This document shows, in pieces, positions 1 to 32,972 of a stretch of 32,972 nt of DNA (position 1 is its first letter; every line of letters starts with the position of its first letter). Source of the DNA: a virus. The stretch is taken from the IMG/VR virus record IMGVR_UViG_3300038701_001903, positions 1 through 32,972 of that record; one strand, given 5' to 3'. The position numbers and the translations under genes were made by a program. The notes beneath the pieces are model-generated. The model was not told the origin of the DNA. It saw only the letters and a list, made by a program, of their open reading frames with translations, and searched no databases.

Positions 1-12
1 ATCTAAGGGGGT

Positions 13-170
13 AAAAACAAAAGGGACAATTTATATATAGTAAATAGTGCGATTTTCGCACAGAATCAAACATTTCCGTAATTCCCGTAAAAACAAAACG
101 TACCATTACGGTTAATCTTGAGTTAATCTTTGTACATTTTTTAAGCGGTTAACCATACAAAAGGGCGTAT
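13..170 (+). repeat. Left-end transposase binding sites (attL-like L1, L2, L3)
   Basis: Two strong copies of an 18-bp motif lie here in the same orientation: AAAAACAAAAGGGACAAT at 13-30 (L1) and AAAAACAAAACGTACCAT at 89-106 (L2). A weaker third copy, with core ACAAAAGGG, lies at 153-170 (L3). The same motif occurs inverted at the right end of the window, as expected for the inverted ends of a transposable phage. The L1-L2-L3 spacing, with wide gaps on the left, resembles the MuA binding-site layout in phage Mu. That these bind the transposase at 1274-3205 is inference. The terminal base is not resolved: only 12 bases precede L1, and I see no clean target-site duplication. Confidence 0.7.
108..153 (+). 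other. Three short GGTTAAT-like direct repeats downstream of the repressor
   Basis: The sequence CGGTTAATCTT (109-119) is followed at once by GAGTTAATCTTT (120-131) and then by CGGTTAACC (146-154). They sit between end sites L2 and L3, just past the 3' end of the leftward repressor gene. They could be operator half-sites or an accessory protein site that shapes the left end. I have no direct evidence for a function. Confidence 0.25.
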
Positions 171-175
171 AGTGC

Positions 176-622
176 TTATTTATCGCTTAAACGCAGCTCT
201 AAAGCAGTTATTTTACTCTTTAATTCACTAATCAATTCCCGTTGTGTCTGTATTAATTCCGCTGTTATTGAGGGCGTCTCACTCTTTGAATTAAGGTCAT
301 TCTTTTCTGAAAAAGAGTCATTAGGGATGCTATTAGGGATGCTATTAGGGATGCTTTTTCCGTTTATACCGTCATCATCGTAATCCTCGCTTAGGGATGC
401 TCTTATAACTCTATTTCCTAGTATAAAATCAACCGAAACTGAATAAATATCAGATATTTTCAATAATTTATTGAAATCTGGTCTTGAAACCCCTCTTTCA
501 TAATCAGAGTAGGATGCGACGCTAACCCCCAGTAAATCAGCTACATCCTTTTGTTTGTATCTGTGTTTTTTTCTTAGATCGACTAATAATTTTTTAAAGT
601 ACTCTGAATTAAATTCAGTCAT
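176..622 (-). CDS. HTH repressor (CI/Cro type), likely lysogeny repressor
   Basis: This 148-residue protein has an N-terminal helix-turn-helix of the Cro/CI (HTH_3) family: LRKKHRYKQKDVADLLGVSV, then a recognition helix ending SYSDYERGVSRPD. A low-complexity linker carries SIPN repeated three times. The C-terminus is leucine-heptad-rich (ITAELIQTQRELISELKSKI), probably a dimerising coiled coil. It lacks the S24 peptidase domain of SOS-cleaved repressors. The frame stays open up to 718, but ATG at 622 (MTEFNSEY) fits where homology starts and leaves a proper divergent regulatory region. It is transcribed leftwards, away from the early operon, as the Mu repressor is. It is probably the master repressor acting on the palindrome at 658-676. 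Confidence 0.8.
   Translation of the reverse strand: MTEFNSEYFKKLLVDLRKKHRYKQKDVADLLGVSVASYSDYERGVSRPDFNKLLKISDIYSVSVDFILGNRVIRASLSEDYDDDGINGKSIPNSIPNSIPNDSFSEKNDLNSKSETPSITAELIQTQRELISELKSKITALELRLSDK
320..355 (-). repeat. Three tandem 12-bp repeats inside the repressor gene
   Basis: The 12-mer ATTAGGGATGCT is repeated three times without interruption at 320-331, 332-343 and 344-355. Read on the minus strand it encodes SIPN three times in the linker between the HTH and the coiled coil. A related copy (TTAGGGATGC) lies at 391-400 in a different reading phase. Because the unit is a multiple of three, copy-number change would lengthen or shorten the linker without breaking the frame. Confidence 0.85.
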
Positions 623-625
623 AGC

Positions 626-657
626 TTGAATATTACGGAAATTATTGATTATGTTTG
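626..657 (+). promoter_or_regulatory. Rightward early promoter (Bacteroidota type)
   Basis: TTG at 626-628 is followed after 21 bases by TATGTTTG at 650-657, an exact match to the Bacteroidota -7 element TAnnTTTG. Transcription would start near 662-666, inside the palindrome at 658-676, and run into the early operon from 685. On the opposite strand there is only a degenerate -7 (TTATTTTG-like) for the repressor. Confidence 0.65.
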
Positions 658-676
658 TGTCGTGCTTAACACGACA
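658..676. promoter_or_regulatory. Perfect palindromic operator between divergent early genes
   Basis: TGTCGTG at 658-664 and CACGACA at 670-676 are perfect inverted arms around a 5-base centre (CTTAA). The site starts directly after the -7 element of the rightward promoter and spans the predicted start site, the ideal place for a dimeric HTH protein to block early transcription. Which protein binds it (repressor, the 80-residue partner, or both) cannot be told from the sequence. Confidence 0.65.
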
Positions 677-684
677 AAATAAAG

Positions 685-927
685 GTGCGAAAAAATACTG
701 TGAAGACAAGTAAAACAAAAAGAAAAAGAGATCAAGTGGCGGTAATTACCTCCGATATAACAGGGCATTCTTATGACTCAGTTAGGCGAATCCGTAATGG
801 AGAACGAGAGAATGACCAAGTAGAACAAGTGGTAGTTGAAGTAGCTGAAAGGCTCAAGGTTTTAAAAGAAGAGGTAAAGAAAGCAGTGCCTTTCGATACT
901 CCCTTACGTCACCCAATAAAAAAATAA
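685..927 (+). CDS. Small basic DNA-binding protein, Ner/Cro-like position
   Basis: This 80-residue, strongly basic protein is the first gene of the rightward early operon and divergent from the repressor, the position of Ner in Mu. The stretch VITSDITGHSYDSVRRIRNG is followed by ERENDQVEQVVVEVAERLK, which reads as a helix-turn-helix with a following helix. I infer a Cro/Ner-like regulator that turns down repressor or early transcription, but family membership is not certain. Start choice is open: GTG at 685 or GTG at 700, which would remove MRKNT. No ATG fits. Confidence 0.6.
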   Translation: MRKNTVKTSKTKRKRDQVAVITSDITGHSYDSVRRIRNGERENDQVEQVVVEVAERLKVLKEEVKKAVPFDTPLRHPIKK

Positions 928-929
928 AC

Positions 930-1274
930 ATGGCTAAGATCAAACTAACATCTACCAATAAGTATTCACTTAATCTTTCCCGTAGTGAAGCGTTGAACTT
1001 AAAGTTAGCTCTTTCTACGCATATAGATATAACGACAAAAGCCGAGATGTGCAACAGGCTAATCACTGATAAAGATATTGTCGTGAACCTTTTTGAATCT
1101 GTATTAAATGAATTTTTCACTCGGAACTATACTAAACTTAGTCTGATAAAAGACAGCTTAAACCTGTTGTTAAATCGCTCTGAAGCATTAGCGCTAATGC
1201 AATTTTTATCATTGTATGATAGTGATTTCGAGATGTTGAACATCAAAAGTTTAATACATAAATCATTAGTGTAA
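930..1274 (+). CDS. Hypothetical early protein with an internal repeat
   Basis: This 114-residue protein of unknown function sits between the Ner-like gene and the transposase. It starts 3 bases after the previous stop and overlaps the transposase start by one base (TAATG), so it is certainly in the operon. Two similar segments are visible: NLSRSEALNLKLALS near residue 15 and LLNRSEALALMQFLS near residue 80. These suggest an ancestral duplication of a helical unit of about 65 residues. There are no membrane segments or catalytic motifs. Confidence 0.65.
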   Translation: MAKIKLTSTNKYSLNLSRSEALNLKLALSTHIDITTKAEMCNRLITDKDIVVNLFESVLNEFFTRNYTKLSLIKDSLNLLLNRSEALALMQFLSLYDSDFEMLNIKSLIHKSLV

Positions 1275-3205
1275 TGAAAGTAGTTGAAGATACATTATAC
1301 ATTGAGTGGCTTGAGTTATTGGAAGCGGGTGTGCCTCTGGGGACATTGAAAAGTGCAAGGAATCTAAATCGAAAGTCTTGGTTTTTTATTAACGATCCAG
1401 ATGATAAACGACGAGTTTTATGTAGTTACGAACACCTGAAAGAAAGATATCAAACAATGATATGTAATAAGTTCGGGAATCCATACGATTACGTAGCTAA
1501 ACAACCGATAAGGGACATGGTACAATGGGATAGTACCGCAGAAGAATACTTCTTGAACTATCGTTATGATGGTGATAAGGTGCTATCCCGAAGCCATGTA
1601 GATAAGTACACAGCAGCGGCGAACTGGTTAAACATGTTAAATAAAGCTTGCAGCGACAAGAAACAAATAAAGAAACTTTTAGGGTTGACTATTGATCAAT
1701 TTTATGTCCATGTAACGGACTTGATTAAGATTGAAAAAGTGTCGTTACCTGCTTCTTATAGAAATCTAAAAATTAAACAAAAGGACTACGCGGAGAATGG
1801 ATATGAAGTATTAGTTAGCCCTCATTTTGGGAATAAACGTTCAGCGAAAGTTGGGGACAATAAAAGCGAAAACGTATTGCTAAAACTATTATCCCACCCG
1901 AATCAGTACGATGATGTTTTTATAAGTAATCAGTACAATGAATGGGCTAAGTCAGAAGGTTATAAACCTATTACTTCAGCGGCAGTTCGTACGCACCGTG
2001 TTAAAAACGAGGAGCTTTTAACATTTGAAAGAGAAGGTATTTCTGCTTTTAAAGATAAGTTCTCGATGAAGATTAGAGGTAGTAGACCAACAGCACCATT
2101 GTATTTAGTTGAGAATGACGATAACCATATAGATTTATTCTTTACTGATGGAACGAACAACCATTTAAGATACAAGGCTATTGTAGTTATGGATAGTTTC
2201 AACAACTATGTACTTGGGTATGCTTATTCTCTAAATATCACAAAAGACCTAGTGAGAGCAGCGTATGTGAACGCTATGCACCACATAAAAGAGATTACAG
2301 GCGGTTGGTACTTACCACATGAGACAAAGAGTGATAAGTGGGCTATTAAGGACTTAAAACCATTCTATGAGAGTATGGGTAACTATGTAGATGCTCGACT
2401 AGGGAACAAGCATAGAGGTTATATAGAACAGTTTTTCGGCTCTAATCACTGGAAAAATTGCCTAAAACTAGGCGCAAACAACTACTCAGGAAACAATATA
2501 ACAGCCTCTAAAAGGGGGGTAAATACAGAGTTTTTATCTAAAAATCAGCGAGTTAGACCTTTTATAGGAGATGAATCTGTAGACCAGATGGAACAGTTTT
2601 TCCATAACCTAAGACATTACCCCCTTTCAAATGGTATGTCTAAGCAACAAGAATGGCTTCAAGCGTGGAATGAGCTTGGTGATGAAAACAAAAAGCTAAT
2701 CGGAAATGAGCTTTACTTAAGCAAGTTCGGGATTGAGCACAACTATAGAGGCGAAGGTGTTTCTATTACCTCAAAGGGTGTAGATGTTCAGATAAACGGT
2801 GAAATATATTGTTATCAGCCAGAAGTGTATAAGCCGGAATTAATAGGTAAGCGTGTTAGTGTGATATATGACCCTTACGATATGTCTAAGGTTCTTTTAA
2901 CGGATCATGAAACAGTAAGAGAAATTGCATATACAGCGCAGTTTATGCCTAGAGCGCTTAAGGATCACTCAGAAGGAACTATGAGTTACTTAAAAGCCGC
3001 TCAAAACGCTCAAAACGAACACGCTAATAAAGTTGCTCAAAAAAGCATGAGGATAGATGAAGAGTTAAATAACTACTCAATAGACGCTGAATCCATTTTA
3101 CAAGCAAACATTCTTGAGAAGTCTCAACGACAATTAGCCGAAGTACAAGTAAACCAGATAGAAGAACCAAAAACTAAAGAAATCAACCCTTTTGAGGGAA
3201 TGTAA
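1274..3205 (+). CDS. Mu-type DDE transposase (MuA-like)
   Basis: This 643-residue protein is close to the 663 of MuA. Residues 1-270 form the region that in MuA binds DNA ends. A DDE/RNase H-fold core follows. The likely catalytic triad is D287 (HIDLFFTDG), D354 (ETKSDKW) and E385 (GYIEQFFGS), matching by position the NGDGY, IDN and KPVERAFG motifs of MuA. Residues about 495-545 (VDVQINGEIYCY ... VSVIYDPYD) resemble the Mu transposase C-terminal beta-barrel. The charged Ala/Gln-rich tail from 570 is where MuA contacts MuB and ClpX. It should pair the end sites at 13-170 and 32919-32958 and catalyse strand transfer together with the ATPase encoded next. Confidence 0.93.
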   Translation: MKVVEDTLYIEWLELLEAGVPLGTLKSARNLNRKSWFFINDPDDKRRVLCSYEHLKERYQTMICNKFGNPYDYVAKQPIRDMVQWDSTAEEYFLNYRYDGDKVLSRSHVDKYTAAANWLNMLNKACSDKKQIKKLLGLTIDQFYVHVTDLIKIEKVSLPASYRNLKIKQKDYAENGYEVLVSPHFGNKRSAKVGDNKSENVLLKLLSHPNQYDDVFISNQYNEWAKSEGYKPITSAAVRTHRVKNEELLTFEREGISAFKDKFSMKIRGSRPTAPLYLVENDDNHIDLFFTDGTNNHLRYKAIVVMDSFNNYVLGYAYSLNITKDLVRAAYVNAMHHIKEITGGWYLPHETKSDKWAIKDLKPFYESMGNYVDARLGNKHRGYIEQFFGSNHWKNCLKLGANNYSGNNITASKRGVNTEFLSKNQRVRPFIGDESVDQMEQFFHNLRHYPLSNGMSKQQEWLQAWNELGDENKKLIGNELYLSKFGIEHNYRGEGVSITSKGVDVQINGEIYCYQPEVYKPELIGKRVSVIYDPYDMSKVLLTDHETVREIAYTAQFMPRALKDHSEGTMSYLKAAQNAQNEHANKVAQKSMRIDEELNNYSIDAESILQANILEKSQRQLAEVQVNQIEEPKTKEINPFEGM

Positions 3206-3223
3206 AACAAAACAAAACCTGTC

Positions 3224-4087
3224 ATGAATAATAGCCAAAAAGAACAAGTACAAAAGGAGCTTTCAACGTTCGTTGATCGTTACCCAAGCCAAAAGAAAGC
3301 AGCCGCAATGCTTAGAGGGGTTAGCGAATCTATAATTATCAATATCAAAAAAGGTAATTGGGAATCTATATCGGATGAGATGTGGAGAAAAGTAGCTAAA
3401 CAAATCGGGCACTCTTCAGGGAGTAAATGGAAAATAACAGAGACAAAACCAACTAATCACATGAAAGCGTTTTTTGAAGACGCTAGAAGGTTTCAAAATA
3501 CTTTCGCTATGGTTTCCCCTGCCGGGACTGGTAAAACTTCAGCAGCGAAGCAATATGCGCTCGAAAACGATAATGTGTTTCATTTGAATTGCTCGGAGTA
3601 TCTTAATAGAAAAGCATTTCTTACTAAGCTATTGGAAAGCATGGGGCTTTCGATTAGTGGCAACGTGAGTTTTATGATGGACACTATCGTTGATGAAATC
3701 CATTCATTAAAAGACCCTTTAATTATCCTCGATGAAGCGGACAAGTTGAGTGATCAAGTATTGTATTTCTTCATTACTCTTTACAATAGGCTTGAGGGTA
3801 AGTGTGGCATCATTCTGATGAGCACGGACTTTCTTTCTACTCGGATCAATAAAGGAAGAAAGCTAAATAAAAAAGGGTATAACGAGATATTTAGCCGTAT
3901 TGGAAGACGATTTATAACCATAGGCGAAATGTCGGCTACAGATGTAGCAAGGGTTTGTGAGGAAAACGGAGTGCATGACCCTGAAACAATTCAAATGATT
4001 CAAAACTCATACGAAGGAGATTTACGAAGAGTGGAACGTGAGGTACACAAATACAAACGAATACAAGAAACTAAAACCGCAGCATAA
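3224..4087 (+). CDS. MuB-like AAA+ target-selection ATPase
   Basis: This 287-residue AAA+ ATPase follows the transposase by 18 bases. An N-terminal helical, HTH-like domain (residues 8-62, SQKKAAAMLRGVSESIIINI) is followed by Walker A SPAGTGKT (98-105), Walker B LIILDEAD (166-172), a sensor-like IILMSTD (196-202) and a candidate arginine finger in IFSRIGRRF (222-230). In Mu, MuB polymerises on DNA, captures target, stimulates MuA and gives target immunity. Domain order and gene order fit this role. The end of the gene overlaps the next start by one base (TAATG). Confidence 0.9.
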   Translation: MNNSQKEQVQKELSTFVDRYPSQKKAAAMLRGVSESIIINIKKGNWESISDEMWRKVAKQIGHSSGSKWKITETKPTNHMKAFFEDARRFQNTFAMVSPAGTGKTSAAKQYALENDNVFHLNCSEYLNRKAFLTKLLESMGLSISGNVSFMMDTIVDEIHSLKDPLIILDEADKLSDQVLYFFITLYNRLEGKCGIILMSTDFLSTRINKGRKLNKKGYNEIFSRIGRRFITIGEMSATDVARVCEENGVHDPETIQMIQNSYEGDLRRVEREVHKYKRIQETKTAA

Positions 4088-4533
4088 TGAAAACTTTAGT
4101 TAAACCACAGGGAGTAAAAACAGAGGTTCTAAGCAATCCTTTGACGGTAAAGGAGGAGATATGCCAATTCTTAGAGATGAGTGAATCTGAGTACTCACAA
4201 CTGCAATTTGAAAGGGCTTACGGTTACTTGACTGAATATCTACCATCAATAGATGATACTTCCAGAGATACGAAACAATGGTGGGTAGAAGCTCTAACAC
4301 AAAGTACTGTGTTTTGGGGTTGGTGGGTGAAGCAATGGGAGAAACGAGATTGTATGTTTTTAAATCAAAAGCCTCAAGCGGGAAATAATGGGTTTTATAG
4401 CCGGATGAAGTACATGGAGCTTCATAGTATTGAAGAGCTTTTAACATCTACTAAGATGTACGGTAGAATCACTAATGCCGCATATGAGGAAATGGTACAT
4501 AGAGTAATAAAGGAGGAGGTGAAGCGTGGTTAA
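4087..4533 (+). CDS. Hypothetical early protein, tryptophan-rich
   Basis: This 148-residue soluble protein is not recognised. It contains an aromatic cluster (QWWVEALTQS then FWGWWVKQWEKRD) around residues 64-88. It overlaps the ATPase stop by one base and the next gene by eight bases, so translation is probably coupled. The position between the transposition proteins and the DnaA-like gene suggests a DNA transaction role, but nothing in the sequence proves this. Confidence 0.7.
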   Translation: MKTLVKPQGVKTEVLSNPLTVKEEICQFLEMSESEYSQLQFERAYGYLTEYLPSIDDTSRDTKQWWVEALTQSTVFWGWWVKQWEKRDCMFLNQKPQAGNNGFYSRMKYMELHSIEELLTSTKMYGRITNAAYEEMVHRVIKEEVKRG

Positions 4534-4972
4534 TCTTGAATTATTAATGCGGTATACCTCGGAGTATTTCGGTGTAACTGTAGAGCAAGTAAAGTCCAAA
4601 AGTCAGGTAAGACCATTGCCGATGGTAAGAGGTGTGTTTTTGTACTTAGCAGATGAATACCACCCAGACATACCCGATAAGAAATTTGCAGAGATTATAA
4701 ACAGAGAGAGAAGTACTGTAGTAAGCCGGAAACAAAAGGTGTCTGCTTACTTCGATAGTCAGGACAAGGTAGTGACTAAGGCAATTGAAACCATAAAGAG
4801 GAAAATTGAAGAAGGGAACTATGTTGAAATTACTTTGGGAGGTTTGGTGGATGGAGATTTAATGACCCTGAAAAGAATGCTTTTTGAAGGAAAAGAATGT
4901 TGGCAAAACATGCCCGCAATCAAGGAGATAGATGCGGAAGTAACGAGAAGATTAATGTTAAATAATAAATAA
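4526..4972 (+). CDS. Stand-alone DnaA domain IV-like DNA-binding protein
   Basis: Residues 3-80 closely follow the C-terminal DNA-binding domain of DnaA: LLMRYTSEYFGVTVEQVKSK corresponds to the first helix and the 'SKxR' loop. Further on, FLYLADEY and INRERSTVVSRKQKV correspond to the helix and the RDHTTV signature helix that reads DnaA boxes. The AAA+ domain of DnaA is absent; the remaining 65 residues are unrecognised. The start is GTG at 4526, since no in-frame ATG precedes the domain, and a strong Shine-Dalgarno sequence (AGGAGGAG at 4511-4518) supports it. It could bind DnaA-box-like sites as a regulator or recruit host replication to the transposition intermediate; both are inference. 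Confidence 0.75.
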   Translation: MVNLELLMRYTSEYFGVTVEQVKSKSQVRPLPMVRGVFLYLADEYHPDIPDKKFAEIINRERSTVVSRKQKVSAYFDSQDKVVTKAIETIKRKIEEGNYVEITLGGLVDGDLMTLKRMLFEGKECWQNMPAIKEIDAEVTRRLMLNNK

Positions 4973-4979
4973 ATCGAAA

Positions 4980-5492
4980 ATGGCAAAAAGAACAAAAAAA
5001 GCCGTCTATGTGATGGATCGAGAGAAAGCAGCAGAAGCTTTTGCAGAGTTTGCAAAACAAGATGCTCAATTAGAGAATGTCCAATCAAAGATGGATTTGG
5101 AGATTACGAAGATTCGAGAAAAGTATCAGGATAAACTCGATGAATTGAACGGAGAAAAAGCAATGGCTTTTGACAAATTAAAGGCTTATGCGGAAAGTAA
5201 CCCAGAAGATTTTGGTAAGAAAAAGAGTATTGATTTTACTCATGGCGTTTTAGGGTTTAGAACAGGTACGCCAACAGTGAAAGCAGAGAAGGGTCACACA
5301 TGGAAAAGTGTGTTGCAATTGATCAAGGCGTTTAAACCTGATTATGTGAGAACCAAAGAGGAAGCAAATAAAGAGTTGATTTTATCCGATAGAGAAAAAG
5401 AAGGTTCATTAGAGCTTTTCAAAAAAATTGGTGTAAAAATCGAGCAGAAAGAGACTTTTTATGTGGAGCCTAAAAAGGAAAATGTAGAGTAA
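4980..5492 (+). CDS. gam: Gam-like host-nuclease inhibitor / DNA-end protector
   Basis: This 170-residue protein is the size of Mu Gam. A long N-terminal coiled coil (about residues 22-75: QLENVQSKMDLEITKIREKY and onwards) is followed by a compact domain with FTHGVLGFRTGTPTV, the characteristic Gam beta-hairpin region, and a C-terminal IKQKE-type segment ending FYVEPKKE. Gam is a Ku-like dimer that binds double-strand DNA ends and blocks RecBCD-type exonucleases. It is the last gene before a hairpin terminator at 5515-5539, closing the first early block. Confidence 0.88.
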   Translation: MAKRTKKAVYVMDREKAAEAFAEFAKQDAQLENVQSKMDLEITKIREKYQDKLDELNGEKAMAFDKLKAYAESNPEDFGKKKSIDFTHGVLGFRTGTPTVKAEKGHTWKSVLQLIKAFKPDYVRTKEEANKELILSDREKEGSLELFKKIGVKIEQKETFYVEPKKENVE

Positions 5493-5514
5493 TTCTAAAT
5501 ACATATTCCTATTG

Positions 5515-5539
5515 AAGTCAGCGCCCCCTTAGCTGACTT
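5515..5539 (+). terminator. Hairpin after gam
   Basis: AAGTCAGC (5515-5522) and GCTGACTT (5532-5539) are perfect inverted arms with a 9-base loop. The hairpin lies in the 96-base gap between gam and the RecA-like gene. It has no long T-run, so it may act as a partial terminator or an mRNA-end stabiliser. I see no clear TAnnTTTG promoter between it and the next start. Confidence 0.5.
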
Positions 5540-5588
5540 ATCAAATCAATCAAAATTTATATATCACTAATTATTAACCATTTACGAC

Positions 5589-6242
5589 ATGGCGAAGGCT
5601 AGAGTATTGTCTTTAAAACAGATGCGAGCTAAGACTTACAAGTTTTTGGAAGACTTACCGCAACCTATTTTAGACTCATTTGGAAACTTAACAAACAACT
5701 TCAGTGCGATTATATACGGCAATTCTGGAAACGGAAAGAGTAGTATGATTATGCAAATCGTTGTCTTCCTTCTCAAATACGGGAAAGTGTTTTACGTGGC
5801 TCTTGAAGAAGGGCACGCCGCTACGATGCAGACAAACATTATTAGGCATATTCCTGAAGAGATTGAAGGAGGAATAAGCTTTGCCGATCACAATATGGAT
5901 TATGACCAATTGTGTGCAAGACTTCATAAACGTAACTCTGGGCAGTTCATAATCATTGATTCTATTCAATATATGAGAATCAGCTATGAGCAGTTTCAAT
6001 CGTTCAAAAAGAAGTTTCCCCGCAAATGCTTCATATACATTTCCCATTCTAATGGCAATAAACCTAGTGGTAAGCTTGCTTGTGATATTGAATACGATGT
6101 CGACTTGAAGATACAGGTAAAAGGCTATTTGGGCTTTGTTCGATCTCGCTTGAAAGATGGAGTGTCTAAGCCTTTTGTGATATGGGAACAAGGAGCACGA
6201 AAATTTTGGGGTACTCAGGAATATAGAAAGTTAACAAAATGA
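5589..6242 (+). CDS. RecA/Sak4-like P-loop ATPase
   Basis: This 217-residue RecA-fold ATPase has Walker A GNSGNGKS at residues 44-51, a conserved acidic ALEEGHA after strand 2 (71-77), Walker B FIIIDSIQYM at 120-129, and the strand-4 motif CFIYISHSNG. Size and motif order fit small single-domain phage recombinases or annealing-assisting ATPases (Sak4 type) and DnaB/RadA-like cores. I cannot choose between recombination and helicase-loader roles. Its stop overlaps the next start (ATGA), coupling it to the replication-organiser-like gene. A core of this kind is not part of the classical Mu gene set. Confidence 0.75.
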   Translation: MAKARVLSLKQMRAKTYKFLEDLPQPILDSFGNLTNNFSAIIYGNSGNGKSSMIMQIVVFLLKYGKVFYVALEEGHAATMQTNIIRHIPEEIEGGISFADHNMDYDQLCARLHKRNSGQFIIIDSIQYMRISYEQFQSFKKKFPRKCFIYISHSNGNKPSGKLACDIEYDVDLKIQVKGYLGFVRSRLKDGVSKPFVIWEQGARKFWGTQEYRKLTK

Positions 6243-6676
6243 AAAAACTAATAATATCATCCCCACGCTTTCAAGGTGAAGTGTCGGTGGTTTATGGAGA
6301 ACAGGACGAGTTACTAAATCTTGATTTTTCAGCAGCAACAATGGAAGACAACCAAGTCTCTGTTATGAAAAACAAAACACCTGTAAGGTACTTCGGCATT
6401 ACTCAATTTATAGAAGTCTATAACTCCAAAAGTATGCGGGTAATTGAAGAAGGTTACGTTCCAAATTTTGAAGAAGAGTTTTGGAAACCATACAACAAAA
6501 AAGTCAACAAACAGCGCGTGCTTAAGATTTGGGACAACCTAACAAAAGCAGAACAGGCAAACGCTATTGCAGGGCTTAAGAGGTACAAAAAACACCTTTC
6601 TCTAAACACTTGGAGAACCAAGGTTGACCCGGAAAGATATTTAAAAGATAAAATGTGGTTAAACGAATGGAACTAA
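6239..6676 (+). CDS. Replisome-organiser C-terminal-like protein
   Basis: In this 145-residue protein, residues about 88-145 (NKQRVLKIWDNLTKAEQANA ... YLKDKMWLNEWN) match the pattern that commonly ends phage replication initiation/organiser proteins. That pattern is W-x-x-L followed by an Ala-rich helix, then a proline-containing 'dPxxYLxxxxWxxE' motif. The N-terminal half (residues 1-85) is not recognised and lacks an obvious winged helix. It is translationally coupled to the RecA-like ATPase upstream, so the pair may act on replication forks. This assignment is by motif reading only. Confidence 0.55.
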   Translation: MKKLIISSPRFQGEVSVVYGEQDELLNLDFSAATMEDNQVSVMKNKTPVRYFGITQFIEVYNSKSMRVIEEGYVPNFEEEFWKPYNKKVNKQRVLKIWDNLTKAEQANAIAGLKRYKKHLSLNTWRTKVDPERYLKDKMWLNEWN

Positions 6677-7080
6677 TCAATAATAAACAATTATCAGCTA
6701 TTCACGCACTATTGAATAAGCTTGATATGATGGACGATAAAAAGGCTATAGTAGAGCAGTATAGCAACGGTAGAACAACGAGTAGCAAAGAGCTTACAAA
6801 ATTTGAAGCTAAAGCGTTGATTGGAAACCTTAAAAGTATGCTCCCTCAAACAGATGAAGAGCAGAAGACCGAAAAGATGAAAAATAAGATCATCGGTATG
6901 GCTCATGATATCGGTTGGGAAATTGGTGATACTGGAAAAATAGATATGCCCCGGTTGAATAACTGGTGTATCAAAACAGGAGCCTTTGCCAAGGAGTTAG
7001 ACGACCATAATAGTAAAGAACTTGTAAAGCTTGTCAGTCAGTTTGAGAGGGTTTATGAGTGGAACATGAAAAATAGATAA
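6667..7080 (+). CDS. GemA-like regulatory protein (DUF1018)
   Basis: This protein has 137 residues from ATG 6667. An in-frame GTG at 6655 would add four residues. NNKQLSAIHALLNKLDMMDD, then GRTTSSKELTKFEAKALIGNL, follow the layout of the Mu GemA/gp16 family (DUF1018): a first helix, an S-x-x-LT-x-x-EA helix, and a C-terminal helical part with K-[IL]-W-like GMAHDIGWE. In Mu, GemA modulates host gene expression and DNA topology. The gene overlaps its upstream neighbour by ten bases. The C-terminal part ends VKLVSQFERVYEWNMKNR, which also fits. Confidence 0.65.
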   Translation: MELINNKQLSAIHALLNKLDMMDDKKAIVEQYSNGRTTSSKELTKFEAKALIGNLKSMLPQTDEEQKTEKMKNKIIGMAHDIGWEIGDTGKIDMPRLNNWCIKTGAFAKELDDHNSKELVKLVSQFERVYEWNMKNR

Positions 7081-7082
7081 TC

Positions 7083-7385
7083 ATGATAGCACCTAATAGT
7101 AAAGAAACATTAATAGTCTCGTTTGTGATAACGCTAATTCTAATAGCGATATCATTTTGGATCGAGCGGAAACAAGGAAAAGAAGACAATATGGAAGATT
7201 GGGTATATACGGATTTAGAGCCTGTAGAGCTGCCAGAAGATCAACAAGAAATTGAGTGGGTTGATTATAGAGGAACGTTGAGAGAGGGTGTTTATGAAGC
7301 CCATGGGAGAAAGTTCTATGCGTCTCCTAATGAATGGAATTACGTTTCTGATGTACAAAAATGGAGACCAGTGATATGGATGTAG
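7083..7385 (+). CDS. Small single-pass membrane protein, unknown
   Basis: This 100-residue protein has a clear N-terminal membrane segment (residues about 8-27, TLIVSFVITLILIAISFWIE). A KQGK basic stretch follows, then an acidic soluble domain rich in W, E and P (LEPVELPEDQQEIEW and onwards). Orientation is probably N-out with the body in the cytosol (positive-inside rule). It lies two bases after the GemA-like stop. I do not recognise a family; an accessory role at the host membrane is possible. Confidence 0.65.
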   Translation: MIAPNSKETLIVSFVITLILIAISFWIERKQGKEDNMEDWVYTDLEPVELPEDQQEIEWVDYRGTLREGVYEAHGRKFYASPNEWNYVSDVQKWRPVIWM

Positions 7386-7546
7386 AAAAGGATACGCCGA
7401 TAAGGGTTTTCGATAAAGCGGAAGTTGAGCGGTTTTTAAGAGAGCAAAGAGTGCTGATTGCTGATAAGCTTTACCCGACTAGAAAAACGATTATACAGGA
7501 AACCGAATACAATCGAATTGTGAACCTTAAACTAAAAGTAAAATGA
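7361..7546 (+). CDS. Hypothetical small early protein
   Basis: This 61-residue soluble, charged protein starts at ATG 7361, or at ATG 7376 if the first five residues are not used. It overlaps the membrane protein gene by 25 bases and its stop overlaps the next start (ATGA at 7543), which supports it as a real operon member. The middle part, VFDKAEVERFLREQRVLIAD, looks helical. No family is recognised. Confidence 0.55.
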   Translation: METSDMDVEKDTPIRVFDKAEVERFLREQRVLIADKLYPTRKTIIQETEYNRIVNLKLKVK

Positions 7547-7986
7547 TACCAAGAAAGAAGAAACACGTACTTATTGTGTCAAGAAAATTTTTAAATGGTC
7601 ACCCCCGACAAGGGCAAGAAACAAATTTTGCTGACCTGATAAAGGAGCGTGTTAAGATTCATACAATCCGCATGAATTTCGACCACTGGACAATAATTAA
7701 AGAGAAGGTTAATAATGGGGAGGCTCTATTGTCAATTAGATATTGGACGGGGAGACCTTACGGCTCACCACAACAAGAAATCATGGTGCTTGAGAAGTTT
7801 GATGTACAAAAAGTCTATATATCACCAAATCACACCATGGTTGTCGATGGTCGTGAATTAAGCGAAAAAGAAGCCCTAAAGTTAATGTATAACGATGGGC
7901 TAACGAGGTCTGATTTTAAAGGGTGGTTTCCAAAGGGCACAACTCATGAGGGGGCAATTATTCATTTTACGGATTTAAAGTATTAA
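7543..7986 (+). CDS. ASCH/PUA-like domain protein
   Basis: This 147-residue protein contains the motif KIHTIRMNFDHW near residues 38-49, followed by a beta-rich segment (EALLSIRYWTGRPYGSP, then IMVLEKFDVQKVYI). 'K-x-HTIR ... W ... G' is the signature of small ASCH-fold (PUA-like) phage proteins, thought to bind RNA or modified nucleotides. The C-terminal helix DGRELSEKEALKLMYNDGLT and a final GAIIHFTDL strand fit the same fold. Start overlaps the previous stop. Biochemical function is unknown. Confidence 0.6.
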   Translation: MIPRKKKHVLIVSRKFLNGHPRQGQETNFADLIKERVKIHTIRMNFDHWTIIKEKVNNGEALLSIRYWTGRPYGSPQQEIMVLEKFDVQKVYISPNHTMVVDGRELSEKEALKLMYNDGLTRSDFKGWFPKGTTHEGAIIHFTDLKY

Positions 7987-7990
7987 GGCG

Positions 7991-8431
7991 ATGGATTTTA
8001 AAGCAAAACTACTTGAAGTATTAAACACCTTCTCTTCAAAAATAACTAGCACAAAACTTGAAGATCAAATAGAATGGATTAGTTCGATTAATTCTTTTGG
8101 TGGTACTCCATTAACGCTATCTGTTGGCAATTCTCTTAGGGAGCTGCGTGATATAAAGAAAAATAGCATCCCTAAATATGGACAAGTTCTAGCGAGAGTG
8201 AAGCGAGTTAACACGCTACTTCTTAATGAAGGTTATTCTATTGAGTATATAGATTCATTTTGGGATGACTGTATAAAAGAGGCTCAAAAACATCCGCTTG
8301 ATAGTAATAGGGTTAAAAGGGAGGTTCTGTTGAATTTCATGGGGTGGTATACTGGTGATGAAAACAATAAATTGCCTGAAGGAGTTGAGGATATTGTGAG
8401 TATTTATTTGGAAGGAGGTAAATGTGGATAA
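7991..8431 (+). CDS. Hypothetical early protein
   Basis: This 146-residue, mostly helical soluble protein belongs to no family I recognise. It begins four bases after the previous stop and overlaps the next gene by eight bases. No membrane segment, metal cluster or nucleotide motif is visible. One notable segment is YIDSFWDDCIKEAQKHPLDS around residues 83-102. Confidence 0.6.
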   Translation: MDFKAKLLEVLNTFSSKITSTKLEDQIEWISSINSFGGTPLTLSVGNSLRELRDIKKNSIPKYGQVLARVKRVNTLLLNEGYSIEYIDSFWDDCIKEAQKHPLDSNRVKREVLLNFMGWYTGDENNKLPEGVEDIVSIYLEGGKCG

Positions 8432-8624
8432 ACAAAAATTAATACACCAGTTGTTTGTTGGTAAGGTTGCCGATGAAATCGGGTTTCAGAAAACAATGAA
8501 ATTATTAGCAGAAGCCACTAAAGCTTTTGAAAAAGAACCACAATGTAAGCATGAAAAATATAGACCATCACCCAGTGGTGAGTTTTGGGTTTGTGCGAGT
8601 TGTGGTAAACAAATGTCAAATTAA
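8424..8624 (+). CDS. Small zinc-ribbon-like protein
   Basis: This 66-residue protein has an N-terminal helix (DKQKLIHQLFVGKVADEIGF) followed by a C-terminal putative zinc knuckle: C41-x-H43 in QCKHEKY and C57-x2-C60 in VCASCGK, giving four ligands (CH...CC). The start must be GTG at 8424, because the overlapping ATG at 8422 opens a frame that stops after six codons. A strong Shine-Dalgarno AAGGAGG lies at 8412-8418. It may bind nucleic acid or a host protein. Confidence 0.6.
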   Translation: MDKQKLIHQLFVGKVADEIGFQKTMKLLAEATKAFEKEPQCKHEKYRPSPSGEFWVCASCGKQMSN

Positions 8625-8652
8625 AATGAACTGAAGTGAAGATTTATATAAG

Positions 8653-8750
8653 ATGTTTAAACAAGCGGTAGAGCTTCATGAGCAGGTAGAGAAATAAAAC
8701 ATTTTAATGGGCGAAAATATGAGCTTGTACTTGTTGGTTTTGTGTTGTAA
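8653..8750 (+). pseudogene. Possible small gene broken by a frameshift
   Basis: From ATG 8653 a 14-residue peptide (MFKQAVELHEQVEK) ends at a TAA at 8695-8697. The next frame, from 8682, reads AGREIKHFNGRKYELVLVGF and ends at 8750. Joined near GAGCAGGTAGAG they would give a small protein of about 33 residues. This may be a decayed small gene in the 143-base gap between 8624 and 8768, or chance. Nothing else stands out in that gap. Confidence 0.25.
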
Positions 8751-8767
8751 ACTTTAAAATACGGACT

Positions 8768-9055
8768 ATGAAAATAGCTATAATAGGAGATTGTGGAGCC
8801 GGAAAAACAGCGTTAACACACGCAATAGAAACGTCGAGTCGATGTAATGAAATTGAAATTGTTTCTTTAGAAGAGGCAAGAGAAAACGGTGCGGTTATGG
8901 TGAATGATTTACCAACCAAACCACCTGAGGTTTATTTCCCGATAACCGCAAGAGAGTTTCTTCCCTATCCAAGGGATATTAAATGTGGTAAGCAATTAAG
9001 AAGGGAAAGAAGAAAGAAAAATCGAAAAAAAATAGTTCAAAACAGAAAATTGTAA
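8768..9055 (+). CDS. Small P-loop protein with basic tail
   Basis: This 95-residue protein begins MKIAIIGDCGAGKTALTHAI, a textbook Walker A motif (GDCGAGKT, residues 7-14) in a beta-loop-helix context. A second strand follows (IEIVSLEEARENGAVM). There is no Walker B aspartate-bearing strand. After residue 48 the chain is proline-rich and then extremely basic (CGKQLRRERRKKNRKK). It looks like the first third of a P-loop NTPase joined to a nucleic-acid-binding tail. Whether it binds nucleotide on its own is unknown. It is the second-last gene of the early operon. Confidence 0.6.
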   Translation: MKIAIIGDCGAGKTALTHAIETSSRCNEIEIVSLEEARENGAVMVNDLPTKPPEVYFPITAREFLPYPRDIKCGKQLRRERRKKNRKKIVQNRKL

Positions 9056-9058
9056 AAG

Positions 9059-9283
9059 ATGAAAAAGATAAATATAGAGGTTAAAGTGAAGTACAAGGTT
9101 GGGCTTGGGGATTTAGAGGTTCCGAAAAAAATAAAAGCCAAACTAGACAACCTATATGACAGCGGACGAGAGCTATCTTCGGACAGCCTTGAAGATGTAG
9201 AAGTGGTAGAATGGTTACGTTCTAACATCAAGGAAAGAGATTGTTTTGAGTGTGTATACGAAGTTCATGACTTGTCATTGTAA
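9059..9283 (+). CDS. Hypothetical small early protein
   Basis: This 74-residue protein starts three bases after the P-loop gene. It has an N-terminal beta-strand (KKINIEVKVKYKVGLGDLEV), then a helix (KKIKAKLDNLYDS) and an acidic C-terminal half (SSDSLEDVEVVEWLRSNIKE) with two cysteines in DCFEC. I do not recognise a family. It closes the rightward early operon; the next gene has its own promoter. Confidence 0.55.
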   Translation: MKKINIEVKVKYKVGLGDLEVPKKIKAKLDNLYDSGRELSSDSLEDVEVVEWLRSNIKERDCFECVYEVHDLSL

Positions 9284-9333
9284 CACCCCTGCAAAAGCAG
9301 TTTTAGCATAGCGACTGTTTAAGGAGTGGCTTT

Positions 9334-9364
9334 TTGCACCACTGTTATATTTCACTTATCTTTG
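9334..9364 (+). promoter_or_regulatory. Promoter of the secreted moron gene
   Basis: TTG at 9334-9336, followed after 20 bases by TATCTTTG at 9357-9364, matches the Bacteroidota consensus exactly. The predicted start is near 9370, about 47 bases upstream of ATG 9417. An imperfect inverted repeat (AGTGG ... CCACT, 9325-9342) overlaps the -33 element and could be an operator or the tail of an upstream terminator. Confidence 0.65.
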
Positions 9365-9416
9365 AGATACTATTTTAGAGCTAAGTTTTTAATCACTTTA
9401 AGGATCAAATACAATT

Positions 9417-9992
9417 ATGAAACATATACTATTAATATTCGCTTTAACTTCTCTTTTCGCTGTAAAGGCTCAAGATTGCCTTATCAATGATAAAGTAGAT
9501 GTATTTTTATCCGATACCGCTTCTTTTGAAAGAGGTGAAGGTGTCGACTCTATACCGCTTAATGCTCCTGTTTATTTCAGGGTTCCATTATACGATGTTA
9601 ATTGTTTGGCTGTAGAGTTTAAGATAAGGTATAATGGTAATCTAATTAGCTTAGGGGAGCTTCATGATGGTGTTCAGCTTGAAGATAATGGCGATAACAC
9701 CGGTGTTTGGAAATATGAGCTTCTAAACGGGTTTAATACTGTTGGAGAATTTGAAATAGATTTTTACCCCGGAAACAAATACAAGTCAATCACTGTATAT
9801 GATCCTATTTTAGGGGTTGAGGACGAATTGAAAGAAAACAAAATAGTAGAAACTCGCGTGTTTACTTCTAGCGGTGTTGAGGTGGATGTATACGAAGGTG
9901 AATTTGATTTGTCGCGATTAAATAAAGGCTTTTTCATCTATATAAGTACGCTTAGTAATGGTGAAACACTTCGCGGAAAGGTTTTTAATTAA
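9417..9992 (+). CDS. Secreted protein with T9SS-like C-terminal domain (moron)
   Basis: This 191-residue protein has a signal peptide (MKHILLIFALTSLFAVKAQ, cleavage likely after A18 or nearby). Residues 25-130 form a beta-rich domain with acidic loops (QLEDNGDNTGVW, FEIDFYPGN). The last 50 residues (VFTSSGVEVDVYEGEFDLSR ... GFFIYISTLSNGETLRGKVF) follow the second half of type A type IX secretion sorting domains: 'x-D-x-x-G-x-x-V ... L-x-x-G-x-Y-x-x ... G ... x-K-x'. The usual YPNP start is missing. It has its own promoter and is followed by a strong hairpin, so it can be expressed from the prophage. Likely role: host surface alteration or superinfection exclusion (inference). Confidence 0.7.
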   Translation: MKHILLIFALTSLFAVKAQDCLINDKVDVFLSDTASFERGEGVDSIPLNAPVYFRVPLYDVNCLAVEFKIRYNGNLISLGELHDGVQLEDNGDNTGVWKYELLNGFNTVGEFEIDFYPGNKYKSITVYDPILGVEDELKENKIVETRVFTSSGVEVDVYEGEFDLSRLNKGFFIYISTLSNGETLRGKVFN

Positions 9993-10008
9993 AAACAAAA
10001 GGTACAAA
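9991..10008 (+). repeat. Internal copy of the element-end motif
   Basis: AAAAACAAAAGGTACAAA matches the end-site consensus AAAAACAAAANNTACAAT at every defined position except the last. It overlaps the stop codon of the secreted protein gene. It has the same orientation as the left-end sites. It may bind the transposase internally or be a relic of a former end; coincidence in AT-rich DNA cannot be excluded. Confidence 0.45.
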
Positions 10009-10055
10009 AAACACGGTTATTCGAAAAACGTTAACTAATTATATACCCGTAATCT

Positions 10056-10092
10056 ATAAAGGCACGTTACTATCATAGTTTCGTGCCTTTAT
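10056..10092. terminator. Strong hairpin, probable bidirectional terminator
   Basis: ATAAAGGCACG (10056-10066) and CGTGCCTTTAT (10082-10092) are perfect 11-bp arms around a 15-base loop, with A- and T-rich flanks on the outer sides. It follows the secreted moron gene and separates it from the next gene (ATG 10122). Confidence 0.7.
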
Positions 10093-10121
10093 TCTTTGTA
10101 TTAATTTTAACTATTTTAATT

Positions 10122-10337
10122 ATGATTGAGTTTTTAGAAGAGGAGTTGATAATCACAATTCCTAGCGGGTGTCCAGAAGAGACAAAAGAAAGATTGATGA
10201 TGTCGTTATTATCAGCAATAAGATGGTATGCTGAAGCGGGAAATAAACACATTAAGGATAGTGATAGTTTGTATGAGTTAACAACCCTTATGGAGAGTTT
10301 ACAGTTTGAAAAACAAACGGTTAGTGTGGCTATTTAG
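10122..10337 (+). CDS. Hypothetical small protein
   Basis: This 71-residue acidic helical protein is of unknown function (IEFLEEELIITIPSGCPEET then RLMMSLLSAIRWYAEAGNK). The frame is open from GTG 10083, but that codon lies inside the terminator stem, so ATG 10122 is preferred. It sits with the following gene between the early region and the convergent packaging operon, which is where Mu places its middle and late regulators. Confidence 0.55.
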   Translation: MIEFLEEELIITIPSGCPEETKERLMMSLLSAIRWYAEAGNKHIKDSDSLYELTTLMESLQFEKQTVSVAI

Positions 10338-10374
10338 TGGAAAAACTTTATAGATAATAGCCCATATTTGTAAT

Positions 10375-10704
10375 ATGAGTCGAGGGTCTTCAAAACTATT
10401 TAATAATTTCTTTGAAAAGTCAAGCGCTTCCCCTGTCACAACCAAGAAAAAAGGGAGGTCTGCCGCCCTCGACTCACTTAGAAACAATCTTATTGTGGAT
10501 CGTTATTATTTTTATGGAACCTTCACGGAAAAACGATATGCCGTTATTCTTGAGCGCCTTTGTGAGGAGTTCTTTTTAAGTGAAAGTAGGGTTACCGCTA
10601 TACTCAACAACAACTACGAAAAGCTTATCCAGATCAAAGAAGAAGCCCCTGCAAAAAGTGCATTCAAGCGCAAGTGGCATTTCTATAACTGGGACATCTC
10701 TTAG
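10375..10704 (+). CDS. HTH-like protein, candidate late-gene activator
   Basis: This 109-residue basic protein has a disordered Ser/Lys-rich start (residues 1-30). A helical domain follows: LRNNLIVDRYYFYGTFTEKR, AVILERLCEEFFLSESRVTA and ILNNNYEKL. The 'RYYFY ... Y-x-x-x-L-x-x-L-x-x-E-F-x-x-S-x-x-x-V-x-x-I' pattern reads as a helix-turn-helix like that in Mor/C-type phage activators. The position also corresponds to that role. Its stop overlaps the stop of the leftward operon by a few bases. A weak CATATTTG (-7-like) lies just upstream of the ATG. The assignment as activator is inference. Confidence 0.5.
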   Translation: MSRGSSKLFNNFFEKSSASPVTTKKKGRSAALDSLRNNLIVDRYYFYGTFTEKRYAVILERLCEEFFLSESRVTAILNNNYEKLIQIKEEAPAKSAFKRKWHFYNWDIS

Positions 10705-11222
10705 TCCTTCTTGAAACTTATTTTAACACTTGGGGAATTTACAGTATTGTAGGTCTCTGCTTGGTATTCGTCTTGGTAAAGTGTTGTAAAGGTAATGATT
10801 CTTACACGCATCCCATCCCCCCGCTTTTCTGTAGTCACATTGATTCTTGCCAGACGTTGAAACAATCCCTCAACCTCCCAACCGTTTAAAGCATCAATCA
10901 CCTGTTGTTCTATTTCAAATCGCTTTAAGCTTTGTTGCAATGAATCGTCGGGGAGGTCTCCATGTGAGGTGGTATAAGGGTCGAAGCCAAGGCGTATGGT
11001 TATGTTCGGTAACCCTTGTTGCCTGTTGTCTACAAGGTCTTGATACGTAGTGTTTGGAAAGTCAACCAAGGCGCAAGGAAAGTTTACGGCGGGTCTCATT
11101 GTTGACTCTTCAAGCTGCCCTAAATCTTCAGCAATCCAATTAAGTGCTGTTACTTTTGCCTTTAAGCGCTTCATAAGCTCAGTTAGAGCACGACCAAAGA
11201 AATTACTATCTGCTAATGCCAT
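10701..11222 (-). CDS. Tail terminator / tail completion protein
   Basis: This 173-residue protein is the last gene of the leftward head operon. The pattern LTELMKRLKAKVTALNWIAE, FPCALVDFPNTTYQDL, ITIRLGFDPYTTSHGDL and a C-terminal strand pair (RVRIITFTTLYQDEY) is that of small alpha/beta tail terminator proteins (lambda gpU/HK97 type; Mu gp37 position). These cap the tail tube and help head joining. It overlaps the gpG-like gene by one base (TAATG). Its 3' end overlaps the convergent upstream gene's stop. Confidence 0.6.
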   Translation of the reverse strand: MALADSNFFGRALTELMKRLKAKVTALNWIAEDLGQLEESTMRPAVNFPCALVDFPNTTYQDLVDNRQQGLPNITIRLGFDPYTTSHGDLPDDSLQQSLKRFEIEQQVIDALNGWEVEGLFQRLARINVTTEKRGDGMRVRIITFTTLYQDEYQAETYNTVNSPSVKISFKKD

Positions 11223-11734
11223 TATCTTTTTAAAGTTTTGTTAATATGAGCTAAACTATGTCTGAGTACGTTTTGACTTAATACCTGACTTCTTCCAATG
11301 AATTGCCTTTTTGACAACCTCATTGTAATACGTCGTTCGTGTTCTTTTACTTTTTGCCCGTTTTTCCTAGTGAATGGTTTCACTGTTTGAATAACACCAA
11401 TACCGTTTATTCCTTCGTTGTGTGCTTTGGCGTAAGGGACATCCCAAATAAGTTGAACACCATCAAGGGTGGTGTAATTTATCATCCCACTGTTTCGGAG
11501 TCGACCAGAATCTACTAACAAAGCACGATTAGGACGAGGTACATCGCCAAATGCTGTGGGGTTCTTTCTTTGTCTCCATTTCTGAAAACCAGTATCAGTA
11601 AAACCTCCCTCTTTAAAGTTCCTTCGAGCAAACAGTAAAGCCTCATTCCCCATAATGAGGGGTAAGTCTCTAACGGCTTCTTTCATTCGCTTTTCAGCCT
11701 CACGGATCGGTTTTGTGATATCCTTATTGTTCAC
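11222..11734 (-). CDS. Virion morphogenesis protein (Mu gpG / P2 gpS-like)
   Basis: This 170-residue protein carries hallmarks of the phage virion morphogenesis (Phage_tail_S) family: a GFTDTGFQKWRQRKNP region, the LLVDSGRLRNSGMI motif, PYAKAHNEG, and a terminal SKRQFIGRSQVL. In Mu, gpG works in head-tail assembly. In P2, gpS is a tail completion protein. The gene overlaps gpF-like by eleven bases upstream and the tail terminator by one base downstream. Confidence 0.85.
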   Translation of the reverse strand: MNNKDITKPIREAEKRMKEAVRDLPLIMGNEALLFARRNFKEGGFTDTGFQKWRQRKNPTAFGDVPRPNRALLVDSGRLRNSGMINYTTLDGVQLIWDVPYAKAHNEGINGIGVIQTVKPFTRKNGQKVKEHERRITMRLSKRQFIGRSQVLSQNVLRHSLAHINKTLKR

Positions 11735-12599
11735 TGTTCTTTTGTTCCTTAAGCTTGTTCGCGGACTCGCTTACCTCTTCTGGTAAGTCAATGAAATACG
11801 GGTGATCTGGTGGGAATGCTAACCCTCTTTTTCCAAGGTTTACTTTAAACATTGAAGAGATATCAATTTGAGGAAGCTCTACATGTTCAGAAGAGCCGTA
11901 TGCTTGTTTGTCCCAAGTGCTTCGACATCCGAAGTGTCTAGGGGGCATATATTCGTCAACCCTTGGATCATCTATGTGGAGCACAACCCCGTCAAGAGGC
12001 GGGCATATTTCAGAACTATTTTCATCAATCACAGAGTCAAACCGTATGAAAGGAAATAGGTGTTTAGTTTCTTGTAAGTCCTTCCATTTTGCATTCTGAA
12101 TACTCCCTTGTACTGCTAAATTGTATTCGGTGGTTAGATGGTTTTTGCTTATAATATCATTGATCTTTTGGGCTTCTTTTAAGAACTCTTGTTTAGATCG
12201 AATCTTACCGTTATCATCTAGTAAAGCCGCACCAAGCGCTCTTAACTGGTGATAGTTTTTAGCTGCCGAAAATTGCCAAGTTTGTTGTTGAAGCCCTTCA
12301 AGTATTTTATAATCGGTTGAATCAAAATCGACATCGCTTAAGCTTTTTCCGTATCCTTCCTCAATTGCTTTTATTAATTGAGTAGCATAGGCTCTTGTTA
12401 CCTCTTTATCAATTGACCCTATTGGAAGCTCTTTGTTCTTCCAAATTTGTAATGCAGCGTTCAATAAACGCTCTGTTAACTCATCGTTATTTATCAGGTC
12501 AGGAAGCGTATGTGATTGGCAGCAGCTATCGCTATAAAACCCGCTTAAGTCTTGCTTAAATGGTGTTGAATGCCCGTTGAAATTAAGATCTATTTTCAA
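11724..12599 (-). CDS. Head morphogenesis protein (Mu gpF / SPP1 gp7-like)
   Basis: This 291-residue protein has an N-terminal helical half ending in a motif block typical of the Phage_Mu_F family: RFDSVIDENSSEICPPLDGV, then the PPRHFGCRSTW box at about residues 219-229. The Cys/His residues in this box may bind metal. In SPP1 and Mu these proteins enter the prohead with the portal and assist DNA ejection or head maturation. It lies directly after the portal with a four-base overlap. The tail of the protein (residues 270-291) is Lys/Glu-rich. Confidence 0.88.
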   Translation of the reverse strand: MKIDLNFNGHSTPFKQDLSGFYSDSCCQSHTLPDLINNDELTERLLNAALQIWKNKELPIGSIDKEVTRAYATQLIKAIEEGYGKSLSDVDFDSTDYKILEGLQQQTWQFSAAKNYHQLRALGAALLDDNGKIRSKQEFLKEAQKINDIISKNHLTTEYNLAVQGSIQNAKWKDLQETKHLFPFIRFDSVIDENSSEICPPLDGVVLHIDDPRVDEYMPPRHFGCRSTWDKQAYGSSEHVELPQIDISSMFKVNLGKRGLAFPPDHPYFIDLPEEVSESANKLKEQKNSEQ

Positions 12600-13936
12600 C
12601 GGGCTTGGTCGAAAAAATCTGCTAAGCTCGCGAAGAATCGTTGGTATGCAGAGAGTTTTACGGGTTCCTTTTTCCGCTTTCCTTTTTTCTTAGCCTTTGT
12701 TTTCTTACCTCCCTCTTCTATTATTTCGTATTCTGCATCTTCGGGTATAGCTGCTCTCTTTGTATTTTCTATAGCATTTTTGAGTTCGTTGTAATTTTCG
12801 GGTTTTGGGACGCAGTAAGTTTCATACCAATAATCATCACCTATAGGTACTTTTTTACTCACTTCTTTATCAATGGCTAACCTTTCCTTAAGCTCTTTTA
12901 GGTTTACTTTTTCTTCGTAAACAAAGCGTCCTCCTTCAACAGGAAAACCATATGAGCGAAGTATGTCTAAAAAGTGGGACTCGTTAAGCGTCGACAGCAT
13001 AAACGCCATATCGCTTTCCGTAATCTCTAATTGCTCCCCCTCATGTACTTTACTTTGAGCATAACCACTCGAAGCGCTACTTGTTGTAGTTTCAGTATTC
13101 CCTAAGATGTGAATACTCATTTCTTGGTTACAGGCTATACGGAAACGATCTTGAAGTTCTCCGGTGGCATTGGTGCTTTTGCCGTCCAGCATTTCAAAGT
13201 CTGCTTGCTTAGGAACCATTAAGGCTAAGCTGCTTCCACTTTCATCGAGCACCTTTTTTACTTCGGTTTGCGTCTTGGTATCGTAAGCATCATACTTAAA
13301 AATACGTACAGGTTGTCCAAATATTTCTATGTATTGGCTGAAGTCCCCCATGCTCCCCATTTTCCAAATCACATAAGGAGAACATTGAAGTAATAGCCCT
13401 AAATCATCCTTTTCACCAATCACCCAAATGTTTGAAACATCGTCATAGCTTACTCCTTCTTGCCCTGTTTGCAATGTTGAAATGAGCTTTTTATGAGGTC
13501 TGATGTGTTTTCGTGGAATTTCTTCAAAGTCAACTTTCTCCCCAGGAATAAATTCAAGTCCAGAAAGCCCCCAGTACATACTCTCTAATATCCTTTTTCG
13601 AATCTTCCTAAACTTACCCGATCTCACAAACTCGTCAAACGCCTCTACACGTTTTCCGTCTTTCTGGAAGTACATGGCTTTGTTTAGTACTTTGTCGATC
13701 CTTTTCCCCATTATCCCGGACAAGTGACCATCTAAAAGTATATGACTATATAAATCGTAAAGCTTAGTTCTATTGGGGAGGGTGATAGATTCAGCCCCCT
13801 GTAGTGCCATCTTAAAACTCTTTATCTCCTTTCGAGTACGGTCTACGCTCTGTACACGTATATCCTGAACAATTAATTGCGGTTCATTTTGCTTTTTATT
13901 TGCTCTTCTTCTGCGAGGTTTAGTTGGTGTCTTCAT
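12596..13936 (-). CDS. Portal protein (Mu gp29-like, DUF935)
   Basis: This 446-residue portal protein is in the expected place after the terminase. Landmarks of the DUF935 family are the early ILLDGHLSGIMGKRIDKVL segment, the ESMYWGLSGLEFIPGEKVDF motif, HIRPHKK, and the NTETTTSSASSGYAQSKVHE loop that lies in the portal crown region. The C-terminus is strongly basic (KKTKAKKKGKRKKEP) followed by SAYQRFFASLADFFDQAR. The portal forms the dodecameric DNA channel and terminase dock at the prohead vertex. Confidence 0.9.
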   Translation of the reverse strand: MKTPTKPRRRRANKKQNEPQLIVQDIRVQSVDRTRKEIKSFKMALQGAESITLPNRTKLYDLYSHILLDGHLSGIMGKRIDKVLNKAMYFQKDGKRVEAFDEFVRSGKFRKIRKRILESMYWGLSGLEFIPGEKVDFEEIPRKHIRPHKKLISTLQTGQEGVSYDDVSNIWVIGEKDDLGLLLQCSPYVIWKMGSMGDFSQYIEIFGQPVRIFKYDAYDTKTQTEVKKVLDESGSSLALMVPKQADFEMLDGKSTNATGELQDRFRIACNQEMSIHILGNTETTTSSASSGYAQSKVHEGEQLEITESDMAFMLSTLNESHFLDILRSYGFPVEGGRFVYEEKVNLKELKERLAIDKEVSKKVPIGDDYWYETYCVPKPENYNELKNAIENTKRAAIPEDAEYEIIEEGGKKTKAKKKGKRKKEPVKLSAYQRFFASLADFFDQAR

Positions 13937-13939
13937 ATC

Positions 13940-14377
13940 CTAAAGGAAGTGTGTTTGTTTTGGGTTGCTGCTAAATTGAATGTTAGAGCTTTCGTTTAGC
14001 TCTGTTTCGGAATCATCGGTTTTGTATTCCCACCCTTCAGGGTCGATCATTCCTTTTTGTACATCCTTAAGCCATCTTATTGCATCTTCGTATCGGGTTC
14101 TAAACAGCTCCATGTTTACGTTTGGGTTTGCAAGAGTTACAATGTGCCAAGAGGCAATATCTTTCACTATTCGTTTTAAAAAAGGGTCGTTTATTGTTGG
14201 TGCTGTTTCGTTGTCGCCAAACAGTTTTAGAAGATCAAACTTAGATAAATACCCCTTGCATTCGTTTTCAGAATCACTAATACATTGAGTAATGATAGCA
14301 TCATTATCACGAGATATATTATTGAGGATTTCAGGATAAATATGGGTGTTTAAGTCACCTATTACTACTAGTGCCAT
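13940..14377 (-). CDS. Mu gp36-like head-tail connector (DUF1320)
   Basis: This 145-residue protein starts at ATG 14377 (MALVVIGDLNTHIYPEIL), two bases past the terminase stop; the frame open to 14437 is only overlap with terminase. Helical segments DAIITQCISDSENECKGYLS, then DPFLKRIVKDIASWHIVTLA, and TRYEDAIRWLKDVQKGMIDP match the DUF1320/gp36 connector layout. In that layout the 'Y-x-x-A-I-x-x-L-x-x-I-x-x-G' helix is diagnostic. It probably forms an adaptor ring below the portal. In Mu this gene lies after the capsid gene, whereas here it lies between terminase and portal. Confidence 0.7.
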   Translation of the reverse strand: MALVVIGDLNTHIYPEILNNISRDNDAIITQCISDSENECKGYLSKFDLLKLFGDNETAPTINDPFLKRIVKDIASWHIVTLANPNVNMELFRTRYEDAIRWLKDVQKGMIDPEGWEYKTDDSETELNESSNIQFSSNPKQTHFL

Positions 14378-14378
14378 T

Positions 14379-15932
14379 TTATAGTCGTTTAGAGTTTGAG
14401 CGATGTCCAAAGGTTTGAATACCTCCAACGGATTCAACTGCTATTTTTTCTTTAATAAGGTGTACGCCTCCTTCGGTTGTATCCGGTCCATCTAATAATT
14501 TAGAAGCAGGCTTTGCTGTTTTGAATTGCGTTTCTAAGCGCTTCATGTGTGGATCGTCCTTTTCGTTGATGTTAAACACAAGGTTTCCGAAACGGTTTAA
14601 AGGCTCTAGGTTGGCTTCAATACGTACCCACTTATCCGGTTTTTCTCTGGTGTCTGGTGTAACCATTAGACATCCTCTGGGATGATCATTACCTTTCTCA
14701 GAAAGTAAGGGTAAAAGAACTTGTTCGTAGAAAGGGTTTTGTAAAGTATTGTTTTCTATATAAGTATATAGGGCGGTCTTTTCTCCTACATAGTCTCTCG
14801 CTTGATATAACCAATCAATAAAGGTTGAATTACCCATGTTGTCGAGCCAACATTTATAGACATAGTATTTGTTGTCCTTGTATCCTAAAACCTGTACACA
14901 CTTAGCGGAGTTGTTTACTTTACTCTTTAATGAAGGTCGGTCTTTGTTACTTGTGGCGGGATCGGCGTAAACTAGAGCAAATGCAAGATATCTTAGTTGT
15001 GGGCATTTCCCCCACGTGATTTCTGGAAACGTTTTACCAGTACTTACCGGGTTGTTAAAGTATTCAGCCTGACCACTAGCGTAGCTTATTTTGCTAAGCA
15101 TATAGTCGATTTGTTCTTCAGAGTTTTTTTCTAACCATGTGCTAATACCTTTATCATCTCGTATGTTTACGCGACTAACATCATCGGCATAGGGTTGTGC
15201 TCTTAATGCTAAAGAATCTTCCGCTATAATGTTGTTATCCCAAAAAATATAGAAGTCCTTAGCAATATCAACGGTAGGCATTACGGCGCGCTCAACCCAT
15301 TCATGAATTTTATCTAAGCGCTCAATATTTCTACATACTTCGTCATCGTCCGCATCATCAAAAATAAGCATGTTAGCTCTTATTTCTTCCTCTTTTGCAC
15401 CCCTTGGATTTTGTCCAGTACCAACACCTCTAAAAGTCACACCTTTTCTAGTGGTAAATTTGTTCCCCTCCCATTTACCTGTTCTTTGTTGTTCCCCGTA
15501 ATCATTGATTAGCCTTTGGTTTGCTTCTAGGTTTAGCTTATAGGGGGCTAAAAGTTGTTCGGCATTATCACCCGATTTTGATATTAAAATTGCATAGGTG
15601 GGGTGTTTCTTAACAAAGGTGATATAAAACACCTCGAACATTCTACGTGTGGATTTTGACAAGCCCCGTGCCCATGCGCGACACTGAAACATTTTGTTAG
15701 ATTTCAGTAGCTTATTAGTGCTTCTCTTGTGGAAGTCAGCAGGTTCAGAAAAACAGTATTTTGGAAAATAGTATTTAAACCATTCCTCGTGGTTGCCCGG
15801 CTTCTCTAGCCATTTAATACGTTTTTGCTTTTCGGCTTCCGTTTCGCTAGTGTCTACAGGGGTTGAGTTTTCAATCTGTAGTCTAAACTCATCCCAAAGA
15901 CTAAGGGCTTGCTTGTCTGTTGATCTACTCAT
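14379..15932 (-). CDS. Terminase large subunit (Mu gp28-like)
   Basis: This 517-residue packaging motor has an N-terminal ATPase with the adenine-binding-type aromatic region (NHEEWFKYYFPKYC). A deviant Walker A, RAWARGLSKST (residues 85-95), lacks the usual G before K. Walker B is MLIFDDAD (188-195). The C-terminal RNase H-like nuclease starts at ALVYADPATSNKD (D324 probably metal-binding). An acidic LLDGPDTTEGG near residue 480 could supply the last ligand. It translocates DNA into proheads and cuts it headful-fashion, in Mu-like phages starting from the integrated left end. Confidence 0.9.
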   Translation of the reverse strand: MSRSTDKQALSLWDEFRLQIENSTPVDTSETEAEKQKRIKWLEKPGNHEEWFKYYFPKYCFSEPADFHKRSTNKLLKSNKMFQCRAWARGLSKSTRRMFEVFYITFVKKHPTYAILISKSGDNAEQLLAPYKLNLEANQRLINDYGEQQRTGKWEGNKFTTRKGVTFRGVGTGQNPRGAKEEEIRANMLIFDDADDDEVCRNIERLDKIHEWVERAVMPTVDIAKDFYIFWDNNIIAEDSLALRAQPYADDVSRVNIRDDKGISTWLEKNSEEQIDYMLSKISYASGQAEYFNNPVSTGKTFPEITWGKCPQLRYLAFALVYADPATSNKDRPSLKSKVNNSAKCVQVLGYKDNKYYVYKCWLDNMGNSTFIDWLYQARDYVGEKTALYTYIENNTLQNPFYEQVLLPLLSEKGNDHPRGCLMVTPDTREKPDKWVRIEANLEPLNRFGNLVFNINEKDDPHMKRLETQFKTAKPASKLLDGPDTTEGGVHLIKEKIAVESVGGIQTFGHRSNSKRL

Positions 15933-16382
15933 TTACTTCATCTCGTTTTGTAAAAAGCTATTCCATAAATCAATAGTCTCCTGAACCTCATCGAATGTGC
16001 CCACCTTCTGAATAAATTTGACAAAGCGTATTCCTGCCTCTACCAAATCGGCAATATTCATATCTGTTTCAAGTGAGCGTATGGCGGCGGTTACCTTTAC
16101 TTGAATGTCTGCTTGTTTTGTGTCCGGGTATTTTGTGTCACTGTCTTTAATCGCTTGGTTAAGCTGCTCTAACTGACCGTACAAAAGATTGATTTGATTC
16201 TCCTTACTTACTAGTAGTCGATTTCTAAGGTCTTTCCATCCTCCTTCGTTTACCCATTTGCTAATCGTCTTTTCAGCAACACCAACTCGCGCAGCTACTA
16301 TTTTGCCGTTTAGCTGTTCTCTGGTGTATAGGATTTTCGCGTACGCCTTTTTCTCCTCGATGCTCGATTTCCGTTTTGCCAT
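15933..16382 (-). CDS. Terminase small subunit-like HTH protein
   Basis: This 149-residue protein has an N-terminal helix-turn-helix (KKAYAKILYTREQLNGKIVA, then RVGVAEKTISKWVNEGGWKD) followed by long helices suited to oligomer formation. This is the architecture of phage small terminases (Nu1/DUF1804 type). It is the first gene of the leftward packaging operon and directly precedes the large terminase, with adjacent ends. It should recognise the phage DNA end for packaging initiation. The start codon is only four bases from a -7-like promoter element. Confidence 0.8.
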   Translation of the reverse strand: MAKRKSSIEEKKAYAKILYTREQLNGKIVAARVGVAEKTISKWVNEGGWKDLRNRLLVSKENQINLLYGQLEQLNQAIKDSDTKYPDTKQADIQVKVTAAIRSLETDMNIADLVEAGIRFVKFIQKVGTFDEVQETIDLWNSFLQNEMK

Positions 16383-16386
16383 GATT

Positions 16387-16394
16387 CAAAAGTA
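16387..16394 (-). promoter_or_regulatory. Leftward late promoter -7 element
   Basis: On the minus strand TACTTTTG (16394 down to 16387) is an exact TAnnTTTG. No TTG is visible at the usual -33 distance, as expected for an activator-dependent late promoter. Transcription would begin about at the terminase ATG, giving a leaderless or nearly leaderless message. Confidence 0.4.
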
Positions 16395-16488
16395 GACACT
16401 ATATAAGGCACTTGCTTTTAATTGATTTATGATAGATCAGTTTTAGCGGTGTGATAATACAGAACAAACCCTATGATAAAATACTGAT

Positions 16489-16519
16489 TTGCAAACACTT
16501 ACAAAGGGTTGCAGTTTTG
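16489..16519 (+). promoter_or_regulatory. Possible rightward late promoter
   Basis: TTG (16489-16491), then 20 bases, then CAGTTTTG (16512-16519), matches the consensus TTG-N20-TAnnTTTG except for the first base of the -7 element. The start would be near 16525, about 28 bases before ATG 16553. It would drive the protease/scaffold and capsid genes, divergent from the packaging operon. Confidence 0.4.
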
Positions 16520-16552
16520 GGTCACAATCATCGAGAACAAGGTGATAAGACT

Positions 16553-17527
16553 ATGAGTAAAGACAGTAAAGAACATAAGATCGACCGCGAATTTCAACTT
16601 TCCGACAGTACGGAAAACTGCTACGGCTTTCGCTTGCTTACACCGGGGTATTTGAAAAGCGAGTTTGAAAAGAACCCGATCGGCTATTTTATGCACGAAC
16701 GAGAGCAGGGAGTACTCCTTAAATGGGATAATGTACGTGTCGATGGCGATAAGATCTTGGGGACTCCTGTTATAAACTTGGCGCACAAAAGAGCGCAGCA
16801 AACAATTGATGAAATCGAAAGTGGTTTCTTAAATGCTGCTTCAGTAGGTCAGATAGTTGCACTCGAAATATCGGACGACCCTGCCGATTACCTACCAAAT
16901 CAAAAAGGCGCGACTGTAACGAAGTGGTATCACCGCGAATGCAGTCTTGTTGATGTGCCGGGCAATTACAATAGTCTTAAGTCTGAGTTAGTCGATGGAG
17001 ATGGGAACCCGCTAAACCTTGCGGATTTCACACCACCAACAGAAATCAAAGATTTAAACATGGAAATCAAATTCACCGCTGCTAACCTAGTAGCAATGGA
17101 CTTAAAAGCAGATGCTTCTTCAGAAGAAACGCAAGCTGCATTTCAAAACTTAGTAGCAAAAGCAAAACGTACTGAAGATGCTGAAAAAGCATTGGAAGAC
17201 TTGAAGGCTGATCATACAAAAACAGAGGTGAAAGACTTATGCGCTGATGCCTTGAAAGAAGGTAAGATCACTAAAGAAATGAGTGAAAAGCTTTCTGCGG
17301 ACTATGCTAAAAACCCAACAGGGTTGAAAGACTTGTTAGGGCAAATGCCGAAGTATACTTCTATCACTAATCAGCTTAAAGACGGAGAAGGTAAAACGAA
17401 GCTACAAAACTTGATGAGCAAGTCTTGGGATGACCTTCACCAGTCAGGGGAATTAGCTGACCTTAAGGCTTTAGATGAAAATTCATTTCTTCAAAAGAAG
17501 GCTGAAAAATACCCTTCGTCTAAATAA
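16553..17527 (+). CDS. Prohead protease with C-terminal scaffold domain
   Basis: This 324-residue protein starts at ATG 16553; the upstream extension to 16451 looks non-coding. Residues 1-145 resemble HK97-type (S78) prohead proteases: FMHEREQGVLLKWDNV with H48, FLNAASVGQI with S97, and RECSLVDVPGNYNSL, the usual 'E-x-S-L-V-x-x-P-x-N' block. Residues 170-324 are Lys/Glu/Ala-rich and helical (EETQAAFQNLVAKAKRTEDA), as in scaffolding proteins. This is the arrangement of Mu gpI with its nested scaffold gpZ. An in-frame ATG at 17060 could start a separate 155-residue scaffold. Directly upstream of the capsid gene, as expected. Confidence 0.78.
   Translation: MSKDSKEHKIDREFQLSDSTENCYGFRLLTPGYLKSEFEKNPIGYFMHEREQGVLLKWDNVRVDGDKILGTPVINLAHKRAQQTIDEIESGFLNAASVGQIVALEISDDPADYLPNQKGATVTKWYHRECSLVDVPGNYNSLKSELVDGDGNPLNLADFTPPTEIKDLNMEIKFTAANLVAMDLKADASSEETQAAFQNLVAKAKRTEDAEKALEDLKADHTKTEVKDLCADALKEGKITKEMSEKLSADYAKNPTGLKDLLGQMPKYTSITNQLKDGEGKTKLQNLMSKSWDDLHQSGELADLKALDENSFLQKKAEKYPSSK
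17060..17527 (+). CDS. Possible nested scaffold protein (internal start)
   Basis: An in-frame ATG at 17060 (MEIKFTAANLVAMDLKAD) begins exactly where the protease-like domain ends and the helical scaffold-like part begins. It would give a 155-residue protein sharing the C-terminus of the full-length product, as gpZ does within gpI in Mu. The upstream bases (GATTTAAAC) are AT-rich like many Bacteroidota starts, but no Shine-Dalgarno is seen. Confidence 0.4.
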   Translation: MEIKFTAANLVAMDLKADASSEETQAAFQNLVAKAKRTEDAEKALEDLKADHTKTEVKDLCADALKEGKITKEMSEKLSADYAKNPTGLKDLLGQMPKYTSITNQLKDGEGKTKLQNLMSKSWDDLHQSGELADLKALDENSFLQKKAEKYPSSK

Positions 17528-17561
17528 TCAAATCGAATTATAATACTAATACAATAAAAAA

Positions 17562-18479
17562 ATGGGCATTCATAAAGAAATTTGGACGGATTACATTATC
17601 GGTAACCTATATAAAAAAGACGAATTTTTATCAAAAGCATTTGATGAAAGTGATGAGGTTCTAGGTGGTAAAGTAGTTCATATCGCTCAGGCAGGATCAA
17701 AGCCTGAAGTGATCCTCGATAGATCAACCTTGCCGGCAACAGCTCAAGAAAGAGCGGATTCAGATATTACTTATACTCTAGGGTGGTACTCTGTTACTCC
17801 TGAAAGAATTAGAAACGCTGAACAAGCAGAATTAAGTTATGATAAAATGGATTCTATCTTAGGAGAATTCATGTCGGCACTAAGAAATCGCTTAGGTGAT
17901 GAGATGGCAATTAAATGGCTAACAAATGCTGTAGCTGCTTCTAATGTTATTAGAACAACTGGTTCAGCTACGGCAGCTACTGAGGGGGGACAAACAGGTA
18001 ATAGAAAAGCGATGAATTTAGCGACTTTGAGAAAGGCAAAACTAGCCTTTAACAAAGCAGATATCCCGAAGGAAGATAGATACATCGTGTTAGAATCTAA
18101 TATGTTAGGACAGTTGGAAGATGATCTTATTGCTAATTCAAATAGAGATTTCTCTAAAATGTATGATGCGGAAAAAGGGGTTGTAGCTCAATTAGAGTCT
18201 TTTAACATCATGGAAAGAAGTGATGTTGCAATGGCTAATGTGGGAGCCTCAGCATTGAACGCTTACGGGGCTGCGACTCAAGCGGATGATAATGTGGTTG
18301 CAATGGCTTTTCAAAAGTATAACGTCGCAAGAGCTGAAGGAGAAGTTAACATTTTCCATACTGAACAGGACGCAACCCACTATGGTGATATCTTATCAAT
18401 GGATGTCAGAGCGGGAGGAAGAGCGAGAAGAACAGGTGCTCAAGGAGTCTTAGCAATCGTTCAAGACACAGCAGCATAA
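17562..18479 (+). CDS. Major capsid protein
   Basis: This 305-residue protein is in the expected position after the protease/scaffold and before two hairpins. Features fitting an HK97-fold capsid are an N-terminal helical arm (HKEIWTDYIIGNLYKKDEFL), strands with glycine loops (GGKVVHIAQAGSKPEV), the long spine-like helix (SILGEFMSALRNRLGDEMAI) and a C-terminal strand region with a Gly/Arg-rich loop (SMDVRAGGRARRTGAQGV). The A-rich run just before the ATG (AATAAAAAA) is typical of strongly expressed Bacteroidota genes. The assignment rests on context plus these features. Confidence 0.8.
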   Translation: MGIHKEIWTDYIIGNLYKKDEFLSKAFDESDEVLGGKVVHIAQAGSKPEVILDRSTLPATAQERADSDITYTLGWYSVTPERIRNAEQAELSYDKMDSILGEFMSALRNRLGDEMAIKWLTNAVAASNVIRTTGSATAATEGGQTGNRKAMNLATLRKAKLAFNKADIPKEDRYIVLESNMLGQLEDDLIANSNRDFSKMYDAEKGVVAQLESFNIMERSDVAMANVGASALNAYGAATQADDNVVAMAFQKYNVARAEGEVNIFHTEQDATHYGDILSMDVRAGGRARRTGAQGVLAIVQDTAA

Positions 18480-18484
18480 ATCTA

Positions 18485-18539
18485 ATGACTGTTTACAGTC
18501 ATGACAGGTGAAAGGGTGTGTAGGCTGAGCACACCCTTT
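18485..18539 (+). terminator. Tandem hairpins ending the capsid transcript
   Basis: The first hairpin is ATGACTG (18485-18491), loop TTTA, CAGTCAT (18496-18502). The second is AAAGGGTGTG (18511-18520) and CACACCCTTT (18530-18539), a perfect 10-bp stem followed by T. The second is a good factor-independent terminator, and together they would also protect the abundant capsid mRNA. Confidence 0.75.
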
Positions 18540-18555
18540 TCAATAAACCTACTCA

Positions 18556-19077
18556 ATGAAAACCACCATTCAACATACCGAAGTGAGAAACGAATTTTAC
18601 ACATTAAACGAGTTGTTTACAAGCTTGTTCCCTAGCGTAAAGGTTGAGCTTTTAAATGTCTTATTACTGACTAGCTCAATGGTTACAATTGCCGAGCAGC
18701 TTTTAGGGGTAGACTCCGTTGCAATATTGGCTTTGTTGGTGATGATGGTTTTTGAATTAGCTACAGGTATTTGGGCTTCATCTATTAGAAAGGAACAATT
18801 TTCTAGTAAGCGTTTATCACGCTTTGCAATTAAGGTGGCTTGTTATATGGTAATAATGGTAGTGCCTTATGTGTTCTATTCTTCTTATCAGGAACGCGGA
18901 GTAAACTCTGCGGCAATGGTCTTTGAGTGGATTCATGTGTTTTTAGTAATACACATTGTTCAAGAATACTTGGTGTCCATTTTAGAAAATCTTGCCTGTA
19001 TTCAGGGCAAGCCAAAAACATACTGGATCAATAAAATTAAAGATTCGATCACGAATACATTTAAGACGAAATCATGA
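18556..19077 (+). CDS. Phage holin family protein
   Basis: This 173-residue protein has four predicted membrane segments (about residues 32-48, 53-74, 89-109 and 118-140). The diagnostic block is ALLVMMVFELATGIWASS followed by the basic loop FSSKRLSRFAIKVACYMVIM, as in the phage_holin_4 group common in Bacteroidota phages. The C-terminal tail is basic and cytoplasmic (KTYWINKIKDSITNTFKTKS). It would form the inner-membrane lesion that starts lysis. It overlaps the spanin gene start (ATGA at 19074). Confidence 0.85.
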   Translation: MKTTIQHTEVRNEFYTLNELFTSLFPSVKVELLNVLLLTSSMVTIAEQLLGVDSVAILALLVMMVFELATGIWASSIRKEQFSSKRLSRFAIKVACYMVIMVVPYVFYSSYQERGVNSAAMVFEWIHVFLVIHIVQEYLVSILENLACIQGKPKTYWINKIKDSITNTFKTKS

Positions 19078-19654
19078 AAAAAACAGGATTTATATTAACC
19101 CTTTTAGGAGTGCTTGCCTTAACACTGAGTGTGTTTACGGGTTGTGTTACCTCCAAGAAAAAAGACAAGGTTGCAAAAACCGAAGTAACAAAGGTTGTTG
19201 AGCACGAATTGAGCTACGAAGTAGCGAATGTAGATAGTACTCAAACATCGCTTAAAACGGTTACAACCGTAAAGCATTTTGATGATGAATTGAGTGGTAG
19301 TGTGCATCTAGTTCCTTTTGAAAAAGATAGTATCGAAAGTGACGGCTTAAAGATAGTTACCCAATTGATACCCCAGAAAAATGGAGGTTACAAAGTAAAG
19401 ATACAGGGGAAAGCAAAAGCGGTCTCTAAAACGGAAACGATAAGCGAGCTTGATAACTCTTCATCTTCTATAGCTTCCACGAATATAAAGGATACAAAAA
19501 CAGATGTAGAAAACACCAAGAAAACCAAGGGTAAATCTGTAAAAAAAAAATGTTACCCGGATGGGCTGTGTGGCTCCTCATTATCCTCATCCTCTGTCTG
19601 TTGGCTTATACAGGATATAAATGGTATTCAAAATCTATCCCTTTTAAAAAATGA
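19074..19654 (+). CDS. Probable unimolecular spanin, made by -1 frameshift
   Basis: Residues 1-24 are a lipoprotein signal with lipobox FTGC (C24). Residues 25-158 form a long hydrophilic periplasmic part rich in K, T, S and V. In the starting frame the coding sequence then runs into nonsense beyond an A10 tract at 19541-19550. In the -1 frame, from 19550, it continues MLPGWAVWLLIILILCLLAY, then TGYKWYSKSIPFKK and a stop at 19652-19654. That tail is a membrane helix with a basic end. The -1 stop overlaps the endolysin start as ATGA, which shows it is the true gene end. An N-terminal outer-membrane lipoprotein signal plus a C-terminal inner-membrane helix is the architecture of T1 gp11-type u-spanins. 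The predicted fusion is about 193 residues. A sequencing error in the A-run is the main alternative. Confidence 0.75.
19541..19550 (+). other. A10 slippery tract in the spanin gene
   Basis: Ten consecutive A residues encode Lys codons immediately before the point where the frame must change by -1. Such runs allow both ribosomal slippage (A AAA AAA type) and RNA polymerase slippage, producing a mix of products. Confidence 0.7.
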
Positions 19655-20214
19655 CAAATCAAGAACTATTGAACAAAGTAAAAGTCTTGCTCTTAGATGG
19701 AACATTGATTCCTCTAATCGAGTGGCAAAAAACATACGGTTTACCAACAAGCAGTTTACGAGTAGGCAAGCATTTTGGAGTAGACACCGATCATCGTTTA
19801 AAGCGGGATATCATGAGCTACGGGGAGCTAATAGTATGTGCTCCACTTATCCAATTACTAGACGACTACAGGGAGGCAACAGGCAGGACTACGATAAACT
19901 CATTCAATCGCAACTCAGCCAAACAACGCTATTTACGACAAATGGGCTATCGAGCGGCGACAATGAGTACGCACGAAAAGAAAGTGGCAGCGGATATAGA
20001 CACGGTGAGCGAGAAGGAAACCCGCGAGAATGTAAAGTTGCTCAAACAACTAGCAGCCAAGCGCGGATTAAAAATACGTGTGGGGTGGAAAAAGTACATA
20101 GAGAACGGGCAAACGTTTATTCACTTGGATGTTGCACCAATGTACTATGCCGAAGGGATGCCATGGCATGACCACGCTCACCCTTCCCAGTGGGAACGAG
20201 AAGTGACTTGGTAA
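19651..20214 (+). CDS. Endolysin, M15-type zinc peptidase
   Basis: This 187-residue protein matches the peptidase M15 pattern. MSTHEKKVAADID carries ligands H108 and D115 in the form 'S-x-H-x-x-G/K-x-A-x-D'. FIHLDVAP near the end carries H158 in HLD. An upstream helix PLIQLLDDYREATGRTTINS and the SAKQRYLRQMGYRAAT stretch fit the D-Ala-D-Ala or L-Ala-D-Glu peptidase fold. It would cleave the peptide part of murein. There is no signal peptide, so export through the holin is needed. Its ATG overlaps the spanin stop. Confidence 0.8.
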   Translation: MTNQELLNKVKVLLLDGTLIPLIEWQKTYGLPTSSLRVGKHFGVDTDHRLKRDIMSYGELIVCAPLIQLLDDYREATGRTTINSFNRNSAKQRYLRQMGYRAATMSTHEKKVAADIDTVSEKETRENVKLLKQLAAKRGLKIRVGWKKYIENGQTFIHLDVAPMYYAEGMPWHDHAHPSQWEREVTW

Positions 20215-20241
20215 TTAATTGAGAATTAAAATTTAATAATC

Positions 20242-20583
20242 GTGAAAAAGAGAATAGAACATGTGTTTAAAACACATCCAAAAGCAAAGGAAGTACATAC
20301 AACTTCTGACGAATTGATCTTCTTAAATGATCATGATGCTCACAATCATGCTAAGACTCTTAAAAATACTGACGTTAAGACGGTAAAGAAGGGTGATAAG
20401 ATTGAGGAGGATGAACCAGAAAAAGGAGGCGGTAAATACCCTGAAGGAGAACCGAAAGAGGGGTGGAAATCTGATGAGCTGAAAGCTTATATGGATGAAA
20501 AGGAAATTGCCTTTAAAGGAGATGAAACAAAGAAAGAGTTAGTAGCTCTAATTGTTGAAGCTCAAAAGCCAAAAGAAGACTAA
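20242..20583 (+). CDS. HeH/SAP-like small protein
   Basis: This 113-residue protein has a GTG start. The N-terminal part is a short alpha/beta segment (RIEHVFKTHPKAKEVHTTSD, then LIFLNDHDAHNHAKTLKN). The centre is a Gly/Pro/Glu-rich linker (EKGGGKYPEGEPKEGW). The C-terminus, SDELKAYMDEKEIAFKGDET followed by KKELVALIVEA, is a helix-extended loop-helix (HeH, LEM/SAP-like) domain. Such domains appear in small phage proteins next to tail genes. Function unknown; it precedes the sheath and is followed by a terminator. Confidence 0.65.
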   Translation: MKKRIEHVFKTHPKAKEVHTTSDELIFLNDHDAHNHAKTLKNTDVKTVKKGDKIEEDEPEKGGGKYPEGEPKEGWKSDELKAYMDEKEIAFKGDETKKELVALIVEAQKPKED

Positions 20584-20591
20584 AAAAATAT

Positions 20592-20620
20592 AGAGGGGTT
20601 TGCGTTGCCTAAGCCCCTCT
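20592..20620 (+). terminator. Terminator before the tail sheath gene
   Basis: AGAGGGG (20592-20598) pairs with CCCCTCT (20614-20620), with further pairing inside the 15-base loop (TTT with AAG). TTGTTT follows. It separates the lysis/HeH genes from the sheath gene. Confidence 0.65.
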
Positions 20621-20646
20621 TGTTTCACAATTAAACGAGTATTCTC

Positions 20647-21786
20647 ATGAGTTTACCAAAAGTATCCGTTGCATTTTCAGACGGGAATTTACTTAAGACG
20701 ATAGCCAACGCAGATGGCTTTGGAGGCATGGTGCTTACAGGTGCTATTTTGTTAAGCACTCCTCAAGTAATATATAACCTTCAGGAAGCTGAAGACTTAG
20801 GTATTACCGCAGCAGCAGAAGCTTATGCGCATCGTCAAATAAAAGAATTTTATCAAGAGGTTGGAGGTAATCAGAAACTTCATTTCATGTTAGTTCCTGA
20901 GACAATGACCATGGAAGACATGCTAGATGTCACCAACCCGAATGGAGCAATTAAGCTTTGTTTACAGACTAACCGTGAAATTTCACTTTTAGCAGTTGGT
21001 CGCAACCCGAATGGCGGGTATGATGGAGGTACAGACTTTATTGATAGCGATGTAAGTGCGGCACTTACTAACTCTAGTACTTTTGGAGCAAACCGAGTGG
21101 CAGACCTTAATTTTTTAGCTGTCTTAATTGAGGCGCGTGTACAAAACCCAAGTGCTGCCAATACTCTAACCCCTACGGCTATTGAATCAGATTACGGGGG
21201 CGCTCTTTTAGGTGGTTCTCTCAATGATGGTTCTGCATCTATCGGAACCGCTCTTGGTAGAGCGGTAAGAGAAGGAGCACATGTAAAACTAGGTAGGGTT
21301 TCGGACGCTCCTGTTTCACTAACCACGGTTTATATCGGGGACAAATTAGTGAAGGAAAGGACAGATTTATCAACGCTTCATGGGGAAGGGTTTATAAGCT
21401 TTATGCAACATCCGGGAAAAGCCGGGTATTACTTCGGTATTGACCGTATGGCTAATACTGGGGATTACTCTTTATTGGCAAGAAGAAGGGTTGTAAATAA
21501 AGCAGCGGTAATTGCTACATCTGTTACTATTGAGGAGGTTGAAGGAGATGTTGATGTGGAGGCAAACGGGAATATTGCTTCTCATGAAATTGACCAAACC
21601 AGAGAGCAAATAGAATTGCAAATTAATAATTTAATGGCGGGGCAAATTAGTGGTGTAGAAGCATATATCAATCCCGCTCAAGATATCATAAACACCAGTG
21701 AATACAATGTTGAATTAGGGGTACAGCCGAAAGGGTATAAATCTAAAATCAACATTGGGATAGGTTTAAAAACTAGCATAGGATAA
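20647..21786 (+). CDS. Contractile tail sheath protein (DUF2586-like)
   Basis: This 379-residue protein starts MSLPKVSVAFSDGNLL. It contains FMQHPGKAGYYFGIDRMA and DYSLLARRRVVNKAAVIATS, the glycine/aromatic strand followed by a basic helix that is conserved near the C-terminal part of sheath proteins. The last strand (YNVELGVQPKGYKSKINIGI) would insert into a neighbouring subunit. Its position immediately before the tube protein and its size identify the sheath. DUF2586 is the family I associate with this form in Bacteroidota Mu-like phages. Confidence 0.8.
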   Translation: MSLPKVSVAFSDGNLLKTIANADGFGGMVLTGAILLSTPQVIYNLQEAEDLGITAAAEAYAHRQIKEFYQEVGGNQKLHFMLVPETMTMEDMLDVTNPNGAIKLCLQTNREISLLAVGRNPNGGYDGGTDFIDSDVSAALTNSSTFGANRVADLNFLAVLIEARVQNPSAANTLTPTAIESDYGGALLGGSLNDGSASIGTALGRAVREGAHVKLGRVSDAPVSLTTVYIGDKLVKERTDLSTLHGEGFISFMQHPGKAGYYFGIDRMANTGDYSLLARRRVVNKAAVIATSVTIEEVEGDVDVEANGNIASHEIDQTREQIELQINNLMAGQISGVEAYINPAQDIINTSEYNVELGVQPKGYKSKINIGIGLKTSIG

Positions 21787-21788
21787 TT

Positions 21789-22226
21789 ATGGGATTCTCT
21801 ACACAAGAATGCGATTGGAGCAAGGTCTCAGTAAGCATATTAGGCGTGAAACTACAAGGTCTTAAAGGGCTTGAGGTGAGTAAATCTGTTGAGAAAGAAT
21901 ATTTATACGGTTCAAGTGATGAACCTATTGATATCACTTCAGGAAACAAGAGTTATCCGGGGTCTCTTAAGATACTCAAGTATGAGTTGGACAAAATGAA
22001 TGAGGCGGCTATTGTAGCAGGGTATGAAGATATTACAGAAGTTCCTCACTCCTTGATTGTTGCAACTATCGAGTTTAAGAAGGCTGCAAACACTCCAAGA
22101 AGAGTAATGGTTGTTCCTGCTGTTTCATTTACTGAACTGAAATACGCAATGAGCCAAGGTGATAAGTTCATGGAAGTGGATTTACCTTTCTTAGGAATGG
22201 GCTTGAAGAATGTAGTTACTGCGTAA
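21789..22226 (+). CDS. Tail tube protein
   Basis: This 145-residue protein starts two bases after the sheath gene. KVSVSILGVKLQGLKGLEVS, then KEYLYGSSDEPIDITSGNKS and a PGSLKILKYEL strand, follow the beta-sandwich order of contractile tail tube proteins (Mu gpM family). In these a GxxxP-[IV] loop lines the tube. It assembles in hexameric rings around the tape measure. A hairpin terminator follows. Confidence 0.8.
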   Translation: MGFSTQECDWSKVSVSILGVKLQGLKGLEVSKSVEKEYLYGSSDEPIDITSGNKSYPGSLKILKYELDKMNEAAIVAGYEDITEVPHSLIVATIEFKKAANTPRRVMVVPAVSFTELKYAMSQGDKFMEVDLPFLGMGLKNVVTA

Positions 22227-22257
22227 GCGTAAAATTGAAAATTAACGAATAAAAACT

Positions 22258-22288
22258 ACGTCGCTCATTCTTAAGGATTGAGCGGCGT
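22258..22288 (+). terminator. Hairpin after the tail tube gene
   Basis: ACGTCGCTCA (22258-22267) pairs with TGAGCGGCGT (22279-22288), a 10-bp stem with one G-U pair and an 11-base loop. It would reduce read-through from the abundant sheath/tube message into the chaperone and tape measure genes. Confidence 0.6.
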
Positions 22289-22317
22289 TATTGAATAAAA
22301 ACCAGAATAAAACTGTC

Positions 22318-22725
22318 ATGGCAAAAGAATCATTAAAAGAACGATTAAAAAGAGAGCGGCTTGAAAAGGAAGCTGAGGTAAAGAAACAGTGTGAAAGCTT
22401 TGCTAAAGAAAAACATACTGAAGCTCAATTGAAAAAGTGGAGTAATCAGCATAAGGGGCTTTGGTTCTTGCCAATATTCGACCAAGATGATGAAACTAAA
22501 ATCATTGCTCTAGGGATATTTAAGCCAATCACACGGGAAGCTTTAAGTTATGCAACCACCAAAATGGAAGAAGGAGGTTTGTATGAGTTCTTAGAAGCAG
22601 CTATGCGTGAATGTTGGGTTGCCGGAGAAGAAGCGATTCTTGATGACGATAAGTATTTCCTTCCTGCTAGTTCGAAGTTTAATAAAATGATAGAGGGGCA
22701 TAATGCAATGCTCCTAAAGCGCTAG
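22318..22725 (+). CDS. Tail assembly chaperone, short form (gpG-like)
   Basis: This 135-residue protein starts at ATG 22318 (MAKESLKERLKRERLEK); the frame is open from TTG 22291 but that overlaps the terminator. A charged N-terminal helix is followed by HKGLWFLPIFDQDDETKIIA, TREALSYATTKMEEGGLYEF and a C-terminal MIEGHNAMLLKR. It lies between tube and tape measure, the position of tail assembly chaperones, which coat the tape measure during tail assembly. A -1 frame opens near its end and continues to 22910. Confidence 0.65.
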   Translation: MAKESLKERLKRERLEKEAEVKKQCESFAKEKHTEAQLKKWSNQHKGLWFLPIFDQDDETKIIALGIFKPITREALSYATTKMEEGGLYEFLEAAMRECWVAGEEAILDDDKYFLPASSKFNKMIEGHNAMLLKR

Positions 22726-22910
22726 GCGATACGAGTTTAAAAAAGCATGCTCTTGGAAATATCAGGGGAATGCTTGAAACAACAATAGAATACTATACAG
22801 GGCAGAACGTATCGCACTTAGGAGATGCTGCCCTAGTGATGAAGAACCACCAATTGACGGAGGTTAGGCGTTTGGAAGCAGAAGAAAAAAACGGGCAATT
22901 AAACTTATAA
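22704..22910 (+). CDS. Tail chaperone extension in the -1 frame
   Basis: The -1 frame relative to the chaperone is open from 22704 to a stop at 22908-22910, two bases before the tape measure ATG. It reads LGDTSLKKHALGNIRGMLET, then TIEYYTGQNVSHLGDAALVM and KNHQLTEVRRLEAEEKNG. Frame change must occur in 22704-22722, where CTAAAG (22714-22719) allows Lys-tRNA to slip from AAG to AAA. This is the G-GT arrangement of tailed phages. A separate start at ATG 22770 is the alternative. Confidence 0.6.
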   Translation, partial: CNAPKALGDTSLKKHALGNIRGMLETTIEYYTGQNVSHLGDAALVMKNHQLTEVRRLEAEEKNGQLNL

Positions 22911-22911
22911 A

Positions 22912-24645
22912 ATGACTCAGGATACACTCACATTCTTCCTTAAAATGAAAGATTTAGCCAGTGGTGGACTAACAAAGTTTGCCGCTAGTGCTAAACGTAC
23001 GTTTTCTCATGTTGAGAAATACACGGATTCTATGAAGGGGAAAAACAAGATTTTAGGCTCTAGCTATGATATGCTTAAGCTTAAAATAAGGTCTGTTGAG
23101 AGTGTGATATCAAAGAGTAAGTCCGTATCCCAAATTCGACAGGCTCGTAAAGAGTTGGTTCTACTTCAAAAACAAGCTAAAACACATATTGGAAATGTAA
23201 GTGGCGGTGGTGGCGGGCTGTTAAGCTCTATTAAAGGAGCTGTCCCTATGCTTGGTTTAGCAGGAGCTTTGACGCTTGGTGCAGGGTCGTTTAATGATGC
23301 TTTAGCCGCAGATAGTCGAGCAAAAGCAATAAACTTCGGTACAGGTGGACAAGGTGTAGAAGCCATAAGCCAAGTAAAAAAGATCAATGATTTATACGGA
23401 ATCAATAATGCTGCGGGACTAGAAGGATTCCAGAAGCTTAGTGGCTCCATTAAAGCGCCTCTTGAAGATCAATTAGAACTTTACAAAGCGGTATCGGCTG
23501 CTAGTAGAACCATGGGGCTTAGTGCAGATCAAACCAATGGTTCAATCTTGGCACTTTCTCAAATGGCTTCAAAAGGAAAGGTAAGTGCTGAAGAACTTCG
23601 AGGACAATTAGGAGAAAGAATACCGGGAGCGTTCCGTATGGCTGCTGAGGCAATGGGGGTTACTGAATCTGCTTTAAATAAGATGATGGAGCAGGGTGAA
23701 TTGGCTTCAAGTGTCTTCCTTCCTCGATTTGCAAAGCATCTTCAACAAACATTTGGAAAAGAAGCTTTAAAGGTTGCTGATAGTCCCGCAGCCAAGTTTG
23801 AGCGTTTTAAAAACGTGATTTATGAACTAAGTGTAACCATTGGGGGTATGTTAATGCCTCCGTTAACAACCTTGATGCAATGGTTTATTAATGGGGTGTC
23901 TTTTGTTAAGCAATACTCTGAGTGGTTTATTGCTCTTGGTGCGGGTATCGTTGCTTATGCGGGGTATGTCAGTATTGCTTCGGTAGGTACTAGCCTTTGG
24001 GCTGCTGCTCAATGGGGTTTAAATATAGCGATGACGGCTAACCCTATAGGTTTGGTTGTGGCAGGTATAGCCGCTCTTGTTGTTGGGATAGTAATGGCAT
24101 GGAGGAAATTTGAAGGGTTCCGAAAAGTAGTGATGGGACTATGGGAAGCTTTTAAACAAGTGTTCACCAATATCTCAGGGATGTTTAAGCGGGTTTTCAG
24201 TCCAATAATGGAAGCAATTACAGCTTTCAAAGAAGGGCGATATCTGGACGCTTCTAAGGCGGTAGCTAAACAGGCGTTCAACCTTACCCCTGCGGGAATG
24301 TACCTTGCATTAAAAGACGGGGACGGGATCACTAAGGGGGTAAAAGAAGCTTACAAAAAAGGGTCACTATTGGAGGCTATCAGAAGCCGAAAGCCTGATA
24401 AAATAGGGCAAAACACACCTGCATCCTTTAGTGGCGCTACAGGTGCTTCAAACACTGAAGTGGCGCAAGAAGCAGTTAAAGGAGTTGTACGAGGGGGCGC
24501 AAGAGTTATCAATATTAACGGGGTTAAGTTGATAGAGAATTTACAAATCCATACTCAGAATATGGATGAGTCTATTGAAGAGCTTGAGGAAAAACTTCAG
24601 GTGTTATTGTTAAGAGTTTTAAACAGCGCTGCGGTAGTTCAATAG
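22912..24645 (+). CDS. Tape measure protein
   Basis: This 577-residue protein has an N-terminal helical region (residues 1-90). A conserved tape-measure segment follows: ADQTNGSILALSQMASKGKV, then SAEELRGQLGERIPGAFRMA and SALNKMMEQGELASSVFLPR. A hydrophobic region (about residues 335-395, SEWFIALGAGIVAYAGYVSI then NPIGLVVAGIAALVVGIVMA) is likely to insert in the host membrane at DNA entry. At the usual rise of about 0.15 nm per residue it would set a tail of roughly 85 nm, short for a contractile phage (inference). A Gly-rich SGGGGG loop lies near residue 98. Confidence 0.88.
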   Translation: MTQDTLTFFLKMKDLASGGLTKFAASAKRTFSHVEKYTDSMKGKNKILGSSYDMLKLKIRSVESVISKSKSVSQIRQARKELVLLQKQAKTHIGNVSGGGGGLLSSIKGAVPMLGLAGALTLGAGSFNDALAADSRAKAINFGTGGQGVEAISQVKKINDLYGINNAAGLEGFQKLSGSIKAPLEDQLELYKAVSAASRTMGLSADQTNGSILALSQMASKGKVSAEELRGQLGERIPGAFRMAAEAMGVTESALNKMMEQGELASSVFLPRFAKHLQQTFGKEALKVADSPAAKFERFKNVIYELSVTIGGMLMPPLTTLMQWFINGVSFVKQYSEWFIALGAGIVAYAGYVSIASVGTSLWAAAQWGLNIAMTANPIGLVVAGIAALVVGIVMAWRKFEGFRKVVMGLWEAFKQVFTNISGMFKRVFSPIMEAITAFKEGRYLDASKAVAKQAFNLTPAGMYLALKDGDGITKGVKEAYKKGSLLEAIRSRKPDKIGQNTPASFSGATGASNTEVAQEAVKGVVRGGARVININGVKLIENLQIHTQNMDESIEELEEKLQVLLLRVLNSAAVVQ

Positions 24646-24646
24646 T

Positions 24647-25228
24647 ATGTATATTTCTCCCTCTTTAATAGATGACTACAAGAACTTCTTTCATGAGGAA
24701 GCCTTTGTGATTGACGATGAAAAATTAGAAGAACTAGACGTTTCTTCTTTGGGGTCTCAGCTAACAACTCAGTATTTAGGAAAGTCGGTGTGGTTACCTA
24801 TTACTTTTTATGATTTAGACCCTGATTTATTCAACGAAGGGGAATTACTTATCCCTTTTGCTACAATCAAAGTTTCTATGAAAAAGGAGTTTGTAAAAAC
24901 GCCTTTAAGTCAGCGAGCAGGTACCGTGAGGGAATTATACAGTTTAGGTGATTATGATATTCAAATCAAGGGTTTTTTGATCGACTTAGAGGGGCGAAAA
25001 TTCCCAGAGGAGTGGTTGGTTACTTTGAATGATTTGTGGTCTATAAATGAAGCAATTGCTATAGATAATGCAGCAACAAACATCTTCTTGCCAGAAGATG
25101 AGGATACATATAAACGAGTTGTAATAACAGGTTTAGAAATCCCAGAAACTAAAAACGGGAATAAGCACATTGTGCCGTTTGCCATGAAACTTGAAAGTGA
25201 CACAATATTTACCCTAGAAGACGAATAA
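24647..25228 (+). CDS. Baseplate/tail protein, DUF6046-like
   Basis: This 193-residue protein lies between tape measure and hub. VWLPITFYDLDPDLFNEGEL, then ATIKVSMKKEFVKTPL and GTVRELYSLGDYDIQIKGFL, give a pattern I associate with DUF6046 tail proteins of Bacteroidota phages. It may be a distal-tube or hub-connecting protein analogous to Mu gpN, but I cannot confirm this. It overlaps the hub gene by one base (TAATG). Confidence 0.55.
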   Translation: MYISPSLIDDYKNFFHEEAFVIDDEKLEELDVSSLGSQLTTQYLGKSVWLPITFYDLDPDLFNEGELLIPFATIKVSMKKEFVKTPLSQRAGTVRELYSLGDYDIQIKGFLIDLEGRKFPEEWLVTLNDLWSINEAIAIDNAATNIFLPEDEDTYKRVVITGLEIPETKNGNKHIVPFAMKLESDTIFTLEDE

Positions 25229-26187
25229 TGTTTGAAATGACATCACTGGTAAAAATAGAAGGTAAAAAACCTTTCGTTCCAACCTCTCTTAAGTGGAGGT
25301 CGTCGGTGGTGAATTATATCAATACTGCAAGTGTGTTTGTCCCTGCTAAGTGTGTTTACAGAGGACAAAAAACATTTACAGGAAAGGTTATTAGTGAGGG
25401 GAGTAAAATTGAGATTTACGCAGGGTATAATAGGAAGAACACTTTACGTTTTAAAGGCTTTGTAAGCCGTGTTAATTTCTCAATCCCTATTGAAATTGAA
25501 TGCGAAGGTTATAGCTACCAATTACCGAAAGGACACGATTTTACAAAGAGCTATAAAAACACCACTGTTAAGTCCATTTTAAGCGATTTAATAACGGGTA
25601 CTGATATCGTTTTAAGTGATGATATTCCAGATATACCGATTGATAAAGTAGAGTTTATAAAGACAACAGGTAAGGACGTTTTAGAGTGGTTGAAGACAAA
25701 GTGCTTGCTTACGGTTTACTTCATTAATGAGGTCTTGTATGTAGGACTTCAGCAAGTAGAAACCACTAAAGAGGTAAAGCTGAGCTTGGGGTGGAATACG
25801 GCGGATGATAAGAAGCTCAAATTTAACGATGAACATGAGTTGGCAGATGTGCGGATTGAATTAAATGCGCGAAAAAAAGATGGTTCAAAAGTGAAAACAT
25901 CTGTGGGTAAAACAAGTAGCCACACGAAGACTTTCAAGACGTTTATAAATAATAAAGCTGCTCAACAAAAGATAGCTGAGCAGAAAAGGAAAGAATTAAT
26001 TACAGAGGGATATGAAGGGGAAGTAAAAGCTTTTCTAGTCCCTCATGCTAATCCGGGGGAAACGATTGTAATAACCGATAAACAATATACTGAGCGAACA
26101 GGTAAATACTTCTGCTCAAGTGTTGTAGGTCAGTACAGTAAATCGGCAGGAGGGAAACAAACAATAAGTGTAGGGCATCAAGTATGA
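25228..26187 (+). CDS. Baseplate hub protein (Mu gp44 / P2 gpD-like)
   Basis: This 319-residue protein shows a chain of small beta-barrel domains: SASV-type strand NYINTASVFVPAKC, then RFKGFVSRVNFSIPIEIECE with CEGYSYQL, then a helix (TVKSILSDLI) and the C-terminal region GETIVITDKQYTERTGKYFC. This order (tube-like domain, OB-like barrel, helix, terminal barrel) is that of the trimeric hub at the tail tip. It overlaps the spike gene by four bases (ATGA). Confidence 0.8.
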   Translation: MFEMTSLVKIEGKKPFVPTSLKWRSSVVNYINTASVFVPAKCVYRGQKTFTGKVISEGSKIEIYAGYNRKNTLRFKGFVSRVNFSIPIEIECEGYSYQLPKGHDFTKSYKNTTVKSILSDLITGTDIVLSDDIPDIPIDKVEFIKTTGKDVLEWLKTKCLLTVYFINEVLYVGLQQVETTKEVKLSLGWNTADDKKLKFNDEHELADVRIELNARKKDGSKVKTSVGKTSSHTKTFKTFINNKAAQQKIAEQKRKELITEGYEGEVKAFLVPHANPGETIVITDKQYTERTGKYFCSSVVGQYSKSAGGKQTISVGHQV

Positions 26188-26666
26188 GTGAACAAAACAA
26201 CGAATTGATACGAGAGGCGTTCTTGAAACTTGCTTCAACAGTTGCTCCCGATGCTACTATACTCGGAGAAATCGAGAGTGTAGATGAAGCAGAAGGGACG
26301 TGTGTTGTGGTTGATGATGATGTGACTTATAACGATGTGCGTTTACATTCTGTTTTGAATGGTGAAGAAAGTATAAGCATCATACCTGAAGAAGGGAGTT
26401 ATGTGATAGCAGCTAGAATAGAAGGCGGTGAGGATTGGTACGTGTTGAACTGCTCTAAGATAGCAAAGTGGCGGTGTAAATCTGGTGATGTTGTGCAAGA
26501 GATAACGAGTAATGGTTTCACCTTTTCGAAAGGTAGTGACAATATGATTGATGCTATACTGAAGTTTATTGATGCTTTTAACGTGATGGTTATTGCCCAG
26601 GGGACTATGCCAGACCCGGTAAAAATATCAGAAGCAAAATTAGCTTTAAACAACTTGAAAGGATGA
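26184..26666 (+). CDS. Baseplate spike protein (Mu gp45 / gpV-like)
   Basis: This 160-residue protein has an N-terminal OB-fold domain (ATILGEIESVDEAEGTCVVV, then PEEGSYVIAARIEGGEDWYV) followed by a short beta-rich part (CKSGDVVQEITSNGFTFSKG) and a terminal helix. This matches the trimeric, membrane-piercing spike in miniature. No terminal metal-binding HxH tip is visible, so another protein may form the apex. It is coupled to the gp25-like gene (ATGA). Confidence 0.7.
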   Translation: MSEQNNELIREAFLKLASTVAPDATILGEIESVDEAEGTCVVVDDDVTYNDVRLHSVLNGEESISIIPEEGSYVIAARIEGGEDWYVLNCSKIAKWRCKSGDVVQEITSNGFTFSKGSDNMIDAILKFIDAFNVMVIAQGTMPDPVKISEAKLALNNLKG

Positions 26667-26953
26667 TAGGCTTATTGATAGATTCTGAAACAAAAGACTT
26701 AAAACTTGACGCTCAAAACAGGCTTCAGGTTGGCACAACAGATGCTCAAAATCAGTATTTGTTACTGAAGCTTGAAAAAGGAGCTATTAAGCGTTTGCCT
26801 AGTCGATGTGTCGGGTCTGGAAATTATTTAGAGTCTGACAACTTAAGTGGTATGCTTCGAGAAGTGAAGAAAGAATTTACACTTGATGGTATGAAGGTTA
26901 ATAGTGTAGGTTTCGATTTGAACGAATTAAAAATTGACGCTGAATACAAATGA
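26663..26953 (+). CDS. Baseplate wedge protein, gp25/gpW-like (Mu gp46)
   Basis: This 96-residue protein fits the gp25/gpW fold: an N-terminal strand pair (LLIDSETKDLKLDAQNRLQV), a central helix region starting TTDAQNQYLLLKLEKGAIKR, and a final helix-strand with LREVKKEFTLDGMKVNSVGF. The 'DG-x-x-V' turn is usual in this family. It initiates sheath polymerisation at the baseplate. Start and stop overlap both neighbours. Confidence 0.75.
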   Translation: MIGLLIDSETKDLKLDAQNRLQVGTTDAQNQYLLLKLEKGAIKRLPSRCVGSGNYLESDNLSGMLREVKKEFTLDGMKVNSVGFDLNELKIDAEYK

Positions 26954-27237
26954 AACAGGTAGAAGTATTAGAAGGACAAACACTAATAGACTTAGCAATG
27001 CAAGAGCTAGGTGATGCTTCTCGCTTGTTTGAGTTGTCAGACTTGAACGGAATGCTTCCTTCGGATGATTTAGCAGCGGGACAAATTATAAGTGTACCAG
27101 AACCAACAGAAGAGAAACGAGAGATCGTAAAGGCATTGAAAGCTCGTAAACCTGCTACGAAAAACGAAATAGTTGAAGAGCAGTTGAAAGAAGGTATAGG
27201 GTACTGGGGTATAGGAACAAACTTTAAGGTAAGCTAA
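26950..27237 (+). CDS. LysM-like tail protein
   Basis: This 95-residue protein starts MKQVEVLEGQTLIDLAMQEL and continues DASRLFELSDLNGMLPSDDL, AAGQIISVP. This is a complete LysM motif (residues 4-51) with the typical G-x-T-L, N and G-x-x-I-x-V-P positions. In contractile tails a LysM protein commonly links hub and wedge (P2 gpX-like). The remaining 45 residues are charged and probably extended. Confidence 0.75.
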   Translation: MKQVEVLEGQTLIDLAMQELGDASRLFELSDLNGMLPSDDLAAGQIISVPEPTEEKREIVKALKARKPATKNEIVEEQLKEGIGYWGIGTNFKVS

Positions 27238-28070
27238 TGGCAAGATCGGTAGACGAAATATATAACGAACTATTACCCAAGGTAAAGAATGCTTTAGGGA
27301 TAGATGAAAACACGATTGTTTCCGCTGTAAGTATTGAAGGGATGCTTACTTATGCCTTCGCTTTTGCAGCTAACCTTGTGGAGCAAGTCTTTGACAAAGT
27401 GAAAGCTGAGATTCAAAGCTATGTAGACAATATGAAGCCGCATTCTAGGCTTTGGTATTCAAATATGGTGAAGGATTTTCAATATGGGTATGAGGTTGAT
27501 GAAGAAACATTGAATTATGATAATTCGGGGCTTACGGAAGAAGAGATAGCGGCTTCTAAGATTGTTGAGTCTGTATCTATTGTAGATGGAGATAATAATT
27601 TACAAGTAAAGGTTGCTCGAAAAGATGGTGATGATTTAGGGGCTTTTAGTTCTGATCAGCTGAATGCTTTAGAGAGCTATATTGGTATAAAAAAAGATGC
27701 CGGAGTTAAGATAAACTTAACAAGTAATGAAGCGGATCAACTCAAAATGTCAGCAGATATCTATGTAGACCCTTTATTGTTTAATTCAGACGGTACATTG
27801 ATAGTGACGGGTGAAACGCCTGTGCATGATGCAATAAAAAAGCACTTGAAAAATCTACCTTTTAATGGGGTTTACAGTGTCGTTGGACATATAGATGAAA
27901 TACAGGCTGTAGATGGGGTTGTTTTTCCGGGTAAGGTAGCTATTGAGCATAAATATGGTGACTTAGGGTTTACTAGTATAAGTGATTTTGTAATCCCTGA
28001 CGCTGGGTATTTACGCTTTGAAAACGAAAACGATTTGCAATTAACATTCAAGTTTAGAAGCCCGTCCTAA
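27237..28070 (+). CDS. Baseplate J-like wedge protein (Mu gp47)
   Basis: This 277-residue protein follows the baseplate J-like order: an N-terminal helical part (ARSVDEIYNELLPKVKNALG, then EGMLTYAFAFAANLVEQVFD), a middle domain, the VKINLTSNEADQLKMSADIY segment, and a C-terminal FNGVYSVVGHIDEIQAVDGV region like the 'G...V..s.l...i..v.GV' motif that closes J proteins. It forms the wedge arm holding the tail fibres. It is shorter than Mu gp47, with a reduced middle part. Confidence 0.78.
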   Translation: MARSVDEIYNELLPKVKNALGIDENTIVSAVSIEGMLTYAFAFAANLVEQVFDKVKAEIQSYVDNMKPHSRLWYSNMVKDFQYGYEVDEETLNYDNSGLTEEEIAASKIVESVSIVDGDNNLQVKVARKDGDDLGAFSSDQLNALESYIGIKKDAGVKINLTSNEADQLKMSADIYVDPLLFNSDGTLIVTGETPVHDAIKKHLKNLPFNGVYSVVGHIDEIQAVDGVVFPGKVAIEHKYGDLGFTSISDFVIPDAGYLRFENENDLQLTFKFRSPS

Positions 28071-28559
28071 ATGAGTAATTATAAAAACGATATCGACTTC
28101 AATAAGATTGTTACGTGGTTAATCCCTTTGGATGAAAATAGAGTGACATTATTAGCTTTAGCAAAAGCTTTATGCAGTCCCCTTTTTTACGTGTACAATC
28201 TTTCGTCAAGGTTTTCGGCTTCAATTTATAATCACTTAAAAGTCACTCCTCAAGTAGGGAGTTTAAAGTATTATTTAAATAAAAAGCACGATCCTTATGA
28301 CCGCCGAATATATATAGAAGATGGTGTACTTTATCCTACTACAAGTCTTTTTTTAAGAGCGGAAGACAAACCTGTCATACTTCGAACTCGTGCAGAAAAT
28401 TCACCTGTGCATATAGGGCTAAGGACTGAAACAGGGTATAAAGTTGATGCCTTTAGAGTGAGGATACCGAATGAAATTAAGAGAGACAAAGAGGCTATCA
28501 GAGCTTTTGTTGACAAATATAGGTTGGCAGGTAAAAATTTTAGTGTGATAGAAATATGA
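28071..28559 (+). CDS. Baseplate protein, Mu gp48-like position
   Basis: This 162-residue protein lies directly downstream of the J-like gene, where Mu has gp48 and P2 has gpI. An N-terminal helical part (FNKIVTWLIPLDENRVTLLA, then ALAKALCSPLFYVYNLSSRF) is followed by a beta-rich C-terminal half ending IRAFVDKYRLAGKNFSVIEI. The 'VDKYRLAGK-x-F' tail resembles the end of several wedge-associated proteins. It overlaps the tail fibre gene by four bases. Confidence 0.6.
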   Translation: MSNYKNDIDFNKIVTWLIPLDENRVTLLALAKALCSPLFYVYNLSSRFSASIYNHLKVTPQVGSLKYYLNKKHDPYDRRIYIEDGVLYPTTSLFLRAEDKPVILRTRAENSPVHIGLRTETGYKVDAFRVRIPNEIKRDKEAIRAFVDKYRLAGKNFSVIEI

Positions 28560-29416
28560 GTTATAAAGCAATATTATACGATAAAACGGGAGGTTTCCCG
28601 TTTGATCAACAAACCCTAGAGTTTATGCAGGATGCATATACTAAAGTAGCTACGGGGTTAGGTTTGATTTATGGTAATAACATTATTCTTTCAGGTGTAG
28701 AAGATCAAGGAGCTAACTATTCTGATGGATGGGTAGCCGTTGGAGGAGAAGTATTGCCTTTTGTTGGGGGATTAAAGGCTAGTAAAATAGTGGTAGAAGA
28801 AACTACCGAGGCGGTGACCTTTGAAGATACAAACGAACACGCTGTGGAGGTTACTAGAGTAGCGAAATCTTCAAATGTTAATGGAGTTGATTTTACGACT
28901 TTTAAGCGTATTGGGCAGGCTATTCGAGATGTAGCAATTGCACCCGGAACGATAACGCACTTGAAGACTGATGCAATAGAAACACATTTTGACCTAAATA
29001 CGGGCTTAGGGATTAGTGACCAGTGGAAAGGGTGGCAAATTGACCCAGATGCCAAAGGGCGAGTGATAATGGGTTGGGATGGAGATATTGTAGAATACGA
29101 TAATGCTGATGGTTCTAAAAATGGAGGTTTGAAAGAAGTGATCCTTACCGCTAATCAAAGTGGTTTAAGGGGGCATGGTCACAATGTGAATGATCCCGGT
29201 CACTCACATACTTATGAGGGTTTTAAAAATGTTCAAGACGGTTTTGGGGAGTCAGTTAAATCGAGGCAAAATGTGCCAGAAGATTACGACGGCGATTATG
29301 GGGGGGAGCCTTCGTTAACGGGGCTAACAGTTGTAAACGCACCTCCTAGCAATGCACTAGAAGCACATGAAAACCGTCCTCCTTATGTTGTTTATTTAAC
29401 CGTAGTAAAGCTTTAA
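28556..29416 (+). CDS. Tail fibre / collar-like protein with HxH motifs
   Basis: In this 286-residue protein the first part (residues 1-150) is a beta-rich shaft-like sequence with the collar-type start IYGNNIILSGVEDQGANYSD. Toward the C-terminus, GHGHNVNDPGHSHTYEGF carries HxH motifs of the kind that coordinate metal in trimeric fibre tips. It ends HENRPPYVVYLTVVKL, the usual close of phage collar-domain proteins ('NRPPY-x-x-x-x-x-I-x-K'). It is the likely first fibre subunit attached to the baseplate. Confidence 0.75.
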   Translation: MSYKAILYDKTGGFPFDQQTLEFMQDAYTKVATGLGLIYGNNIILSGVEDQGANYSDGWVAVGGEVLPFVGGLKASKIVVEETTEAVTFEDTNEHAVEVTRVAKSSNVNGVDFTTFKRIGQAIRDVAIAPGTITHLKTDAIETHFDLNTGLGISDQWKGWQIDPDAKGRVIMGWDGDIVEYDNADGSKNGGLKEVILTANQSGLRGHGHNVNDPGHSHTYEGFKNVQDGFGESVKSRQNVPEDYDGDYGGEPSLTGLTVVNAPPSNALEAHENRPPYVVYLTVVKL

Positions 29417-29419
29417 GAT

Positions 29420-30439
29420 ATGAGTACATCAATAAACACATTAAAAGCATGGTTTGAGCAAGAAGATAAGCCAACAGAAGTTCAATTTGCTGCTTTGATA
29501 GATAGTTTTGTCCATAAGGATGAAGGTGATCAGTTAGCAATTAGCCGAATTGAAGGGTTGGAAGATACCTTGAATTCGTTTATGACGACTCAACAATTCA
29601 ATGATCAATCAATGGGTAATCATATAGATGTTACTCAAAATGGTCATGGTTTTTCCCTTGGTGATCAGATTTATAATGATGGGACTAACTGGGTAAAGGC
29701 AATAGCGGACAATTTAGCAGCAGATAACGACACGTTTTCTACGAATGTGGTTGTTTCTGTTGTTAATGATGATACTTTTTCTGTGGGGTCTATTGGCGCT
29801 ATTGTCCCCGTAGATTTGGGGTTTAGCGGAGCGGTTTCTATTTATTTATCTCAAGCCAATAGCGGAGAGGTAACAACAGAATACCCAGAAAGTGGATATG
29901 TTCAGCAATTAGGGTGGTATGTTGGTGGTTATTTATTTTTTAATCCTCAGCCTTATTTAATAGAGGTTACGGGGTCTGAATACGATCAGGAAACAGATGA
30001 TTTTAAGTTGTCAATTAAGATTGATGGTAACCGGTTTATAGCTAATCTACTGGTAAAGGATGCTAATACAAACTTTACCGTGACGGATTTTGTACCGGCG
30101 GGTTTAGCTAGTAGGATTGATCCCGATTATATGATTGAAACTGTTGAGTTAAATACGGCGGCTGAAACCTTAACCCATCGTTATGAAGCGACTAAACTTA
30201 CATCCAATTCTGGTTCCGAGGTGATTATGACTGATCAAATGAACGCTCCGGGTGAAGGGAAAAGGATAAACTTTAGAACGTCATCATCACATTATTATGT
30301 TGATGCTAATACACTTGCGGATATATCTGTAGGAGGTATTGACTTGGAGGTAAACCCGGCAGCTAGTACGGTTGTTTATACGGGGACTGTCAGTACTAGT
30401 ATTTTGTTCTACGCAGACTTATTAAGCCTAATTGATTAA
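29420..30439 (+). CDS. Putative tail fibre / receptor-binding protein
   Basis: This 339-residue protein has the N-terminal segment STSINTLKAWFEQEDKPTEV, then FAALIDSFVHKDEGDQLAIS. This is a baseplate/fibre attachment motif seen in tail-tip proteins of Bacteroidota phages ('INTLK-x-WF-x-x-x-x-KPT-x-x-QF'). The remainder is rich in beta-strand, Asn, Asp, Thr and Val, as in receptor-binding fibres (DFKLSIKIDGNRFIANLLVK). It has no enzymatic motif. The receptor is unknown. Confidence 0.65.
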   Translation: MSTSINTLKAWFEQEDKPTEVQFAALIDSFVHKDEGDQLAISRIEGLEDTLNSFMTTQQFNDQSMGNHIDVTQNGHGFSLGDQIYNDGTNWVKAIADNLAADNDTFSTNVVVSVVNDDTFSVGSIGAIVPVDLGFSGAVSIYLSQANSGEVTTEYPESGYVQQLGWYVGGYLFFNPQPYLIEVTGSEYDQETDDFKLSIKIDGNRFIANLLVKDANTNFTVTDFVPAGLASRIDPDYMIETVELNTAAETLTHRYEATKLTSNSGSEVIMTDQMNAPGEGKRINFRTSSSHYYVDANTLADISVGGIDLEVNPAASTVVYTGTVSTSILFYADLLSLID

Positions 30440-30441
30440 AA

Positions 30442-31137
30442 ATGATAAATAGAATTATATATACGTATGTACCAGAAGCCGGCTTAGGTCGTTCGATGGG
30501 ATTTAGGACTGAAGAGCTGTTTTTAAGCTTCTTTTTAGAGGGAATTAAGCAAAGTTTGAAGTCGGTAAAAGAGGTGTTTATTTATTGTTCTTCTGAAAAT
30601 GAAGAGTACTTAAAGGATGCAATTGGAGACTTAGCAACGGTAAAGGTTGTTGATTATTCTTTATTCGATTTTGATAAAAGGTTTTGGAATTTTTACAAGA
30701 TCATTTCTCTGTACTTGTCTGCGAAGGAAGGAGTACCGGCAATTCATTTAGATTTAGATTTTAAGCTAACAAAGAAGCTTTCTAAAAAGGCTCTTTCGGC
30801 TGATGTAATCTGTGAAAGACGCAGGGTTTTTTATACCCCAAGAAGAGATGTTTCGAACCGGGTTCCAGAAAGATTAAAAGGTCATATTGACCCGTATATT
30901 GTTTGTTCGGGACTATATGGGGCTAGTGATTGTAAGTTGATAATTGACTTTTTCAACCTCACAAAAGAGATTGTGAAGGTTGATTTTTCAAACGATGAGC
31001 CAGTTACCGACAAGGTTAGAATAACCATGGAGGAATCTATGTTTTCCGCGCTGTGTAAGGTGAAAGAGAAAACAGTGTATTCATTAAAGGAAGGTGATTA
31101 TGTACACCTTCAGGGATCAAAAAAAACAATGTTATAG
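30442..31137 (+). CDS. Glycosyltransferase-like protein (DxD motif)
   Basis: This 231-residue protein has a Rossmann-like start (NRIIYTYVPEAGLGRSMGFR, then KEVFIYCSSENEEYLKD). IHLDLDFKL at residues 101-109 contains the DLD (104-106) that fits the metal/UDP-sugar DxD of GT-A glycosyltransferases. EESMFSALCKV near residue 197 and YVHLQGSKK near the end fit acceptor-side helices in such folds. No signal peptide. It sits among tail-fibre genes, so it may glycosylate fibre proteins or host surface glycans during lytic growth or lysogeny; both are inference. Confidence 0.6.
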   Translation: MINRIIYTYVPEAGLGRSMGFRTEELFLSFFLEGIKQSLKSVKEVFIYCSSENEEYLKDAIGDLATVKVVDYSLFDFDKRFWNFYKIISLYLSAKEGVPAIHLDLDFKLTKKLSKKALSADVICERRRVFYTPRRDVSNRVPERLKGHIDPYIVCSGLYGASDCKLIIDFFNLTKEIVKVDFSNDEPVTDKVRITMEESMFSALCKVKEKTVYSLKEGDYVHLQGSKKTML

Positions 31138-31139
31138 TT

Positions 31140-32171
31140 ATGTCGAAATCAGGTATTCCATTAAGACCGTCTAAAGGGTCAACTTCAGAAGCAGTAATAA
31201 GAACGGACGCTACAGGAGGTGTTTTGTTTAACCGTAACGCTGTTTATCGTTTAGATGCTGTTGGGGTGATCTCTGTTGCAGAGTTAGGGCATAGCGTGAA
31301 TGAACGAACGGTTATGCTTATTTTGAATGGGGACTGTTCATTAGACCTTGGAGGGTATGATGTTGTGGTTGAGGGAGACAAAGAAAGTGTTAATGCTAAC
31401 GTATACACTTTTGATACCACAAAAACCAATGTGGTAATATTGTTCTGGGATGGTGAGAAAATCGCTAGGGCTTCAAGCCAAAAGAGTGCCTTGTCTGTTG
31501 CTTACAGTTCCGTTGCTGCTATTAGTTTTAATGGGATTGATGAATATATTGAAGTCGCATCTAATTCTCTTTATGCTATTAATCCTTTACATGAAAGAAC
31601 GATTTCTTTTTGGGTAGAGTCTGGCGGTGCTGCTAATCAAGCAATAGTGGGGCAATTCGGTAATAATTCCGGCGCTGTTCCATTGGGGTGGATGGTTAGA
31701 CAGAAAAGCGGTGGCGGCATCGAGATTAAGGTGTTAAATAACTCAGGTAGAGAAATTCGTGTGGAGACGAACACGGCGCTCCCTTCAGGCAAAACGCATG
31801 TTGTTGTTGTTTATGATCAAAAGACTGTAACAATATATTTTGATTCTGTATCACAAGCTACAACGGTGCATAGGTCGGATTTGTTGGATGGCGATTTAAC
31901 TTATGATGCTCTCTTGAATTTTAGAATGGGAGCACACAATGAGGGGCATTATGCGGATATAACGCTAGATGAAGTGTCTTTATTTAGTGAGGCGGCAACA
32001 CAAACACAGGTTAATACTTTATACAATAGTGGGACTCCGTTAAACCCTGATGATTTTGAGTTAGCGCTAATAGAACACTTCGATATGAATACAATCACAC
32101 CGGTGGGTGTAAATGGCGCTGTGAGTACTCAAACGGGGCTAGATGGTTCTAATATAGTAAACGGGTTTTAG
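31140..32171 (+). CDS. LamG/concanavalin-like domain tail protein
   Basis: In this 343-residue protein, residues 1-105 form a short beta-rich N-domain (DATGGVLFNRNAVYRLDAVG, then EVLILNGDC-type strands). From about 125 a LamG/ConA-like lectin domain follows: SFNGIDEYIEVASNSLYAIN, HERTISFWVE, a central KTHVVVVYDQKTVTIYFD, and a closing ADITLDEVSLFSEAATQTQV with the 'L-Y-N-x-G-x-P' end. Such domains bind surface carbohydrate. Directly upstream of the esterase, it may target it to host glycans. A separate polypeptide, not a fusion. Confidence 0.72.
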   Translation: MSKSGIPLRPSKGSTSEAVIRTDATGGVLFNRNAVYRLDAVGVISVAELGHSVNERTVMLILNGDCSLDLGGYDVVVEGDKESVNANVYTFDTTKTNVVILFWDGEKIARASSQKSALSVAYSSVAAISFNGIDEYIEVASNSLYAINPLHERTISFWVESGGAANQAIVGQFGNNSGAVPLGWMVRQKSGGGIEIKVLNNSGREIRVETNTALPSGKTHVVVVYDQKTVTIYFDSVSQATTVHRSDLLDGDLTYDALLNFRMGAHNEGHYADITLDEVSLFSEAATQTQVNTLYNSGTPLNPDDFELALIEHFDMNTITPVGVNGAVSTQTGLDGSNIVNGF

Positions 32172-32894
32172 ATGATTATACCTTTTGTAAGTGGTTTATT
32201 TATTACGGCAAGGATTAAAGTATTATTAATCTTTGGTCAAAGTAATGCGGAAGGAACGGTAGCAGAAGCATTGTATTCAAAGTTCTATTCTCCAAACCCT
32301 AATGCTTATATAATGGGGTGGCATCCCTCTCAAAACATTAGTTCCTTTGAAGTGTTGGACTTTGAAGAAGGGAATGCTTTGGGCGCTACGAATGGTATAG
32401 AGTGCTATGTAGCCTATTATTACAAAGAGCCTATATATATCATTAAAGTGGTTAAGGGTGGTACAAGTTTAGCAGTTGATTGGGCTTCAGGTACATCTTT
32501 ACGAAACAATCTAATCACTAAAATAAATGAGGCTAAAGCCTTGTTGGGTGATGTTGCTATTGATTGGATCAGCTATTGGAACCAAGGAGAGGATGACACC
32601 ACGAACTCCACATGGGCTAATGACTACGATACAAACTACATATCAATGATGGAAGATGTTAAGACTCAAACAGGTATTGAGTTTAAACATTTGATTGCTG
32701 AGTTGAGTACGAAATCAGGGTTTTACATCAATAACACCGCAAACGCTGATGTATTGAGGCAAAAACAATTAGATATTGTAGACCACTATAAAGGGCGCTT
32801 AATACCCTCTCACGGCTTCGGGTTTCATGATGGAGCACATTATGACCAGATAGGACAAAACATAATGGCTAAGAGGGTTGTTAAATACCTATAA
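32172..32894 (+). CDS. SASA-type carbohydrate O-acetylesterase
   Basis: This 240-residue SGNH-like hydrolase has FGQSNAEG with nucleophile S24 (GQSN, residues 22-25), VVKGGTSLAVDW (oxyanion glycine region), YWNQGEDD with the conserved QGE (residues 138-140), and HDGAHYDQIGQ with D220 and H223 completing the triad. This matches sialate-type (SASA) acetylesterases, here probably removing O-acetyl groups from host capsule or O-antigen during adsorption. The N-terminus is hydrophobic, with no clear signal peptide. It is the last gene before the right end, where host-range genes usually lie. Confidence 0.85.
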   Translation: MIIPFVSGLFITARIKVLLIFGQSNAEGTVAEALYSKFYSPNPNAYIMGWHPSQNISSFEVLDFEEGNALGATNGIECYVAYYYKEPIYIIKVVKGGTSLAVDWASGTSLRNNLITKINEAKALLGDVAIDWISYWNQGEDDTTNSTWANDYDTNYISMMEDVKTQTGIEFKHLIAELSTKSGFYINNTANADVLRQKQLDIVDHYKGRLIPSHGFGFHDGAHYDQIGQNIMAKRVVKYL

Positions 32895-32918
32895 TTCGTT
32901 TTTTAAACCACTGTAAAA

Positions 32919-32958
32919 ATTGTATGTTTTGTTTTTAAAAAATGTATATTTTGTTTTC
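32919..32958 (-). repeat. Right-end transposase binding sites (attR-like R1, R2)
   Basis: On the minus strand the motif occurs twice: GAAAACAAAATATACATT at 32958-32941 (R1) and AAAAACAAAACATACAAT at 32936-32919 (R2). They are inverted relative to the left-end copies. The two sites are spaced 22 bases apart, like the close-set R1 and R2 of Mu. R1 is followed by CAGGGTC; the CA at 32958-32959 could be the element terminus (5'-TG...CA-3'), but this cannot be settled without host flanks. Confidence 0.7.
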
Positions 32959-32972
32959 AGGGTCTTAAAAGA

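Follow-up and report, generated by a model that had tools for sequence, protein, structure and literature searches.

A predicted unimolecular spanin divided between two reading frames at a poly-A tract in a probable Mu-like phage and three relatives

T1 gp11 and the 13 unimolecular spanin (u-spanin) families described by Kongari et al. (2018, PMC6139136) have the same lipobox, beta-rich cysteine-free domain and cassette position as the phage gene analyzed here, and a C-terminal helix that this gene holds only in its -1 frame. The prototype u-spanin, however, is one continuous frame, whereas the chain described below needs a -1 shift; where that paper speaks of a frameshift, it means the frame of an o-spanin gene with respect to its i-spanin gene. 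Lambda Rz/Rz1 also places an outer membrane (OM) lipoprotein and an inner membrane (IM) helix in different frames of one locus, but these are separately started proteins, while our split gene has no start before the helix in two of four lineages. The tail-assembly chaperone gpG/gpGT resembles the split spanin in that one phage gene gives two products with a common N-terminus, but it serves the tail rather than lysis, and its -1 frameshift is ribosomal and uses other slippery sites. The same run of about nine A or T residues at a frame boundary occurs in poly-A slippage and programmed frameshift genes (dnaX, IS transposases, Shigella mxiE/spa13, and a magnesium chelatase cluster; PMC5009743, PMC3711429), which are likewise conserved across relatives and have a fused product known from in-frame homologues. 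We found no spanin among these poly-A recoding examples, and the word "spanin" occurs 0 times in the available text of PMC5009743.

The gene lies in a virus record of 32,972 bases, the whole of which is referred to as the window. It carries the Mu-type genes Portal_Mu, Phage_Mu_F, Mu-like_Pro, a DUF2586 sheath, and TMP_3. Because relatives of the sheath protein are almost all found in Bacteroidetes genomes, many of them Chitinophagaceae, the window is, judging from its genes, most likely a Mu-like phage of Bacteroidetes. A late gene at 31140-32171 has a Laminin_G_3 lectin-like domain and might encode a tail protein that binds the host. In the lysis cassette the order is holin, spanin (19074-19654), endolysin, with an ATGA overlap at each joint (Table 1), which satisfies in the window the u-spanin criterion of a position beside holin and endolysin. 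The endolysin homologue of one relative, L003, matches annotated M15 peptidases.

Table 1. Features of the window lysis cassette and positions of the split spanin genes in three relatives
Sequence	Feature	Position	Strand	Evidence or remark
Window	Holin, Phage_holin_4_1 family PF05105	18556..19077	+	Pfam 1.6e-11; PHROG 199 holin; stop overlaps spanin start as ATGA
Window	Frame-0 u-spanin part: predicted signal peptide, lipobox FTGC, beta-rich periplasmic domain, three AAA Lys codons (159 aa)	19074..19550	+	Sequence, AlphaFold2 models, homologues
Window	A10 putative slippery tract, frame boundary, 0-frame GTA AAA AAA AAA TGT	19541..19550	+	Sequence; A9 at homologous boundary in L003, L004, L038
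Window	-1-frame C-terminal membrane helix and basic tail, TGA 19652-19654	19550..19654	+	Translation, hydropathy
Window	0-frame read-through of tract, 206 codons without helix, across endolysin gene out of frame	19551..20171	+	Translation
Window	Endolysin, M15 peptidase-like	19651..20214	+	PHROG 894 endolysin 1.4e-5; alignment; ATG overlaps -1-frame stop as ATGA
L003	Split spanin	3366; A9 at 3786-3794
L004	Split spanin	3549; A9 at 3990-3998
L038	Split spanin	4455; A9 at 4872-4880

A preliminary description of the window had placed a lipoprotein signal and the lipobox FTGC at the start of the gene and a C-terminal helix in the -1 frame, ending on the endolysin ATGA. Both features are seen in the translations. 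The chain from ATG 19074 contains the lipobox in the context SVFTGC, as expected for the N-terminal signal and lipobox cysteine of a u-spanin, and the -1 frame past the A10 tract gives MLPGWAVWLLIILILCLLAYTGYKWYSKSIPFKK*, with a best 17-residue hydropathy of 2.64 and a TGA that overlaps the endolysin ATG at 19651. The 0-frame past the tract reads CYPDGLCGSSLSSSS.. and, with a best 17-residue hydropathy of 0.93, has no membrane helix. The description had stated that the starting frame loses sense after the tract; no helix follows there, but there is no early stop and the frame stays open to its end in Table 1. Its expectation of a truncated or read-through soluble lipoprotein as the unshifted product needs adjusting, since the product would be a lipoprotein of 365 residues, neither truncated nor soluble. 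As the 0-frame has no helix and the +1 frame past the tract contains stops, only a -1 shift near the tract joins the lipid anchor to the helix, and a -1-frame stop just upstream (TAA at 19532-19534) confines that shift to a few bases around A10.

The -1 product has no cysteine between C24 and the helix. AlphaFold2 models of the frame-0 part (not of the fused -1 protein) showed strands between residues 41 and 123, with a core pLDDT of ~80-88 but a mean of only 55-57, so that the u-spanin criterion of a beta-rich periplasmic domain without cysteine is met on low-confidence models with a better core. A fold search of the periplasmic domain returned nothing significant. No PHROG or Pfam match was obtained for the frame-0 part, nor any PHROG match for four in-frame relatives (see below). 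By layout, the fused protein would match the u-spanin design of T1 gp11, an OM lipoprotein and an IM helix in one chain, as had been proposed for the window; this presupposes the shift, and a role in lysis is inferred.

Direct spanin and endolysin searches of viral contigs and phage records gave nothing or only distant M15 peptidases, and profiles of the holin and the spanin, run against genomes, yielded few matches or only weak ones; it was alignments of sheath, capsid, endolysin, and holin that led to the relatives. Three other lineages (L003, L004, and L038) were observed to have the same split layout. Their tracts are nine As long, in the 0-frame register NNN AAA AAA AAA NNN that is common to all four phages; the helix is present only in the -1 frame, whose stop forms ATGA with the endolysin start. 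Lipoboxes in relatives include ALTSC, LLTAC, and AICSC. L003, L004, and L038 are not near copies of the window, because their spanins are only ~26-28% identical to its spanin and the holins of L003 and L004 only 47-48% identical to its holin. In L004, the -1 frame opens within the A9 tract itself. Trees of the capsid, the spanin domain, and the holin did not separate a single from a repeated origin of the split. All four split phages are metagenomic contigs, available as consensus sequences without raw reads.

Many other phages and prophages of the group encode a lipoprotein with a C-terminal helix in one open frame, often 3' of the endolysin. In the 21 in-frame relatives that we checked (a count that leaves out L065), lipobox and helix share a frame and A-runs within the gene reach at most 4-8 As; the pattern YGDxL..ESxGIKx..AKPVA in the domain is common to the window and several of them. 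The nearest in-frame neighbor cassette, L046, has an endolysin 60% identical to that of L038, and its junction is in frame, without a long A-run, and with the same ATGA. Among the relatives examined, none had its frames joined across a long tract. Since the in-frame relatives are single chains with A-runs of at most eight, they indicate the identity of the fused product and that a long tract accompanies the split. The question raised in the preliminary description of whether lipobox and membrane segment lie in one frame in homologues therefore has two answers: they do in these 21, and they lie in different frames in L003, L004, and L038, so that in the four split phages the helix belongs to the same chain only if the gene is recoded.

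In the sequence examined for each phage (32,972, 8,752, 8,894, and 8,912 bases), no A/T run other than the spanin tract reaches nine. Dinucleotide shuffles of the window contained 3.8 such runs on average, versus one observed; long A/T runs are rarer than expected elsewhere in the window, yet one is kept at the spanin boundary. The four -1 tails had a mean BLOSUM62 score of 43.2, a value reached by 0 of 500 shuffles (maximum, 30.2), compared with 15.8 for the 0-frame tails and 9.0 for the +1-frame tails, each of the four +1 frames containing a stop. A shared hydrophobic make-up, which the shuffles retain, accounts for part of the -1 score. Two criteria for poly-A recoding are thus met, namely a boundary tract conserved in divergent homologues and a downstream protein conserved in the -1 frame; a third, the absence of an independent downstream start, is met on L003 and L004, while the window has an ATG at 19550 after the A-run and L038 has TTGs in the helix segment.

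We think it likely that the gene encodes a unimolecular spanin whose OM lipoprotein half and IM helix, observed in different frames, are joined by a -1 shift of a fraction of expression at the A9/A10 tract. The same reading had been offered for the window's A10 and gains support from the homologues, both split genes with A9 and single-chain in-frame forms, although the shifting itself, its rate, and the role in lysis are inferred without expression data. Most likely, RNA polymerase would add one A or lose two; a ribosome slipping by -1 on A AAA AAA is the alternative or a contributor. The protein would be identical by either route, apart from one Lys that is dropped when two As are lost. The shifted product of 193 aa would consist of the lipid anchor, the beta-rich periplasmic domain, KKK, and the C-terminal helix, and would bridge the outer and inner membranes in the final step of lysis. 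The unshifted lipoprotein, without the helix, would form no bridge.

In the absence of slippage data, we lean toward transcriptional slippage because the runs are at least nine As long even though AAG makes up 30-41% of Lys codons in the four phages, and because no downstream RNA structure was detected. Folding of the 90 nt downstream of the tract was no better than that of shuffles (z, 0.4 to -0.8), and a search for a stable structure of the kind that stimulates ribosomal shifting gave z values of 1.3 to -1.0 in eight folds, with pseudoknots outside its scope; run length is therefore the remaining visible signal. Nine-residue A/T runs lead to polymerase slippage in bacteria (PMC5009743), and tests in E. 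coli with a different gene gave shifting of 10% at 7 As, 40% at 9, and 63% at 11 (PMC3711429). A purely ribosomal -1 shift, by tandem Lys-tRNA slippage without RNA heterogeneity, remains possible, as the shared register fits A AAA AAA in all four phages and this heptamer is a listed ribosomal slippery motif (PMC3711429). Seven As would suffice for such a shift, yet all four phages have nine or ten, no downstream structure accompanies them, and Bacteroidetes ribosomes work without Shine-Dalgarno pairing (PMC6847099, PMC9976891), which removes one usual stimulator. Since A9/A10 also contains the heptamer, the two mechanisms are not separated.

Explanations that dispense with recoding fare worse. 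The helix might belong to its own 34-residue protein, initiated at ATG 19550 as an i-spanin-like partner of an o-spanin-like frame-0 lipoprotein; in the window this ATG is preceded by As, and an A at -3 favors initiation in Flavobacterium (PMC6847099). We regard this as improbable, because no ATG, GTG, or TTG precedes the helix in the -1 frames of L003 and L004, which excludes a separate helix gene there, because L038 has only TTGs within the helix segment, and because the in-frame relatives are one chain. L003 and L004 accordingly lack the separately started IM subunit that defines a two-component spanin, and the relatives that share the cassette order are without the two independent genes that would have spoken against the preliminary description. 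Poly-A tracts of about nine to ten As can change length by slippage mutation, so the tract could also be a phase-variable contingency locus, with the population switching between spanin-on and spanin-off states; this seems still less probable, as the consensus sequences of all four share one out-of-frame state and none of the relatives examined had a long tract with joined frames. Homopolymers are error-prone, but sequencing or assembly error, or decay of the gene, is the least credible reading: four unrelated contigs would need the identical error at the identical boundary, two metagenomes yielded contigs of the L038 type that match at 100% across 6,460 bases, the -1 frame preserves the tails at the protein level, and each cassette is otherwise intact. 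A run-length error peculiar to the window contig appears very unlikely, given that the split frame recurs with a 9-A run in relatives, which answers the other objection named in the preliminary description.

Recoding of the spanin gene may also help endolysin expression in the window phage, an inference from the fact that 0-frame ribosomes pass the endolysin start while -1 ribosomes stop on it. The effect would not be general, because the 0-frame of L003 and L004, too, has its stop right ahead of the endolysin start. It is doubtful, though conceivable, that the slip ratio is a built-in lysis control in which excess unshifted lipoprotein competes with or restrains the bridging spanin and the same slip sets the amount of endolysin by reinitiation.

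We found no paper combining a u-spanin with poly-A recoding in the searched literature, which did not include most subscription journals, in agreement with the earlier remark that no described u-spanin controlled by slippage was known to its author. Both the spanin type and the kind of recoding are known; the combination, with conservation evidence, is new as far as that literature shows. If our interpretation is right, this would be, within the same limits, the first spanin that needs recoding for its membrane-bridging form, with one gene giving a two-product lysis protein. Bacteroidetes, which do not use Shine-Dalgarno pairing, would offer a natural test of recoding without that stimulator. 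Spanin surveys based on single open frames can miss recoded genes; in one survey, 91 of 677 phages (~13%) were listed as spanin-less (PMC6139136). We looked at two of these, B124-14 and Croceibacter P2559S, and saw no hidden recoded spanin. In Bacteroides phage B124-14, a protein with an N-terminal membrane helix (record positions 6765-7370) adjoins a putative peptidase and looks i-spanin-like; no partner for it was identified.

Some further features of these cassettes were apparent. The lysis cassette (window 18556-20214, compared with L003, L004, and L038) seems to have been exchanged between related Mu-like phages: all four have the same holin and split spanin, three have an M15 peptidase and L004 an amidase, and the capsids of the four do not group together. 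A small gene 3' of the endolysin (L003, 4442-4972; L004, 4584-4997) has long EAEAKAKAEA-type repeats in some relatives, which are absent from the window counterpart at 20242-20583. In L118, one open frame of 337 codons (3489-4502) spans an amidase-type endolysin and a lipobox u-spanin without an intervening stop, which could be read either as an endolysin-spanin fusion or as an internal start at ATG 3958.
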